This document shows, piece after piece, positions 1 through 64,000 of a stretch of DNA of 64,000 bases. The translations under genes and the position numbers were made by a program. Position 1 is the stretch's first letter; each line of letters opens with the position of its first letter. The stretch lies in the NCBI GenBank assembly GCA_005786805.1, contig SYCV01000112.1:1-64000 (forward strand), in the 5' to 3' direction. The DNA comes from Planctomycetia bacterium (lineage in GTDB: Bacteria; Planctomycetota; Planctomycetia; Gemmatales; Gemmataceae). A model generated the notes under the pieces. It was not told the origin of the DNA, did not search any database, and saw only the letters and a program-made list of their open reading frames with translations.

Positions 1-651
1 CTTGTTAACGCATTGCGCTTTCATTTCGCAACATTGAGCACTGTGAATGGTGAATATAGACCTGGAATTGTCCACCGCCTTGACCGTGATACTAGTGGGG
101 TTATTCTGGTCGCCAAGCATGAGCAGACCCATCGGGATTTATCCATGTTGTTTGAGCTTCGCAAGGTGTTCAAGGAATATATCGCGATCACCGCTGGAGT
201 TCTTGACAGGGACAGTGACTATATCGAGGGTAGGATCGCTCATCATCCCATCGACCGTGTGAAAATGACGGTGACTGATGATGTGGATAATGAAGATGCC
301 AAGGAGGCCTGCAGTTATTACGAGGTGATAGAGCGATTTAAAGGTTACACCTATGTAAGGGTTCAGCCTAGAACCGGGCGAACACATCAGATTAGGGTGC
401 ATTTGGCAAGTATCGGGTACCCCGTTTTGGCAGACAAGGTTTACAGCGGGCGTGACTGCATCCACCTGCGGAATTTTGCAAATGATATTTCAGAACAGGA
501 TGATATGTTGCTACTTGGTCGGCAGGCGCTTCATGCATTTCGAGTGCGATTCAAGCATCCGAGAACCAACCAGATTCTGGAAATAAAAGCGCCGATACCC
601 GCAGACATGCAACAAACGCTTGATGCATTGAGATTACATAAGAAAAACTGA
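1..651 (+). CDS. RluA/RluD-family 23S rRNA pseudouridine synthase (5' end missing)
   Basis: The reading frame is open from the first base, so the gene runs in from the left and only its catalytic C-terminal ~216 residues are present; the TTG at 13 is an internal codon, not a start. The family isomerises specific uridines in structured RNA, for RluD-type members in 23S rRNA. Visible motifs are the family signature HRLDRDTSG, whose Asp is the catalytic nucleophile, the 'VNAL.FHF' strand before it, and the RTGRTHQIRVHL motif near the C-terminal third. The S4 domain expected upstream lies outside the window. The stop TGA is 3 nt from the stop of the convergent glyS. Which member of the family this is (RluA, C or D) cannot be decided from this fragment. 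Confidence 0.93.
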   Translation, partial: LVNALRFHFATLSTVNGEYRPGIVHRLDRDTSGVILVAKHEQTHRDLSMLFELRKVFKEYIAITAGVLDRDSDYIEGRIAHHPIDRVKMTVTDDVDNEDAKEACSYYEVIERFKGYTYVRVQPRTGRTHQIRVHLASIGYPVLADKVYSGRDCIHLRNFANDISEQDDMLLLGRQALHAFRVRFKHPRTNQILEIKAPIPADMQQTLDALRLHKKN

Positions 652-654
652 TTT

Positions 655-2250
655 TTATGGATTCAGCAAGGTCCTAAGCTGTTCCTTGACTGCTTGGACC
701 GGTAATCGTTTTTGCTGCAGAGAATCCCTGTCTCGCCAGGTGATGGTGTCATCCTCGTTGGTTTGCCCGTCAATCGTGATGCACACAGGTGTACCTATTT
801 CGTCCTGTCTGCGATATCTCCTGCCGATGGCACCACCATCATCAAAGAAAACAGCGAACTCTTTTTTAAGATCCGAATAAATTGCCTTAGCTTTTTCAGG
901 CAGTCCATCCTTGTTGACGAGGGGAAATATTGCCGCTTTCACAGGTGCGATTCGAGGATTCAATCTAAGTACCACTCTGGTCTCGCCTTCAATTTCCTCT
1001 TCAAAATAGGCTTCACAAAGAAAAGCCAAGGTTCCCCGGTCAGCGCCTGCGGAAGGTTCGATAACATGTGGAATATACCGCTCCCTGGTTTGGTCATTGA
1101 AATACCGAAGGTCTTTGCCGGAGCCTCGATGCTTAGGTTTTCCATCCTCGGATTTTTCAACGACAAGTTCATCCCCAGAGCGGATTAATTTTCCTTCCAT
1201 GTGGCTCTTAAGGTCAAAATCCCCTCGATGGGCAATGCCTTCAAGTTCCCCAAATTCACCAGCGGGGAGGAAAGGGAAAGCATACTCTATATCCGCGGTG
1301 CCACAGGAATAATGGCTTAATTCATCTTTTTCATGGTCACGCAATTGCAATCTTGAGGAGGATAACCCAAGGTCGGTGTACCATTTGTACCTTCGATCAC
1401 GCCAGTATTTATACCATTCAGGTGACTGGCTGGGATGGCAGAAAAATTCAATTTCCATTTGTTCGAATTCGCGTGAACGAAAAGTGAAATTCCTGGGAGT
1501 TATTTCGTTTCTAAAGCTTTTGCCAATCTGTGCGATTCCAAAGGGGATTTTAACGCGGGATGAGTCAACAACATTTTTGAAATTCACAAAGATGCCTTGG
1601 GCGGTTTCAGGGCGTAGAAATGCAGCGCTTTCTTCTCCGCCCATTGCGCCCACGATTGTTTTGAACATCAAATTGAATTCCCTGGGTGGGGTCAAGGTGC
1701 CCAAGGTCTTGGCATCGGGAGCTAATACTTTTTCAAAATCTGTTATCGTGATGAGGGAAACCAAGGGCCCTTCCCATGACAATTCATCCAATGATTTTGC
1801 CCTTAGATTGAAAAATTTGAGTGCTTTTTGTTCCGTTTCCTGGAGTCCCTCATCGCCGCCCGACTGGGTTGCGATGAAAACCCTTTGTTCTTTCGCTGTG
1901 ACCCAACGACCCCGGACCTGGTCATGTCTGTAACGCTTTTTTGATTCCTTGCAGTCCACCATGAAATCATGAAATAAATCATAATGGCCTGAAGATTTCC
2001 ATACCTGGGGGTGCATGATGATGCTGCAATCGATTCCGACCATTTGGTATTCACTTGGAGCACCTTGGGGCGCTAAAAGTTCATTGTGGCCTGAGATCAT
2101 GTCCTGCCACCATGCTTCCTTGATGTTTCTTTTTAATTCCACACCAAGTGGACCATAGTCCCAAAAACCATTGAGTCCGCCATAGATCTCACTTGATTGG
2201 AAAAGAAACCCTCTTCTTTTGCAGAGTGAAACAAGTTTGTCCATGTCCAT
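655..2250 (-). CDS. glyS: Glycyl-tRNA synthetase, dimeric (alpha2) type
   Basis: Charges tRNA-Gly with glycine in the cytoplasm. It is a class II synthetase of the single-chain alpha2 type, not the alpha2beta2 type. Visible are the N-terminal 'KRRGFLFQSSEIYGG' block, 'GFWDYGPLG', 'LRPETAQGIFVNFKN', motif 2 'FRNEITPRNFTFRSREFEQME', 'GIAHRGDFDL' and the motif 3 region 'VIEPSAGADRG', followed by an anticodon-binding domain. I place the start at 2250 because AAGGA (2258-2262) lies 7 nt upstream; an ATG at 2280 has no ribosome binding site. At 531 residues it is longer than the usual ~460; the extra length is an insert after 'SGHYDLFHDFMVDC'. There the C-x2-C zinc pair usual in this position reads CKES, so one ligand is lost. 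No T-box leader was found upstream. Confidence 0.96.
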   Translation of the reverse strand: MDMDKLVSLCKRRGFLFQSSEIYGGLNGFWDYGPLGVELKRNIKEAWWQDMISGHNELLAPQGAPSEYQMVGIDCSIIMHPQVWKSSGHYDLFHDFMVDCKESKKRYRHDQVRGRWVTAKEQRVFIATQSGGDEGLQETEQKALKFFNLRAKSLDELSWEGPLVSLITITDFEKVLAPDAKTLGTLTPPREFNLMFKTIVGAMGGEESAAFLRPETAQGIFVNFKNVVDSSRVKIPFGIAQIGKSFRNEITPRNFTFRSREFEQMEIEFFCHPSQSPEWYKYWRDRRYKWYTDLGLSSSRLQLRDHEKDELSHYSCGTADIEYAFPFLPAGEFGELEGIAHRGDFDLKSHMEGKLIRSGDELVVEKSEDGKPKHRGSGKDLRYFNDQTRERYIPHVIEPSAGADRGTLAFLCEAYFEEEIEGETRVVLRLNPRIAPVKAAIFPLVNKDGLPEKAKAIYSDLKKEFAVFFDDGGAIGRRYRRQDEIGTPVCITIDGQTNEDDTITWRDRDSLQQKRLPVQAVKEQLRTLLNP

Positions 2251-2499
2251 TGAATATTCCTTAAAAGCATTTCCAATCATGAAAATATAGCATGTAAAAT
2301 TTCACTTCCCCTGGAAAAAATCAGAAGCATATACTTTCCAGGATTTTTTCTTGGGATATTAAATGTAATTGTAAGTTATTGTGATTAAAGAAGGGGGAAT
2401 AAAAGTAAAGAATCAAATTACAAGCGTTCAAAGGTATCGATTAATCCGGTCTTTTCAAATATATAGCTAAGTGACGGACCATCCTTGGGAAACATACTG

Positions 2500-4527
2500 T
2501 TACTTCGGGTCACTATTTAAAGTCCAGTTTTCATTGAATAAGCCTGAAATTTTAATTTCTGTCTTGTTTGGTGAGTCCGGGGTGATTTTAAGGATCGCAT
2601 AATCACCCCAACGCGGAAATAAAAGCGCGTTGGTTGCTTTCAAATCCTCTGTTCGAAATGTATGCCCGCTGTTGATCACGATATAATTTTTAATGGAGTA
2701 TGGACTTGGAAAAATAAAAGCAGGCATGTGGTCGGAACTGTTATGGGTTTTGTCTCCCACAACGATGGTGGATTTGTCCCATTTTATAGGTGAGGCCGGC
2801 AGGGCTTTTGCAATCAGGGAATTGGAACCTCCATCACCAAAAAGAATTAAGTTTTTTGTTTCTAGGTCTTTGGCTGTGACCATGGTGTCTTGTTTAATTG
2901 GAAGATCCGCCCTGAAGAAACTAAACCAGTCCTTTTTAAATCGCTCCATTTCAGCCATGGAAGCCTTGTGTATGTTTTCATTCCAAGGTTTTCCAGTTCC
3001 AGTCACGCATAAAAAACCACTTGTGAAAGCGTCATCAATCGGGCCTTGAAGACCATGGGATTTTGATTTAATCGCACTGGTTTTACTTGAATCAACTGTC
3101 CAATCATTTTTTTTGTCCTTGACCAGGATTATTTTACTCAAGCCATCGACAACCATGGGGTATCCGGAAATTTTTTGCCCGTCAATCGAAATGCTGGTCA
3201 TTTTTCCCTGGATGGGGGGCTGACTTTTCCCGCCAGGTAGAGTGATTGAAATTTTTGAGATGTTGGTCGTGTCAATCTGGTAACCTTGGCCATCAAATGT
3301 CGCCTCAACCCGGGAGCGGTCATAGTGCTTGTTCAAGCTGAGAATTTCCACCCAGTCGCATTTGGGATATTTAAGTGTATAGGTGACAAACTTGATTTTG
3401 GCAGGATAAGGTGCCCTGCCCTTTTCGATATGTGGGGCGTAAGCTTCGAATGCTTTTTGTTGCCATTCGGGTGGGAATTTGTGCTCTAAGCCGGGAGCGA
3501 CCAAATGTTTCATCGGGATTTTGAATCCTTCAATGTGTTTTTGCATTAAATCAGCCGCTTGTTTTTGCTTGTCAATTTCGCCAGAGTAAGCAACCACTGG
3601 GATGTTGAAAGCATTTTCCGCGTAAAGATAGGCGTCATAGATGCTCAGGCAGGATTCCTGCTGGGGTGGAAGTTTATCAGGTAGATTCGGGGCATACCCG
3701 TGGGTCGTTGTAAAACCTGCGCCGGGACCCATTACGCACCATCGGTCAGGTTGATGTAACCCCAAATGCCATGTACCCGCGCCTCCCATTGAAAACCCTC
3801 GAACAACAAAGCGGGCATGATCAATCAAATTTTCCCGTCCAAAGCGTTTTTCCTGATTGATGAAATTTTGAATAGCTTCATTGAGGTCGGTTTCCCCCGC
3901 CCAGCGATATGCGTTATTTCCTCTGCCATAAACTGCAAGTTGTATAAAATCCTGTTCCTTGGATAGAGTTTTCTCACCCCTGTTTTCATAAAGAAAATTC
4001 ACCTCGTTGAGTTTTTCGTTCCTGCCATGGAGCACCAAGTGCAAGGGGTATTTTTTTGTTTTGCTTTGGCCATAATCCTTGGGGTAAACAATGGAATATG
4101 CCTGTAAAGAGTCATCAATGATGGAACGGTATGCCCTTACCTGGTTGGAGTTAAAAGTTTCCATCCAAGGGCGCTGGTTGTTTTTTAGTTTGGATGCCCT
4201 GACAAAAGCCTGGTCTGCGATGTGATTCGCTTTTTTAAAAATGTCTTTTTGTTCAAAGTCCTTGGTTTTGACCAACCAATCCAAAGCTTTTATGTAAATC
4301 TCGATTTCGGGTAAATCGTTTTCGTTGGTATTGTTGGTTTTTAGTAAATCAAGTTCCTTGGCCAGCAAATCTCTTTTGGCTATTATCTTCGCAGATTCTT
4401 CCTTGAGGTTGGCTTCTTTTGCTTGTTTGGATTCTTGTGAGAAAGAATCAAAAGGTGCAATCAAATAAATCAGGGGAATAAGAATAAAGAAAAATGAATT
4501 AATCTGCCTAAGACATTTAATAGACAT
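2500..4527 (-). CDS. Secreted alpha/beta hydrolase of the prolyl-oligopeptidase/esterase type
   Basis: A 675-residue exported hydrolase of unknown substrate. Residues 8-25 form a hydrophobic signal segment ending near SFSQE. A predicted helical region (35-110) precedes an alpha/beta-hydrolase domain with 'LHLVLHGRN' (oxyanion strand), nucleophile Ser246 in GFSMGG, a likely acid Asp319 in GEID and a likely His349 in GLEHKFP; all three lie in canonical order. The C-terminal ~290 residues look like beta-rich accessory domains. Similar large secreted esterase/peptidase proteins are common in planctomycetes, where they are thought to act on polymers outside the cytoplasm; that role is inference here. 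The next gene upstream is the small protein at 4580-4831 on the same strand. No clear Shine-Dalgarno is seen before the ATG. Confidence 0.85.
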   Translation of the reverse strand: MSIKCLRQINSFFFILIPLIYLIAPFDSFSQESKQAKEANLKEESAKIIAKRDLLAKELDLLKTNNTNENDLPEIEIYIKALDWLVKTKDFEQKDIFKKANHIADQAFVRASKLKNNQRPWMETFNSNQVRAYRSIIDDSLQAYSIVYPKDYGQSKTKKYPLHLVLHGRNEKLNEVNFLYENRGEKTLSKEQDFIQLAVYGRGNNAYRWAGETDLNEAIQNFINQEKRFGRENLIDHARFVVRGFSMGGAGTWHLGLHQPDRWCVMGPGAGFTTTHGYAPNLPDKLPPQQESCLSIYDAYLYAENAFNIPVVAYSGEIDKQKQAADLMQKHIEGFKIPMKHLVAPGLEHKFPPEWQQKAFEAYAPHIEKGRAPYPAKIKFVTYTLKYPKCDWVEILSLNKHYDRSRVEATFDGQGYQIDTTNISKISITLPGGKSQPPIQGKMTSISIDGQKISGYPMVVDGLSKIILVKDKKNDWTVDSSKTSAIKSKSHGLQGPIDDAFTSGFLCVTGTGKPWNENIHKASMAEMERFKKDWFSFFRADLPIKQDTMVTAKDLETKNLILFGDGGSNSLIAKALPASPIKWDKSTIVVGDKTHNSSDHMPAFIFPSPYSIKNYIVINSGHTFRTEDLKATNALLFPRWGDYAILKITPDSPNKTEIKISGLFNENWTLNSDPK

Positions 4528-4579
4528 GGGATACCAGATTTTTTAGTGGTGAAGTTGATTGCAAGGTTTTGTCGAAAAA

Positions 4580-4831
4580 TTAATCACGCATGGAATCGCG
4601 CAACATGTCGATCGCTTCCTGAGGGCATGTGTCTTCAAGTCGTTTCCCTTTTTTTTCCAGTGATTCGGAGAAACGTATTGCGGTGTCTTGCATTCTTTCG
4701 TGGGTTTCCTCGGACCCCCCGACCAAATAAAAATGCTCGCTGCTGGTGATTCGCTGGTGTTCATCCTTATTGTCCAGACCGAGACCGATAAAGCCCAGGA
4801 TCTTTTCTTTGTCTTTGGATTTTTTCTTCAT
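4580..4831 (-). CDS. Small conserved hypothetical protein (83 aa)
   Basis: A small, highly charged, soluble protein with a Lys-rich N-terminus (MKKKSKDKEK), a central 'SSEHFYLVGGSEETHERMQ' segment and an acidic/helical tail. I recall proteins of this pattern ('..S..F.LVGGS.ETHE.MQ') as conserved hypotheticals in planctomycete genomes, but no function is known to me. An overlapping minus-strand frame (4543-4764) was rejected in favour of this one because this frame carries the conserved-looking motif. It lies 52 nt upstream of the secreted hydrolase and is divergent from greA, so it may start that two-gene transcript. Confidence 0.7.
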   Translation of the reverse strand: MKKKSKDKEKILGFIGLGLDNKDEHQRITSSEHFYLVGGSEETHERMQDTAIRFSESLEKKGKRLEDTCPQEAIDMLRDSMRD

Positions 4832-5127
4832 GTTATCTCAGTTAAACCTCGAAAATCATGCCAAGAATTTAGTTTCGCATGGTTTTTTACAAAAGCAATG
4901 TCACCATGAGATTTTTATAAATATTTTAAAAGAATTTGTGATTTTTATTCAGACTTTAATTTCATTGGTAGGAGATTAAAAAATGATGTAAAAACACCAA
5001 CTTTTAAATAAAAGATGGCATTTTTCAAGTTTCTCATGTTTAATATAACTTAGATTTTAATTTTTGGTAAAAGTCACGATGCGGGGTGTTTACCCGTATG
5101 TGATGCTTATTTGAATGTGGTGATGCA
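4832..5127. other. Divergent intergenic region between the small protein and greA
   Basis: About 300 nt of AT-rich DNA separating two divergent genes, so promoters for both should lie here; I could not pick a convincing -35/-10 pair. The only structure seen is a long-loop inverted repeat, CATGGT (4878-4883) and ACCATG (4903-4908), too weak to interpret. No small ORF with a ribosome binding site was found. Confidence 0.5.
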
Positions 5128-5610
5128 ATGACAATAGAACGAGTTCCCATGACCCGAGAAGGTTATGAAAATCTAATGCTTCAATTGAATCGAATGCAAA
5201 ATACTGAAATGATTGAGATTGCAAAGCGTATTGCAGATGCTCGTGCATTGGGTGATTTGAGCGAAAATGCCGAATACCATGCCGCTCGCGAAGATCAAGG
5301 CATGCTTCAGGCGAGAGTTGATGCGCTAAAAGATAAACTTGCTCGTGCACTCATAGTTGATTTGAGCAGTCTTCCCTCTGACAAGGTTGTATTTGGTGCG
5401 CGTGTTAAAATCAGGGATTTGGATTCTGGTGAAGAGGAAATTTATGAACTGGTCGGCCCTGGTGATGAAGATTATGATAACAACAAAATTTTATCCTCTA
5501 GTCCCCGAGGTCAGGCTTTACTGGGTAAGAAATGTGGGGATACGGTTTCTTTTAAGGTCCCCAAAGGTGTGTTGCGTTATGAAGTGAAGGAAATTTCTTT
5601 TCCATCATGA
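5128..5610 (+). CDS. greA: Transcription elongation factor GreA/GreB family
   Basis: Binds the secondary channel of RNA polymerase and stimulates cleavage of backtracked transcripts. The 160-residue length is typical. Residues 1-75 form the N-terminal antiparallel coiled coil, with the 'ARALGDLSENAEYHAAREDQ' block; its conserved acidic tip (Asp and Glu in 'GDLSENAEY') is the part that coordinates the catalytic metal. Residues 80-160 form the FKBP-like C-terminal domain with 'FGARVKIRDLDSGEEE' and 'ISSSSPRG..LLGKK.GD'-like blocks (here 'ILSSSPRGQALLGKKCGD'). The ATG is preceded by a GGTG sequence. The DUF3500 gene follows 42 nt later on the same strand and may be co-transcribed. Confidence 0.95.
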   Translation: MTIERVPMTREGYENLMLQLNRMQNTEMIEIAKRIADARALGDLSENAEYHAAREDQGMLQARVDALKDKLARALIVDLSSLPSDKVVFGARVKIRDLDSGEEEIYELVGPGDEDYDNNKILSSSPRGQALLGKKCGDTVSFKVPKGVLRYEVKEISFPS

Positions 5611-5652
5611 TTCCTTAAGCTTTTCACTCAACTTTTTTCTGGAGAAATTCAA

Positions 5653-6708
5653 TTGCAATCCTATTCTCGTAATAAATTGTGGGTTAAATCTGGTTTGGTT
5701 TTTTGCTGTGGAATAGTCCTTTTTGCAGCTTTTATTTCAAATGCCGACACTGGAATGCCGACCGCGGGAATGATGGCTAAAGCCGCGAATGCTTTCTCAG
5801 AATCGCTTTCAGCCGACCAGAAAAAAAAGGCGTTATTTTCATTTGAAGATGCCGAGCGTTCGAATTGGAACTTTGTGCCACTTCAGGACAAATCAAAAAA
5901 TCCGACCCGTAAAGGTCTGAGAATGGAAGAGATGTCTGCTGACCAGAAGCAGTTAGCCATGAGTTTGGTGCAGTCTGGAACAAGTAAAGAGGGATTTTCA
6001 CGGGTAAGGGGTATAATGGGCCTTGAGCAGGTCCTGAAAGAAACCGAAAAAAATGGCACAAATGTTCGAAGTTCAGATTGGTATTTTGTTTCAATATTCG
6101 GCAACCCTGACGCCGGGAAAAAATGGGGATGGCGTTTTGAAGGGCACCATTTGTCTCTAAATTTCACGATAGAGGGTGGCAAGGTCGTTAGTGCGACTCC
6201 ATCATTTTTTGGTGCGAACCCCGCTTTGATCATGGATGGTAAACAAAAAGGACAACGCACACTTCCTGAAACAGAGGATTTTGCCAAGAAATTAATTGAG
6301 TCGCTTTCTGATGAACAAAAAAAATCCGCTGGAAAAGGGATGTTGTTTTCAGAAATCGAACAGGGAAAATCCTCAGCCCCATCTTTTCCCAAAGGATTGG
6401 AAAGTGGAGCTCTAAATGTGGATCAGAAGAAAATCGTCAAAGAGATGATCCAAGGTTATTCCAATAGATTTCCACAGGATTTTGCTGAGAAGGAAGTATC
6501 CAGGCTTTCTGGCTCGGATTTTGAGAAAATTGATTTTAGCTTTGCAATGGATAAATCAAAACCCGGTAATCCTTACACATACAGGCTTCAAGGACCTGAT
6601 TTTTTAATTGAGTTCTTGAATATTCAGGCCGATGGAAGTGGTAACCCCTCAAATCACATTCACAGTTCTTGGAGAGCTTCCCAAGGTGATTTTGGTGTCA
6701 GAAAGTAG
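5653..6708 (+). CDS. Exported DUF3500-family protein
   Basis: A 351-residue exported protein of the DUF3500 family; its biochemical role is unknown to me. Residues 11-31 (LVFCCGIVLFAAFISNADT) form a signal peptide or anchor. The family hallmark is seen in 'WYFVSIFGNP', 'WGWRFEGHHLSLNFTI' and 'ATPSFFGANPA'. The pattern 'LSADQK', 'MSADQKQLA', 'LSDEQKK' and 'LNVDQKK' recurs four times, marking repeated helical segments. The start is a TTG at 5653: GGAG (5641-5644) lies 8 nt upstream and no in-frame ATG fits better. A strong terminator follows at 6736-6770. Confidence 0.85.
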   Translation: MQSYSRNKLWVKSGLVFCCGIVLFAAFISNADTGMPTAGMMAKAANAFSESLSADQKKKALFSFEDAERSNWNFVPLQDKSKNPTRKGLRMEEMSADQKQLAMSLVQSGTSKEGFSRVRGIMGLEQVLKETEKNGTNVRSSDWYFVSIFGNPDAGKKWGWRFEGHHLSLNFTIEGGKVVSATPSFFGANPALIMDGKQKGQRTLPETEDFAKKLIESLSDEQKKSAGKGMLFSEIEQGKSSAPSFPKGLESGALNVDQKKIVKEMIQGYSNRFPQDFAEKEVSRLSGSDFEKIDFSFAMDKSKPGNPYTYRLQGPDFLIEFLNIQADGSGNPSNHIHSSWRASQGDFGVRK

Positions 6709-6735
6709 AACTTGTTACTTTTGACGGTTTTTTCG

Positions 6736-6770
6736 ACACCAGTCGGTTTTTTCGACTGGTGTTTTTTTTT
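6736..6770 (+). terminator. Rho-independent terminator of the greA/DUF3500 transcript
   Basis: Arms acaccagtcg (6736-6745) and cgactggtgt (6753-6762) pair perfectly over 10 bp with a 7-nt loop. The 3' arm runs directly into a tract of eight further T residues (6763-6770). It lies 27 nt after the DUF3500 stop codon. Confidence 0.93.
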
Positions 6771-6968
6771 GATATGATATCAATTACAAATTTTATTTAA
6801 AAAAGTGCTTTAATTAATGGTTATTTGAATAATCTTTGATGGTTTTAATAAGTGGCATATGATTTGCATGATAAATAAATTAGTCGAACATTAAATTTTC
6901 TTAATTTGGAATATTGTTTTGCCCAAAACATGAATTTCAAATAAGAGAATTTACTCGACTAGCGATTA

Positions 6969-6997
6969 AATAGGGGTTTTCGCCCAAAACCCCTATT
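6969..6997. repeat. Perfect 12-bp inverted repeat, possible minus-strand terminator
   Basis: Arms aataggggtttt (6969-6980) and aaaacccctatt (6986-6997) are exact reverse complements around the 5-nt loop cgccc. It lies 48 nt downstream of the stop of the minus-strand amidase gene, so it could end that transcript, but the T-tract expected on the minus strand after the hairpin is short (TTTAA). It could also be a protein-binding site. Confidence 0.5.
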
Positions 6998-7044
6998 ATC
7001 CTTTCATAAAGCTTATTCTTAAAATGAATCTGTTTTATTGATAA

Positions 7045-7944
7045 TTAAATCGAATTTTTACTGTTCCAACGGCTTGAAATGCCTTTATAAAAGTCAACTC
7101 TTCTATCCCTGAAAAATGGCCAGTTTCTTCTGGTTTCCTCGATTAATTTCCTCGAGCAGCTTGACACTATCACTTCTTCATTTTGCGAATCCGATAAATG
7201 AAGATAACTTCCATAGGTGTTTAAAACATGGGAGTTACCCCAAAATTCTAGCCCACCTCCCATACTGTTTTTTTCGAAACCTGTCCTGTTTACCGCTGCG
7301 ATATATATTCCATTTGCGATTGAATGTGATCGATGCATGGTTAACCAGGCATCTGTCTGGGATTTACCATAAATTTCCTTTTCATGGGAATGCCAGCCAA
7401 TTGCGGTCGGATAGAAAATGATCTCAGCGCCTTCTAGTGCTGTCAACCTTGCTGCCTCAGGATACCATTGATCCCAGCAAACTAGGACACCCACTTCAGC
7501 AAATGGAGTTTTGAAAGATTTAAAACCCAGGTCTCCGGGTGTGAAATAATATTTTTCATAAAAAAGGGGGTCATCGGGAATATGCATTTTACGATAAATA
7601 CCAATGATATTTCCATCGGGGCCAATGACGACAGCGGTGTTGTGATATAGGCCTGGAGCTCGTTTTTCAAAAATTGAACCAATTACAACGCAGCTATTTT
7701 TCTTGGCACATGCCGCCAGGGCGTCGGTTGTGGGACCGGGAATCGGTTCAGCGTGTTCAAAAAAGGATGGGTCTTGTACTTGACAAAAATACGGTGTCAG
7801 AAAAAGTTCCTGAAGGCAAACTATTTGTGCACCTTGGTTCGCGGCTTGATCAATCCCTGAAATCGCTTTTGAGAGATTCGCTTTGGAATCTTGATGGCAT
7901 TTCATTTGAATCAAGCCAATCTTGAAAATATCATCTTGTAGCAT
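7045..7944 (-). CDS. aguB: Carbon-nitrogen hydrolase, probable N-carbamoylputrescine amidase
   Basis: Nitrilase-superfamily amidase. The family member AguB hydrolyses N-carbamoylputrescine to putrescine, CO2 and ammonia in the agmatine route to polyamines. The 299-residue length is right, and the catalytic triad is seen: Glu46 (CLQELF), Lys119 (YRKMHIPDD) and Cys156 (LVCWDQWYPEAAR). 'DQWYPEAAR' and 'KMHIPDDP.FYEKYYFTPGD' are characteristic of the AguB branch. No agmatine deiminase (AguA), the usual partner, lies in the window, so the substrate is assigned from sequence signature only; another omega-amidase substrate remains possible. The upstream region (7945-8047) is shared with the divergent UDG gene. 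Confidence 0.88.
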   Translation of the reverse strand: MLQDDIFKIGLIQMKCHQDSKANLSKAISGIDQAANQGAQIVCLQELFLTPYFCQVQDPSFFEHAEPIPGPTTDALAACAKKNSCVVIGSIFEKRAPGLYHNTAVVIGPDGNIIGIYRKMHIPDDPLFYEKYYFTPGDLGFKSFKTPFAEVGVLVCWDQWYPEAARLTALEGAEIIFYPTAIGWHSHEKEIYGKSQTDAWLTMHRSHSIANGIYIAAVNRTGFEKNSMGGGLEFWGNSHVLNTYGSYLHLSDSQNEEVIVSSCSRKLIEETRRNWPFFRDRRVDFYKGISSRWNSKNSI

Positions 7945-8047
7945 CGTTTTATAACAACCCGAAACCTGTTGAAATTGTAAAATGATTTATGAATCAATAA
8001 TGATAAACTATTAAAAAAGCTTTGATAAGTATTGGAATAGGTCCGTA

Positions 8048-8839
8048 ATGCAAAAGCTTTCTTACTCTGAGTTGCTAAAACAGATCGAGTTGAACCTTGA
8101 ATGCCTGAAGCTTTCGGGGATTGATTGGGTCGGGAAAACCATTGGCAATGACGGTTTATTAAATGTCAAAGATCCGCAAATCCCTAACCAACTTTCCAAT
8201 CCAGTTGATCTGAAAGCCATCAAATTAAATCCAAGTCAACCTGCAAAAACCGAATTGACGATTTTAAAAAGAGGGGAGCTTCTGGAGTCACTGAAAGCTG
8301 AGGTTAAGGATTGTGGTAAATGCACCCAGTTGGTAAAAACCAGAAAATCAGTGGTATTTGGTGGTGGTAAGATTGAGGCTGAGATTTGTTTTATCGGTGA
8401 GGCGCCTGGTATTGCGGAGGATGAAAAAGGGGAACCCTTTGTTGGTGAAGCAGGTGCATTGCTAGACAAAATCCTGATTGCTTCGGGATTGAAACGGAGT
8501 GATGCTTATTTTTTAAACATTATTCGATGTTTACCCCCCGAAAACCGACTGCCCTTGCCTGTTGAAGTTTCAAATTGCAGTGGGTTTTTAGAAAGACAAA
8601 TATCGTTAGTCAGCCCTAAGCTTATCTGCTGCCTTGGATCTTGTGCTGCGGAATATATTCTTAACAGCAAAATTCCAGTAAGCAAGTTGCGAGGCAGATT
8701 ACATGATTGGAATGGGATTCCTGTTTTATGCACATATCATCCCGCGGTTTTAATACGAAATCCTGAGAAGAAAAGAGATGTGTGGGAAGATATGAAATTC
8801 ATGATAGCCTACCTTGGTAGATCGCTACCGGCAACCTAA
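8048..8839 (+). CDS. Uracil-DNA glycosylase, family 4 (4Fe-4S type)
   Basis: Removes uracil from DNA to start base-excision repair. Family-4 enzymes carry a 4Fe-4S cluster; the expected four cysteines are Cys89 and Cys92 (C-x2-C), Cys161 and Cys177. The active-site motif GEAPG is at 117-121, 'GEPFVGEAG' follows, and the DNA-intercalating HP motif is 'YHPAVLIRNP' (230-239). Residues 1-80 are an N-terminal extension without recognisable motifs. The start at 8048 has AGG 8 nt upstream. Its stop directly abuts the stop of the convergent kinase-like gene with no spacer. Confidence 0.92.
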   Translation: MQKLSYSELLKQIELNLECLKLSGIDWVGKTIGNDGLLNVKDPQIPNQLSNPVDLKAIKLNPSQPAKTELTILKRGELLESLKAEVKDCGKCTQLVKTRKSVVFGGGKIEAEICFIGEAPGIAEDEKGEPFVGEAGALLDKILIASGLKRSDAYFLNIIRCLPPENRLPLPVEVSNCSGFLERQISLVSPKLICCLGSCAAEYILNSKIPVSKLRGRLHDWNGIPVLCTYHPAVLIRNPEKKRDVWEDMKFMIAYLGRSLPAT

Positions 8840-10246
8840 TCATGCCTTTTCATAGGCAAGGATTTGCTCCATCACAAGTGAGAAATCAATCGGTTTTTCT
8901 ATGAAAGTGTTCCCGTGTCTTGCGGGAATATTTATCGGTTTCCTTCCTTTCAAAAGGAATACTGTATGCAGTGTGAGCCTGCGCATTTCTGATTCGTTGA
9001 CAATTTTTGTAAAAGCGTCCTTGATTGAGAGATAATTATCCAATTCCAAAATAAGATGCCTGAAGGGCTCCCGCTTGTAAACATCCAAGGCCTGGGAAAG
9101 ATTGTTTGCCTGTAAAATTCTAAAACCCCTGTTTTGCATGTAAGCTTTGATCAAAGTTTTGTTTTTATCGCTGTTCATAACCAGAAAAATGGTGGATTCT
9201 TTTCCATCGCTATTATTGAGGTAATCGGCTTTTATTTTTTTTTGTATGGCTTGTATTGCGATTTGAACCTGGATGAAATCGGTATATCGAGATTTTGGAT
9301 CCAATGAAATCATGTTCTTTATCACGCCCAAGATTTCTGATGGAAGTGTTTTTTCAAATTCCTTGTTGAACATGAGGGTGAATTCATCACTGTTGTACAT
9401 TTTTTTTCTTTTTTGGTAGGAACCGGGAAGGAGTGATTTTCCAGTAAGCATGTGATAAAAAAGGCATCCTGCAAAAAAAATATCCGACTGGCTGTTACTA
9501 GGGGTTTTTTTTGTATGCCTAGCAAGTCCTGAATAATCAAATGATAAATCAGGTTGGCTTTGAATTTTACCTGTTTTGGGATCAAAAATAGTTCCGTAAC
9601 GAAAATTGTTAAGTTTTGGTTGAGAATGATTTTCAAATAAAATCTTAGTTCCAGATAAATTTCCATGGGTTATTCCCAGCTTTTGAAAAAAAACAAGTGT
9701 TTTGCTAATTTCCTCCATGATAAGGCAAGCTTCAGGGCAACTTAAAAAAGTCTTGACCTCAAGCCAATCGTAAATGGAACCACCTCTTACCCATTCCATG
9801 GAAAAATAAGGTGGAGTATTCCCGTTTCCTGTTGATAAATCCAATGTTTTTATAATGTTGGGATGATCAATATCTTTCAAAATTTCCGCTTGTCTTAAAA
9901 AATTTAAAGTTTCAAATTCATCGCCAAGGTGCCTTTTACGAAGTACCTTCAAGGCCACAGTTTCCCCGGTATCAATTTTCTTTGCTTTATAAAGTCTTCC
10001 TAATTTTCCAAAACCAATTGGGCCAAGTAGTTGGTAACCATCAAATAAAAGTAAAGACCCCTCGCCTGCAACAATTTTGCTGATTTGCCAAGGTGTTAAA
10101 TAATTATTTTGAATTAATATTTTTGGATCAATGAATCGATTTTCAGCAGTCCCTATCTGGGAAAGAATATCCATTACATTAAAATGCGAAATTAATCCCA
10201 GTTTTTCGGTTAAATGAACCAAACCTGTAAACTCTTCGATTTCCAT
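8840..10246 (-). CDS. Pseudokinase fused to a receiver-like domain
   Basis: A 468-residue cytoplasmic protein with three parts. Residues 1-65 resemble the pre-kinase segment of planctomycete Ser/Thr kinases ('NYLTPWQISKIVAGE'). Residues 70-335 have a protein-kinase fold: the glycine loop (78-83) and Lys100 in VALK are kept, but the alpha-C Glu is Gln119, HRD is HGN (194-196), the Mg-binding Asn of that loop is Lys201 and DFG reads NNF (213-215). It therefore probably cannot phosphorylate, though it may bind nucleotide. Residues 352-466 look like a CheY-type receiver ('FLVMNSDKNKTLIKAYMQNRGF', Lys451 in EKPID), but the acidic pocket reads NS and the phosphoacceptor position is not clearly an Asp. 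Role unknown; a phosphorylation-independent scaffold is inference. Confidence 0.82.
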   Translation of the reverse strand: MEIEEFTGLVHLTEKLGLISHFNVMDILSQIGTAENRFIDPKILIQNNYLTPWQISKIVAGEGSLLLFDGYQLLGPIGFGKLGRLYKAKKIDTGETVALKVLRKRHLGDEFETLNFLRQAEILKDIDHPNIIKTLDLSTGNGNTPPYFSMEWVRGGSIYDWLEVKTFLSCPEACLIMEEISKTLVFFQKLGITHGNLSGTKILFENHSQPKLNNFRYGTIFDPKTGKIQSQPDLSFDYSGLARHTKKTPSNSQSDIFFAGCLFYHMLTGKSLLPGSYQKRKKMYNSDEFTLMFNKEFEKTLPSEILGVIKNMISLDPKSRYTDFIQVQIAIQAIQKKIKADYLNNSDGKESTIFLVMNSDKNKTLIKAYMQNRGFRILQANNLSQALDVYKREPFRHLILELDNYLSIKDAFTKIVNESEMRRLTLHTVFLLKGRKPINIPARHGNTFIEKPIDFSLVMEQILAYEKA

Positions 10247-10486
10247 AATATTCAGTATTACATGGAATTGATTTTAATTCGATAGTTTCGCAAAAATTTG
10301 TAACAAACGCGATTAATTTGCAATTTTTGGGGTTTTGGGGGGTATGTCAGGTGAAGGGCGTTTGAAAAATTGCCTTTGGTTGTAAAAACTCGTATTGATG
10401 AAAAGGCTTTTCATGGTTATTTGCCAAAATGAAGTGCGTAATTTTGAATTTAGAGTTTTAAAATTATCAAGAATTGGTAAACAATC
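10247..10486. other. Divergent intergenic region
   Basis: About 240 nt separating the start codons of the kinase-like gene and the lipoprotein gene. Promoters for both should lie here. A G-rich stretch ('gggttttggggggtatg', from about 10330) stands out in otherwise AT-rich DNA, but I saw no convincing promoter, hairpin or ORF. Confidence 0.4.
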
Positions 10487-11290
10487 ATGGGGTTCTATAA
10501 AAATTGGGCGAATAAGCGTTTTTTTATGCGATCCATGTTTTTTGGATTGCTGATAACTGCCCCAGGTTGTGCATCTTTTTGGGATTCTGTGACAAGCCGG
10601 GAATTTAGAGTTAAAAACCTTTTTATGCCTCCTGAACCGCCCATGGTTGTGCTGGAAAAAAGCGTTGATGGTGATAAACGGGCCGTTGCACTTGCGTCAT
10701 TAAAAGAACCTATGGCTAATAAAGGAACCGCGGAAGAGCAGGAGAAGGTTTTTAAAGTGCTTTCGGATGCCGCACTAATTGATCGTCAAGCGATTTGCAG
10801 GCTTCAAGCAATATCAACTTTAAGAAATTTTAAAGATTCACGCACCCCGGAGGTGTTGAAAGACGCTTACTATCGGGCATCTAATTTTAATCCTGAAACA
10901 GCCACGGTTATCAAGTGCCAGGTGTTGAATTCCCTTGGTGAGGTTCGAAGTCCTTCCGGGCTGGAATTGCTTGTAAAAGTTTTGAAGGAACCCGCGGTTG
11001 TGGGTTCAGAACAGGATAGGCAGCAAAAGATTGATGAAAGGATAATTGCGGCTAAATCCCTTGGTAAGTACAAGGAATATCAAGCTTCTGAAAGTTTATT
11101 ATCTGTTCTTCAAAGCGAGCAGGATGTTGCCCTGGTCAATTGTTGCAGGGATTCTTTGCAGGCGATCACGGGAAAAGATTTTCCAGCAAATTACGAGCTA
11201 TGGGCCAAGTACTTGCATGACTCTTCGAATAAGAATCAAAAGCCGGGGTTTTTCGAAAGAATATTTTTAACATCCGGGTCTGGCAAATAA
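10487..11290 (+). CDS. Putative lipoprotein with HEAT-like helical repeats
   Basis: A 267-residue predicted exported protein. Residues 12-30 carry a basic/hydrophobic signal with a lipobox-like 'ITAPGCAS' whose Cys28 would be lipidated; Pro at -2 is unusual, so lipidation is probable rather than certain. The body is alpha-helical with repeated '.A..SL......A...L' units ('RLQAISTLRNFKDSRTPEVL', 'CQVLNSLGEVRSPSGLELLVKVL', 'AAKSLGKYKEYQASESLLSVL') typical of HEAT-like repeats, a protein-binding fold. Function unknown. The stop abuts the stop of the convergent PQQ-type gene with no spacer. A start at ATG 10526 is possible, but neither ATG has a clear ribosome binding site. Confidence 0.75.
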   Translation: MGFYKNWANKRFFMRSMFFGLLITAPGCASFWDSVTSREFRVKNLFMPPEPPMVVLEKSVDGDKRAVALASLKEPMANKGTAEEQEKVFKVLSDAALIDRQAICRLQAISTLRNFKDSRTPEVLKDAYYRASNFNPETATVIKCQVLNSLGEVRSPSGLELLVKVLKEPAVVGSEQDRQQKIDERIIAAKSLGKYKEYQASESLLSVLQSEQDVALVNCCRDSLQAITGKDFPANYELWAKYLHDSSNKNQKPGFFERIFLTSGSGK

Positions 11291-12973
11291 TTACTTATCT
11301 TTCATGGGTTTTGCGGAAGGAAAAAGAAGGATAGTATCTGCAACTGGTTGATAAGTAACACCAATAGGATCCAAGGTTTCAGTGAGCCAAACGGCAAGGG
11401 GTATATTATCAGCAGCGGGAGCCTTCACAGGTTTTTTATCCGCATCCTCAATCATCATTGCAGCAAAAGCCTTTTTATTGATTTCAAATTTAATGTTGTA
11501 TTTTTTTGTCAATTCATCAAGCAGCTCTTGAAGAGGTTTCTCGACCCCCTCTTCCTCCTTGATTTTAGTCTCAAGTATTTTTTTCAAATTTGCGTCTGGA
11601 GTTGGAGCGTCCACAGTGGTTGCTGGGGTGGATGGTTCATTACTTACCGGCTTTTTCACATGAAACATTGGTTTGGGAAAATCCCGGTCACGCAAACATA
11701 TTAGCAATCCATTGTTAGCGGCTAGAAAGATCCTATCAGTGGTCCGGTTTACCACTGGGAAAACAAAGTCATGGATATCCCAGGTTGTTAGATAAGCTCC
11801 AGTCTTGCGATCAATAATAACCATCCTGCCACTGCGATCGAGTGTGTAAAGGAATTTGGAATTTGCCGCAATCATGCGGTCTGATTTTTCCTGGAAAGGT
11901 GTTAGTCTGCTGCCGTTATTTATATTCCACATCGGAATCCCAGTTTCCCGGTCCAGCTTTGCAACTCCATTTCTTTCACCTGTCACAAATATTTCCTCAT
12001 CGGTTATGAATGGCCTGTGGTGGACTGTGCTTCCTATCGTGTAACGCCAGAGAAGTTTGCCTGATTGCAGGTCAAATGAATGTAAACAAGCATCCATTGA
12101 CCCAATGTAAGCGATTGATTCATAAACGGAGGGAGGCACTATCACTGCCTTGTCTGTTTCATATCCTTGGTTGGCAGGGACAGTTGTGTGGCTTAAATCA
12201 GAATGTATGTTGAGTGCAACCAAATCGCCTTTAAGCCCAACAGTGGCAACTATGGTTTCTGTGAGTAGCATGGGGTAATTCAATATAAGCCGAGTTTGAA
12301 ATTCCCATATGATTTTTGGTTGAGGCCCACGTAATCTTGGATTACCCCCTGTTGTTTGGGGTACTAGAGCATTGAAATCAACACTATCATCGGGGGCATC
12401 AGGAATGGGCTTTTTGAGGGTTCGATTGTAAAAATCAGATTTTTCATATCCTATGAACTCGCCATTTTTTTTGAACATAGGTAATGCATAGCAATAAATT
12501 CTGCCGTTGGACCCGGATAGGTACAGGTGAGATTTGTCAACTGAGGGGGGAGCGGAGATCGATATTCCAAATGTTGACTGCCATGAAATATTGCCGGTTT
12601 TTCGGTCCAATGCATAAATATCATTTTCATTCACGGCAAATATAAATTTGTCATTGAAAGCAAGGTTGTAAACAACTTGATAGGGTTTTCCGAAGTTGGT
12701 TTTCCAGATTACCTCACCAGTTTCGGAATTGAACACAATAATTGTACCGCTTCTTGTTTGTGCGATAATCTGGCTATCAGAAACCTGAACATCGTGGTAC
12801 CCATCGCGCTTTCCTTCCATAGGGGAAAAAGCTTTCCACATCATTTTGAGGTTCAATCTATCCAAAACTTCCTGCGAGGGGATGTCCGGTTGGGTGAAAA
12901 TTTTGAGGTTGTCTGCCGCTTTGGAGTTAATTCCAATTAATAATAAAATAAAAGCGAAAGTAAAATTGCGCAT
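11291..12973 (-). CDS. Exported PQQ-like beta-propeller protein with STN-like C-terminal domain
   Basis: I start it at 12973 (MRNFTF) because GGA lies 8-10 nt upstream and a clean signal peptide follows (FAFILLLIGINSKA); the longer frame to 13015 adds 14 residues without a binding site. The body has beta-propeller blades of the PQQ/quinoprotein kind, each with a '.G...W' turn: 'SETGEVIWKTNFG', 'RKTGNISWQSTFG', 'LQSGKLLWRYTIG', 'RETGIPMWNINNG'. Cofactor binding is not implied; BamB-like scaffolds share the fold. After a Pro-rich linker the last ~95 residues ('PLQELLDELTKKYNIKFEIN', 'IPLAVWLTETLDPIGVTY') resemble the secretin/TonB short N-terminal domain. Probably periplasmic; function unknown. 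tadA lies upstream on the same strand. Confidence 0.82.
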   Translation of the reverse strand: MRNFTFAFILLLIGINSKAADNLKIFTQPDIPSQEVLDRLNLKMMWKAFSPMEGKRDGYHDVQVSDSQIIAQTRSGTIIVFNSETGEVIWKTNFGKPYQVVYNLAFNDKFIFAVNENDIYALDRKTGNISWQSTFGISISAPPSVDKSHLYLSGSNGRIYCYALPMFKKNGEFIGYEKSDFYNRTLKKPIPDAPDDSVDFNALVPQTTGGNPRLRGPQPKIIWEFQTRLILNYPMLLTETIVATVGLKGDLVALNIHSDLSHTTVPANQGYETDKAVIVPPSVYESIAYIGSMDACLHSFDLQSGKLLWRYTIGSTVHHRPFITDEEIFVTGERNGVAKLDRETGIPMWNINNGSRLTPFQEKSDRMIAANSKFLYTLDRSGRMVIIDRKTGAYLTTWDIHDFVFPVVNRTTDRIFLAANNGLLICLRDRDFPKPMFHVKKPVSNEPSTPATTVDAPTPDANLKKILETKIKEEEGVEKPLQELLDELTKKYNIKFEINKKAFAAMMIEDADKKPVKAPAADNIPLAVWLTETLDPIGVTYQPVADTILLFPSAKPMKDK

Positions 12974-13072
12974 GATTTTTTTCCATGTTAACTGGTAACA
13001 TGGGAATTCTACCACAGAAATATAATCCGATCGAAGCTTTGATGATTTAAGCGTGGATTCATCTGACGATAG

Positions 13073-13594
13073 TTATAACTTAGGCAAACCTTTACGGTTG
13101 TTCCTTTTTTTTTGGAAAAAATTTGTAAGAATGCTTGAGCATTCGTTTTCAAGAACCCCAGAAACCACCCTGCTCCTATGATTAAGTCTTTGGTCGGTTA
13201 GGAGGTTAAATAGCGAATGGCAGGCACCCGCTTTGGGGTCCATACAGCCATAAACTACCCATGGTATGCGAGATTGAACTATGGCACCCGCGCACATGGG
13301 GCAAGGTTCAAGTGTGACATATAAAATACAGTTCTCGAGGCGCCATGATTGTAAAAATTGGGCTGCCTGGGTGATGGCAATCATTTCCGCATGAGCTGTG
13401 GGATCTTTCAGGAGTTCCCTTTGGTTGTGGCTTCGAGCGATTATGCCTTTTTGAGCTGAAACGATCACTGCGCCAACTGGCACCTCGTCTTCCTGTTCCG
13501 CTATTTTTGCCTCTTGAATTGCAATTTCCATGTGCATGAGGTGGAACTCGTGTCTGGGGTCTGAGAGTTCCAAGTTGAATTGATTCATATCCAT
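13073..13594 (-). CDS. tadA: tRNA-specific adenosine deaminase
   Basis: Deaminates A34 to inosine in the anticodon of tRNA-Arg(ACG), allowing it to read CGU, CGC and CGA. It has the zinc-deaminase signature: His68 and the proton-shuttle Glu70 in HAE, and Cys98 and Cys101 in PCPMC. '[10 protein letters not shown]' and 'SHNQ' are typical TadA blocks. Its expected substrate, tRNA-Arg(ACG), is encoded at 55486-55559. The 173-residue length includes ~20 residues before the usual start; ATG at 13594, 13588 or 13537 are all possible and none has a clear binding site. The gap to the PQQ gene downstream is about 100 nt. Confidence 0.95.
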
Positions 13595-13706
13595 GATTTT
13601 TAAATTTCAAAATAAATTAAAAAAGTGTTCAATTAAAAGACTTTTCTAGATTATAAACAATTCAGTTTTAAGACTAACTTTTTCTTTAAAAGATAACGGG
13701 TGTTTT

Positions 13707-14897
13707 ATGTTTTCTCTCAAAAATATTCAGGAAAAATTGGTTGAGTTTGGTTTCGATGGATGGTTGTTGTATGATTTTCGCTTTTGCAATCCCCTTGCGA
13801 GGCGTGTTCTGGGGCTGTCAGAAAAACTTTTCCTTTCAAGGCGCTGGTTCTATTTTATTCCTTCGATTGGAAATCCCGTAAAGATCAATCATAAAATTGA
13901 GCCATCCGCCCTGGCATCTTATCCGGGCGATCAACAGATTTATTTGAGATGGCAGGACCTTGAGCAGTCATTGGGGCGCGTCTTGAAAGGCAAAAGAAAA
14001 GTAGCGATGGAATACTCCCCAAATAATGCGATCCCCTATCTTTCCAGGGTCGATGCCGGCACGATTGAATTTGTCAGGTCCTTGGGTGTTGATGTCGCTT
14101 CTTCAGGCGATTTGATCCAAGTGTTTGAGTCTTGTTTGGATAAGCAGCAGTTTCAAAATCACTTGGATGCCGCTATCCATACTCGAGAGGCTTATGAAGT
14201 GGTTTTTCGTTATATTGCGGAATCTGTGCGGGCAAAAAAGAAAATCAAGGAAAGTGATGTCATTCAGTTAATCATGGGGCATTTTTCAAAGAATAATCTT
14301 TACACGGATCATTCTCCTATCGTTGGGGTGAATTCGCATAGCGGTGATCCGCATTATTCAACATCCCCTGAAACTGACAGGGAGATTCGTGAGGGTGATT
14401 TTATACTTGTTGATTTGTGGGCAAAACTTAATGTGCCCGAGGGGATTTACAGTGATTTGACCCGAACTGGTTTTGTGGGAAAAGTTGTTCCAGAAAAATT
14501 CACCAAGATTTTTGACATAGTCGCAAGCGCGCGTGATGCCGCGATTGAAAAAGTTCGTAATTCATTTGCAGAAGGGAAATCACTGCAGGGATGGGAGATT
14601 GACAATGTAACCCGCGAGGTTATTGTCAAAGCTGGATATGGCGAGTTTTTTTGTCATCGCACCGGTCATTCAATCGGCAAGGAAACGCATGGAAACGGGG
14701 CAAATATCGATGGATTGGAAACGCTTGATACCAGAAAAATCCTCCCTGGAAGCCTGTTTTCAATCGAACCCGGTATTTATCTTGAAGACTTTGGGGTGCG
14801 AAGCGAGGTTAATGTTTTTGTTGATTGGGATAGGAAAGTCCATGTTACCGGTGGGCAGCCCCAGCAATATGTAGTGCCTATTTTGAAAGATTATTGA
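13707..14897 (+). CDS. M24-family metallopeptidase (Xaa-Pro aminopeptidase-like)
   Basis: A 396-residue cytoplasmic peptidase with the 'pita-bread' fold. The five dinuclear-metal ligands are all present: Asp236 (VDLWAK), Asp250 (YSDLTRTG), His321 (TGHSIG), Glu354 (SIEPGIY) and Glu367 (SEVNVF). The N-terminal half is a creatinase-like domain. By family it should release an N-terminal residue next to proline or act on dipeptides; the exact substrate is not decidable. GGGTG lies just upstream of the ATG. Its last 20 nt overlap the end of the convergent gene at 14878. Confidence 0.88.
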   Translation: MFSLKNIQEKLVEFGFDGWLLYDFRFCNPLARRVLGLSEKLFLSRRWFYFIPSIGNPVKINHKIEPSALASYPGDQQIYLRWQDLEQSLGRVLKGKRKVAMEYSPNNAIPYLSRVDAGTIEFVRSLGVDVASSGDLIQVFESCLDKQQFQNHLDAAIHTREAYEVVFRYIAESVRAKKKIKESDVIQLIMGHFSKNNLYTDHSPIVGVNSHSGDPHYSTSPETDREIREGDFILVDLWAKLNVPEGIYSDLTRTGFVGKVVPEKFTKIFDIVASARDAAIEKVRNSFAEGKSLQGWEIDNVTREVIVKAGYGEFFCHRTGHSIGKETHGNGANIDGLETLDTRKILPGSLFSIEPGIYLEDFGVRSEVNVFVDWDRKVHVTGGQPQQYVVPILKDY

Positions 14898-16713
14898 TTT
14901 GAGTAAGATGGTATCCTGGGTAATCATTTGACAGTGTTTTGTGATTACCCACGGCTAAGATTTCTTTGTCTCGGAAAAGATAAATCTTGTCACAAATTGA
15001 AAATGTGTTTTCGCTTCCCCCAAGAAAAACAATTGTTTTTCCTGCAAGTGTTTTTTCATAAACAGAGCTTATGCGGTCTTGATTTTGTTTTAATTCTTGA
15101 GTCGAGGGTTCCTCAAGCACCAGGACCCTGGCATTCAGGTAAATCGATCGCGCCAATCCAAGAAGGAATTTAAAAGTTCCATCAAACATGTTTTCTTCAG
15201 GATTGTAAAGCAATTCGTATTTTTTTGGATTGCTGGCCAAAGTAGTGTGAATATTGGTGTTTTTTGTCGCTTCAAGCATTCTTGGAAAGTCCGGATTTTG
15301 AGAATAATTGCAAATAATGTTTTGAACTGAATCTGGCATGGGTTCAAAACAATCTGATACAAATGTGATTTCCCTTGGTAGCAAATTGTTATTCAGATTT
15401 CTTGCATTTGTGTTATCAAACCTGATTTCTCCAGAATCGGGGGTCAAGGCACAGGATAAGAGCATACCTAGTGCGATTTTCTGGTCTTTGTCTAATCCGG
15501 CAAATCCAACCTTGGTGTTTTTTTCTATGGAAAGTGTTAAGTTGTTGAAGAGTAACAAATCTTGGGTATTTTTAATGCAAATAGAGTCCAAGTGGATGGT
15601 TTTGAAAGTTGGAAAATCAAGCCACCCTTCAAATTGCCGGGTCAATTCGTTTTTGTTTTCAAGCCTGTTGAATAATTCAGTTGTAGTGGGAAGATTTTCC
15701 TTCAAAATAAGTTTACATTCTAATAAAAAATTTGTGTAAAAAGCAGCGAAAAATGCCAGAACCCCGGAAGTAAACAAGTTTGGTGGGGTCGATATTTCAA
15801 ATGATAATAATCCGCCCGATTGGATAAGAAATATTATCAGGCAAAGGGTGAAAGAAATATATCCAAGGTGTTGTTTCAGGCTATTTAAAAAAGAGATTTT
15901 TAATCTTGCTTTAAGTAGATCTTGCGTTGAGTGTGATAATTTTTCAAGCCATATGTGGGAAAGCCCTAATGCCTTTGAAAACGAGATGGACTTGCTTGCA
16001 CTAGCGAAGTTTTTAGATTCATGTCGTGCAAGGTTTTTTTCTTGAAGGATCCAGGCATTTATTTTTTTTGCAAACACAGATTGGATTGCAATAATAAAAA
16101 GAAATGTTCCTGAAAAAATTAAAAAAAGTGCTGTGTTTGTGGCCAGACCGGCTAGGGTAAAAAGAATTATTGCAACTATTGTTGGTTGGATTTTGGATTT
16201 ATAAAGGAGCAAAAGTTCCCCTGTCTTCATCAAGAGGATTTCCAAGTCGTTCATCTTGTCTTTACGATTTAAAATTGGAAGCTTAAGTTTTAAAAACTCA
16301 TTCTGGTAAAAAAACTTCCTGATGTTTGATATTTGATGCTCCGCAGCATAGTTGCAGGCTGATTGTTCCAACAAACGTAGCAGTAGAAAAGCAAAGCATA
16401 AAGTAGGTAATAGAAGAGCAGTTGTAGTCTGGGGGCTTGGGCCCCACCCATGAAAGCTTAGCCATCCCCAGAAATAGTTTGCCAATGCGGATCCAGGGGA
16501 ATTGCTGGGCGATAAATTTAATTTTTCGCTTATAAAATGCATGTCTTCCGTGAAGAGGAAAAAGCACAGGCACCAGCAAAGTGCCAAAACAAAAACTATG
16601 GTTGAATATTTCAAAAAGGAAATAAGAAAAATAAATGCCCTGGTCCAGTGGGCACCGGAACGGAAATTCAGAAGTTTAAAAAACAACTGTTGCTGATCAA
16701 GATATTCGGGCAT
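14878..16713 (-). CDS. ABC exporter-like protein with degenerate ATPase domain
   Basis: A 611-residue half-transporter layout: an N-terminal membrane domain with about six hydrophobic segments, then an ABC-type domain (last ~220 residues). All nucleotide motifs are eroded: Walker A reads GLDKDQKIA (one Lys kept, glycines and Ser/Thr lost); the Q-loop Gln is missing; the LSGGQ signature reads FDGTF; Walker B reads VLVLEEPS, with Glu replacing the Mg-binding Asp; and the switch His is absent (FLGGSEN). The fold still shows in 'LLGLARSIYLNARVLVLEEPS' and 'ILAVGNHKTL'. ATP hydrolysis is unlikely unless a partner supplies it. I chose ATG 16713 (GGGTGGG just upstream) over TTG 16734. It lies 37 nt after an ABC-2 permease gene. 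Confidence 0.8.
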   Translation of the reverse strand: MPEYLDQQQLFFKLLNFRSGAHWTRAFIFLISFLKYSTIVFVLALCWCLCFFLFTEDMHFISEKLNLSPSNSPGSALANYFWGWLSFHGWGPSPQTTTALLLPTLCFAFLLLRLLEQSACNYAAEHQISNIRKFFYQNEFLKLKLPILNRKDKMNDLEILLMKTGELLLLYKSKIQPTIVAIILFTLAGLATNTALFLIFSGTFLFIIAIQSVFAKKINAWILQEKNLARHESKNFASASKSISFSKALGLSHIWLEKLSHSTQDLLKARLKISFLNSLKQHLGYISFTLCLIIFLIQSGGLLSFEISTPPNLFTSGVLAFFAAFYTNFLLECKLILKENLPTTTELFNRLENKNELTRQFEGWLDFPTFKTIHLDSICIKNTQDLLLFNNLTLSIEKNTKVGFAGLDKDQKIALGMLLSCALTPDSGEIRFDNTNARNLNNNLLPREITFVSDCFEPMPDSVQNIICNYSQNPDFPRMLEATKNTNIHTTLASNPKKYELLYNPEENMFDGTFKFLLGLARSIYLNARVLVLEEPSTQELKQNQDRISSVYEKTLAGKTIVFLGGSENTFSICDKIYLFRDKEILAVGNHKTLSNDYPGYHLTQINNLSK

Positions 16714-16750
16714 ATCCCACCCGTTCAGTGCCAAATCCTTGGCGTAAAAG

Positions 16751-17983
16751 TTATGCTAGATCACGGTCCTCGAACAATATAAGCCCGATTAGCAGGGCGA
16801 CAGCGGTATAAATCAAGCCGTAAAAACTAACTGAAAGCACATAAATTGCAAAAGGCACGAAATCTGGCGGGGATTCACCAACGATTGCCGGGCCGACTCG
16901 GAAAAATTCAAGCCCGGGAAGAAATAAGTCAAAAACTCCCGCCATGAATCCCAATAGTCGTGAGACGGGTGAGTCAGGGTCTGTCAATTTTGATTTTTCA
17001 CCAATCGCCACCAACACTGGTGTCAAATGGGCAAGGAAGTAAATTACCAATATGGTGCTTAAATTAACAACCATTGGTAATCGGGTGGCAAGCGAGACAG
17101 ATATCGAAACCAAGACACTCACCTGACAGAAGCTGAGAATCAACCCGGGAAAGGTGTCAAGAGTGTGTTGGACCCAAAAGGCAAGACCGTTGATCAAGTC
17201 CTTTGTTTCTGATGGAAAATTTGAGCCTGACAAAAAGTTTTTGATCCATTCAGGGTTGGGTACTGGATCCATTCTGTCAAGCCAGTGCTTGTAAAGAAGT
17301 ATTGATTGAAAAACAACGAATAAAATTGACGACATCAAAAAGGATGAAAGCAATATTCCCGCAAACTTACCAAGTAGAAATTGCCTTCTGGAAATTGGTT
17401 TACTCATCAGGGTGACGGCAGTCCTCCCCTCTATCTCTTCGCTAACAGAGATGCTTGATGCCAAAGTGCCAAAGACGACTGCTGCAAGCATGATGGTGTC
17501 ATACCCAAGTTCTTTTACCATGATAAGGTCTTCACCAAAGGTGAAATAAGGTATGAAAGGAGATACAAGGAGGGCAAAAAGTGCCAAGCTGGAAAGCAGC
17601 CAAAACATTGGTTGCCTTATACCTTCGCGAAAAGCAGCCTGGGCCACGGCCCCACCTTTTGGCCATACTTTTAAAAGTACCAGAAAAATCATCACAAAAG
17701 CATCAAGAATAAGTTGTGTCTGAAAAATGGCCCCGTAAACCCTTCCTGCTGTTTCAATGCTGTTGGTTTCCTGTAGAAAAGTATGAAAAACAGGTGGTGA
17801 AACAGCGCCAACCAAAAGCATGATACCAATGGTGGTCAGCAATGATTTTTTATTTGATGTTATTGCTTTTGGATTGCTACTGTTCTCAGAGAAAAATAGG
17901 GTGAACACCCAAGGGATTGACAATAAAAACTGGGCCCAAACGAAGCTTGACTCGATTAACCATTGTTGGAATGATGAGCTCAT
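16751..17983 (-). CDS. ABC-2 type transport system permease
   Basis: A 410-residue integral membrane protein with about eight hydrophobic segments. The block 'SISVSEEIEGRTAVTLMSKPISRRQFLLGKF' is the cytoplasmic elbow/coupling motif seen in ABC-2 permeases (the 'E.E.GT...L..P.SR...L..K' pattern), where the ATPase docks. Substrate unknown. No matching stand-alone ATPase is adjacent: the next gene downstream encodes the degenerate ABC protein, and the upstream neighbour is acylphosphatase. CAGGT lies a few nt upstream of the ATG. The gap to the acylphosphatase gene is 30 nt, so it is likely in the same transcript. Confidence 0.82.
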   Translation of the reverse strand: MSSSFQQWLIESSFVWAQFLLSIPWVFTLFFSENSSNPKAITSNKKSLLTTIGIMLLVGAVSPPVFHTFLQETNSIETAGRVYGAIFQTQLILDAFVMIFLVLLKVWPKGGAVAQAAFREGIRQPMFWLLSSLALFALLVSPFIPYFTFGEDLIMVKELGYDTIMLAAVVFGTLASSISVSEEIEGRTAVTLMSKPISRRQFLLGKFAGILLSSFLMSSILFVVFQSILLYKHWLDRMDPVPNPEWIKNFLSGSNFPSETKDLINGLAFWVQHTLDTFPGLILSFCQVSVLVSISVSLATRLPMVVNLSTILVIYFLAHLTPVLVAIGEKSKLTDPDSPVSRLLGFMAGVFDLFLPGLEFFRVGPAIVGESPPDFVPFAIYVLSVSFYGLIYTAVALLIGLILFEDRDLA

Positions 17984-18013
17984 TAGAACCTGTCCCCGCT
18001 GGATATCGTCAAC

Positions 18014-18295
18014 TTAATATTCCACCTTGAAGTCAACATAACCTCTGGGGGAAATAATAGTTGTATTCAACCCTGTGATGTTTTTACTAAATTTATTTTC
18101 TATCAATCTCAGTAGGGAGTCAATCTTTTCCTTACTTCCCTCTGCTGTGAATTCAACCGAACCGTCGTCCAGGTTTTTCACCCGTCCAGATAAAAATTGT
18201 TGTCGCGCCAAATCAACAACTGTTTGGCGGAATCCAACTCCTTGAACTCTGCCGTAATATATACTTTTAACGCAATGTAAGTTCTTGGGGCCCAT
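18014..18295 (-). CDS. acyP: Acylphosphatase
   Basis: A 93-residue enzyme that hydrolyses carboxyl-phosphate bonds such as acetyl phosphate. The signature GRVQGVGFR contains the phosphate-binding Arg23, and 'GRVKNLDDGSVEFTAEG' contains the catalytic Asn41. Length and fold pattern are those of the stand-alone enzyme. The ATG lies 4 nt after the nadK stop and has no evident binding site of its own, so translation is probably coupled to nadK. Confidence 0.93.
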   Translation of the reverse strand: MGPKNLHCVKSIYYGRVQGVGFRQTVVDLARQQFLSGRVKNLDDGSVEFTAEGSKEKIDSLLRLIENKFSKNITGLNTTIISPRGYVDFKVEY

Positions 18296-18299
18296 GGGT

Positions 18300-19172
18300 T
18301 TATTTTGATTCGTTGCGGTAGTTTGGGTGGACGCCCCAATTTAATTTTTCACGCAGAGTCTTGTAAAAGTTCTTATGGGGAACTTTGGCTAATTGAAATT
18401 TTACGGGAGCTTTTTTGAAGGTAACCTTTGACCCTTTTATCAGCGGGATTTTTTCCTGACCATCAATAACAAGGCTGGTGCCCTCAGTAACCTTATTCAT
18501 GACCAAGTTGTAAACTTTTGAAGATGAGTCAACGACGCACCGACTGGTAAGAACATGGGGGCAAATGGGATTAATGACAAATGCTTCAATCTCCTGGTTC
18601 AATATTGGGCCACCAGCAGAAAGGTTGTACGCGGTGGATCCAATCGGAGTGCTCATGATTAATCCATCCGCCATGTAAGTGCAGACTGTTTCGTTATCGA
18701 CAATCAAGGCGATTTCAATCATGTGAAAAGGCGCACCAGCATGGATCGAAATCTCATTGAGACCAAGAAAAGGCCCTGTTTTGTTTTTCGCATCAGTAAG
18801 GCATTCGAACATCAGGTGGTTAGTCACTCTGAAATTTCCATTGGAAATATCGGAAATACATTCTTCAAGTTCGGTGGTGTTGATGTCTGCAAGAAAACCC
18901 AAACGACCAAGATTTATGCCTAAAACAGGAATTTGGTTGTATCCCATTTGCCTGGCAGCACGAAGAATCGCACCATCACCCCCCAAAACAAAAGTAAGAT
19001 CAGCCTTGTGCTTGGATAAGTCTTCTTTTTGCTCAAGATCAACCAACACAACTTCAAAGTGCTTCTTCAACAATGGAAGAAGTTTTTCAGACTGTGTGGT
19101 AACCCCGGGTCTTTGGGCGTTTCCGAGTATAAATATTTTCAACAGTTCACCGATCCTCAGATTATTTGCCAA
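18300..19172 (-). CDS. nadK: NAD kinase
   Basis: Phosphorylates NAD to NADP in the cytoplasm. The GGDG motif (64-67, with the catalytic Asp) and 'ADGLIMSTPIGSTAYNLSAGGPI', the conserved NAD/ATP-binding block, are both clear. The 290-residue length is typical. The ATG at 19172 overlaps the last 11 nt of dxs. A TTG at 19142 (residue 11, MKIFILGN) with GGTGA upstream would avoid the overlap and matches the usual beginning of the family, so the true start is uncertain. Confidence 0.95.
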   Translation of the reverse strand: MANNLRIGELLKIFILGNAQRPGVTTQSEKLLPLLKKHFEVVLVDLEQKEDLSKHKADLTFVLGGDGAILRAARQMGYNQIPVLGINLGRLGFLADINTTELEECISDISNGNFRVTNHLMFECLTDAKNKTGPFLGLNEISIHAGAPFHMIEIALIVDNETVCTYMADGLIMSTPIGSTAYNLSAGGPILNQEIEAFVINPICPHVLTSRCVVDSSSKVYNLVMNKVTEGTSLVIDGQEKIPLIKGSKVTFKKAPVKFQLAKVPHKNFYKTLREKLNWGVHPNYRNESK

Positions 19173-21075
19173 GGATTTGGCTTGATGAATTCACATTTTT
19201 GGCAAGCCATTGCCTGGCGGTTTTGGCGATTCCAATTGAATCCAGGCCCAAGTCGTGGAGAAGTTCGTTCCTTTCGCCATGCTCAACAAAAATGTCTGGG
19301 ATACCCAGTCGAATCAGCTTTCGGGTTTCTAGTCCCGCGGAATTGGCGGCCTCAAGGAGGGCACTGCCAAACCCACCTTCAAGTGATCCTTCTTCAACGG
19401 TAACAATCAGATTTGATTCTTCCAAAGCCTTGAACAAGGTGCTTTTATCCATTGGCTTGAGGAATCGGGCGTTGATAACACCAACCTGATGTCCTTCATC
19501 CCTTAAAATCTCGGCAGCTTTGCAACATTCTCCAAGGAGAGTTCCGTATGCGATTAAAATAATGTCCTCGCCCCAATCCAGGACTTCAGACTGCCCGATT
19601 TCCAATGGAACAAAATCCCGTTCTATATGTTCGAGATTCGCCTTTGGATAACGAATGACGGTAGGGCCGTTATGAGCCAGGCATAACTGGATCATCGGTT
19701 CAACATCGAGTTCGTCACCGGGAGCCATTACAGTCATGTTCGGAAAAACGCGCATGTAAGTATTGTCAAAAGCGCCATGGTGGGTCGGGCCGTCAGGGCC
19801 TGTGAGGCCGGCACGATCCAAGGTGAATAGCACTGGAAGATTTTGTAACGCAACTTCTTGGAAGACCTGGTCGAATGATCGCTGTAAAAAAGTTGAATAA
19901 ATATCGACAATCGGGCGGTTCCCAGTTTTTGCAAGGCCGGCGGCAAAAGCAACAGCATGTGATTCACAAATTCCAACATCGAAAAACCTGTCAGGAAATT
20001 CCTCGCGGATTTTTTCGAGTTTGTTTCCCTGGCACATGGCCGCAGTGATCACACAAACCTTTTTATTCTCCTGCATTGATTTAAATATTCCAGAGCTGAC
20101 CGCATCTGTGTAACCTCTGCTTCCACCCCGTTTCATCGAGATAATGTTTCTTTCCGGTCCGATTTTTTCAAAAACCGGTGGGGTGTGGAATGTGACAGGG
20201 TCTTCACTGGCTTGGGGGACGCCGCAGCCTTTTTTAGTCAAGACATGCAGGAGAATCGGGCCTTTTTGTTGCTTGATGTCCTCAAACCATTTAAGCATTC
20301 CCGGCAAATCATGCCCATCTATCGGGCCAAAATACCGGAAACCAAATTCTTCAAATAGTCGCCCACCCATAAGGGATGCCTTGAGCCCATCTTTTAATTG
20401 TTCAAGAGCCTGTTTAGCAACACCACCAAACGGAATTTTTTCCAAAAGTTCCTTAAGCTGTTTTTTTGAATCCTGATATAAGGAGGTTAGTCTTGCTTGG
20501 TCGAGGCATTTGGCAATCGATCCAACCCTAGGGCAGATCGACATCTCGTTGTCATTGAGAATCACAAGGAAGTTTTTATCAAGGCTGCCAGCGTTGTTAA
20601 GTGCTTCAAACACAATTCCTGAGGGTAACGCGCCATCTCCAATGACAGCAATGCTATGGCGTTCGCTGTTACCATTAAGGTCGTCACCAACTTTAAGGCC
20701 CAATGCGGTGGATAAACTGCATCCGGCGTGGCCGGTCATAAATAAATCGAATTCACTCTCCGCTGGATTTGGATATCCCATCAATCCACCCTTGGTGCGG
20801 ATGGTGTCAAAATTTCGATATCTACCGGTTATAAGTTTGTGGGGATAAATCTGGTGGCCTGTGTCCCAGATGATCCGATCCTTGCTAAAATCATAACTCA
20901 AATGAAGTGCTACACAGAGTTCAACCACTCCAAGGTTGCTTGCAAAATGGGCCGGTCTCAAGCTGAGAACCCGTACCAATTCGTCACGCATTTCCTGGCA
21001 AAGAATCTCCAACTCCTGATGATCAAGGAGCTTAAGATCTTCTGGGCTTTCAATTTTCGGAAGAATTCTGTGCAT
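19162..21075 (-). CDS. dxs: 1-deoxy-D-xylulose-5-phosphate synthase
   Basis: Thiamine-diphosphate enzyme that condenses pyruvate and glyceraldehyde-3-phosphate, the first step of the MEP isoprenoid pathway. 'ASNLGVVELCVALH' and 'WDTGHQIYPHKLITGR' mark the N-terminal domain; 'GDGALPSG...N' is the ThDP/Mg motif; 'CESHAVAFAAGLA', 'DRAGLTGPDGPTHHG' and 'LEGGFGSALLE' mark the transketolase and C-terminal domains. I start it at 21075 (MHRILPKIESPEDL) because AAGGATGG (21081-21088) is well placed and this is the usual family N-terminus. ATG 21132, 5 nt after the ispA stop, is the main alternative. It works together with ispA, directly upstream. Confidence 0.96.
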   Translation of the reverse strand: MHRILPKIESPEDLKLLDHQELEILCQEMRDELVRVLSLRPAHFASNLGVVELCVALHLSYDFSKDRIIWDTGHQIYPHKLITGRYRNFDTIRTKGGLMGYPNPAESEFDLFMTGHAGCSLSTALGLKVGDDLNGNSERHSIAVIGDGALPSGIVFEALNNAGSLDKNFLVILNDNEMSICPRVGSIAKCLDQARLTSLYQDSKKQLKELLEKIPFGGVAKQALEQLKDGLKASLMGGRLFEEFGFRYFGPIDGHDLPGMLKWFEDIKQQKGPILLHVLTKKGCGVPQASEDPVTFHTPPVFEKIGPERNIISMKRGGSRGYTDAVSSGIFKSMQENKKVCVITAAMCQGNKLEKIREEFPDRFFDVGICESHAVAFAAGLAKTGNRPIVDIYSTFLQRSFDQVFQEVALQNLPVLFTLDRAGLTGPDGPTHHGAFDNTYMRVFPNMTVMAPGDELDVEPMIQLCLAHNGPTVIRYPKANLEHIERDFVPLEIGQSEVLDWGEDIILIAYGTLLGECCKAAEILRDEGHQVGVINARFLKPMDKSTLFKALEESNLIVTVEEGSLEGGFGSALLEAANSAGLETRKLIRLGIPDIFVEHGERNELLHDLGLDSIGIAKTARQWLAKNVNSSSQILGK

Positions 21076-21080
21076 TGCAA

Positions 21081-21088
21081 CCATCCTT
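21081..21088 (-). promoter_or_regulatory. Ribosome binding site that decides the dxs start
   Basis: AAGGATGG on the minus strand. Its AAGGA core is 8 nt from the ATG at 21075, which is why that start is preferred over the upstream ATG codons. Confidence 0.6.
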
Positions 21089-21136
21089 TGTGCATCCAAA
21101 ACCCGGCTTCGATTGCCAGATTGTTTGTTCATTATA

Positions 21137-22114
21137 TCAGTGGTCCCTGGAAACAAGATACTCAGCCAAATCAACAAGTGGCGCTGCATTTGGGCCAAGT
21201 TGGCTCGCCAAATTTTGCGCATCCTTGCATAGGTCCGCAGCTAATAGCTTGCTCTGTTCAATTCCCAGCAAGCCTGGATAGGTTAGTTTACCTTTTTGGG
21301 CGTCTTTTCCAACTCGTTTTCCAGCAGATTCACATTTTCCCAGAACATCCAGCAAATCATCGGTTACTTGGAATGCAAGACCTATGTTTTGACCGTAATT
21401 ATCCAGGATTTGCAACAAATCTTCGGGAGGCTTCTGGTTCTGACTTGCAAACGAAACTATGGCCCCCAATTTAAGACTTGCTCGAATTAGTGCGCCTGTC
21501 TTTTTGTCATGTAAAGTCTTAAGGTGATTAATGTTAGCTGTTTTGGGGTGGTCATCTGCCCTAACACCGGGTTTTCCTTCCCATGCCAAATCTTCCACCT
21601 GCCCTCCAACCATGCCGCCAGCCCCTGCCCCTTTAGCCAATTCAAGACAACATTCGGCGGAAGCTAATGGGGGGTAACTTTTCGCGAGGATTTCAAACGC
21701 CTTGGTTAATAGAGCATCTCCAGCAAGAATTGCCAAAGCCTCACCATATACCCTATGGCAGGTGGGGCGACCTCGTCTTAAATCATCATCATCCATTGCT
21801 GGTAGATCGTCGTGGATTAATGAATAAGCATGAATAAATTCCACAGCGCAAGCAGCTGGCCAAGGGTTGGTATTTTCAAACCCTAACGCATCTGATGTAA
21901 GTAAAACCAGCATCGGCCTAAGTCTTTTTCCCGGTGCCAGAACGCTGTAGCGCATTGCATCAAGCAATCGGTTGGGAACCCCCTCCTGATGTTGAAGGAA
22001 ATTATTAAGATGGGAATCAACTCTGGATGAAAGGCCTTTCCAGAAGTTTAGGAAATTATCCTGATCCATGGATATTTTTTGCAGCACTCTTGTTTCCTTA
22101 AATACCCCGGGCAT
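21137..22114 (-). CDS. ispA: Short-chain polyprenyl diphosphate synthase (farnesyl/geranylgeranyl type)
   Basis: Trans-prenyltransferase that elongates dimethylallyl diphosphate with isopentenyl diphosphate. The first Asp-rich motif is DDLPAMDDDDLRRG, the long bacterial form; the second is 'FQVTDDLLDVLG'. 'GKRLRPMLVLL' binds diphosphate, and 'KTGALIRASLKLG' is conserved. Product length is inferred from overall similarity, not proven. Start is uncertain: ATG 22114 or 22069 (MDQDNF), neither with a strong binding site. The gene lies between xseB and dxs in the conserved xseA-xseB-ispA-dxs order found in many bacteria. Confidence 0.94.
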   Translation of the reverse strand: MPGVFKETRVLQKISMDQDNFLNFWKGLSSRVDSHLNNFLQHQEGVPNRLLDAMRYSVLAPGKRLRPMLVLLTSDALGFENTNPWPAACAVEFIHAYSLIHDDLPAMDDDDLRRGRPTCHRVYGEALAILAGDALLTKAFEILAKSYPPLASAECCLELAKGAGAGGMVGGQVEDLAWEGKPGVRADDHPKTANINHLKTLHDKKTGALIRASLKLGAIVSFASQNQKPPEDLLQILDNYGQNIGLAFQVTDDLLDVLGKCESAGKRVGKDAQKGKLTYPGLLGIEQSKLLAADLCKDAQNLASQLGPNAAPLVDLAEYLVSRDH

Positions 22115-22262
22115 TTTACAAGGTTGTATCCTAACACTAATCTCCTTGATATTTCCACAAGGTATATCCCGCCTTTATTCGCATCATCAAAGCACTTGGG
22201 AAATAATAGCGATAAGGCAAGCTTTGTCGATCAAGTTAACTGGGAAAGATGCGCTTTTCCAC

Positions 22263-22538
22263 TTAAAACAAACCATGTTGTTCTTTTCCTTCAGTGGATT
22301 CATGCTTGAATTTTTGTAAAACAGGTTCGCCTGTTGCATCCATGCCGCTTAGTAATAATATTTTTTGTTCGGCTTCCTTAAGGCTTTGCTGACAGCTTTG
22401 GATGAGTCGAACCCCTTTTTCGTAAAGTTTAAGGTGATCATCAAGATCGATCTGGCTGTTTTCAAGTTCCTTGACAATCTCCTCAAGTTCTTTCAATGAG
22501 GTTTCAAATTTTTGAGCGGTATTTTTTTTTGTCACCAT
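22263..22538 (-). CDS. xseB: Exodeoxyribonuclease VII small subunit
   Basis: A 91-residue helical protein that binds the XseA subunit in multiple copies. The typical blocks are 'FETSLKELEEIVKELE', 'DDHLKLYEKGVRLIQSCQQSL' and 'AEQKI'. GAGGATG lies about 7 nt upstream of the ATG. The gene is 18 nt after xseA. The 148 nt between it and ispA hold no recognisable gene. Confidence 0.95.
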   Translation of the reverse strand: MVTKKNTAQKFETSLKELEEIVKELENSQIDLDDHLKLYEKGVRLIQSCQQSLKEAEQKILLLSGMDATGEPVLQKFKHESTEGKEQHGLF

Positions 22539-22556
22539 AGCTTTTTCATCCTCAAA

Positions 22557-23813
22557 TTATTGTTGGTCCTCTATTTCTTTCACTTCGCTGATTACCATGC
22601 CTAGATTTAGTTTCGTGAAAAGCAATTCCCCGGCACGCAGGATTTTTGCCGAGGTGATCACTGATTTTTTTTTGGGATCAAACTCGCTTTCTCGCATTGT
22701 AATGCTGTACCCGCGCGTAAGGATGTTCAAAGGGCTTAGAGCTTGAATTTTCTCCGCCAGAACAATGATATTTTTCTCCATCTCGCTGAAAAAAGCGGTT
22801 GAATTGCGATGGAACCTCCCGATTGATTCATCAAGTTGCTGTGCTTTTTGATTCAAGTAATCCAAGGGTTTTTGCAAGCACCTTCGGGTTGAGAGCAATT
22901 GCAAATGTTGCTGGGATTTTTTGATTTTAAGGCCCAAGGATTGGTGCATGAAGTCCCGTGATGCACAAAGGTAATCATTTATCTCGAATTGATTGGGCGT
23001 GATCTTTGTTGCAGCCTCGGTTGGGGTGAGGGCCCTGGAATCAGCAACCAAATCCGCTACTGTGAAATCATCCTCGTGACCGACAGCACTAACCGTGGGG
23101 ACGATTGAATCATAAAGGGCATCAGCGACGATTTCTGAATTAAAGGCCCAGAGATCTTCCACGCTTCCACCACCCCTGCCAACAATGATCACATCGATTT
23201 TATGATTTTCAGATTGGTGGGCCTGGTTGAGTAATTTGATTGCGTTTGCTATTTCGGATGGAGCTGAATCGCCTTGAACCCGTGCGGGACAGATAAAGAT
23301 TTCTGCCATTGGCCACCTTTTTCCAAGCACTTCCAGCATATCTCTTACAGCTGACCCTGTGGCACTTGTCACTAAGCCAACTCTTTGCGGGAATGATGGT
23401 ATGGTCTTTTTTCTTTCCAGATTGAAATAGCCTTTTGCTTTGAGTTTTTCCTTGAGTTGTCTCAAGAGAAGTTCCTGCTCCCCAATTCCCATTGGCTTTA
23501 CATCTTCACCAATGAGTTGGAAATCTCCCCGTGCGGCATATAGGCTTGGCTTTCCTCGCAGGATGATTTTTCTCCCTTCCTGAAGGTTTTTACCATGCCT
23601 TAGGGCATGACCTTTGAATATGACAGCTCTGACGCTGCTTTGGTCATCCTTGAGTGAAAAATAAACATGACCAGAGGATGGTTTTGAAAGGTTGGATATC
23701 TCGCCAGATACCCATAAACATGGGATTTGTCCCTCAAGCAAGTCTTTTGCCAGGGTGTTTAATTGGCTTACAGAAATAAAATAATCTGTTTCTTCAGGTG
23801 AATTAATGGGCAT
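22557..23813 (-). CDS. xseA: Exodeoxyribonuclease VII large subunit
   Basis: Catalytic subunit of the nuclease that degrades single-stranded DNA to short oligonucleotides. Residues 1-100 form the OB-fold ('LWVSGEISNLSKPSSGHVYFSLKD', shown here as a conserved block); the catalytic domain has 'RVGLVTSATGSAVRDML', 'IIVGRGGGSVEDLWAFNSE' and 'VSAVGHEDDFTVADLVADSRALTPTEAA'; a long coiled coil follows. Its ATG overlaps the ald stop codon as TAATG (1-nt overlap), so translation is coupled. Confidence 0.96.
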   Translation of the reverse strand: MPINSPEETDYFISVSQLNTLAKDLLEGQIPCLWVSGEISNLSKPSSGHVYFSLKDDQSSVRAVIFKGHALRHGKNLQEGRKIILRGKPSLYAARGDFQLIGEDVKPMGIGEQELLLRQLKEKLKAKGYFNLERKKTIPSFPQRVGLVTSATGSAVRDMLEVLGKRWPMAEIFICPARVQGDSAPSEIANAIKLLNQAHQSENHKIDVIIVGRGGGSVEDLWAFNSEIVADALYDSIVPTVSAVGHEDDFTVADLVADSRALTPTEAATKITPNQFEINDYLCASRDFMHQSLGLKIKKSQQHLQLLSTRRCLQKPLDYLNQKAQQLDESIGRFHRNSTAFFSEMEKNIIVLAEKIQALSPLNILTRGYSITMRESEFDPKKKSVITSAKILRAGELLFTKLNLGMVISEVKEIEDQQ

Positions 23814-24940
23814 TAGTTCAATCCCGAAAGGGGAGAAAAAGGTAGACCAAATGTTTGGGCTACCGCGAGGTTAGTTATTTTTTCCTCATATATGTTAATG
23901 CCGGAGGCGATTGCCCTGCTGTTTGCGGATGCATCCTCGATTCCCATCTTTGCCAGTTGCAATATGAATGGCAGGGTCACATTTGTGAGAGCGAAAGTGC
24001 TTGTTCTGCCAACCGCACCAGGCATGTTGGTGACGCAATAATGCACGATGTCATCAATGATAAAGGTTGGCTGGTGATGTGTGGTAGGGCGTGAGGTTTC
24101 AACACACCCTCCTTGGTCGATTGCAACATCAATAATCACTGAGCGGGGAGGCATTATTTTCAAGTCTTCCCTTTTGACAAGATGTGGCGCTTTGGCTCCG
24201 GGGATTAAAATAGCCCCGATCAGAAGATCAGCGGTCGCCAAGCTATTTCTAAGGCTGTGACGGTCGCTGAAAAGTGTCGTGACATTTTTTGGCATGACAT
24301 CGTCAAGGTATCTAAGTCGATCTAGATTTATATCAAGCAAGGTAACATTCGCGCCCAATCCGGCAGCAACCTTTGCCGCATTGGATCCCACTATGCCTGC
24401 TCCAAGAATTACCACATTTGCCGGGGCAACCCCTGGAACACCGCCCAAAAGGATCCCCCGGCCTTCAAAAGGTCGCTCCAGATATTTTGCGCCCTCTTGG
24501 ATGCTCATTCTTCCTGCAACTTCGCTCATCGGTGTAAGAAGGGGAAGATGGCCTGAAGAGTCTCGGATCGTTTCATAAGCAACTGCAGTCGCACCACTTT
24601 TCATAACCGCTCGGGTCAGGTTTTCACTAGCGGCGAAATGAAAGTAAGTGAAAATGATCTGTTTTTTTCTCATCAAGTGCCATTCAGATTCCATTGGTTC
24701 CTTGACTTTGACAATAAGTTCCGCTCGAGCCCAAACCTCCTCGCCAGTTGAAATGATAGAAGCACCATGCCTGAGATAGTCCTGGTCTGTGATGCCGCTT
24801 CCCAACCCCGCGTCTTTTTGGATCAAAACCATATGCCCTGCCCTGCATAGTTCGTCTACTCCGACAGGCGTAAGCGCGACCCTGTATTCATGATTTTTAA
24901 TTTCTGCGGGGACACCGACAACAAGTTTTTTCTCAGGCAT
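23813..24940 (-). CDS. ald: Alanine dehydrogenase
   Basis: NAD-dependent interconversion of L-alanine with pyruvate and ammonia. The 375-residue length fits. Seen are 'VGVPAEIKNHEYRVALTP' at the N-terminus, Lys/Glu of 'KVKEPMESE', 'FTYFHFAAS' around the catalytic His, and the Rossmann motif 'VVILGAGIVGSNAAKVAAGLGA'; 'AIDQGGCVETSRPTTH' and 'YCVTNMPGAV' are family blocks. First gene of the long minus-strand run to 14878. A promoter should lie in the 149-nt gap to the divergent gene at 25090; a short hairpin-forming sequence (gttca...tgaac, near 24970) is the only structure seen there. Confidence 0.96.
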   Translation of the reverse strand: MPEKKLVVGVPAEIKNHEYRVALTPVGVDELCRAGHMVLIQKDAGLGSGITDQDYLRHGASIISTGEEVWARAELIVKVKEPMESEWHLMRKKQIIFTYFHFAASENLTRAVMKSGATAVAYETIRDSSGHLPLLTPMSEVAGRMSIQEGAKYLERPFEGRGILLGGVPGVAPANVVILGAGIVGSNAAKVAAGLGANVTLLDINLDRLRYLDDVMPKNVTTLFSDRHSLRNSLATADLLIGAILIPGAKAPHLVKREDLKIMPPRSVIIDVAIDQGGCVETSRPTTHHQPTFIIDDIVHYCVTNMPGAVGRTSTFALTNVTLPFILQLAKMGIEDASANSRAIASGINIYEEKITNLAVAQTFGLPFSPLSGLN

Positions 24941-25089
24941 TTACTAATTCCTTTTTGGAGATCCAGGCTGGAAAGTTCACCAAACAAATGAACTTGGGAA
25001 TTCCATCGGAAAACATCCTGTCATGTGTTTGTTACATGGTGTATAAAACAAATTGTCATGAACTTATTACTAACAGATGGAAGCGCTGT

Positions 25090-25956
25090 ATGCCACCAAG
25101 AATGATAAGTATGATTATCATTGGCTTTTTTTTGGTGGTAAATTTTTCACTTTTTTATTCTGAGATTCTACCTAGAATCCGATCTGGCCTGCCACCTTCA
25201 TTTAATATTGATCTTGCTGATGAGGCTGGAAACCTTAGGCCAGTTGTGAATTGGAAGGTTGTGGTTAAAGGCGAGGAGTTTTTAAAGCTAAGAACCGGGA
25301 CGACGCTGGTTGATGGTGCGGAAGATGAATTTCGGCTGTGGGCTGAATACTCTCCGCCATCAATTACCCGACCAAAAATCAGCAGGGATTTCCTCGGGCT
25401 TAAATCGATGAGGAACGAATTTCATGTTCACCGTGATGGAGATATGTTAGGCCTGAATGCCCGGTTGCAGGTTGAGTCGTTGAAAAATGTTGACTTTCCT
25501 TTGGCAATTCAGATAAGTGGTGATGTTTCCAATGGAGTTCTGCGTCCATTGGTTCGTACTGAAAGTAGTTTTGGCGAGAGGGAATTTTACATCGAACCGA
25601 TTGATGTGCCCGTTACCGGAGCGGTGTTTCAACCATTTCTTCCTGTGAATCGAATCCTCGGGCTATACCCAGGACGTTCATGGAAACAGCCGTTTTTTGA
25701 TCCATTATCAATGATTTTATCAGCCGGAATCGCCCAAGGTGGTTTGGAACAGGGAGTTGGTTCTGTCATTGCAAAAGTTCGCGGTGAAACCGATCTTGTA
25801 ATGTGGGGTGGTAAAAAGGTTCGTTGTCTTGTGATTGATTACTTGGGGCATGATTTGGAATCCACAGTTTGGGTTGGGGAGCAAAATGGCATGGTTATCA
25901 GGCAAAAAAATCGATTGTCTGAGTCTATGGAATGGGATCTGATTCGTTTAAACTAA
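25090..25956 (+). CDS. Membrane-anchored hypothetical protein of an exporter cassette
   Basis: A 288-residue protein I do not recognise. I start it at 25090 (MPPRMISMIIIGFF), where GATGGAAG lies ~8 nt upstream; the longer frame to 24955 runs into the ald promoter region. An N-terminal hydrophobic segment (5-24) anchors or exports it; the rest is beta-rich with no catalytic motif seen. It is followed at 14 nt spacing by the ABC ATPase and then the large permease, so a role as accessory subunit of that exporter is a reasonable inference. Confidence 0.75.
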   Translation: MPPRMISMIIIGFFLVVNFSLFYSEILPRIRSGLPPSFNIDLADEAGNLRPVVNWKVVVKGEEFLKLRTGTTLVDGAEDEFRLWAEYSPPSITRPKISRDFLGLKSMRNEFHVHRDGDMLGLNARLQVESLKNVDFPLAIQISGDVSNGVLRPLVRTESSFGEREFYIEPIDVPVTGAVFQPFLPVNRILGLYPGRSWKQPFFDPLSMILSAGIAQGGLEQGVGSVIAKVRGETDLVMWGGKKVRCLVIDYLGHDLESTVWVGEQNGMVIRQKNRLSESMEWDLIRLN

Positions 25957-25970
25957 CCGATGGATGGCTA

Positions 25971-26738
25971 ATGGTGATCGACTCCAAATTAAGTCCCGCA
26001 ATTGAAATCATGGATGTTTGCAAACAGTATGGGAGCAAGCTTGCGGTTGATCACATGAATTTGAGTGTCAACAGGGGTGAGTTGTTTGCCTTTTTGGGGC
26101 CCAATGGCGCGGGAAAAACCACAACCATAAAAATGCTTTGCGGGCTGCTTTTTCCAAGCTCCGGATCAATTAAGATTTGCGGTTATGATCTGAAAACCCA
26201 GGGGGATGATGCCAGGAGACTCATAAGTTATGTGCCGGACCTTCCATTTCTTTATGAAAAGCTTACTGGAAGGGAGTTTCTCCAGTTCATTGGTGATGTT
26301 TATGGAATGAAGCGGGAACGTGTCGACTTGAAAATTGAGGAAATGATTCAATTGTTCGGGCTTGGCGAATTTGTTGATGAATTGACAGAAAGGTATTCCC
26401 ACGGAATGCGGCAGCGAATGGTTTTTGCCTCCGCACTGCTTCATGAACCGGAAGTCTTGGTGGTCGATGAACCAACTGTTGGCCTTGACCCAAAGAGTGT
26501 TCGAAAACTCAAGGATGTGCTTAGATCTCAGGCTGATTTGGGCAAGGCCATTTTTTTGTCCTCCCACTCACTTGACATAGTTGAGGAAGTCGCGGACCGA
26601 ATCGGGATAATTTTTCAAGGTAAACTTGTTGCGTGCGGTTCACTTGAATCACTTCGGGAACAATCAGGAACTGGCGGTTCACTTGAACAAGTGTTTCTGG
26701 AAATGACCAAAGAAAACCAGGAACAGAATGAAAAATAG
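25971..26738 (+). CDS. ABC transporter ATP-binding protein (exporter type)
   Basis: Cytoplasmic ATPase that should drive the permease encoded next. Walker A GPNGAGKTT, signature YSHGMRQRM (a common variant of LSGGQ in ABC-2 exporters), Walker B VLVVDEP, D-loop 'GLDP' and switch His in SSHSL are all intact. The start at 25971 has GGATGG upstream and lies after the previous stop; the frame could extend to 25932 with a 25-nt overlap. The stop overlaps the permease gene by 11 nt. Confidence 0.92.
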   Translation: MVIDSKLSPAIEIMDVCKQYGSKLAVDHMNLSVNRGELFAFLGPNGAGKTTTIKMLCGLLFPSSGSIKICGYDLKTQGDDARRLISYVPDLPFLYEKLTGREFLQFIGDVYGMKRERVDLKIEEMIQLFGLGEFVDELTERYSHGMRQRMVFASALLHEPEVLVVDEPTVGLDPKSVRKLKDVLRSQADLGKAIFLSSHSLDIVEEVADRIGIIFQGKLVACGSLESLREQSGTGGSLEQVFLEMTKENQEQNEK

Positions 26739-28485
26739 CGCCCCTAATACTCCTTTGAGTGAGCAATTAAATCCAGCGTTTCCAGCGGCATTCCCCGCGT
26801 CCGGATTTGCTTTGTTTAAAATGAAAAAGCGGACCCTTTTCAATCAGGCCTCTCAGTTAAAAGGACGGTTGTTGATAAGGCCTATTGTTCTTCTGTTTTG
26901 CAGCCTCATAATTTGGGGCCTGATTTTTGGAACAAGTCTCGCAGGGTTTAATTTTCTTAAGCAGCAAAAACTGCCCCTGGGCGGTGGTGTTATCGGCTTA
27001 TTGTTCGATCTTTTATTTTTTTCACTTGGCTCACTACTTGTGCTTTCTTCAGGAATGATTATTTACGGTGGTTTGTTCTCTTCGCCAGAAACTAATTTTC
27101 TGCTTACCAAACCAATCAAGGCTGATCGTATATTCGCTTATCGATTTGTTGAGGCCATCGGTTTCAGCAGTTGGGCGTTTGTGATTCTGGGAAGCCCGAT
27201 TCTGATCGCCTTCGGGGTTGTGGCGGATTCCCCCCTGCACTTCTACCTTTACCTTCCTTTTTTCTTTTTTGGTTATGTGCTTATTCCGGGTTCGATTGGT
27301 GCCGTGTTATGCCTTTTGATCGCGGGACTTTTATCAAGGGGTAAAAAGCTGCTCTTCGCGATTTTGGTTATGGTGGTTGTTTTTCTTTGCCTTACAGCCA
27401 TGGGAAGATTTTTCAACTCAGTTAGAAAAGATGGAATAGACAGGGAGTTTGTTGACGCGACATTAAGGCAATTTGAATTTTCAAGGTGGTCAGGGTTGCC
27501 ATCTTATTGGATTTCCAGGGGAATTCGTGCTGCAGGACGCGGAGATCTGGCAAAGGCGAATTATAATCTTCTCCTTATTTGGTCGAATGGAATGGCTCTT
27601 TATCTAGGTGGGGCATTTCTTTCAAAAATACTTTATCGTCGTGCCTTTGACAGAATGATAGCTTTTGGATCAGATGCCAAAAAATCCAAAAAGTTATTTT
27701 TTGTGGACAGCATTTTTGAAAAAGCACTTGGATTTCTTGGTTCTTCCAAGCGCGCTATCATGCTCAAGGATTTTCGTGCTTTTAGACGGGAACCTCGGCA
27801 ATGGGCCCAAGTTCTTGTTTTTGGGTTTCTCCTGTTTTTATATTTCGGTAGTGTTCGTCGTTCATTCAGGGGGGAAGTGACTTGGCCATATCAAAATGGG
27901 GTCAGTCTGCTAAATTTATTTGCCGTTTCATTGCTTCAGTGCACTTATGTTGGGAGATTTGTTTTTCCGATGATCAGCCTGGAAGGTAGAAACTTTTGGA
28001 TACTTGGACTAGTTCCTATGCCAAGGGAAGTCATTCTGTGGTCCAAATTTCATTTCGCTTTTTGGAGTACTACTCCAATCGCTGTTTTGCTGGTTATTTT
28101 TAGTGATTTCATGCTTAAAATGCCGATGGATTATTTTTTTGTGCATCTTTGGACCACCTTGATTGCAAGCCTTGCGATTTGTGCTCTTGGAGTTGGCCTT
28201 GGGGCATGTGTGCCAAATTTCAAGGAAACTGATCCCTCAAAAATAGCCGCTGGTTTTGGGGGCACTCTTAATTTGGTGATATCATTATTTCTTTTGATAG
28301 TTCTGATTGCGTTGCTTTCTGGAATTTGGCATCTAAATCACTCAGGCGATCAATATTACGCCCCCTCTTTCAATGGAACTCTTTTTATTGTTGCTGGTAT
28401 TGCAACGGGATCTGTGATTGGTCTGATGGCAATGTTGATACCTATGTCTGCTGGATCACACTATTTACGATCCAAAGAGTTTTGA
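26728..28485 (+). CDS. Large ABC exporter permease
   Basis: A 585-residue membrane protein with about twelve hydrophobic segments in two halves, separated by a cytoplasmic loop around residues 310-355. 'ETNFLLTKPIKADRIFAYRF' in the first half resembles the ATPase-docking block of ABC-2 permeases of the ~550-residue putative exporter kind. Substrate unknown. It overlaps the ATPase gene by 11 nt, showing translational coupling. The stop is 1 nt from the stop of the convergent cysteine desulfurase. Confidence 0.82.
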   Translation: MKNSAPNTPLSEQLNPAFPAAFPASGFALFKMKKRTLFNQASQLKGRLLIRPIVLLFCSLIIWGLIFGTSLAGFNFLKQQKLPLGGGVIGLLFDLLFFSLGSLLVLSSGMIIYGGLFSSPETNFLLTKPIKADRIFAYRFVEAIGFSSWAFVILGSPILIAFGVVADSPLHFYLYLPFFFFGYVLIPGSIGAVLCLLIAGLLSRGKKLLFAILVMVVVFLCLTAMGRFFNSVRKDGIDREFVDATLRQFEFSRWSGLPSYWISRGIRAAGRGDLAKANYNLLLIWSNGMALYLGGAFLSKILYRRAFDRMIAFGSDAKKSKKLFFVDSIFEKALGFLGSSKRAIMLKDFRAFRREPRQWAQVLVFGFLLFLYFGSVRRSFRGEVTWPYQNGVSLLNLFAVSLLQCTYVGRFVFPMISLEGRNFWILGLVPMPREVILWSKFHFAFWSTTPIAVLLVIFSDFMLKMPMDYFFVHLWTTLIASLAICALGVGLGACVPNFKETDPSKIAAGFGGTLNLVISLFLLIVLIALLSGIWHLNHSGDQYYAPSFNGTLFIVAGIATGSVIGLMAMLIPMSAGSHYLRSKEF

Positions 28486-28486
28486 C

Positions 28487-29650
28487 TCAAGCCATTAATT
28501 TTCTGGCTGTTTTGCAAATGAGATCAATTGCTTTTGTGATTTCCTCTGAAGAAGTATAACGCCCCAAAGTTAATCGTAATGCGCCTTCCGATTGCTTTAG
28601 GGGTGTGCTCATGGCGCATAAAACAGCGGAATGCAAAACTTTACCTTCATGGCATGCTGATCCAGTGGATGCTGCTATTTCAGGAGTTTTTTCAAGTATT
28701 TCCCAACCTTTGCAGCCAATAATACTTACATTCAAAGTGTTTGGAAGTCGGAGAGTTGGATGGCCATTCAGTACTACCCGGTCACCAAGTTCATTTTTTA
28801 ATCCCTCAAAAAGTTGTTCTCTAAGGGCTATCAAGCGAGGTGTTTCTTTAGCCAGGTTTTCTGTGGCAATGATGGAAGCTTCGCCAAGACCCGCGATATA
28901 ATGAACATTTTCTGTTCCGGCGCGTAATCCGGATTCATGGCCTGCCCCATGAAGGTATGGTACTGTTTTCACTCCTTTTCGTATATACAAGGCTCCAATC
29001 CCTTTTGGCGCATATAACTTGTGGCCGGCTATTGTAAGGAAATCAACGCCTAGTTTATTTACATCCAGAGGTACTTTTCCAGTGGATTGCGCGGCATCAG
29101 TGTGAAATAGAATATTTCTGGAACGAGTGATTTCAGAGATTTTTTCTATGGGTTGTAATGTCCCAACTTCATTGTTTGAATGCATGATGCTGATAAGTTT
29201 GGTGTTTTTACGAATTGCTTTTTGAATTTCACCAGGATCAACCAAACCTTGGCGATCAACTCCAACCGTGGTAATCTCAAATCCCAATGATGATAAAAAT
29301 TGTGCTGGTTTGTATGTTGCAGGGTGTTCTATAGCACTGATGATCAAATGCCCTTTTCTAGAAAACAACCTCTTTAAAAAACCAGTCAGATCAGACATCA
29401 TGGTTGCAAGAATTGCCTGGTTGCTGGATTCAGTGCCGCCACCGGTGAAAATTATCTCATCAGCCTCTGCGTTTATAGATTTTGCAATCTTCTCTCTCGC
29501 ATGGTCAACTATTTGTCTGGCAGTTTTTCCATAATGGTGGGTGCTTGATGGATTGCCAAATTCTTCACCGGTCAGGGAGTCACAAATAATTTTTGAAACC
29601 CTTGGGTCGACCGGTGTTGTGGCGTTGTAATCAAGGTAAATTGGTTTCAT
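28487..29650 (-). CDS. Cysteine desulfurase (NifS/IscS family)
   Basis: PLP enzyme that removes sulfur from cysteine for Fe-S clusters or tRNA thiolation. Clear motifs are 'YLDYNATTPVDPRV', 'TGGGTESSNQAI', 'HTDAAQSTGK' and 'LTIAGHKLYAPKGIGALY' with PLP Lys211, and the catalytic Cys333 in 'STGSACHEGK'. The short active-site loop favours the NifS/IscS group over SufS. No iscU, nifU or mnmA gene is nearby, so its acceptor is not shown by context. Confidence 0.94.
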   Translation of the reverse strand: MKPIYLDYNATTPVDPRVSKIICDSLTGEEFGNPSSTHHYGKTARQIVDHAREKIAKSINAEADEIIFTGGGTESSNQAILATMMSDLTGFLKRLFSRKGHLIISAIEHPATYKPAQFLSSLGFEITTVGVDRQGLVDPGEIQKAIRKNTKLISIMHSNNEVGTLQPIEKISEITRSRNILFHTDAAQSTGKVPLDVNKLGVDFLTIAGHKLYAPKGIGALYIRKGVKTVPYLHGAGHESGLRAGTENVHYIAGLGEASIIATENLAKETPRLIALREQLFEGLKNELGDRVVLNGHPTLRLPNTLNVSIIGCKGWEILEKTPEIAASTGSACHEGKVLHSAVLCAMSTPLKQSEGALRLTLGRYTSSEEITKAIDLICKTARKLMA

Positions 29651-29823
29651 GGAAAGTTGTGGGGTTAGTTGTTAACGATTATTGTGGTACTTCCATTAAT
29701 ATAGTCACTTTATGAGAATCAGTTTGACCATAATTTCTTGAATATCGGTTGTTTTGGGTAAGATTTAAGGTGAAGAACTTGAATTTTATGCTTTTTATTG
29801 TCTTTAGGCCGAGGTGAATTCCC

Positions 29824-30432
29824 ATGTACAGTATCATCTTATTAGCCTCCTTGGCTGGAAATTCAGATGTTCCAGCTTGGCATCTTAAAAGAGTTCACGC
29901 GGTTAACGCTTATGGTGGCTATGTTTATCGAAATGGGGTATATGGGGGCGGTTACGGGGCTTCCTTTAATTATGGCCCATATTATGAAACCGGTTTTGGT
30001 TATTCTTATCAGGGAACGGGAACAGGAACTTATTATGGGCCCTATTTGAAAAACCCCATGTATTCAACCCCGCCCAGCATAATTCCAAGAACAAATCCAA
30101 AAGAAACAGATGATGGCCTGTTGCCATTACCAACTTTAGAGGAGAATAAACAATCTTCTGTCTCGAATAAGGCCAGGCTTTTTGTTGAGATTCCGGTGAA
30201 TGCTTCATTTTTTATTGATGGGAAACCCTTCGCTGTAAATGATGGTTTTGCCACTTTCACTACCCCTGATCTTGAGGCTGAAAAGACCTATTCCTATATT
30301 CTTAAAATTGAAATTGAAAAAGATGGAGCTAAAACTGTTGATACTAGGAAGGTTCTATTAAAGGCTGGCGATCGAATTGCTGCAAGTTTTATTGATGGGG
30401 ACAAGCAGGATTCCACCGCAAAGCTAAAATGA
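29824..30432 (+). CDS. TIGR03000-domain protein (planctomycete-specific type)
   Basis: A 202-residue probably exported protein. A short hydrophobic N-terminus is followed by a Gly/Tyr-rich region ('YGGGYGASFNYGPYYE', 'YYGPYLKNP') and, from residue ~117, a domain matching the TIGR03000 pattern: 'ARLFVEIPVNASFFIDGKP', 'FTTPDLEAEKTYSYILKIEIEKDG', 'RKVLLKAGD'. This domain is known to me only from planctomycetes and is the best lineage marker in the window. Function unknown. CCGAGGTG lies just upstream of the ATG. A terminator follows at 30467-30495. Confidence 0.85.
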   Translation: MYSIILLASLAGNSDVPAWHLKRVHAVNAYGGYVYRNGVYGGGYGASFNYGPYYETGFGYSYQGTGTGTYYGPYLKNPMYSTPPSIIPRTNPKETDDGLLPLPTLEENKQSSVSNKARLFVEIPVNASFFIDGKPFAVNDGFATFTTPDLEAEKTYSYILKIEIEKDGAKTVDTRKVLLKAGDRIAASFIDGDKQDSTAKLK

Positions 30433-30466
30433 AAGTTTTATAGTCACTAAGTTTATTTTTCGATTG

Positions 30467-30495
30467 GGGATGGCTTAATAAGCCATCCTCTTTTT
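30467..30495 (+). terminator. Rho-independent terminator after the TIGR03000 gene
   Basis: Arms ggatggct (30468-30475) and agccatcc (30481-30488) pair perfectly and extend to 9-10 bp with a short AT loop; the 3' side runs into tctttttg. It lies 35 nt after the stop. Confidence 0.88.
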
Positions 30496-30497
30496 GT

Positions 30498-30704
30498 TCA
30501 TGGAATCAGTGTTACTAAGTAAAGAAAAATGCCTATCATTCCAAGGAAAGAAAGCATTCTCATGCCCCAGCGATAAGCTTCAATGCTGATTATCCGCCAA
30601 TCATCATGACGCGTCGCGCTATAAACAAGGCTTATCACCAGAATCAAAAATGGCAGGTGCCAATAATATCCCGAAGCAATAATTGGAATTATAACTTGCT
30701 CCAT
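30498..30704 (-). CDS. Small membrane protein (68 aa)
   Basis: Two hydrophobic segments (residues ~5-28 and ~48-66) flank a charged loop with 'SATRHDDWR'. No homology recognised with certainty. Its start overlaps the stop of the DUF6677-like gene as TAATG, so the two are translationally coupled and probably act together in the membrane. Confidence 0.75.
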   Translation of the reverse strand: MEQVIIPIIASGYYWHLPFLILVISLVYSATRHDDWRIISIEAYRWGMRMLSFLGMIGIFLYLVTLIP

Positions 30705-31291
30705 TAATTTAAATCCTTCGGAGGCTGGGGCTTTTGTTTTTCAGGTATAAGCATTACCGGGCCCATGAGCGCATCGTAAATAACCATGATATTTAACACT
30801 CCAGCAATGACGGTGTAAACCCAGCCAAGATCCCAGGATCGGTCGCTTCTGTTTTGCAACAAGTTTAATTCAGTTTCGGGAGGAGTTCTTTGGTACTTGC
30901 CCAGATATGGGTCAGGGGGCGGATCAGAATCCTCATCGTAATTAAAGTGTTGATAAATGGCCGGCCATGCCGAAATACCAACCCAAAATTGGCCCACATA
31001 TTGCAACCTGTAGCTAAGGCAGTTAGGGACTTTTTGATTTAGAGGCAACGACATTGGGGGGAGATTGTTGGCGTGAGGGAGGTATACATTTTTCCATTGG
31101 CCAAGGGCGAGGCCATAATAAAACAAGCCATTGATGCAGAAAAAAAACAACAAACCCTTGCTAATACGACCCTGAATTATCTGCCCGAGTCCCGGTACAA
31201 GATAACTCAAAACAGCCCCAGGCACACCTAATATGCTGTAGTTAACAGTGTGTGTGTGTGCCATAGGCGGATTTTCTTCATTAAGATTCAT
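30704..31291 (-). CDS. DUF6677-like membrane protein
   Basis: About 195 residues with three or four hydrophobic segments. 'AVLSYLVPGLGQIIQGRISKGLLFF' is the 'PG.GQ...GR..KG..FF' block seen at the start of many small bacterial membrane proteins, and the Pro-rich 'DPYLGKYQRTPPETEL' region fits the DUF6677 family found in planctomycetes. Function unknown. The frame is open to 31366 but would overlap the upstream gene; I use ATG 31291, with ATG 31264 also possible. Neither has a strong binding site. Confidence 0.72.
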   Translation of the reverse strand: MNLNEENPPMAHTHTVNYSILGVPGAVLSYLVPGLGQIIQGRISKGLLFFFCINGLFYYGLALGQWKNVYLPHANNLPPMSLPLNQKVPNCLSYRLQYVGQFWVGISAWPAIYQHFNYDEDSDPPPDPYLGKYQRTPPETELNLLQNRSDRSWDLGWVYTVIAGVLNIMVIYDALMGPVMLIPEKQKPQPPKDLN

Positions 31292-31350
31292 TGAAAGGTC
31301 GGTCCTATCCTGGAAACCTATTTTTCGACTTAATGACAGGATACACAAAT

Positions 31351-32085
31351 TTATTTGATAGGCCAATTGAAAGAACTACTTAAATATAAAGCTGCCGCAC
31401 AGACAAATATCAGGATGCCCAGAAATCCAACTGCATCTAGAAGTACTCTTTTGAATTTGGAGGTTTTTTTTCTTTCTTTTAATTCGCTTTTTGGGAGGGG
31501 TTTTAAAGGTTTTTTTGTATCCGTGGTTGATGGAATTCCTGTTGATTGCCCGGGGTTTGATGCTGTTTCGGTCTTAAGTTTTTCATTTGCTTCCGCATGG
31601 GTTGATCTTGGTTTTGTTTCTTTTTGTTGTTTTTCGAGTTCTTCTAATTTTAATTTTTCCCATGATTGAGCCAGGGGTGCCCAGGTTAATGCGGATGGTT
31701 TCCAGCCCGCTAATGGTGAAGAATTTTGATTGTTGCTTGGTGGTTCTTCAATGCCGAAGCTTGGGTTTGGTTCTTTTTGGATTCCCCTGGATAGAATCGA
31801 TTTTAAGATTTCAGGTTTTTGTTCCACATCTAAGGAAGAAGTTTTTGTTGCTTTGGGTTCAGAGGTCTCGGGGACTTTGGTTGATTCAGTTTTTTTGGGT
31901 GTCCACGGGTTTTCCTCGGGGGAAAATATTCCCATTGCTGATAAATCAGGCTCATTCTTGGGGGGAACACTAGATGGCGCGTTGGCTTCGGGAAGCTCCA
32001 GCATTTTTTTCACCAGAACATCAAGATCGTCAAGTTGTTTTCTGGTAAGTTGCAGGTTACTTGCGGGATCAACAGTATTTGCCAC
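31351..32085 (-). CDS. Pro/Lys/Ser-rich protein with C-terminal transmembrane helix
   Basis: A 244-residue protein of low complexity. Residues 12-35 form an amphipathic helix ('LTRKQLDDLDVLVKKMLELP'), residues 36-205 are rich in Pro, Ser, Thr, Lys and Glu and probably disordered, and residues 215-238 are a single transmembrane helix ('DAVGFLGILIFVCAAALYLSSS'). It is tail-anchored with the long part in the cytoplasm. No catalytic motif. It heads a likely three-gene transcript with the DUF6677-like protein and the small membrane protein. Function unknown. Confidence 0.72.
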   Translation of the reverse strand: MANTVDPASNLQLTRKQLDDLDVLVKKMLELPEANAPSSVPPKNEPDLSAMGIFSPEENPWTPKKTESTKVPETSEPKATKTSSLDVEQKPEILKSILSRGIQKEPNPSFGIEEPPSNNQNSSPLAGWKPSALTWAPLAQSWEKLKLEELEKQQKETKPRSTHAEANEKLKTETASNPGQSTGIPSTTDTKKPLKPLPKSELKERKKTSKFKRVLLDAVGFLGILIFVCAAALYLSSSFNWPIK

Positions 32086-32166
32086 GGAAACCTCATAACA
32101 AGAACTTTGATAAAATCTGCTTGATGGTCAATAATCAAGTTAAATAATGCAGAGGGGATAGCAATA

Positions 32167-32871
32167 ATGTCGGAACGATTCTACACCAATTTGGAAATAA
32201 ACTTGGGTACAATGGAATTGCGGGGGGCCGAGGCTCACCATCTTGCCGTTGTTTCCAGAATTGCCCCGGGGGATAAAATCGGCTTATTTTCTGGTGATGG
32301 AAGAGAGTTTGTTGCAGAGGTATTGGAAGCTAAAAAAAGTAGAGTGATATTGGATGTTAAATCCTTTTCAGATGTCTCTCGGGAACCCATAAATAAGATC
32401 ACAGTTTATTCATCAATTCCCAAGGCTCAGCGCTGTGATTTTTTGATCGAAAAACTTACAGAGATTGGAGTCTACCGTTTTGTACCAATTGATTGTGAGT
32501 ATTCGGTTATCAAATCAAAGCAAATAAATACCGAAAAGTTGCGCCGGGGGGTGATTGAAGCTTGCAAGCAGTCTCAGAGGAATCATCTCATGGAAATCGC
32601 AGAACCGGTGACCTTTGAGGAGTCAATTCGAGAATTGGACAGTTTTTCTTTAAACCTTTTCGCGAACTTGGGTGCTGAGTCTGGTGATAAGGTTAGCTGG
32701 GGTTCAACCGAAAAAGTAAATTTATGGATTGGGCCCGAGGGAGGGTTTTCCACTCAAGAGATCAAATTGGCTATCAACAAGGGTTTGAAAAATATATGCA
32801 TTGGGAAAACAATCATGCGAGTGGAAACTGCGGCGATTGTTTTGGCGGCCCTTGCAATCCACGGTAAGTAG
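32167..32871 (+). CDS. rsmE: 16S rRNA (uracil-1498-N3)-methyltransferase
   Basis: SPOUT-class methyltransferase that methylates U1498 of 16S rRNA using S-adenosylmethionine. The knot motifs 'NLWIGPEGGFSTQEI' and 'IMRVETAAIVLAAL' are diagnostic, with 'KAQRCDFLIEKLTEIGV' and 'RRGVIEACKQSQRNH' in the middle and a PUA-like N-terminal domain. The 234-residue length fits. GAGGGG lies 10 nt upstream of the ATG. Its stop is 10 nt from the accD stop. Confidence 0.95.
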   Translation: MSERFYTNLEINLGTMELRGAEAHHLAVVSRIAPGDKIGLFSGDGREFVAEVLEAKKSRVILDVKSFSDVSREPINKITVYSSIPKAQRCDFLIEKLTEIGVYRFVPIDCEYSVIKSKQINTEKLRRGVIEACKQSQRNHLMEIAEPVTFEESIRELDSFSLNLFANLGAESGDKVSWGSTEKVNLWIGPEGGFSTQEIKLAINKGLKNICIGKTIMRVETAAIVLAALAIHGK

Positions 32872-32881
32872 ATTCGTAAAG

Positions 32882-33736
32882 CTAGTTTTTTTCACAGTAA
32901 TCGACCATGGTTGCGACTTCAGTCCGCATGTCTTTGCGGTGTACTATTCGATCGACAAAACCATGTTGCATTAAAAATTCACTGGTTTGAAAGCCTTCCG
33001 GAAGTTCAAGGCGTACAGTGTTCCAAATGGTTCGTTTGCCTGCGAAGCCAATAAGCGCGCCAGGCTCAGCGATAACGATATCGCCTTGAAAGGCAAAACT
33101 TGCAGCCACGCCACCCATGGTGGGATTAGTCAGAACGCTGATGTAAAGGCACCCTGCCTGATGATGCCTTGCAAGTGCCGCGGAAACCTTTGCCATTTGC
33201 ATAAGGGAAAGAATCCCCTCCTGCATACGGGCGCCCCCCCCTGAACCGCTTACAAAAATGAGTGGAAGCTTTAGTCGGGTGGCTTCTTCGGCGGCCCTGC
33301 AAAGTTTTTCGCCCACCACCGAACCCATCGATCCAGCCATGAATGCAAAATCGGTGATTCCAACCACGACTGGTCTGCCTCGTATAAAGCCCCTGCCCAC
33401 CGCGGCAGCATCAAGAAGTGAGGTTTTTGCCTGTTCCGACAGTATTCTTTCCTTATAGGTGATTCTGTCCTTGAACCCTAGTGGGTCGCACGGTCGAAGG
33501 TCCCTGAACCATTCTTCAAAACTTTCTGCATCCAAAAGCTGGTCTATTCGATCCTTAGTGGGGATGTAAAAATGATAATCGCATTCAGGGCAAACATTGA
33601 ATTTGTTTTCTGAATCTTTTCGAAAAATACTGGCTTTGCAACCAGGACAGCGTAGCCAAAGGCCTTCAGGCACCCCTCTTTTGGGTCTTCCTGATAGAGC
33701 ACTAGGCTGATTTATATCACCCGGATTCATAGCCAT
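32882..33736 (-). CDS. accD: Acetyl-CoA carboxylase carboxyltransferase subunit beta
   Basis: Forms the carboxyltransferase with AccA and makes malonyl-CoA for fatty-acid synthesis. The N-terminal zinc ribbon has four Cys in two C-x2-C pairs ('LRCPGCKA', '[10 protein letters not shown]'). The crotonase-like domain shows '[20 protein letters not shown]', '[21 protein letters not shown]' and '[12 protein letters not shown]'. GAGA precedes the ATG by 4-6 nt. The partner accA is not in the window. A start 6 nt later (ATG 33730) is equally possible. Confidence 0.96.
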
Positions 33737-34008
33737 TAATTCTCGCTAAATGAATGTTTCTCTTGTTATCAGCTAATTTTTAATCATAAACAGTAACTTA
33801 GTACATCAAAGATCGCATAGCAACCCCGAAGATCGTATTGCAAGATAGGAACGGTGTCGAACGAAAATTATGGGGAAGGATCCTTTTGCACTTCAATTGT
33901 TAAATATGATTAAAATTGCAAATTCTTTTAAAATTGGACTTCACACAGGTTAGAAATATTACTAAAGTTATCATGATTATGATATTTGGTTTTTTTGAGC
34001 AAATTTAG
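33737..34008. other. Divergent intergenic region accD / cysP
   Basis: This 272-nt AT-rich region should hold promoters for both genes. It contains an imperfect direct repeat with a 20-bp period (33809-33843), described separately. No ORF or RNA gene was recognised. Confidence 0.5.
33809..33843. repeat. Imperfect direct repeat with 20-bp period upstream of cysP
   Basis: AAGATCGCATAGCAA (33809-33823) and AAGATCGTATTGCAA (33829-33843) agree at 13 of 15 positions and start exactly 20 bp apart, about two helical turns, so they face the same side of the DNA. They lie ~165 nt before cysP and ~75 nt before accD. This is the spacing expected of a dimer- or tetramer-binding operator, but no regulator is known here and chance cannot be excluded. 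Confidence 0.4.
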
Positions 34009-35076
34009 ATGAAAAGGTTTGATCTGGGATTCATGTTTTCAGGTAAGAATGCTTCCGTTTTGGGAGGGGTGATTGCCTTTGTTCTAGTATTCATTGCAAT
34101 TCAGCCGATTCAAAAACGATCCAATTCCAATAATCTTGAACTTCTACATGTTTCTTTTGATCCCACTCGCGAAGTTATTCATGAAATAAACGAGGCTTTT
34201 GCAAAGGATTGGCAAAAGTTCAACAATGGCAAAGTGCAAATTTACCAGTCTCATGGCGGGTCAGGCAGTCAGGCGCGTTCTGTTGCTGATGGTTTGCCTG
34301 CAGATATAGCATCTTTCGCTCTTTTTACCGACATGGAATCCATAGCAAAAAAAAAGCTGCTTCATCCATCATGGAGTAAATCCAAGGGTGTCATGGCTCC
34401 CCCTTGGAATACTGCCATTGTTTTTCTTGTTCGCAAAGGAAATCCTAAAAATCTAAGGGATTGGCCTGACCTGATTCAACAGGGCGTTGGTGTCATCGCG
34501 CCTAATCCTAAAATATCAGGGAATGGTAGGTTGGCTTTTCTCAGTGCCTGGGGATATATGCTCGATAAAGGGCATGATGACTTTGAAACCAGGGCGTTCC
34601 TAAAAAATATTTATAAAAATGTTCCAGTAATGGATGCTTCGGCCCGTGCTTCTCAAGTTACTTTTTATCAAAAAAAGATTGGAGATGTGCAATTGGCTTT
34701 TGAAAGCGAGGCGTTGATGGCAGTAAAGGAATCAGAGGGCCAGTTGGATATCGTCTATCCTTCCATCAGCATCAAGATTGAACCACCAATTGCGGTAGTT
34801 GATTCAAATGTTGATTCGAAGGATACCAGATTGCTTGCTGAAAATTATTTGAATTTTTTTTATGGACTTGAAGCCCAACGCATCATTGCCAAGAACGGAT
34901 ATCGTCCATTTGATGTGTCAATTTTGAGGGAATTTGAATCCAAGTTTCCGCCAATGAAGCTCTTTGATATAAGTTTGGTTGGAAACTCATGGACTGAGGT
35001 ACAATCGGTTTTTTTTGGCGAGGATGGCGTATTCGACCAGGTATTCAAAGCCATCCGTAATGATGGCAAAAATTGA
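34009..35076 (+). CDS. cysP: Sulfate/thiosulfate ABC importer, substrate-binding protein
   Basis: Captures sulfate or thiosulfate outside the membrane and delivers it to CysTW. Residues 17-35 are hydrophobic ('VLGGVIAFVLVFIAIQPI'), with no clear cleavage site, so it may stay membrane-anchored. The binding-protein blocks 'LLHVSFDPTREVIHEINEAF', 'YQSHGGSGSQARSVADGLPADI', 'PWNTAIVFLVRKGNPK' and 'YLNFFYGLEAQRIIAKNGYRP' are those of the Sbp/CysP family. First gene of cysP-cysT-cysW-cysA. Sulfate versus thiosulfate preference is not readable from the sequence. Confidence 0.93.
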   Translation: MKRFDLGFMFSGKNASVLGGVIAFVLVFIAIQPIQKRSNSNNLELLHVSFDPTREVIHEINEAFAKDWQKFNNGKVQIYQSHGGSGSQARSVADGLPADIASFALFTDMESIAKKKLLHPSWSKSKGVMAPPWNTAIVFLVRKGNPKNLRDWPDLIQQGVGVIAPNPKISGNGRLAFLSAWGYMLDKGHDDFETRAFLKNIYKNVPVMDASARASQVTFYQKKIGDVQLAFESEALMAVKESEGQLDIVYPSISIKIEPPIAVVDSNVDSKDTRLLAENYLNFFYGLEAQRIIAKNGYRPFDVSILREFESKFPPMKLFDISLVGNSWTEVQSVFFGEDGVFDQVFKAIRNDGKN

Positions 35077-35941
35077 ATTTGGTATAAGGGTTCAAGGGGT
35101 GATTTTGGTGGCTTTCATTCAATCAAATAAAGGTAGCCCGCTTCCAGGTTTAAGCTTAAGCCTTGGCTATTCGGTCACTTATTTGAGTTTGATCGTTCTT
35201 ATCCCCCTTTCCGCGTGTTTCATAAAGGCAGGGTCACTAAGCCCGACGGAATTCTGGACCATTGTCTGGAGTGAAAGAACTCGCGCAGCTTATTCACTAA
35301 CTTTTACAACTGCTTTTCTGGCAGCACTTATTAATGCGGCTATTGGATTTCTCGTGGCTTGGGTTCTTGTTCGTTACGAGTTTCCTTTTAAAAGATTTGT
35401 TGACGCAATGATAGATTTGCCCCTTGCGCTACCCACAGCAGTCGCAGGGTTGGTTTATTCAAGCCTTTATGTGGAAAGTGGCTGGCTTGGGCAATTCCTC
35501 GTGCCGTTGGGAATCAATGCGGCCTACACAAAATTTGCGATTGTATGGGTGTTGGTGTTTACCGGTTTTCCTTTTGTGGTTCGAACTGTCCAGCCTGTTT
35601 TAGAGGAGATAGAACCCGAGGTGGAGGAGGCTGCTTCCATCTTGGGCGCAAGCCGGTTGCAGGTTTTTACAAGGATTTTATTGCCGACTGTGTTTCCCGC
35701 GATTCTCTCAGGTTTTGCACAGGCGTTTGCCCGCGGGTTGGGTGAATATGGATCGGTCATTTTTGTTTCAAGTAATATTCCTTACAAGACCGAACTTGCC
35801 CCTGTGCTAATTGTGACCCGTCTGGAGGAAATGGCGTTTCCCGAAGCCACTGCCATAGCAACGGTTTTGCTAGCGGCCTCTTTTGGCATTTTGGCATTCA
35901 TAAACACCATTGAGATATGGAGCAAGAGATTTGGGAAATAA
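35060..35941 (+). CDS. cysT: Sulfate ABC importer permease CysT (CysU)
   Basis: One of two membrane subunits of the sulfate importer. About six transmembrane helices; the ATPase-coupling loop is 'EEAASILGASRLQVFTRILLPTVFPAILSGFAQAFARGLGEYGSVIF', recognised by its EAA...G core, and 'DLPLALPTAVAGL' is typical of CysT. The open frame reaches back to 34979, but the likely start is ATG 35060 (or 35063), overlapping the cysP end by 14-17 nt; GTG codons after 35098 are also possible. Confidence 0.9.
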   Translation: MMAKIEFGIRVQGVILVAFIQSNKGSPLPGLSLSLGYSVTYLSLIVLIPLSACFIKAGSLSPTEFWTIVWSERTRAAYSLTFTTAFLAALINAAIGFLVAWVLVRYEFPFKRFVDAMIDLPLALPTAVAGLVYSSLYVESGWLGQFLVPLGINAAYTKFAIVWVLVFTGFPFVVRTVQPVLEEIEPEVEEAASILGASRLQVFTRILLPTVFPAILSGFAQAFARGLGEYGSVIFVSSNIPYKTELAPVLIVTRLEEMAFPEATAIATVLLAASFGILAFINTIEIWSKRFGK

Positions 35942-36809
35942 AACCATCATCACGGCCTCCTTGAAAAAGAAGAGGCCCGAAGATTCCGAATGGGTTCGAT
36001 ATCTGCTAACCACCATGGCTTTGGGTGTTGTGTTTTTGATCATCGGCATACCAGTCTTCCATGTTTTTTTCAGGGCATTTGAAAAAGGTCCGATGGTTTA
36101 CCTGGATAATCTTTTTGGTAATCCCAACACCAGGCATTCCATTTTTCTCACCCTCTCAATTGCCCCGCGTGTGGTTTTTTTAAGTGTGGTTTTTGGAGTT
36201 TCCGCCGCGTGGGCCATCGCCCGATTTCGTTTTCCGGGAAGAACCATTCTACTCACGCTGATGGATCTTCCACTTGCTGTTTCACCCGTGGTTGCTGGGC
36301 TTGTTTTTGTGCTGATCTTTGGCATGCAGGGTTGGATGGGGGAGTGGCTTTCAGCTAATAACATGCAGATTCTTTTTGGCACCCCATCACTTGTTCTTGC
36401 CACATGTTTTGTGACCCTTCCCTATGTGGTTCGTGAGTTGATCCCTGTTCTTGAAACCTACGGTGAGGAAGAAGAGCTTGCAGCAGTTAGTCTGGGAGCA
36501 AATGGTTGGCAGATGTTTTGGCGGATCACCATGCCAAACATTCGACTCGCGCTGGTTTACGGAATTATTCTCTGCAATGCCCGTGCAATGGGGGAATTCG
36601 GCGCAGTTTATGTCGTTTCAGGTAGGATATCAGGGTTGAATGACACCATGCCCCTGCGGGTTGAAAAGCTGTTTCAGGAATATGACATGCCCGCTGCATT
36701 CGCACTCGCTTCAGTTTTGACTTTTCTAGCGTTAGTAACACTTGGTGTTAAAACTTATCTGGAAAAAAGCATGGCGCACCAGAAAGCCGATGCTGGAGAA
36801 TCAACATGA
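35931..36809 (+). CDS. cysW: Sulfate ABC importer permease CysW
   Basis: Second membrane subunit of the sulfate importer, with six predicted helices. It shows '[20 protein letters not shown]', the EAA-type loop '[23 protein letters not shown]' and '[19 protein letters not shown]', all CysW hallmarks. No ATG lies at the proper place. I choose the TTG at 35931 (LGNKTII), which overlaps the cysT stop by 11 nt and has AAGAGA upstream; TTG 35910 is the longer option. Its end overlaps cysA by 4 nt. Confidence 0.9.
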
Positions 36810-37861
36810 GCATATCGGTTAAAAATGTGAGTAAAAAATTCGGGCAGTTTACCGCGCTTGATAAGGTAAGCCTTAATATTCCAGATGGCGATTTGGTGGC
36901 CTTGCTTGGGCCTTCGGGTTCAGGAAAAACCACGCTACTTCGTATTATTGCAGGACTGGAAAATCCTGATGAGGGATCAGTCCTGCATCGTGATGAGGAG
37001 GTCACCTCGAAGTCAGCGAAGGATAGAAATGTTGGTTTTGTTTTTCAGCATTACGCCCTGTTCAGGCATTTGACTGTTTTTGATAACATTGGTTTTGGTT
37101 TAAGTGTCAGGGGGGTACCCAAGGAGAAAATCGCCTCCAGGGTAAGGGAATTACTTCATTTAATAAGGTTGGAGGGGCTGGAAAAAAGGTATCCGTCTCA
37201 ACTCTCCGGAGGACAAAGGCAGAGGGTGGCTCTGGCTAGGGCACTGGCGGCTCAACCCAGGGTGCTTTTGCTTGATGAACCTTTTGGGGCTCTTGATGCC
37301 AAAGTTCGTCTCGAATTGCGTGAATGGTTACGAAGATTGCATGACGAAATTCATGTCACGAGCATATTTGTTACCCATGATCAGGAAGAAGCGTTTGCAG
37401 TCGCGGATACCGTGGTGGTGATGCGTAATGGAAAGATTGAGCAAATCGGAACCCCAGCGGATGTGTTTGAAAATCCCGCCAATGCGTTTGTCATGGATTT
37501 TCTAGGCCAGGTGAATGTTTTTCAGGGAATCATTGCCGATGGCTTGCCAAAAATCACTGGTTTCAGCAGTTCCAAGGGGCCCCCTGAAAAGGATTTTTGT
37601 TCAAATACGATTTATGTTAGGCCATATGAGCTTGAAATTGAAATCATGCCCTCGGCCAGTGATTCCCTGCCGGCTAAAGTCTTGCATGTCAATCCAGCGG
37701 GCCCCGTGGTCAGGATTCATCTGCAGGATTTGGAATCCACCTCAAGGGTGTTTGTTGAAGTGAACTTTGCAAAATTCAAGGAGCTAGGAATTAGCACAGG
37801 TCAGAAAGTATTCATACAGCCTAAAAGGGTGCGTATATTTGCCCCGGATTACATGATCTGA
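36806..37861 (+). CDS. cysA: Sulfate ABC importer ATP-binding protein
   Basis: ATPase that powers sulfate import. All motifs are intact: Walker [11 protein letters not shown]-loop '[18 protein letters not shown]', signature [15 protein letters not shown], Walker B VLLLDEP, D-loop 'GALDAKVR' and switch His in 'FVTHDQEEA'. The C-terminal ~110 residues form the TOBE-like domain typical of CysA. The ATG overlaps the cysW stop (ATGA), giving strict translational coupling. Confidence 0.95.
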
Positions 37862-38023
37862 TTTCGCATGATGTTAATTTAAAGAATCGCATTCAATGGG
37901 AGTCGTGGGCAAGCTGCTTCATGTAATCTTCACGAGATTTAATCATAACATGAAAGTGAGAAAGTCAATTCCAATTACTTAAGTTGCAATTTGGAGTACA
38001 ATCAATGGTTATTTTGGATGCAG

Positions 38024-39115
38024 TTAATTGTTAAAGAGGAAATGGCATATGTCGCCATCCTGCATGATATATTCCTTCCCGACAATTTTAAGTTTCCCCG
38101 CGGCACGAATTTCTTTTTCAGATTTGAATTGTTCAAGGTCTGTAAGAGTATAAACCTCGGCTCTGATAAAACCTTTCTCAAAGTCGGTGTGAATGACCCC
38201 TGCAGCCTGGGGAGCTGTTGCGCCAATTGGGATTGCCCATGCGCGAACTTCTTTTTCTCCGGCCGTAAAGTAACTTTGGTATCCAAGGGCTTTGTAGGCT
38301 GCGCGGGCTAGAACCGCAAGAGAAGGTTCAGTTATACCAGCCGATGCGAGCATTTCAGCACGGTCAGCAGGGTCCAGTTCCGCTATTTCCGCCTCAAGTT
38401 TTGCGCAGACAGGGACTACTTCGGCCCCAATTTTTGCCGCGAATTCCCGGACTTTATTGACCATGGGGCTTTTGCCTTCCAAGTCAGATTCATCAACATT
38501 TGCAACATAGAGCACCTGCTTTGCGGTCATCAATCCAAAGGCATGTATGGCCTTTGCTTCATTTTCAGGCAATTTAAGGGTGCGTAGTGGCTTATCAGCT
38601 TTCAAATGTTCAAGAGACTTCTTGATCGCTTCAACCCTGTCCTTTGCTTCCTTATCTCCGCTTTTTGCGCTTCTCTCAGCTTTTGAAATTGCTCCCTCAA
38701 GTGTTTGTAAATCCGCAAGCATCAATTCAATTTCAATGATTTCAATGTCGCTAAGAGGATCGACTTTGCCCGCGACATGGATGACATCCGGATCCTCGAA
38801 GCATCGTACAACTTGTAGTATGGCATCTACTTCCCTGATGTGGGTGAGGAATTTGTTTCCCATACCCTCACCTTCACTGGCGCCCTTCACAATTCCTGCA
38901 ATGTCAACAAGTGTCAGGGCAGATGGTATGATTTTTTGGGGGACGATAAATTTGGTGATACGATTCAGCCTGGGATCAGGGACAGGGACAATTCCTTCGT
39001 TGGGTTCAATTGTGCAGAAAGGGTAATTGGCAGCCTGCGCCCCCTTCGAGCTAGTCAGGGCGTTAAAAAGTGTGCTTTTACCCACATTCGGTAACCCCAC
39101 GATTCCTGCTTTCAT
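38024..39115 (-). CDS. ychF: Ribosome-binding GTPase/ATPase YchF (OLA1 family)
   Basis: Obg-related P-loop NTPase of 363 residues that binds ribosomes; family members prefer ATP. P-loop '[15 protein letters not shown]', switch II '[20 protein letters not shown]', the modified G4 motif 'NVDE' region and the C-terminal TGS domain ('[22 protein letters not shown]', '[11 protein letters not shown]') are all seen. AAGGTGA lies upstream of the ATG. The 162 nt between its stop and the convergent cysA stop hold no clear terminator, only a long-loop inverted repeat near 37919-37965. Confidence 0.95.
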
Positions 39116-39210
39116 ATACCCGTCACCTTTAAAAGAATATTAAAAAATCCCGTATGACTGATTTAGTGGCTATAGTTTCTGTGTGGTTCATTTGAGAGAC
39201 GGCAAAAGCA

Positions 39211-40401
39211 CTATTTTTCATCAATCTCGTCTAATGCTGCAAAAGGTGTTCCCTCAACATATTCAAGGAATGCCCCTCCCCCTGTGGAGACATGGGTCAT
39301 TTTTTCAGCTAGGCCGAATTCTTCAACAGCTTCTGCTGTTTCGCCGCCACCCACCACGGTGACTCCTTTTGAATTAGCCATGGCGTTGGCTATTGACCTT
39401 GTCCCCTTGCTGTAGGGTTCATCCTCAAACTTACCCAACGGGCCATTCCAAAGTATAGTGTTGGATTTGGCAATCTCAGAGCAGTAAAGCTCTATGGTTT
39501 TGGGACCGATATCAATACCAATCCATCCATCTGGAATTTCACCATCGAAAACCTTCAAGCCTTCAGGGGCATCAAGTTTTTGGACAGCAAGATGATCAAC
39601 AGGAAGCTGTATTTTGCCCTTGCCTAGTTCGAGAAGCTCTTTTGCGACATCGAGCTTATCGGCCTCAACGCGAGAATTACCAATTGTTTTCCCCTGGGCT
39701 TTCATGAAGGTGTAGGTCATGGCTCCACCAATGATGACTTTATCAACCTTTGCCAAAAGAGCCTTGATGAATTTAATCTTATCGGAGACTTTTCCGCCAC
39801 CCAAGATGCCAAGCATGGGCCTTGGGGGATTGCTGAAAAGTTGTTCCAGAATAGAAAGTTCCTTTGCAACAAGGGTGCCTACGACCCTTGGTTTCCCCTT
39901 AAGTGCTTTGGGTACTCCCAGCATGGATGAATCCTTGCGGTGGCAGGTGCCGAAAGCGTCGTTCACATATATGTCACCCAGACTGGCGAGTTCTTTTGCG
40001 AAAACAGCATCGCCACCTTGTTCGCCCGAATGAAATCGAACATTTTCAAGGACGAGGATTTCCCCGGGCTTTAGCTTGCTTGCTGCATCTTTGGCATCTG
40101 GACCAATAATGCTGTCAACCTTGTGGACTGGCTTTTTCAAAAGTTCACCCAGCCTTTGGGCTACCTTATCCATTTTAAATGGTGAATCTTTTGCAGGATC
40201 GCCTTTAGGGCGTCCTAGATGGCTCATTGCTATCACAGCGGCGCCTTTTTCCAGCAATGACTTTATTGTTGGGAGTGCCCCGCGGATTCTTCGATCATTA
40301 GTGATATTACCATGTTCATCCTGTGGGACATTGAAGTCGACCCGTACAAGTACTTTTTTACCATGGATGTCTTGCAGCGAGTGAATGTCTTTCTTGGCCA
40401 T
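39211..40401 (-). CDS. pgk: Phosphoglycerate kinase
   Basis: Glycolytic enzyme that transfers the phosphate of 1,3-bisphosphoglycerate to ADP. It has 'VLVRVDFNVPQDE', 'SHLGRPKG', 'LENVRFHSGE', 'VNDAFGTCHR', 'GGGKVSDKI', 'LWNGPLGKFE' and 'VVGGGETAEAV', all family hallmarks. The ATG at 40401 has AGGA 9 nt upstream; the TTG at 40404 is not needed. It follows gap in the same orientation, with a hairpin between the two. Confidence 0.97.
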   Translation of the reverse strand: MAKKDIHSLQDIHGKKVLVRVDFNVPQDEHGNITNDRRIRGALPTIKSLLEKGAAVIAMSHLGRPKGDPAKDSPFKMDKVAQRLGELLKKPVHKVDSIIGPDAKDAASKLKPGEILVLENVRFHSGEQGGDAVFAKELASLGDIYVNDAFGTCHRKDSSMLGVPKALKGKPRVVGTLVAKELSILEQLFSNPPRPMLGILGGGKVSDKIKFIKALLAKVDKVIIGGAMTYTFMKAQGKTIGNSRVEADKLDVAKELLELGKGKIQLPVDHLAVQKLDAPEGLKVFDGEIPDGWIGIDIGPKTIELYCSEIAKSNTILWNGPLGKFEDEPYSKGTRSIANAMANSKGVTVVGGGETAEAVEEFGLAEKMTHVSTGGGAFLEYVEGTPFAALDEIDEK

Positions 40402-40413
40402 CAAAGTATGTCC

Positions 40414-40453
40414 TAAAAAAAGAAAAGGGGTTGGTCCAATAAGGACCAGCCCC
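40414..40453 (-). terminator. Terminator-like hairpin between gap and pgk
   Basis: On the minus strand, ggggctggtcc (40453-40443) pairs with ggaccaacccc (40437-40427) over 10 of 11 positions around a 5-nt AT loop, followed by the T-rich run ttttcttttttta. It meets the usual criteria of an intrinsic terminator, 17 nt after the gap stop, but the pgk ribosome binding site begins directly after it, so it may be a partial terminator or RNA-processing signal. Confidence 0.78.
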
Positions 40454-40469
40454 TGAAAAGACTGTGGAA

Positions 40470-41716
<1,247 letters not shown>

Positions 41717-42706
41717 ATGGCAGGAACAGTACGGGTTGCAGTCACAGGTGCGGCAGGTCAAGTGGCTTATGCAATGTTGGGGCGTTTGGCGTCAGGCGAA
41801 GTTTTTGGTTATGATACCAAGGTGATTTTACATTTACTTGAAATCACCCCTGCCCTGCCTGCCCTTGAGGGCGTTGCGATGGAATTGGATGATTGTTCCT
41901 TTCCCACATTAAAAGACATAATAATCACAGATAACCCCGAAAAAGCCTTTGATGGGTGTAATCATGCCCTGTTGGTTGGTTCATTTCCCAGAAAACAGGG
42001 ACTGGAGAGAAAAGAGCTTTTGGACATAAATGGGAAGATTTTCGTGAGCCAGGGCAAGGCTTTGGCTGCCAAGGCGGCCTCAGATGTGCGCATCCTTGTG
42101 GTTGGAAATCCCTGCAATACCAATTGCCTTGTGGCAAGGTCAAATGGGCGTAGCATCCCCGCTGAACGCTGGACTGCAATGACCCGCCTTGATCATAATC
42201 GTGCCCTTACTGCCTTGGCGAAAAAAGCTGGTGTTTCCAATGGTGAAGTCTCCCGAATGACTATTTGGGGAAACCACAGCAATACCCAGTTTCCTGATTT
42301 TACAAATGCCATGATCAATGGAAAACCCGCAGAGAATACTATTACTGAACGAAAGTGGCTTGAAGAGACTTTTGTTTCAACAATCCAGACCCGAGGTGCC
42401 GCGGTAATCAAGGCCCGTGGTATGAGTTCCGCAATGTCTGCCGCCAATGGCGCCATCGACCATGTTAAAAGTTTGATCCGTGGCACTCCCGCAAATGATT
42501 GGGTCAGTATGGCAGTGGTTTCAAAGGGTGAATATGGTGTTCCCAAGGACTTGGTTTTTGGTTACCCGTGTGCCACCGATGGCAAGGGGAATTACAAGGT
42601 TGTTGAAGGGCTCAAACTTGATGCGTTTGGCCAGCAAAAATTTGATATAACCCTGAAAGAATTGCTTGAGGAAAAAGATGCGGTCAAGGATTTGATACCC
42701 TCTTAA
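41717..42706 (+). CDS. mdh: Malate dehydrogenase (type 2)
   Basis: Interconverts malate and oxaloacetate with NAD in the TCA cycle. The N-terminal 'VAVTGAAGQVAYAMLGRLASG' and 'LLEI.PALPALEGVAMELDD' blocks and the 329-residue length identify the cytosolic-type (type 2) family. Substrate-binding Arg is in 'GSFPRKQGLERKELLDINGKIF', catalytic pair in 'TRLDHNRAL' and His in 'IWGNHSNTQFPD'. GAGGGG lies 7 nt before the ATG. Confidence 0.96.
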   Translation: MAGTVRVAVTGAAGQVAYAMLGRLASGEVFGYDTKVILHLLEITPALPALEGVAMELDDCSFPTLKDIIITDNPEKAFDGCNHALLVGSFPRKQGLERKELLDINGKIFVSQGKALAAKAASDVRILVVGNPCNTNCLVARSNGRSIPAERWTAMTRLDHNRALTALAKKAGVSNGEVSRMTIWGNHSNTQFPDFTNAMINGKPAENTITERKWLEETFVSTIQTRGAAVIKARGMSSAMSAANGAIDHVKSLIRGTPANDWVSMAVVSKGEYGVPKDLVFGYPCATDGKGNYKVVEGLKLDAFGQQKFDITLKELLEEKDAVKDLIPS

Positions 42707-42710
42707 ACAT

Positions 42711-43556
42711 CTATTTCGAGCTTATAAGGGTTTCCTTGAAAAGTGAATACATGCGATAGGAGCTGTTTTCGCCTTGGTGTCCTTTTAATGTTTTGTCTAC
42801 TTTCAAGATTGAATCTAGCATAAGGCCTTTTTGCGGGTCCAGAGTCACATCGCCCTCTACAAGGAAAGGTAGAAGTGGAAGTTGGTCTGCAATATTTTCC
42901 GGGGCTTTTTTAAGTTCAGTTGTAACCTTTAGTTTTATCTTGCCGGATTCAATGGCATTGCATTCATACTTTTGGCTGGATTCATATTTTTCCCCGGTGC
43001 CCTGGGGAGGATCCATGGTGATATTGAAGTTGCGTTGCCATGCCAAACCCTTTTTTATTTCCTCCGCTGGAACAACAACTGCGAATGGAAGCTCGACCTC
43101 GTATTTGGATGCGGCACCAAAGTTGCTTTCCTTGACCGAACGAACTCGGCCCTGGGTATCCATTACAATCGTGGCAATCTTTGTTCCTATGTATTTTTCA
43201 AGTTGATCCTTCAATTGTGGAGTGGAATCCTTGGGATTTGCGGAATCATAAGTTAATTCATCGCCCTTTGGGTTCGTGCTTTTCATCTTTATTGACTCAA
43301 CAACCAGGGTAAGGGTTGCAACACCTTCCGCTGTGACATCCTCAACCACCCATCGTTTAGTGAGTTCCAATAGATTTTTAAATTCTGACTTGGAGTCCGC
43401 GATGATTTCGGTTGCAACAGTGCTGTGTTCGACCTTGTAGGTGAGTTGTTGGCCTTTTTGCCATTTGAACAGGCCGGTTGGTGCCTGGGCAAAGGATGTC
43501 GTGGAAACAAAAAATATTGAAGTCATCAAGGCCAGGGTTGTAAACAAGCGTTGCAT
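42711..43556 (-). CDS. Exported DUF6263-like hypothetical protein
   Basis: I start it at 43556 because GGA lies ~8-10 nt upstream and a clean signal peptide follows (MQRLFTTLALMTSIFF..., cut near SFAQA). The mature ~255 residues are beta-rich: 'WQKGQQLTYKVEH', 'RWVVEDVTAEGVATLTLVVESI', 'VMDTQGRVRSVKE', 'PLLPFLVEGDVTLDPQKGLMLDS'. This resembles the DUF6263 type of secreted proteins, whose function is unknown to me. The frame is open to 43643 but the extra N-terminus is not signal-like. Last gene of the run that begins with metH. Confidence 0.75.
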   Translation of the reverse strand: MQRLFTTLALMTSIFFVSTTSFAQAPTGLFKWQKGQQLTYKVEHSTVATEIIADSKSEFKNLLELTKRWVVEDVTAEGVATLTLVVESIKMKSTNPKGDELTYDSANPKDSTPQLKDQLEKYIGTKIATIVMDTQGRVRSVKESNFGAASKYEVELPFAVVVPAEEIKKGLAWQRNFNITMDPPQGTGEKYESSQKYECNAIESGKIKLKVTTELKKAPENIADQLPLLPFLVEGDVTLDPQKGLMLDSILKVDKTLKGHQGENSSYRMYSLFKETLISSK

Positions 43557-43660
43557 TGCTATTTTCCATTTCGATTTAGGACTCATAAACAACGAGTAAA
43601 ATGTAGCAAACGGCTTGGATTCGTCCAAGTCCACTTGAACCAAAGTTGTATAAACCTGTT

Positions 43661-44431
43661 TTATTTGATGTAAAAGTTGAGTTCGTTTTCCAAAAAAACT
43701 TTTAAATTATCATAAAAAGCGGCATCGGGGCTGTGGTGATGGTCTAGTCCCTTCATCGGATGAAAAAACTTTTTCGCTGATGAGGCTTCGTATAGGGCGA
43801 TTCCATGGGAAAAAGGAACAAGCCTGTCGGCATCACCATGCGCGATGAAAATTGGTGAGCTTGATGCCTTCACATATTCCAAAGTGTCAAGTTTGGTTCT
43901 AAGCAATGAGGTTCCGGGAAGCCAGGGATAAAGTTTTTTTGCCATGTCCCTGAAAGATGTGAACGCACTGACAAGCACGGTGCAAGCGGGCGGATAAGAT
44001 GAGGCAAGTTTTGCCGCAATTGCTCCCCCAAGGGAACCACCATAGAAAATCAGGTCGGTTGATTTAAATCCCCGCTCAAGCAACCAGTAATAGCATGCTT
44101 CTGAGGATGCATGGCAATTTTTTTCAGAGGGTTTTCCGGGGCTTTTGCCGTAGCCTGGATAATCAAATATCAAAACACCCAGGCCGAGGAGTTTGTGCCA
44201 TCGTTTGACGCCCTCGAATCTAAGGCTGAGATTTCCGCCATTACCATGGCAATATAAAACCGCTTTTTTAGGGTTTTTCTCCGGTGGCGGAACCCACCAA
44301 GCATGGATTTGGTTCCCATCTGGGGTTTGAATCCAAAGTTCTTCTATGCCATAGCCTTCGGGGGGCGGTATCCATTCCTTGCTTGAAGGAGTGGGGCGGA
44401 ATAAAAAATAATTTTCTATGAACTGGAACAA
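43661..44431 (-). CDS. Alpha/beta hydrolase (ABHD13/Bem46-like)
   Basis: A 256-residue hydrolase of unknown substrate. 'YCHGNGGNLSLR' is the oxyanion strand, nucleophile Ser in GGSLGG, acid Asp in 'IAHGDADRLVPFSHG' and His in 'GLDHHHSPD', in canonical order. 'LFRPTPS..W.PPPEGYG', 'PDGNQIHAWWVPP' and 'FDYPGYGKSPGKPSE' match the Bem46/ABHD13 group. The first 16 nt overlap the end of lnt, so the two are coupled; a role in lipid or lipoprotein turnover would be inference from that alone. Confidence 0.88.
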   Translation of the reverse strand: MFQFIENYFLFRPTPSSKEWIPPPEGYGIEELWIQTPDGNQIHAWWVPPPEKNPKKAVLYCHGNGGNLSLRFEGVKRWHKLLGLGVLIFDYPGYGKSPGKPSEKNCHASSEACYYWLLERGFKSTDLIFYGGSLGGAIAAKLASSYPPACTVLVSAFTSFRDMAKKLYPWLPGTSLLRTKLDTLEYVKASSSPIFIAHGDADRLVPFSHGIALYEASSAKKFFHPMKGLDHHHSPDAAFYDNLKVFLENELNFYIK

Positions 44432-46146
44432 GGTTGTTTGTCCGGAATGTTGTCGGGGGATTTTTTTCTTGGAAGGAACTTGTTTAAAATCAGTGCCATC
44501 CAGCAGGCGTAAGGTAGAAAATCGCCGATGACAGTGTAAAGGCTAAATCTGTTATCGATGGGAATCGAAGCTATCAATACGCCTTCGTTGGCTTTGAATT
44601 TATGCCAATCTGAAACGGGCAGGCTTTTTGAGTTTGGGCCGGGGTAATTGATTTTCCATAAGAAGTTGTTTGCCTTGTTGGTGACCTCGGTTGATTCAGG
44701 CTTTAAAATCTTTCCATTGCTATCGATCAGCGCGGAGATTCCCATATTTACGCTTCTTATGATGGATCTTCTGGTTTCGATCGCCCTGAACCTGGAAATG
44801 GCCAGATGCTGTTCATGCTCTTCGCTTCCCTTGAACCAGCCATCATTGGAAATGTTGATGAGGAAGTCTGGCTTGTTTTGTGATTTAAAAAAGCCAAGGG
44901 GGATCAATGGGTCGGTATCCTCATAGCATATGAGCGTGCCGAATTTACATGAACTTTTTTTGTCAGAACCGAAAGGGAATTCAATATTTGGATACCCCGC
45001 CCCCGAAACAATGCTGTATTCGAAATCGTATGGGGCAAGTTTTTTAAGCCATGGAAAAACATCCTTGAAAGGAATGAACTCGCCAAAAGGTACCCTGTGG
45101 ATCTTGTCATAGCGAAAGATCTTGTTTTCATCATTTGATACCAGTAATGCGGAGTTATACCTTTTTATTCCGGTGGGAGTAAGTTCCTGGGAGTTTAGCC
45201 CCAATAGAACCGAAGTGTTCCAGCGTTTTTTGACCTCGTCTCCCAGGCTTTTTTGGATTTGGGTTATGCGATTCCAATCAGCCGGGACTTTTTCCGGCTT
45301 CATGTCGGGGGAGATGCTATACCACTCCCTTGAATAGCTTGTTTCAGGCCAAATGATGAGGTCAGGGTTTGATGCTATGCACGCGTCAGAAAGTTGAAGG
45401 TATGGAGTGGAAGCCCCTTGGGTATCCGATTGATCGTTTCTGATGTTTTGGTTGACATTTCCTTGTAATGAAGCACATATGGGGCCGGGTTGTCCGATTC
45501 CTTGTGAAGTTCGATAAACGCCATAAGTAAGGGTGAATAATAGGAGGAGCAGTACATAAACCAACTGGGCTTTAAGAAATTTGTTTTTGTGGTTTATAAG
45601 AGCCCCTACCAGGAAACCATTGACGGTTGCCACTAGAAAAGAGACAGCGTAGGCACCGAACAAATCAGCTATTTGTATGATGCAGGGTGAATCGTGCTGG
45701 GTATGCGCTAGAAGATACCAGGAAAAACCGCCAAGAAAATTAGCGCGCAAATGTTCAAAAGCGATCCACCCCAAGGGAAAAGAAAAAATCAAAGGAATAT
45801 TTTTGAATTTGGAAATAATGAATAGGGCTGTAACAAAAAAAATGGTGCAGTAAATCGCCAGCCCAATCCAGGTAAAATACATCATCGGGTCGGCAAGCCG
45901 CATCCATTGAAGTGCTGGCGTGAAAAAGCAAAAACCGCATACCGATGCTGCCAGAAACTTGGTGGATGCTTGCACTTTACATTGCATAACATAAAGCATT
46001 GGCACCAGGGCGACCCATCCGAGGAATCCAAAGTTTTCCGGAAAATAAGACAGGTAAAGCAGCGTGCTTGAAAGAAAGCCAAGCCCGATGGCCCAGCCCT
46101 CGTTTTTTAATATCAAAAAAGCATCTTTAAATGATCTTGCTTCCAT
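44416..46146 (-). CDS. lnt: Apolipoprotein N-acyltransferase
   Basis: Membrane enzyme that adds the third acyl chain to lipoproteins. N-terminal ~200 residues hold about seven hydrophobic segments ('YLSYFPENFGFLGWVALVPML' is the family start). The nitrilase-like periplasmic domain has the catalytic triad: Glu in 'IWPETSYS', Lys in 'YDKIHRVPFGEFIPF' and Cys in 'GTLICYEDTDP'; 'NISNDGWF' and 'SRFRAIETRRSIIR' are also typical. The 576-residue length is slightly above average. A putative lipoprotein substrate is encoded at 10487-11290. Confidence 0.93.
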   Translation of the reverse strand: MEARSFKDAFLILKNEGWAIGLGFLSSTLLYLSYFPENFGFLGWVALVPMLYVMQCKVQASTKFLAASVCGFCFFTPALQWMRLADPMMYFTWIGLAIYCTIFFVTALFIISKFKNIPLIFSFPLGWIAFEHLRANFLGGFSWYLLAHTQHDSPCIIQIADLFGAYAVSFLVATVNGFLVGALINHKNKFLKAQLVYVLLLLLFTLTYGVYRTSQGIGQPGPICASLQGNVNQNIRNDQSDTQGASTPYLQLSDACIASNPDLIIWPETSYSREWYSISPDMKPEKVPADWNRITQIQKSLGDEVKKRWNTSVLLGLNSQELTPTGIKRYNSALLVSNDENKIFRYDKIHRVPFGEFIPFKDVFPWLKKLAPYDFEYSIVSGAGYPNIEFPFGSDKKSSCKFGTLICYEDTDPLIPLGFFKSQNKPDFLINISNDGWFKGSEEHEQHLAISRFRAIETRRSIIRSVNMGISALIDSNGKILKPESTEVTNKANNFLWKINYPGPNSKSLPVSDWHKFKANEGVLIASIPIDNRFSLYTVIGDFLPYACWMALILNKFLPRKKSPDNIPDKQPCSSS

Positions 46147-46198
46147 GTTTTACCGCCATTGGCAGATTTTATCTCGAGGGGCGTAAATGGGGTAGGTT

Positions 46199-47410
46199 TT
46201 AATAAGCTTGTTCTGTGGGTATCACTTGGATTAGATCTCCGGGATTGTGAGAAGTGGTGCCTTCCCTGCAAAGTAATAGCGCATTGCATTCTGATAGACC
46301 GTTTAGATCAGCCGATCCAAACCATTTTCCCGGCAATACCTTTAGTTGGTGCTGGTCAACAATTATTTTGGCTGGAAAGCATGTATCCCGGTCGCTTTGA
46401 TGGTGAAATGACTCCGCTATCGGAAGTTTGAGGATATTGGGGTGGCGATGTTTTTCCCCCTTGAGCGCGGCGATTGCCGGTGCGACAAAAAGATGAAAGC
46501 AAACAAATACACTGCATGGATTCCCCGGCAGGCCGAAGATTGGTTTTCCATTTTGGGCGACTGCGAATAAGAACGGTTTTCCCGGTTTGAGGTTGATCTT
46601 GTGGATAAGAATTTTCGCGCCTGCTTCAATCAACATATCAGGGACAAGATCGTATTTTCCCGCTGAGACTCCCCCGCAAAAAATTATGGCGTCAGAATTT
46701 ACGGCCTCATCTAGTAAGGAACGAATGTGTTTTTTGCAATCACCTGCGATTCCAAGATACTTGGGTAGTGCCCCAGTTACACCGCAAAGAGCCACAAGCA
46801 TCGGGCCGTTGCTGTTCCTGATTTGTCCACCTTTGGGCTTCATGTTAGCTTCAACCAATTCGGCGCCCGTGGAAATAATCGCAACTCTCGGGGCTGGTTG
46901 GGCCATTACAGATGTCTTGCCACATGCAGCGATAATGCCTGCGCGCTGGGGTGTGACCTTTGTTCCAGATTTTAAAAGTAGATCGCCTCGATGATATTCT
47001 TTTCCCAAAGGGAGGATATTCATGCCCCTTTTCCCGGTGGCAGGTTTAAATTGAATTGAATTCCCTGTATGGATGCATTCCTCCCTGGCAAAAACCGTGT
47101 CAGCGCCAACGGGAATGGGTGCACCTGTCATGATTTCAGCAGTAGTCCCCAAAGGAAGTTCAGCCGGACCTTGTGGGTTAGCTGGAATCTCCAAGCTGAG
47201 TGGTAATTTCCAGTTTCTGCTTTCAAGGTCATCGAACTTCACCGCGTAACCATCGACTATGCTTTTATCAAAGGGAGGGCTGTCATAATCCGCATATATA
47301 TCCTCGGCCAGGCATGTGCCAAGGATAGTGGATGACGCGGGACTGATTTCTGCTTGCAGAGGTGAAATCCGTGCAAGGATTGTTTCAAGCGCAACTTCAA
47401 TACTGGTCAT
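46199..47410 (-). CDS. moeA: Molybdopterin molybdenumtransferase
   Basis: Inserts molybdate into adenylated molybdopterin, the last step of molybdenum cofactor synthesis. Seen are 'DYDSPPFDKSIVDGYAV', 'GTTAEIMTGAPIPVGADTVF', 'RVAIISTGAELVE', 'IFCGGVSAGKYDLV' and 'GLPGNPCSVFVCFHLF', in the expected order over 403 residues. AGGG lies 8 nt before the ATG, 17 nt after the metH stop. No molybdoenzyme or other mo- gene is in the window. Confidence 0.95.
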   Translation of the reverse strand: MTSIEVALETILARISPLQAEISPASSTILGTCLAEDIYADYDSPPFDKSIVDGYAVKFDDLESRNWKLPLSLEIPANPQGPAELPLGTTAEIMTGAPIPVGADTVFAREECIHTGNSIQFKPATGKRGMNILPLGKEYHRGDLLLKSGTKVTPQRAGIIAACGKTSVMAQPAPRVAIISTGAELVEANMKPKGGQIRNSNGPMLVALCGVTGALPKYLGIAGDCKKHIRSLLDEAVNSDAIIFCGGVSAGKYDLVPDMLIEAGAKILIHKINLKPGKPFLFAVAQNGKPIFGLPGNPCSVFVCFHLFVAPAIAALKGEKHRHPNILKLPIAESFHHQSDRDTCFPAKIIVDQHQLKVLPGKWFGSADLNGLSECNALLLCREGTTSHNPGDLIQVIPTEQAY

Positions 47411-47427
47411 TTTCGAACCCTGCGAAA

Positions 47428-50400
47428 CTATTCTGAATCATAATTTAGATTTGGCGAGAGCCATCGCTCCGCTTCTGTGACGGAGATATTTTTTCTGATC
47501 GCGTAATTTTCAACCTGGTCGCGAGTGATCATGTCTACCGCGAAGTACCTGGCCTCATGGTGGCCGAAATAAAGACCGCTCACTGAAGCACCTGGATACA
47601 TTGCAAAACTCTCCGTCAAAGTGATCCCTGTGTTTTTTGTCACATCAAGCAGATTCCAAAGTTTCTCCTTTTCCGTGTGGTCGGGGCAGCTTGGATATCC
47701 ATACGCGGGACGGATTCCCTGGTATTTTTCCTCGATGAGTTCCTCGTTGGAGAATTTTTCCTGCAAGCCGAACCCCCAATCTTTCCTGGCCTTTTCGTGA
47801 AGATACTCGGCGAAGGCTTCAGCTAGGCGGTCCGCAAGGGCCTTAACCATGATCGAGGAGTAATCATCAAGAAGGTCCCTGGCAAAGTAATTTGCGAAAT
47901 CCTCAGCACCATCGCCCGCTGTGACCGCAAAAGCGCCAATATAATCAGCTTTCTTGGAACTCAAAGGTGCTATGTAATCCGCCAGGCTTTTGAAATTCTC
48001 CTGCCCTTCCCTTTCCCACTGTTGCCTGAGCATTGGGAATTTGAATTTAACCTTAGATCTTGAATCATCATCGAAAACCAGAATGTCATCACCCTCGGAG
48101 TTGGCAGGGAAAAAGCCATAAACCCCGTGCGCCTTGATCTTTTCCTCCTTGATCATCCGTTGAAGCAGGTTATTTCCCAATTCAAAAAGTTCCTTTGCCT
48201 GCCTGCCGGTTTCAGGGTCATTGAAAATGAATGGGTGCTTTCCCTTGAGTTCCCAGGAAAGGAAGAATGGAGACCAGTCTATGAATGGTATCAATTCGGT
48301 GAGGGGGAGGTTTTTCAGTACCTTTGTTCCAAGGAACGAAGGCTTTCCGGGAAAAGGCGAATCCCAGTTGATTTGAAAACGTCGCTTTAACGCCTCGCTG
48401 TAAGTGACTAACTTGCGTTCTTTTTTCTTGGCGAAGTTTGACCGTTCCCGCTCCTGGCTTTTCCGGTTCTCAGCATCCAAAACTTTTTTTGTCTCAGGCT
48501 TTAGCAGTTTCTCGACCACGCCGACGCTCTTGGACGCATCCTTCACATGAATAACAGGTTGATGGTAGCAGTTTGCGATTTTAACGGCAGTGTGCTTGGA
48601 ACTGGTGGTTGCACCACCTATGAGAAGCGGGATGTTGAATCCCTGTCTCTCCATTTCCTTGGCTACATGAACCATTTCACCCAATGACGGCGTGATAAGT
48701 CCTGATAGACCGATCATATCGACATTAAGAAGGCGTGCCTGTTCCAGGATTTTTTCGCAGGATACCATCACTCCTAGATCGATGGTTTCAAAATCATTGC
48801 AGTTTAAAACAACTGCAACAATGTTTTTCCCGATATCATGAACATCACCCTTGACTGTCGCGATGAGAACCTTTCCCCGGGATTTATGCACATTGCCTGT
48901 CGCTATTTTTTCAGCGGTCATCGCAGGTTCAAGGTAAGCGACGGCTTTTTTCATGACTCTGGCGCTTTTTACCACCTGGGGAAGAAACATTTTGCCGGAG
49001 CCAAACAGGTCTCCCACGGTGTTCATGCCATCCATGAGCGGCCCTTCGATGATGTGCAGGGGGCGCTCGTATATTTTCCTACATTCCTCGACATCTTGAT
49101 CAATGAAATCGATGATACCGTGAATCAGTGCGTATTTTAGCCTCTCTTTGACATTCGTCTCGCGCCAAGCCAGTTCCTTGGTTTCAGCCTTGTCTTTTTT
49201 ACCTAGTGTTTTGGCGAAATCCACGAGTCTTTCTGTGGCATCGGGTCTGCGGTTCAACAGGACATCCTCGACTTTTTCCAACAGGTCTTTTGGAATATCC
49301 TCGTAAACCTGAAGTTGGCCAGCATTGACAATGCCCATGTCCAAGCCGGATTTGATTGCATGATAAAGGAACGCGCTATTCATCGATTCGCGTACAAGTT
49401 CGAAATCCTTGCCCCTGAACGCAAACGACACATTGCTTACCCCCCCGCTTGTCTTGGCAAGAGGAAGAAGTTTTTTGAGCCTTCGGACCGCCTCAAAAAA
49501 TTCAACAGCATAGTTGGCGTGCTCTTCCATCCCTGTTCCGACAGTGAGTATGTTGGTGTCAAAGATGATATCAGTCGGATCGTATCCTGCTTTCTCGGTG
49601 AGTAACTTGTACGCTCTTTCACAGATTCGGACTTTGTCATCAGCGGTGACGGCCTGCCCCTGCTCATCAAAAGCCATGACGACAACCGCTGCGCCGTATT
49701 TGTGTATTATTCTGGCCTGTTCAAGGAACTTTTCCTCGCCCTCCTTGAGGCTGATGGAATTCACAACACCTTTCCCCTGGAGGCATTTGAGTCCGGCCTC
49801 TATGACAGCGAAATTTGAGCTGTCAACCATGATGGGTACTTCTGTTATATCCGGTTCGGATGCGAGCTGGTTAAGGAATCGGGTCATGGCTTTTTCGCCA
49901 TCGATAAGCCCCTCATCCATGTTCACATCAAGGATGTTAGCGCCGTTTTCAACCTGTTCACGGGCCACTTTTACGGCTTCTTCAAAGTTTCCTTCCTTGA
50001 TGAGGCGTGCAAATTTCTTGGAGCCAGTAATATTGGTTCGTTCGCCGATGGTGATAAAACCTGTGTTTTCGGTGATGGCCAGGGTTTTTGTTCCGCAGTA
50101 CCATGAATGAACCCCGAGAACATCCCTTCTTCTGGGGGAAATCCCCTCCACCGCCGTTGCGATTGATTTGATCCATTTAGGGTCGGTGCCACAGCATCCA
50201 CCCACAAAGTTAAGCCAGCCATTCTGGCAGAATTCCCGAAGTTGCTGGGATGTTTCCTCAATGGTTCCTTGGAAACCACCAAAGCCATCGGGCATCCCCG
50301 CATTGGGATAACAACTGATTTTAAACCTGGACATCTCCGATAGGGTTTCGATCGGGCCGCGCATCTGCTTGACTCCGACCGCGCAATTGAGACCGATGCT

Positions 50401-51135
50401 GATCGCATTCATGTGGGAGACTGAAGTATAGAAAGCCTCAACGGGTTGAGCGGACAGAGTGCGCCCATTGTCAAAGATAGTCCCCGAAATCATGACGGGT
50501 ATTTTGTTGCCTGTTTTTTCAAAGTAAGATGAGATTGCGAAAAGACACGCCTTTAATACAAGTGTATCGAATGAAGTTTCGGGAAGCAGGATGTCAACTC
50601 CTCCCTCTACCAAAGCCTCCACCTGGGTGTAATAATTCGCAACCATCTGGTCGAAAGTTATCTCTCGGGCGGCGGGATTGTTGACATCAACACCCAGGGA
50701 TAGGCTCTTCTTTGTGGGGCCGATGCTTCCCGCCACAAACCGGGGTTTCAATGGGGTTTTTCTGGTCATCTCATCCGCAGCTTCACGGGCTATACGAGCG
50801 GCGGCTATGTTTAATTCACGCACATGTTCCTGTAAATGGAATTCCTCCATGCAGATAACGCTTGTGTTGAAAGTGTTTGTCTCGATAATGTCCGAGCCAG
50901 CCTCAAGGTAGGCGGTGTGGATATTTTTAATCAGCTTTGGTTGGCTGAGACACATTATCTCAGTGCAATTTTTCAAAAGTACATTGTGATTTTTAAACCG
51001 CTCACCCCGATAATCTTCCTCGGTGGGTTCATGGGCGTAGATCATTGAACCCATCGCCCCGTCCAGCACGAGGATTTTTTTCTGTAAAAGTTCCTCGAGA
51101 ACTCCAGCACTATCCTTGATGATCGAATTTCCCAT
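47428..51135 (-). CDS. metH: Cobalamin-dependent methionine synthase
   Basis: Transfers the methyl group of methyltetrahydrofolate to homocysteine through B12. At ~1235 residues all four modules are present in order: homocysteine domain ('[11 protein letters not shown]', zinc Cys in 'GLNCAVG' and '[11 protein letters not shown]'), pterin domain ('[16 protein letters not shown]', '[12 protein letters not shown]'), B12 domain with the axial-ligand motif '[11 protein letters not shown]', and the activation domain ('[15 protein letters not shown]', '[14 protein letters not shown]'). I start it at 51135 (AAGG 5 nt upstream) rather than 51171. No B12 or SAM riboswitch was recognised upstream. Confidence 0.97.
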
Positions 51136-51812
51136 TAGCCTTTTAAAAACTCCCCATGCATTGAAAATCAAGCGGTAAATCTATCAGTACCCACTCTGGA
51201 AGTATAGCGCAGTGGATTAAAAAACACATCGCCATAATTCAACCGTTTAGAATATTGAAGTGAAACAGAAAAAAGGATTTTCAAAATGAATAGTGAGGTT
51301 TTAAAAAGGTTCAAGCATTCGTAAAAACCTTGCGAAACTTTTAAGTCGTCCCTCGACCCCCGGCGAATCCATGCCGGCTTATCGCGGATCATCCATGACC
51401 CAGGTGACTTTTGCACGAATGCTTAAACCAATCTGGATGACAACATTAAATATTCAGCTGATTATGTCAACATCACTTGCAGCTGAAATCGCTAATGTAT
51501 TAAATGGAATGGACTTAGAGCATTTGCGAGAGATCGGATTTAAAACAAAAATTAAAGTCCAAAAAAAAATAAAGCCTCCACCTGTGCCGTTGAGCTCTTT
51601 TGAGAACCCGCATTTTAACGTTGGAATCCTCAGTCCTGAATTACGAATCCTTCTTCTTGGGAAGGCTTGCATGCTCCAGAATCCTTTTGGATTCCATCGG
51701 GTACTCTTATCGGTTCGCCAAAAGCAAGCTAGGTGACGAACACCGCAGAGGCGATATCATTATACTATAGTGTGGCTTTTTTCAAAACGCCTTTTAATTT
51801 TAGGAGCAATTC
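51136..51812. other. Gene-poor region upstream of metH
   Basis: 677 nt without a gene I can support. It should hold the metH promoter and that of the membrane protein at 51813. A plus-strand frame (51371-51736; a more reasonable start would be 51437) is open for ~100 residues and looks partly codon-like, but has no binding site, no recognised motif and competes with a minus-strand frame (51454-51672). A GC-richer patch (about 51350-51410) and a 6-bp hairpin gaatcc-tttt-ggattc (51679-51694) are the only structures seen. Confidence 0.45.
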
Positions 51813-52193
51813 ATGCCTTTTATCACAATTCTATTCGCGTTGGATTTGATTATCACAGGAATTGTGGGCTTTGTTGTCACGGGTAAGGAGCATATCACCG
51901 CATTGATCCCGGCTTTCATAGGCACTTTAATGCTTGTTCTTGGAGTTTTGGCATTTAATCCAAAATTGCGCAAGCATGTGATGCACGGTGCGGCATTGGT
52001 TGCAGTCCTTGGATTTTTAGGCACAATTTCAGGTTTGACCGATCTTCCCAAATTTCTTTCAGGGAACCTTGACGCTATTCAAAGACCCGCGGCATCAGTC
52101 AGTAAATTGATAACAAATCTTCTCATGCTTCACTTCGTTGTGATTTGCGTTATTTCCTTCATTGAAGCAAGGCTTGCAAGAAAGAATTCCTAA
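51813..52193 (+). CDS. Small integral membrane protein (126 aa)
   Basis: Four hydrophobic segments: residues 3-22, 29-47, 58-75 and ~100-118. No enzymatic motif. 'GKEHITALIPAFIGTLMLVLG' recalls conserved small membrane proteins of planctomycetes, but I cannot name a family. AGGAG lies 7 nt before the ATG, which supports the gene strongly. The stop is 18 nt from that of the convergent Dabb gene. Confidence 0.8.
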   Translation: MPFITILFALDLIITGIVGFVVTGKEHITALIPAFIGTLMLVLGVLAFNPKLRKHVMHGAALVAVLGFLGTISGLTDLPKFLSGNLDAIQRPAASVSKLITNLLMLHFVVICVISFIEARLARKNS

Positions 52194-52211
52194 AATTTAG
52201 TTTGACCATGG

Positions 52212-52523
52212 TTAAACATGGGAATCGAACACTCTGACTTTTTCCCAGTTTTCTTTGTTTTGGGCTATGAATTCATTGTGCGGAGCGCTCTCCTGATATA
52301 CATCATGGGCCGCGAGGTCCTTGAATACAACATGAAGGGCGACATCAAAATTGTGGTCATTAACATCCCTTTTGAGTTCCCGTGCCAGAATTCCAGCGGA
52401 AAAATAGATTATTCCCTCATGAGGCTTAAGGTATTTTAAACAGTCCGCAACCAATTTGTCTGATGCACTCTTGCTTGTGTCTTTTAATTTAAAATATACC
52501 ATGTGAGCCAGATTTTTTGACAT
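52212..52523 (-). CDS. Dabb (stress-responsive alpha/beta barrel) domain protein
   Basis: A ~103-residue protein made almost entirely of a dimeric ferredoxin-like Dabb domain: 'LAHMVYFKLKD' (first strand), 'LKYLKPHEGIIYFSAG', 'FDVALHVVFKDLAAHDVYQESAPHNEFI'. Role unknown; family members are small stress-related or ligand-binding proteins. The start at 52523 (MSKNLAHM) has AAGGGGA 6 nt upstream; the longer frame to 52604 lacks support. Confidence 0.87.
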   Translation of the reverse strand: MSKNLAHMVYFKLKDTSKSASDKLVADCLKYLKPHEGIIYFSAGILARELKRDVNDHNFDVALHVVFKDLAAHDVYQESAPHNEFIAQNKENWEKVRVFDSHV

Positions 52524-52821
52524 GACCATTCCCCTTGAATTTTTTGAAAAACCATTAAGTCGAATGTTACATTGGATGGTATGGAATGGAAAATGCAAAA
52601 TCATTAAAATTTATGATTGTGGGATCGGATCAAATAAGTTCGGTCACTAGAATAAGGCGATTCATGGTTGTTGCCGTGTGTTTAAAAAACATGGTGTTTT
52701 CTGGTGATTAAGAATTACAACTCTTCACTGGGAATTTGATGTTTTGCTTGTGAGATGAGTGGTCTTTTGCGGAGATTTTTTACACAGTACAAGGAAATGT
52801 TTGTTGGGGAATCTGAATTAA

Positions 52822-54636
52822 ATGGCAATTTTACTTCAAATAAAAAATGCTTCAAAAAGTTACGGAGAGCAAATCCTTCTTGATGAGGCGGATGCTTCGA
52901 TAACCGATAATGTGAAAGTTGGTTTCATCGGGCGAAATGGCGCCGGAAAAAGTACTTTGCTTCGCATTCTCCTTGGTGAAGAGGAATTGGATAATGGGGA
53001 GGTTATTCGCCATCCAAATCTTAGGCTTGGTTACCTGAGGCAGCATGACCCTTTTCATCAAGGTGAGACTGCGATGGATTTTTTGCAGCGAGAAAGCGGT
53101 CAGCCCGCCTGGAAATGTGGCGAGGTCGCTGGTCAGTTCGAGTTGAAGGGTGATTACCTGGATGGCCCCATTTCAAAACTTTCGGGCGGTTGGCAGACCA
53201 GGGTTAAACTCGCTGGTTTGCTCCTGATGGAACCCAATCTTTTATTGCTTGACGAACCCACCAACTTTCTTGATTTACGCACACAGATTCTTCTCGAGCA
53301 TTTTTTGGTTAATTACAAGGCGGCTTGCCTTATCGTCTCGCATGACCGCACTTTTTTGGGCGCGACATGTGACCATACTTTGGACCTTTCCATGGGTAAG
53401 CTTACCGCTTTTCCAGGAAAAGTTGACGCCTACCTTGGGTATCTGCAGGAAAAGAAACTTCATGATGAAAGATCCAACCAGGCAGTGCTTGCAAAAATGA
53501 AGCACCTGGAGGAATTCATTGCGAAAAACAAGGCGAGAGCCAGCACTGCCACGCTTGCTAAATCCAAGGAGAAGCAATTGGAGCGTCTCGAACTTACAAA
53601 AATCGAATCCGATCAGCCGGTAGCAAGAATCAGGCCCCCCCGGATCACCCCGCGTAAAGGACCGGCATTGCGCTGTAAAAACCTTGCCATCGGTTATCCC
53701 GAGCGGACTATCGCGTCCGATGTGAATTTGGAAATTGACCATGGCACACGAGTTGCGATTGTTGGCGATAATGGCCAGGGTAAAACCACATTCCTTCGTA
53801 CGATTGTGGATTCGCTCAAGCCTGTCTCAGGCGAGGTGAAGTGGGGGCATGGTTGTCAGATTGGTGTTTACGCGCAACATGTTTACACCAGCCTTTCTGA
53901 AAAGCAAACTGTTCTGGAGTATCTTTACCAGAGAGCCGCAAAAGGAAAGAAAGACCAGGATATCCTTGAGGTTGCTGGCTCATTTTTGTTTCGGGGAATG
54001 CATGTTAAAAAGCCAATTTCGGTACTTTCGGGTGGTGAGCGCGCCAGATTGTGCCTTGCCGGTTTGATGTTGAGCGACTTGAATATCTTGATTCTTGATG
54101 AGCCGGGTAACCACTTGGATGTGGATACTGTTGAATCCCTCGCCGATGCCCTCACCAATTATGAGGGAACAGTGATTTTCACAAGTCACGACAGGCATTT
54201 TACGAAGACGGTTGCGTCCTCGATTATCGAGGTGCGGGATAGCCGGGTCACGATTTATAGTGGGCAGTATGATAATTACCTTTACAAGGTTAACAAGGAG
54301 ATCGAAGCGGGGGAAAGAGAGTTGGCAAGTCAAAAAGCCAAAATACCCCAGACGGTTTCCAAGTCCGCAAAATCCTCAAAGCCTGAGATTGTTGAACCCA
54401 AGGTTGCTGTCAAGAGTGTTGATCGTGATCCTGAAAAAGAGATAAAGTTGGTTGAAAAAACAATAGCCCAGCTTGATGCCCAAAAGCGAAATATCAATGT
54501 GCAGTTGACAAAGGTTAGCGAAATCGAAGAGCTTGACCGACTGGAAAAAGAGTTGGTTGTTATTTCCGACAAACTCTCCGCTGCAGAGGATCTTTGGAGT
54601 CAACTGAATGACGAAATCCAGCAATTAGGGCTGTGA
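52822..54636 (+). CDS. ABC-F family ATPase (translation factor / resistance type)
   Basis: A 604-residue soluble protein with two complete ABC domains and no membrane part. First: Walker A 'GRNGAGKST', signature LSGGW, Walker B 'LLLLDEPTNFLD', His in SHDR. Second: 'GDNGQGKTT', LSGGE, 'ILILDEPGNHLD', His in SHDR. The linker 'KNKARASTATLAKSKEKQLERL' is the P-site tRNA-interacting motif of ABC-F proteins, which act on ribosomes. The last ~75 residues are a charged coiled coil as in Uup. The Glu-Pro-Gly (not Thr) in the second Walker B is a small oddity. Exact subfamily not decided. Confidence 0.93.
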   Translation: MAILLQIKNASKSYGEQILLDEADASITDNVKVGFIGRNGAGKSTLLRILLGEEELDNGEVIRHPNLRLGYLRQHDPFHQGETAMDFLQRESGQPAWKCGEVAGQFELKGDYLDGPISKLSGGWQTRVKLAGLLLMEPNLLLLDEPTNFLDLRTQILLEHFLVNYKAACLIVSHDRTFLGATCDHTLDLSMGKLTAFPGKVDAYLGYLQEKKLHDERSNQAVLAKMKHLEEFIAKNKARASTATLAKSKEKQLERLELTKIESDQPVARIRPPRITPRKGPALRCKNLAIGYPERTIASDVNLEIDHGTRVAIVGDNGQGKTTFLRTIVDSLKPVSGEVKWGHGCQIGVYAQHVYTSLSEKQTVLEYLYQRAAKGKKDQDILEVAGSFLFRGMHVKKPISVLSGGERARLCLAGLMLSDLNILILDEPGNHLDVDTVESLADALTNYEGTVIFTSHDRHFTKTVASSIIEVRDSRVTIYSGQYDNYLYKVNKEIEAGERELASQKAKIPQTVSKSAKSSKPEIVEPKVAVKSVDRDPEKEIKLVEKTIAQLDAQKRNINVQLTKVSEIEELDRLEKELVVISDKLSAAEDLWSQLNDEIQQLGL

Positions 54637-54790
54637 TTAGATTAAGATAAATCACTATTATTCAATAGTAGATATATTCTTGAATGATATTGTTTCCCTT
54701 ACTGTCTTGATTTACGCACCCTTACAAAGGGAAGGGTGTTAAAGTGCAAAATAGAATAGTTGCAGGGGAATTGGGCAAGGAAGTGTAGAA
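54637..54790. other. Convergent intergenic region after the ABC-F gene
   Basis: Contains two short hairpins: actatt/aatagt (54654-54669) and caccctt/aagggtg (54717-54738, 8-nt loop). Neither is followed by a proper T-tract, so termination here is unproven. No ORF seen. Confidence 0.4.
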
Positions 54791-54976
54791 TTAAGGTAAG
54801 TTTCGCATGGGTGATGCCTCTAATTCCTTGGCTTTCAATGCCGCCGCTTTTGTCGCTGCCCTTCGATCCAGTTCTTCGATTATGCCATTAAGAGACCGCT
54901 CGATAACCCTTTTCTTAGCCTGCGCTTTTGCCAGTCTGTACGCTGCTTCTTCGAACGCTTTTAATGTGTCATTCAT
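54791..54976 (-). CDS. Small helical hypothetical protein (61 aa)
   Basis: A 61-residue Ala/Lys/Arg/Glu-rich protein predicted as one or two long helices ('LKAFEEAAYRLAKAQAKKRVIERSL', given as pattern; 'LNGIIEELDRRAATKAAALKAKELE'). No family recognised. AGGGAA lies 7-8 nt before the ATG at 54976; the frame to 55090 lacks a binding site. The regular codon pattern and the binding site support it as real, but the evidence is modest. Confidence 0.6.
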   Translation of the reverse strand: MNDTLKAFEEAAYRLAKAQAKKRVIERSLNGIIEELDRRAATKAAALKAKELEASPMRNLP

Positions 54977-55086
54977 GAAAATTTCCCTAATCATTAATTG
55001 AGTTTTGATTTGATTGCCTTTAGCACATAATAACATAAAAATTCTCTTTTTAAGGTTGGAACCAGATTTTAATTTTAAAAATGATT

Positions 55087-55109
55087 GCATGCTAGCGTGC
55101 TTGTTTTTT
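55087..55109 (+). terminator. Possible weak plus-strand terminator
   Basis: GCATG (55087-55091) and CGTGC (55096-55100) pair over 5 bp with one G-T pair and a CTAG loop, followed by ttgtttttt. The stem is short and the nearest plus-strand gene ends 450 nt upstream, so this is only a candidate. Confidence 0.3.
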
Positions 55110-55251
55110 ATACACCGAAATTGAACTTATATGTAATTAGAAAACAAACAGTTAAAAGTGATTTTGCAGTAAGAGATTAATGCAGCCAAATAAATACAAT
55201 AAAAAATTCTTTGAGATTACCAAAAATCATAATGAAGCGATCATTGTCGTT

Positions 55252-55276
55252 ATCTGATTTGATTGAGAAATCAGAT
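55252..55276. repeat. Perfect 9-bp inverted repeat
   Basis: ATCTGATTT (55252-55260) and AAATCAGAT (55268-55276) are exact reverse complements around a 7-nt loop, followed on the plus strand by ttt. It may be an AT-rich hairpin or a binding site; neither flanking gene explains it. Confidence 0.45.
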
Positions 55277-55485
55277 TTTGACAGGGTTCTTTGGGGTTTA
55301 AATACCTTGTGATGTCGTTTGGGAGAGGCAAACCTAAAATGCCTCCAAAAATTCTTAGGCTTCCGAAAATAAAATGCTTTGGAATATCTAGAGAGTTCAC
55401 AAGAAACTGAAATTAAAAATTCTTCAGAATCGCAAGTTCTTGATAGATCAGATGATTATGGCGTTTTACTGGGAGAAAATGAATG

Positions 55486-55559
55486 TGCACCCGACAGGAA
55501 TCGAACCTGTAACCTTCGGTTTCGTAGACCGATGCTCTATCCAGTTGAGCTACAGGTGC
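55486..55559 (-). tRNA. tRNA-Arg (anticodon ACG)
   Basis: A 74-nt cloverleaf on the minus strand: acceptor GCACCTG/CGGGTGC with one T-G pair and discriminator A73, D-arm GCTC/GAGC, anticodon stem TCGGT/ACCGA with loop CTACGAA, T-arm ACAGG/CCTGT with loop TTCGATT. The anticodon ACG is at 55525-55523. CCA is not encoded. A34 is the target of TadA, encoded at 13073-13594. Confidence 0.97.
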
Positions 55560-55810
55560 AAATCATTCAATGTAATGAATATAGGACTGAAATACCCGGA
55601 AGTCAACGCAACAGGCCTATTTGTGCTTGTAAAGCCTTTAAATTCCAAGAGAAATCAAAATTAGGGTGTAATGATAATGATTTGGTAATTTGTACTGATT
55701 GGACCGATTTTTAATCTTAACCATTAAATGGCTTGTTGATATTTGATCCACCCGATTTGCATCATCAACTTTTATGTTGCATGCTTCCCAGAAGACTCAC
55801 CTTTGTCATC

Positions 55811-55816
55811 AGGAGG
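55811..55816 (+). promoter_or_regulatory. Strong Shine-Dalgarno that decides the BON-protein start
   Basis: AGGAGG, a full anti-SD match, lies 8 nt before GTG 55825. It makes that GTG the start in preference to the ATG at 55774 in the same frame. Confidence 0.85.
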
Positions 55817-55824
55817 ATGCATCT

Positions 55825-56589
55825 GTGTTACGTAAAAGATTGTTTTTAATTCCCGCGATGTTGGGCTTGATGAATTCAAGCACCGGATACTCCCAACAAA
55901 TCCCCTCAACCTTGGACCCGAAGTTAGTTGAAAACTCAACTATCAAGTCGACAGATTCAAAGGATCAGCAACTTGCTAATCAGATTGCTAAAAGACTGCA
56001 GGAAAGCGGCCTTTTACATGATTTCAAAATAGAAATCAAAGTCTCAGGCGGAAATGCTGAACTTGAGGGCACTGTGGGAACATCCTCCCAGAAAGATTCT
56101 GCTTTAAGTGTTGCAAGACAAACTAGCGGGTTGGTTCAAGTCGTGGATAAATTGCAAGTCCTCCCTGAATCAAATGCAAATGTCATAATTCAATCTTCCC
56201 AGGTTCCAATGGCACCTCAGGCATTGCCTGGTTCACCGGGAAATCTCCCTTACAATACCGGAATGAGGCAATTACCAGCCCCGGGTGCTGGCCAAATGAT
56301 TCCTGAACCCATTCCTGTTGGTCAAAGTGGAGCCTCGTATTCCTACGATATTAATCCTCCCAAAATGCCACCGTATGCATGGCCGACATATGCCCCCTAC
56401 AATAATTACTCCAGAGTCGGTTACCCCGAGGCTTATCCCGCAAACGCATGGCCTTTCATTGGTCCAGTTTATCCTTTCCCTAAAGTGCCGCTTGGTTGGC
56501 GGTCCGTGAAATTGCAATGGGATGACGGTCATTGGTGGTTTAGCCAGACTACCACCAAACATAGTTACTGGAAGCTGCGTTATTGGTAA
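55825..56589 (+). CDS. Exported BON-domain protein with Pro/Tyr-rich tail
   Basis: A 254-residue protein started at GTG 55825. The N-terminus 'LRKRLFLIPAMLGLMNSSTGYS' is a signal peptide. Residues ~45-125 form a BON domain ('QLANQIAKRLQESGLLHDFKIEIKV', 'AELEGTVGTSSQKDSALSVARQTSGLVQVVDKLQV'), a fold linked to membranes or cell-envelope ligands. The rest is rich in Pro, Tyr, Asn and Gly, ending in the aromatic 'WDDGHWWFSQTTTKHSYWKLRYW'. Function unknown. A terminator follows at 56607-56643. Confidence 0.85.
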   Translation: MLRKRLFLIPAMLGLMNSSTGYSQQIPSTLDPKLVENSTIKSTDSKDQQLANQIAKRLQESGLLHDFKIEIKVSGGNAELEGTVGTSSQKDSALSVARQTSGLVQVVDKLQVLPESNANVIIQSSQVPMAPQALPGSPGNLPYNTGMRQLPAPGAGQMIPEPIPVGQSGASYSYDINPPKMPPYAWPTYAPYNNYSRVGYPEAYPANAWPFIGPVYPFPKVPLGWRSVKLQWDDGHWWFSQTTTKHSYWKLRYW

Positions 56590-56606
56590 CAGTTATTAGA
56601 GATTAA

Positions 56607-56643
56607 TAAAAAAAGAGTCATCCTAAGGGTGGCTCTTTTTTTA
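56607..56643. terminator. Bidirectional terminator between the BON gene and priA
   Basis: Arms agagtcatcc (56614-56623) and gggtggctct (56627-56636) pair over 10 bp with two G-T pairs and a 3-nt loop, flanked by an A-tract on the left and a T-tract on the right. It can therefore serve both convergent genes; it lies 24 nt after the BON stop and 19 nt after the priA stop. Confidence 0.88.
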
Positions 56644-56655
56644 TTGGAAAATTGG

Positions 56656-58905
56656 TTAAAGAAGATTGTATGGGTCGATATCAACAACCACTTCTAAACC
56701 TGCAGCAGGCTTCATTTTTCCAAGTGCAGCCTGGATTAAATTATGCAGAAGTGTGTGGTTTTCAGCGTGAAGTTGTATATGAAAGCGATGATATTCCTTG
56801 AGCTTGAACACTGGGGCCTCGGCAGGCCCGAGAATTTTTAGTTTTCCGGCCCCTTTTATTTCAGAGGTAGCAATTCGAAGTTGTTCCCCCAATTCATCGG
56901 AAAAAGTTGCCGCTGCCTCTGCTGATTTGGATCGGATCACGATTCGCGCCAGCCTGCAAAATGGCGGAAAGAACAATGATTTTCGGTGGTTTATCTCCTC
57001 TCCGACAAATGAGATGAAATCGTGTTTGGCGGCAAAAACAATCGCGGGGTGTTCTGGGTAGTAGGTTTGAAAATAAACCATACCCGGTTTGTCACCTCTT
57101 CCCGTTCTGCCTGCAACCTGGGATAGTAATTGAAAAGTTCTTTCCGATGCCCTGAAATCTGGAATGTGGATCCCTGTGTCTGGGTTGATCACCCCCACCA
57201 ACAATACATTTGGAAAATCCAATCCCTTGGCAATCATCTGGGTTCCCACAAGAATGTTCACAAGGCCTTCCCTGAATGCCTTGAGAATATACTCATGGCT
57301 TCCCGGTTTAGTGGTTGAATCAGAATCCATTCTCCTTATCACCTTGTCGGGGAAAAGTTTGGATATTTCCTCCTCGAGCTTTTCAGTGCCCATGCCCTTG
57401 AATTGAATGGTTTCAGTCTTGCAAGTTTCACATCGGTTAGCGGGTTTTTTTTCATTCCCGCAATGATGACACAGAAGGATATTTTTTCGTTTGTGGAAGG
57501 TCATCGCAAGGTCACAATGTTTGCAATTTTCAACCGTCTTGCAGTTTGGGCACTGAATGAAAGTGTGGAATCCTCTTCGATTAAGAAAAAGCATCACTTG
57601 GCCATTTTGGTTCAATGCATGCTTTATACCTTTTTTAAGGTCCTCGCTGATCATTCCCCGCAAGCTTGGGGAGGCCGGGGGTGAGGTTTTCATGTCAACA
57701 ATATGTACCGGAGGCATTGGTAGGTCGCGCACCCTTTTTGGGAGATTTAAAATTTTGTAGTTGTTCCTGCAGGCATTGTGCCAGCTTTCAAAGGAAGGGG
57801 TCGCGGACCCTAGAACAATCGGGATATCAAGCATCCTGGCCCGCTTTACGGCGATATCTCGTCCATGGTAACGCGGGGTGTTGTCCTGCTTGAAGGAATT
57901 TTCATGCTCTTCATCAATAATGATAAGGCCAAGATTCGGGCATGGGGCAAAAACAGTGCTCCTGGCCCCGATCACCACATCGACTTTGCCATCCGCGACC
58001 AATCTCCAATTCTTGCCCCGCTCCGCTTCACGGAGATTGCTGTGAAGCACAACGATCTTGGAAAAGCGTTTTTTAAAGCGATAGACTGTCTGAGGTGTGA
58101 GGCTGATTTCAGGTACCATCACAATGGCCTGTCTGCCATTTTTGATCGCCGCTTCGATAGCTTCCAGGTAGACTTCGGTTTTCCCGCTGCCGGTTACTCC
58201 ATGCAGAAGAAAAGAACTGAATTTGCCAGTATTAATCTGGTCTGTAATCGCCTTGGAAACCGCGATTTGATCTTGATTCAAATGAATTTCGGAAGAAGGG
58301 GTAATAGTGTCGAATTCGACGGGAAAAGATTGGTTTTCCTCGATAAAGTATTTTACGAGCCATTCGGTTTCAATCAGGCGGTTTACAACACTCGGGTTGC
58401 AGCCTGATTTGGCGCAAAGCTCCTTGATGGAAATGGGACGCTGTAATTTTAGTTGATCAAAGACGAGCATCTGCAGTCTGCTGAATTTTTTTGTCGCTGA
58501 CGTGAGTTGGAATTTCTCGCTTAAGTCAATCATTGAAATTTTTGGGCCGGATGCGCCTGACCTTACCCAGGCTGGAACTATCGCTTGCAGCACCTGTCCC
58601 CAACCGCAAAGGTAGTAATCCGCAATCCACTTTGTGAATTCCAACAAGTGGGGGGAAACTAGGGGCTCATCATCCAAAATGGAAGTTATGGTTTTTAATT
58701 TTGGATCAGATGGAATATTTTTGATTTCAACACAAAAGCCAATGGCCGGTTTGTTCCCTTTTCCCAAAGGAACTTTGACCCTTTTACCCATGCTTATTAA
58801 ATCGCCGAGGTCGGGCGGGATCTTGTAGGAAAAAGCTTTTCGGAGCGGGCGATCAAAAACGATGTCTGCAACTAATTCCAGGTTGTTTGGGACGATTGGA
58901 TTCAT
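56656..58905 (-). CDS. priA: Primosomal replication protein N' (PriA helicase)
   Basis: Superfamily-2 helicase that restarts stalled replication forks. The 749-residue length is typical. N-terminal DNA-binding domain 'VADIVFDRPLRKAFSYKIP'; Walker A 'GVTGSGKTEVY'; DEEH box 'IIDEEHENSFKQ'; eight cysteines binding two zincs ('CPNCKTVENCKHCD', 'CHHCGNEKKPANRCETC'); motif VI 'QVAGRTGRGDKPG'. Its stop is close to the shared terminator. The next gene on this strand, carbonic anhydrase, is ~100 nt upstream. Confidence 0.96.
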   Translation of the reverse strand: MNPIVPNNLELVADIVFDRPLRKAFSYKIPPDLGDLISMGKRVKVPLGKGNKPAIGFCVEIKNIPSDPKLKTITSILDDEPLVSPHLLEFTKWIADYYLCGWGQVLQAIVPAWVRSGASGPKISMIDLSEKFQLTSATKKFSRLQMLVFDQLKLQRPISIKELCAKSGCNPSVVNRLIETEWLVKYFIEENQSFPVEFDTITPSSEIHLNQDQIAVSKAITDQINTGKFSSFLLHGVTGSGKTEVYLEAIEAAIKNGRQAIVMVPEISLTPQTVYRFKKRFSKIVVLHSNLREAERGKNWRLVADGKVDVVIGARSTVFAPCPNLGLIIIDEEHENSFKQDNTPRYHGRDIAVKRARMLDIPIVLGSATPSFESWHNACRNNYKILNLPKRVRDLPMPPVHIVDMKTSPPASPSLRGMISEDLKKGIKHALNQNGQVMLFLNRRGFHTFIQCPNCKTVENCKHCDLAMTFHKRKNILLCHHCGNEKKPANRCETCKTETIQFKGMGTEKLEEEISKLFPDKVIRRMDSDSTTKPGSHEYILKAFREGLVNILVGTQMIAKGLDFPNVLLVGVINPDTGIHIPDFRASERTFQLLSQVAGRTGRGDKPGMVYFQTYYPEHPAIVFAAKHDFISFVGEEINHRKSLFFPPFCRLARIVIRSKSAEAAATFSDELGEQLRIATSEIKGAGKLKILGPAEAPVFKLKEYHRFHIQLHAENHTLLHNLIQAALGKMKPAAGLEVVVDIDPYNLL

Positions 58906-59009
58906 TAAATAAAAAACCAGAGTGCCAAAGATTCTTTTACTTTTGGCATTCTCTCAAAAATCCGCCCCAAGGCAAACTCGGCAGCCCAATATTTCAACTT
59001 ATTTGGGAA

Positions 59010-59711
59010 TCAAATTGAAATATCAGTTCCATGCAGGGGTTGGGCTGAGGCGCGGTTAAGATCCGCAAGCTTTTGTCTTTTAACTTTATCAAGTGAGACA
59101 AAAGATTTTGATTCAGGGTCAAATCCAAGGACTTCACCGGTTTCCAACTGGTAAACCCAAGAGTGAACACGGAGTTGGTTTTTTTCAAGGGCGTCCCTGA
59201 CACAGGGAAATGTCTTCAAGTGTTCAACTTGTTGGAGGACATTTTTTTCTATCGTGAAATTAAGAAGTTTGTCGCCTGATAACTCGTTAAGTTTGGAGCG
59301 TATGTCATCGGCTATCGGAGTTGCGTAATTCAGCCATTTGGAAACTGCGGGCATTATGTTGTCATTTGATAATCCCATCACGCTTTGAATAAGTCCATTC
59401 ATCGCCCCACATTTGGAATGACCACAAAGAATAATGTCTCGGATACCCAGATGTTTTATCGCGTATTCAACGGTGGCTTCCTCAGCACCTGAATATTGGT
59501 TGTGTGGCGGAACAAGATTACCCGCATTTCGAAGGATAAAAAGTTCCCCTGGTTCGGTTTGAGTGAGAAGGTTTGGGTTAATTCTGGAATCTGAACAAGT
59601 GATGAACAATGCCAGGGGACTTTGGCCCTTACCCAGCTTTTGAAACAGTTCTTCCTTTTCAGCGAACACTTTTTTTTGAAAACCAAAAACACCTTGTATA
59701 ATTCTTGTCAT
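59010..59711 (-). CDS. Beta-carbonic anhydrase
   Basis: Interconverts CO2 and bicarbonate. Zinc ligands Cys39, His98 and Cys101 and the Asp41-Arg43 dyad ('ITCSDSRINP', 'GHSKCGAM') are all present, as is 'LFILRNAGNLVPP'. At 233 residues it is the usual bacterial size. The bicarbonate could feed acetyl-CoA carboxylase, but no gene arrangement shows this. The upstream 150 nt are shared with the divergent kinase gene. Confidence 0.94.
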   Translation of the reverse strand: MTRIIQGVFGFQKKVFAEKEELFQKLGKGQSPLALFITCSDSRINPNLLTQTEPGELFILRNAGNLVPPHNQYSGAEEATVEYAIKHLGIRDIILCGHSKCGAMNGLIQSVMGLSNDNIMPAVSKWLNYATPIADDIRSKLNELSGDKLLNFTIEKNVLQQVEHLKTFPCVRDALEKNQLRVHSWVYQLETGEVLGFDPESKSFVSLDKVKRQKLADLNRASAQPLHGTDISI

Positions 59712-59862
59712 GATTTATCCTGAAAAATAAATGAAGGTTTTTTAAACAATTAAAACAAATAATACCAGTAACTAAGGCATTATGATTATAAAAATCTTGT
59801 TTTCGATATTATCATAGTTTAGATTTTAAAAATAGTTAATAAATGTTTACAAGGTGTAAATA

Positions 59863-61260
59863 ATGAGTCTGCAAAATATTGAATGTCCAACATCAGAAAT
59901 CCTTTATAAATGTGTTTATAACGAACTTCCTGCTGCTGAAAATGAGTCGGTAAAAATGCATGTGAAAACTTGCCCCAAGTGTCGAGCATCATTTACCGCT
60001 ATCCTCAAAGAGAAAGTTGGGAAAGAAACACAGGGACTTGATTCAAAGCCCCAATCAGTTTCAGAACAAAAGTCCGATTCAAATACAAAAAGCCCTGAAA
60101 ATGTTGTTTCACAAAATCCTGAGAAGTCTCAATCATCAACTCCGCTAAGGACTGTGGCGCCCCAATTTAAGCCAGCATACCCTTTTCTTGAACCGCCTAC
60201 AAAAGCCGGGAGTCTCGGATGTTTGGGCGATTATGAGCTTGTGCGTGTGCTTGGAGAAGGTGGAATGGGAATTGTATTCGAAGCTGACGATAGGAAATTG
60301 GACAGAAAAGTTGCACTTAAAGTTTTGCGGCCTGAATTGACTGATGAAAATTTCCGTCAGCGTTTCGAGAGAGAAGCTAAAATTTCAAGTAGTTTACAAG
60401 ATGACAATATTTGTCTGGTTTACCAAGCAGGGGCTCATAATTCCGTCTCGTTCATGGCGATGGAATTTTTGAAAGGTGAAAATCTTGAGGATAAGCTTAA
60501 GAGGGATGGCTGGCTTCCGGTACCGGTTATATTCAAGATTGCCAAACAAATCGCGTTGGGGCTTGCAACCGCTCATGAAAAAAAATTAATTCACCGGGAT
60601 ATCAAACCAGCAAATATTTGGCTTGAGTCAAGTGGCTCTGAAGGTGATTTTAAAAGGGTGAAAATTCTTGATTTTGGCTTGGCGAAATCCACTGAGGTTG
60701 AAAGCAACCTCACTGCGAAAGGTATGATTGTTGGGACACCAAACTACATGGCACCCGAGCAAATTTGTGGCGAGCCATTGGATGAAAGGGCTGATTTGTT
60801 CAGTCTTGGTTGTGTCATGTATCGCATGTTGTCCGGGAAAATCCCTTTCGAAAAAGAAAACACCCTTGCAGTTCTTCATGCAGTCGTTGAATCAGAGATT
60901 CCATCCTTGAATGAAATGGACCAAAAACTTCCCAAGGAAGTCTATGGCTTGATGACAAAACTGCTTTGTAAAGATCCATCTGGAAGGCCCGCAACTGCAA
61001 GAAAAGTTGTCGCCATGATCGAAGCGATTGAAAACAGTGGATTTCAAAACCAAAGCAGCAAGGCATTAAGTTCTATGCTCTTCAAAGCTCCTGCCATTCA
61101 AATGCAGAAAAAAGGGAAAGTTCCAGTCGGGGCGATTATTGGTGGTTCTGCGATTTTGGCTGCGGTTGTGATTGGTTTGATAATCCTGGTTTTCAGATAT
61201 ATGAATCCCTCAGATTCTGAACCTGATGCAAAACCTAATGTCGAAAAAAAATCCAAATGA
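59863..61260 (+). CDS. Transmembrane Ser/Thr protein kinase with N-terminal zinc finger
   Basis: A 465-residue protein. Residues 1-48 hold an anti-sigma-type zinc finger with His33, Cys37 and Cys40 (HVKTCPKC). A Ser/Pro-rich linker follows. The Pkn2-type kinase domain (~124-385) is complete: 'GEGGMGIVFEA', Lys153 (VALK), Glu171, HRD 244-246, Asn251, DFG 270-272 and 'GTPNYMAPEQ'. Residues ~414-437 form one transmembrane helix, leaving only a short tail outside, so there is no sensor domain beyond the membrane. AAGGTG lies 6 nt before the ATG. The bestrophin gene follows after 54 nt. Substrate unknown. Confidence 0.92.
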   Translation: MSLQNIECPTSEILYKCVYNELPAAENESVKMHVKTCPKCRASFTAILKEKVGKETQGLDSKPQSVSEQKSDSNTKSPENVVSQNPEKSQSSTPLRTVAPQFKPAYPFLEPPTKAGSLGCLGDYELVRVLGEGGMGIVFEADDRKLDRKVALKVLRPELTDENFRQRFEREAKISSSLQDDNICLVYQAGAHNSVSFMAMEFLKGENLEDKLKRDGWLPVPVIFKIAKQIALGLATAHEKKLIHRDIKPANIWLESSGSEGDFKRVKILDFGLAKSTEVESNLTAKGMIVGTPNYMAPEQICGEPLDERADLFSLGCVMYRMLSGKIPFEKENTLAVLHAVVESEIPSLNEMDQKLPKEVYGLMTKLLCKDPSGRPATARKVVAMIEAIENSGFQNQSSKALSSMLFKAPAIQMQKKGKVPVGAIIGGSAILAAVVIGLIILVFRYMNPSDSEPDAKPNVEKKSK

Positions 61261-61314
61261 TACTTTAAACCATACTAATTTGCCCATTAACTAATTCGTT
61301 TTGTGAGATGACCT

Positions 61315-62184
61315 GTGATTGATTACGAGCGCTATAGTTGGTGGAAAGTTATTTTGACCTTTAATGGGTCTGTTCTTCCAAATATATTGGGCAGACTGGG
61401 TACACTCACTTTGTTTAGCATCATGGTTTGTGCGATTAATGATGATGTGTTAAGTCTTTTCAACAACAAATTACCCACATTAAATCCAATTGGCCATACT
61501 ATTCTTGGTACTTCCCTCGGGCTTTTGATTGTTTTTAGAACAAACTCGTCAAATTCCCGTTATTGGGAGGGGAGATCGCATTGGGGAATGATGGTTAACA
61601 CTTGTAGAAGTCTCACCAGGATTGCGAAAACTTACTGCACCAATGCTGGTGATTTTGCAACCATGATCATAGCATATGTTGTTTGCGTTAAAGAGAACCT
61701 GCGTGGCACGAAAAATTTCAACATGCTCACCTCCTTGCTCAGCGGAAAGCAATACGAGAAAATGATTGCTGCAAGTAATCCGCCATCAATAATTGCACTA
61801 TATTTAAGTGGGTTGATAAAAAAAGAATTTGATAAGGGGCAAATAACTGCGCAAATAGCGGAGCGGATGGAGGAGCAAGTTATCAAACTGCTGGATTCCC
61901 AAGGTGGTTGTGAGAAAATTCTCAAAACTCCCCTTCCCTTTGTGTATGCATCATTGATAAAACAACTTCTTTTTATTTACCTTTACACCCTTCCTTTTGT
62001 GCTTGCATCCGAAATGGACTGGGCGACCCCATTGGTTGTTGCAGTCGTTGGTTTTGGCATGCTTGGAATAGAGGAAGCTGGTGTGGAAATTGAAAATCCG
62101 TTTGGAATGCAATTAAATGATCTTCCACTGGAGAAGATTTGTGAAACCATTTCTTTTGATGTCACAAGTATTTCCAAGGACTGA
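61315..62184 (+). CDS. Bestrophin-family membrane protein
   Basis: A 289-residue putative anion channel of the bestrophin/UPF0187 family. N-terminal 'DYERYSWWKVILTFNGSVLP', 'GTSLGLLIVFRTNSSNSRYWEGRSHWGMMVN' (family signature, R-x-N-S-x-x-R-x-W-E-x-R) and the C-terminal 'EEAGVEIENPFG.QLNDLPL' block are diagnostic; here the last reads 'ENPFGMQLNDLPLEKIC'. Start GTG 61315 fits the family start, though its binding site is weak. Possibly co-transcribed with the kinase. Its stop is 4 nt from that of the convergent DUF3501 gene. Confidence 0.92.
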   Translation: MIDYERYSWWKVILTFNGSVLPNILGRLGTLTLFSIMVCAINDDVLSLFNNKLPTLNPIGHTILGTSLGLLIVFRTNSSNSRYWEGRSHWGMMVNTCRSLTRIAKTYCTNAGDFATMIIAYVVCVKENLRGTKNFNMLTSLLSGKQYEKMIAASNPPSIIALYLSGLIKKEFDKGQITAQIAERMEEQVIKLLDSQGGCEKILKTPLPFVYASLIKQLLFIYLYTLPFVLASEMDWATPLVVAVVGFGMLGIEEAGVEIENPFGMQLNDLPLEKICETISFDVTSISKD

Positions 62185-62188
62185 TTTT

Positions 62189-62785
62189 TTAATCTTTTAG
62201 GTCCCCCCAAAGGCTTTCCCTGGTATCTGTTGAAAGATTGTGTGAGTCAATCTGATGTGAATTTAAATTTATTGAGAATTTTGCAGGGATTCTGCCTTCT
62301 TTAAGGATGAGTTTGGCCTCTTGGTCTAAAAAAAATCTAACCCATAAGGAATTACCAATTGCAAGATCTTCCGCCCTTTTGGTTGTAAGGTCGCAAGGAA
62401 TACCTCTGCCCAGATGGAATCTCAGGTTGTCCCCACGGAAATCTTTAAGTAAAAAACCTGGATGACCTTCACCGGTGCCACTAATTTGATTGTCTATGAT
62501 GAGTGCTGCCTGAAGTGTGTTTGCATCGGGGATTAATCGATTATAGATATTAAGTTCATTTTGCATGACTTTTGGGTCAGAAATCTTAGTGAGTCTGAAT
62601 ATTTCCTGGACTCTGAACCATAAAGTTTGTCGGTTTTCGAAAACAAGTGAAATTGAAGCTCCCAGTTTAACTTTCCTATATTTTTCAACATACTTGATGT
62701 GATTTTCAAATAGATTTTTTCGATTTGATTCAAAATCTTCCAAGGAGAGGATGTCTTGCAATTCCAACTTTTGCATGATTATCAA
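62189..62785 (-). CDS. DUF3501-family protein
   Basis: A 198-residue cytoplasmic protein matching DUF3501: 'LSLEDFESNRKNLFENHIKY', 'GASISLVFENRQTLWFRVQEIFRL', 'MQNELNIYNRLIPDANTLQAALIID'. Function unknown; in other genomes DUF3501 genes often sit beside rubrerythrin-like genes, which are absent here. Start ATG 62785 or 62776. It lies 29 nt downstream of the MFS gene and is likely co-transcribed with it. Confidence 0.88.
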   Translation of the reverse strand: MIIMQKLELQDILSLEDFESNRKNLFENHIKYVEKYRKVKLGASISLVFENRQTLWFRVQEIFRLTKISDPKVMQNELNIYNRLIPDANTLQAALIIDNQISGTGEGHPGFLLKDFRGDNLRFHLGRGIPCDLTTKRAEDLAIGNSLWVRFFLDQEAKLILKEGRIPAKFSINLNSHQIDSHNLSTDTRESLWGDLKD

Positions 62786-62814
62786 TCCAATGTTTTGAGG
62801 TTAAAATCGAATGT

Positions 62815-64000
62815 CTAATCCTGCAAAATTGGCTTGTTGGCATCGATGCCAAACCAAATCGCAGCTCCAATCATGTATACCAACCCAAACATGACCAAAT
62901 TGATTTGGTAACCGGGGAATTGTGCTTTTGCAAGTTCATCACCGGTAAGGTTGACGACTCCTTCCGCCGCATTCATGATCTTGGACCACTCAAGGATTTT
63001 ACCTGTCAATAAAGTTACGACAAATCCTCCCAAATTACCGATCATATTCATGGTTCCAGAAACAATCGCAGCATGCTTTTGGCCTATATCCTGGCATGTG
63101 GCCCAGGTGGACCCCATGGTCAAATCATTGCAAAAGCCAGCAAAAGCAATACTAATGGCAAAAAACATTGGGTCTCTTTGGTTAAGGAAATAGAGTGCGG
63201 AAAAATAACACATTCCGCAGGCTATATTTCCAAAAACTGCGGGTGCGCGGCGTGACCATGTTTTTGATTTTCCATTTCTTAAAAACCAGTCTGTAGCAAA
63301 GCCTCCGATAAAGCAACCAAATGCACCCAATAGCATGGGGCCTCCTTTGTATAAAGCCCCCATCCAGTCCTGGGGCTTTATCTGGAATTGTTCGCTCATG
63401 ATTGCGGGTAGGTAGTTCAGGTTAAAATACCAGCCAAAATTCAAACAAAAATACATCGCACACAGAAAAACCATGTTTCGACTTGCAAAAAGTTTCCCCC
63501 ATGGAATATGTGCATGAGCTTGTTCGGTTTCCCCGGATTTATTTCTAAGGATTAGTTCTTTTTCAGCGTCGTTTGCAGTTGGGTGTTCCGATGGATTGTT
63601 TTTGAAAACTCTGGAAAAAGCAATGCACCATAAAACTCCCACGGCACCAAAGAAAAAGAAAACAATTCGCCAAGAAATTTCAAGCTTAATGACAAAGATA
63701 AGCCATAGAAGGGGTGTTAACCCCCCCATGATTCTAGCGGAAGTCCAAACCAAACCCTGGGCAAATCCTCGTTCAGTAACGGGAAGCCAGTTGTGTAGTG
63801 CCCTGGTGATATTTGGATAAGCTCCAGCTTCGCCAATTCCAAACAAAAATCTAACGACAATAAGAGTGCCGAAACCGAAGGAAAACCATGTTCCAAAAGT
63901 AAGGCCCGCAAGCCCAGTGATTGCTGTAAACGCTGACCACCAAAGGACGATCCGGATCAGGGTTGTTTTCGGGCCAAAAACATCGCCCAGATACCCGGTT
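62815..64000 (-). CDS. MFS transporter, anion:cation symporter-like (5' end missing)
   Basis: The frame is open through the right edge, so the N-terminus lies outside the window; the codon at 63846 is internal. The visible ~394 residues hold roughly ten hydrophobic segments. Near the edge the translation reads 'GYLGDVFGPKTT', the MFS loop 2-3 motif (G-x-L-x-D-x-x-G-x-[RK]), and then 'RFLFGIGEAGAYPN', a signature of the ACS family of organic-anion symporters (hexuronate, galactonate, 4-hydroxyphenylacetate types). Substrate not decidable. DUF3501 follows at 29 nt. Confidence 0.9.
   Translation of the reverse strand, partial: TGYLGDVFGPKTTLIRIVLWWSAFTAITGLAGLTFGTWFSFGFGTLIVVRFLFGIGEAGAYPNITRALHNWLPVTERGFAQGLVWTSARIMGGLTPLLWLIFVIKLEISWRIVFFFFGAVGVLWCIAFSRVFKNNPSEHPTANDAEKELILRNKSGETEQAHAHIPWGKLFASRNMVFLCAMYFCLNFGWYFNLNYLPAIMSEQFQIKPQDWMGALYKGGPMLLGAFGCFIGGFATDWFLRNGKSKTWSRRAPAVFGNIACGMCYFSALYFLNQRDPMFFAISIAFAGFCNDLTMGSTWATCQDIGQKHAAIVSGTMNMIGNLGGFVVTLLTGKILEWSKIMNAAEGVVNLTGDELAKAQFPGYQINLVMFGLVYMIGAAIWFGIDANKPILQD

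Follow-up and report, generated by a model that had tools for sequence, protein, structure and literature searches.

The window, the whole 64,000-nucleotide stretch of planctomycete DNA analyzed here, carries at 8840..10246 (-) a gene with an ATG start and a 468-aa open reading frame, whose product falls into three parts. An N-terminal module of ~66 aa (10049..10246, -), delimited by orthologue alignment, includes residues L18, T51, and Q54, which are retained across nearly all orthologues. It is followed by a protein-kinase fold (residues 69-340; 9227..10042, -) and a receiver-like domain (residues 351-466; 8849..9196, -), the latter assigned from PF00072 matches in family members and weak NCBIfam receiver matches in the window protein itself. 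The kinase fold, described as clear in the initial annotation, is indeed so: a Pfam profile search aligns residues 71-322 to positions 1-253 of the 263 in PF00069 (E = 9.4e-32), as for a Hanks-type fold, and solved bacterial and eukaryotic kinases in the PDB match the protein with E values of up to 3e-20. An AlphaFold2 model of the protein from a three-sequence alignment was uninformative (pLDDT 43, pTM 0.29).

The gene is flanked by a convergent uracil-DNA-glycosylase-like gene (UDG; 8048..8839, +) and a divergent gene for a HEAT-repeat-like protein (10487..11290, +). The labels of these and the other neighbors come from reading the sequences, without profile searches. The gene order in the window, UDG > < kinase > HEAT < PQQ < TadA > M24, is repeated in the genus and in its sister genus, represented by genome G034; the conserved neighbors are convergent or divergent to the pseudokinase gene and do not form an operon with it. 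The HEAT-repeat-like protein has a lipobox-like cysteine, and its gene adjoins the kinase gene in the family's two dead lineages as well as in some intact ones. A second kinase in the window (59863-61260, +) has intact HRD and DFG motifs; its N-terminus has a CxxC/zinc-finger-like segment, and toward the C-terminus it carries a hydrophobic stretch that probably lies in the membrane.

Replacement of the catalytic residues

The register of the kinase motifs was set by alignment with 93 intact orthologues. The Gly-rich loop PIGFGKLGRLY (residues 76-86; 9989..10021, -) keeps G78, G80, and G83, and the β3 ATP-binding lysine, K100 of the VALK motif (9947..9949, -), is also kept, both as read initially and as supported by comparison across the genus. 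The substitutions described for HRD, the αC glutamate, and the Mg-binding asparagine hold in the alignment as well. Q119 (9890..9892, -) occupies the αC position that is a glutamate in 93 of the 93 intact orthologues aligned; within the catalytic loop HGNLSGTK (residues 194-201; 9644..9667, -), HRD has become H194-G195-N196, the catalytic lysine S198, and the metal-binding asparagine K201. The reading of DFG as NNF (N213, N214, F215) was off by one residue, and orthologue alignment places the true triplet at N214, F215, and R216 (NFR; 9599..9607, -), with the phenylalanine retained and the glycine replaced by arginine. Overall, three acidic catalytic residues are replaced by their amide counterparts and two metal-site positions by basic residues. 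The retained H194 and F215 are regulatory-spine residues. Y238 in the P+1-loop motif DYxGL (9533..9535, -) and D255 at the start of the αF helix (9482..9484, -) are invariant across intact and dead orthologues.

Lysine is thus the only member kept of the set that marks an active Ser/Thr kinase (β3 Lys, αC Glu, HRD Asp, metal Asn, and DFG Asp), and two of the three residues used to define a pseudokinase (β3 Lys, HRD Asp, and DFG Asp) are lost in eight genomes, under purifying selection. Among 31 kinases examined in the genome, this is the only one without the catalytic aspartates; the other 30 keep them all. Because the motif changes are common to all seven genomes of the genus, are mostly found in the sister genus too, and are unique among the 31 kinases, they are not due to chance. 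A loss of phosphotransfer, as first proposed, is well supported by these substitutions. Kinase-like folds without canonical residues can catalyze other reactions, as in the case of CASK (PMC4718504), and the retained Gly loop and K100 would suit an enzyme that performs metal-independent phosphotransfer or other transferase chemistry in the manner of CASK or SelO. We consider this very unlikely for the window protein, however, given that all the acids that could act as base or metal ligands are amides or bases (Q119, N196, K201, and N214) and that K100 is also lost in g22, a genus of the same family considered below.

The receiver-like domain had been read as lacking its acidic pocket while keeping the conserved lysine of a KP motif. 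The acidic pair is indeed replaced, by M357 and N358 (9173..9178, -) according to genus comparison and alignment, but one acid stays: E401 (9044..9046, -), which takes the place of the phospho-acceptor aspartate and is fixed in the genus and sister genus. The lysine, K451, is present in the window species only, with threonine in all five genus siblings that have a readable C-terminus. With the Met-Asn pair, E401, a leucine at the Thr/Ser site, and a lysine absent from siblings, the domain does not have the makeup of a phosphorylatable receiver. Profile searches, which matched the kinase domain, gave no PF00072 match in the window protein alone up to an E value of 1, whereas PF00072 matches 22 of 31 family members (best 3.9e-9). 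In the intact kinases the receiver has one glutamate in place of the acidic pair, the phospho-acceptor aspartate is mostly present, and the lysine is often replaced. Since the receiver is already degenerate in intact kinases, its decay and that of the kinase domain were not simultaneous.

Intact orthologues at the same locus

Beyond the genus and its sister genus, an intact three-part orthologue occurs once per genome; in the family 93 of 95 genomes match, the weakest being kinase-only matches. A class-wide search matched 230 of 249 genomes at E ≤ 1e-60, nearly always with a single copy, and in a phylum-wide sample only 7 of 149 genomes matched, every one a class member. The orthologue of the window gene is therefore a near-universal, single-copy, class-restricted kinase-receiver protein. 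We read the motifs of 123 orthologues outside the dead lineages, 93 from the family and nearby groups and 30 from other class members, the latter picked from the weakest scores to seek further losses. All 123 are intact, with K, E, HRD, N, and the DFG Asp kept at 98.5-100%, and are thus predicted to be catalytically intact kinases. In G018, no clear class-wide kinase-receiver orthologue was found in a search of the genome; a candidate there, L225 (G018:C33:7320-8750), is an open frame of 846 aa in which an intact kinase is joined to a receiver and an HD-GYP-like domain, and was rejected as a different intact kinase-receiver-HD-GYP fusion.

The intact orthologues (for example, G016 C4:440867-442309) share the N-terminal module, the kinase, the receiver-like domain, and the single copy per genome with the window protein. 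They differ in having the Glu, HRD, Asn, and DFG intact and the phospho-acceptor aspartate mostly kept, and show 28% identity to it. In several genera they also occupy the same locus: UDG-kinase-HEAT in G020, where both neighbors of the window gene are in the same place; amidase-UDG-kinase in G016, G012, and G030; and UDG-kinase in G021, G023, G032, and G056. This shared position makes the pseudokinase a positional orthologue of the intact kinases rather than an extra copy, and a search of its genome found no closer intact copy of the window kinase.

HGN and NFR are fixed in the genus and in G034, and HRD and DFG are intact in the orthologues read outside the dead lineages. The dead motifs are present in seven of seven genomes of the genus (67-69% identity), together with the Gly loop, K100, the fold residues, and an open frame that is full-length in every copy except that of G001, which ends at a contig end. 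At 40% identity, G034 has HGN, Gln for Glu, NFR, and an Arg at the metal Asn. Most assemblies of the genus are fragmented, including that of the window genome (259 contigs), which could raise the suspicion of an assembly artefact or a recent pseudogene in one metagenome-assembled genome. The agreement of seven genomes and a sister genus, the frames that are full-length apart from G001, and the conserved synteny refute that explanation, to which we assign almost no weight.

Selection was assessed from pairwise dN/dS values (NG86), in which dS > 1 is saturated, and we relied on the L041-L044 pairs alone. For these unsaturated pairs dN/dS of the whole protein is 0.08-0.16 (median 0.12), with 0.08-0.15 for the kinase part versus 0.06-0.14 for the receiver part, and the median lies between the values for the neighboring UDG (0.14) and PQQ (0.09) genes. 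The gene, dead kinase domain included, is kept by purifying selection. The initial annotation had held that intact orthologues would mark this gene as a decayed copy. The intact state is ancestral, yet every genome of the genus has the dead motifs at this one locus and dN/dS is about 0.1, and so the gene is not a decayed copy. The stem branches of the dead lineages are very long (2.75 and 2.93 changes per site), the stem leading to the dead lineage of the window having 2.75 versus 0.22 in rpoB; such a stem is as expected if the protein changed its function, or if constraint was relaxed, once catalysis had been lost.

Repeated loss of catalysis

In genus g22 the Gly loop is gone, the β3 lysine is Ile, the αC glutamate is Ala, and DFG has become EWA, LWA, or LWG; HRD is retained in two species and is HGN in the third. 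The g22 receiver stays close to the receivers of the intact orthologues in the alignment. The HEAT-PQQ-TadA-M24 synteny common to the dead lineages g1, g29, and g22 had suggested a single loss. In the rpoB tree, however, g22 nests with the intact G030 and G020, away from g1 and G034, and one loss common to the three lineages was rejected by an rpoB AU test (p = 0.0011). Counting two losses here assumes that the rpoB tree reflects the species tree and that intact kinases are the ancestral condition.

A further case lies in another family. G120 (L226; genus g60) has HGA, an Arg at the metal Asn, and no Gly loop, with VALK and DFG kept. Three sister species of G120 in g60 (L227/G138, L228/G228, and L229/G198) have a 192-aa receiver-only open reading frame instead, with 57-60% identity to G120 and placed directly downstream of a gene resembling the upstream neighbor of G120. 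In G138 the gap between the two is ~80 bases, too short to accommodate a kinase domain. The stand-alone pseudoreceiver of the g60 sisters is thus identified, from its similarity and position, as a remnant after deletion of the kinase domain at the orthologous locus. The motifs indicate that catalysis has been lost independently at least three times, once ending in excision of the kinase domain. Three is a minimum, counted over the orthologues whose motifs were read, with more than 100 others in the class.

These lineages bear on whether the kinase domain of the window protein is simply in decay and about to be lost, with the function residing in the receiver-like domain. The complete deletion of the kinase domain in three g60 species that retain the receiver, the absence of the Gly loop and lysine in g22 beside a receiver close to intact ones, and the very long stems of 2.75 and 2.93 changes per site would all fit such decay. 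In the window genus, however, the kinase part is constrained like the receiver part, and seven of seven genomes keep the frame open and retain K100, the Gly loop, and the residues of the fold; we accordingly judge decay improbable, though the most serious of the alternatives.

A proposed non-catalytic role and its possible mechanism

The reading we favor, at a probability of roughly three in four, is that the window protein is a lineage-fixed pseudokinase, a same-locus descendant of an intact class-wide kinase-receiver protein, kept for a non-catalytic role. Its ancestor would have been a catalytically intact Ser/Thr kinase fused to a degenerate receiver at the same locus. That the same protein lost catalysis in at least two other lineages suggests a real job without need for kinase activity. 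With the gene under purifying selection, a scaffold or allosteric role, already put forward in the initial annotation, is the best inference left. Such a protein may bind a partner through a conserved kinase surface (Y238, D255/F258/G260, and R320) together with the receiver-like domain. Seven positions that are nearly invariant in the intact set (Q54, H194, Y238, D255, F258, G260, and R320) are unchanged in all dead kinases; they belong to the fold, the P+1 loop, and αF, as expected if a binding surface were kept. Against this reading, the long stems also show much relaxed or changed constraint.

The pseudokinase may in addition adopt a conformation that is ATP-competent and has its spine assembled, with K201 and R216 contacting the phosphates in place of Mg2+. 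In STRADα, His200 and Arg215 contact the β-phosphate in place of Mg2+ (PMC2686265); His200 corresponds to the K201 site and Arg215 to the R216 site, the HRD Asp is lost in both proteins, and the two positions are basic throughout the window genus (K201 and R216) and in G034 (Arg and Arg). Unlike the window protein, STRADα is eukaryotic, has Arg for the β3 lysine, keeps the catalytic-loop lysine, lacks a receiver, and has MO25 and LKB1 as partners. Mg-independent nucleotide binding by the window lineage is plausible by this analogy. Counting against it, the catalytic-loop lysine that contacts the γ-phosphate in STRADα is Ser in the window genus, and the loss of the lysine at the K100 position in g22 means that nucleotide binding is no shared requirement of the dead lineages.

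Bacterial pseudokinases were reviewed recently (PMC12599244); that account covers ActPs1-3, GLW, CP1, DYD, and DLHK and describes MviN (ActPs3) as a phospho-regulated scaffold. The reviewed proteins share a Hanks-type fold and lost catalytic residues with the window protein, but as described there none of GLW, CP1, ActPs3/MviN, DYD, and DLHK combines HGN/NFR with an intact Gly loop and lysine or has a receiver-like C-terminus. The GLW family has GLW for HRD and a hydrophobic residue for the β3 lysine, where the window protein has HGN and VALK; the CP1 family has a linked COG3899 ATPase domain, absent from the 468 aa here; and ActPs3/MviN has wholly degraded catalytic motifs and an activation-loop deletion, whereas VALK and the Gly loop are kept in the window protein and the alignment has no activation-loop deletion peculiar to it. 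DYD and DLHK, with HRD and/or DFG canonical and the ATP motif divergent, are the opposite of a protein that lost HRD and DFG and kept the lysine (PMC12599244). Judged by these motifs, the window protein appears to be a bacterial pseudokinase that does not fit any of the five published families compared. The terms receiver and planctomyc are absent from that review, a study of Planctomycetota kinases sorted them by K-D-D residues in a text without pseudokinases or receiver domains (PMC11032199), and we found no description of this kinase-receiver family in the open-access literature.

More tentatively, the family as a whole may be a core class-specific scaffold in which catalysis is dispensable and disappeared on three or more occasions through different sets of substitutions, once with the kinase excised, and the window lineage a STRAD-like, metal-independent, nucleotide-gated scaffold that arose as its three catalytic acids became amides and two metal-site positions became basic; we hold this broader proposal to be possible but doubtful. 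To our knowledge, pseudokinases of bacteria have received little study, and it is rare for their descent from active kinases to be resolved. In the present case, living relatives display every stage: the kin of the active ancestor, the shared locus, three or more independent losses, and even an end state from which the kinase has been deleted. These natural variants make the non-catalytic role of a kinase directly testable, and the K201/R216 pattern, by analogy, predicts that bacteria may have converged on the STRADα mode of ATP binding.
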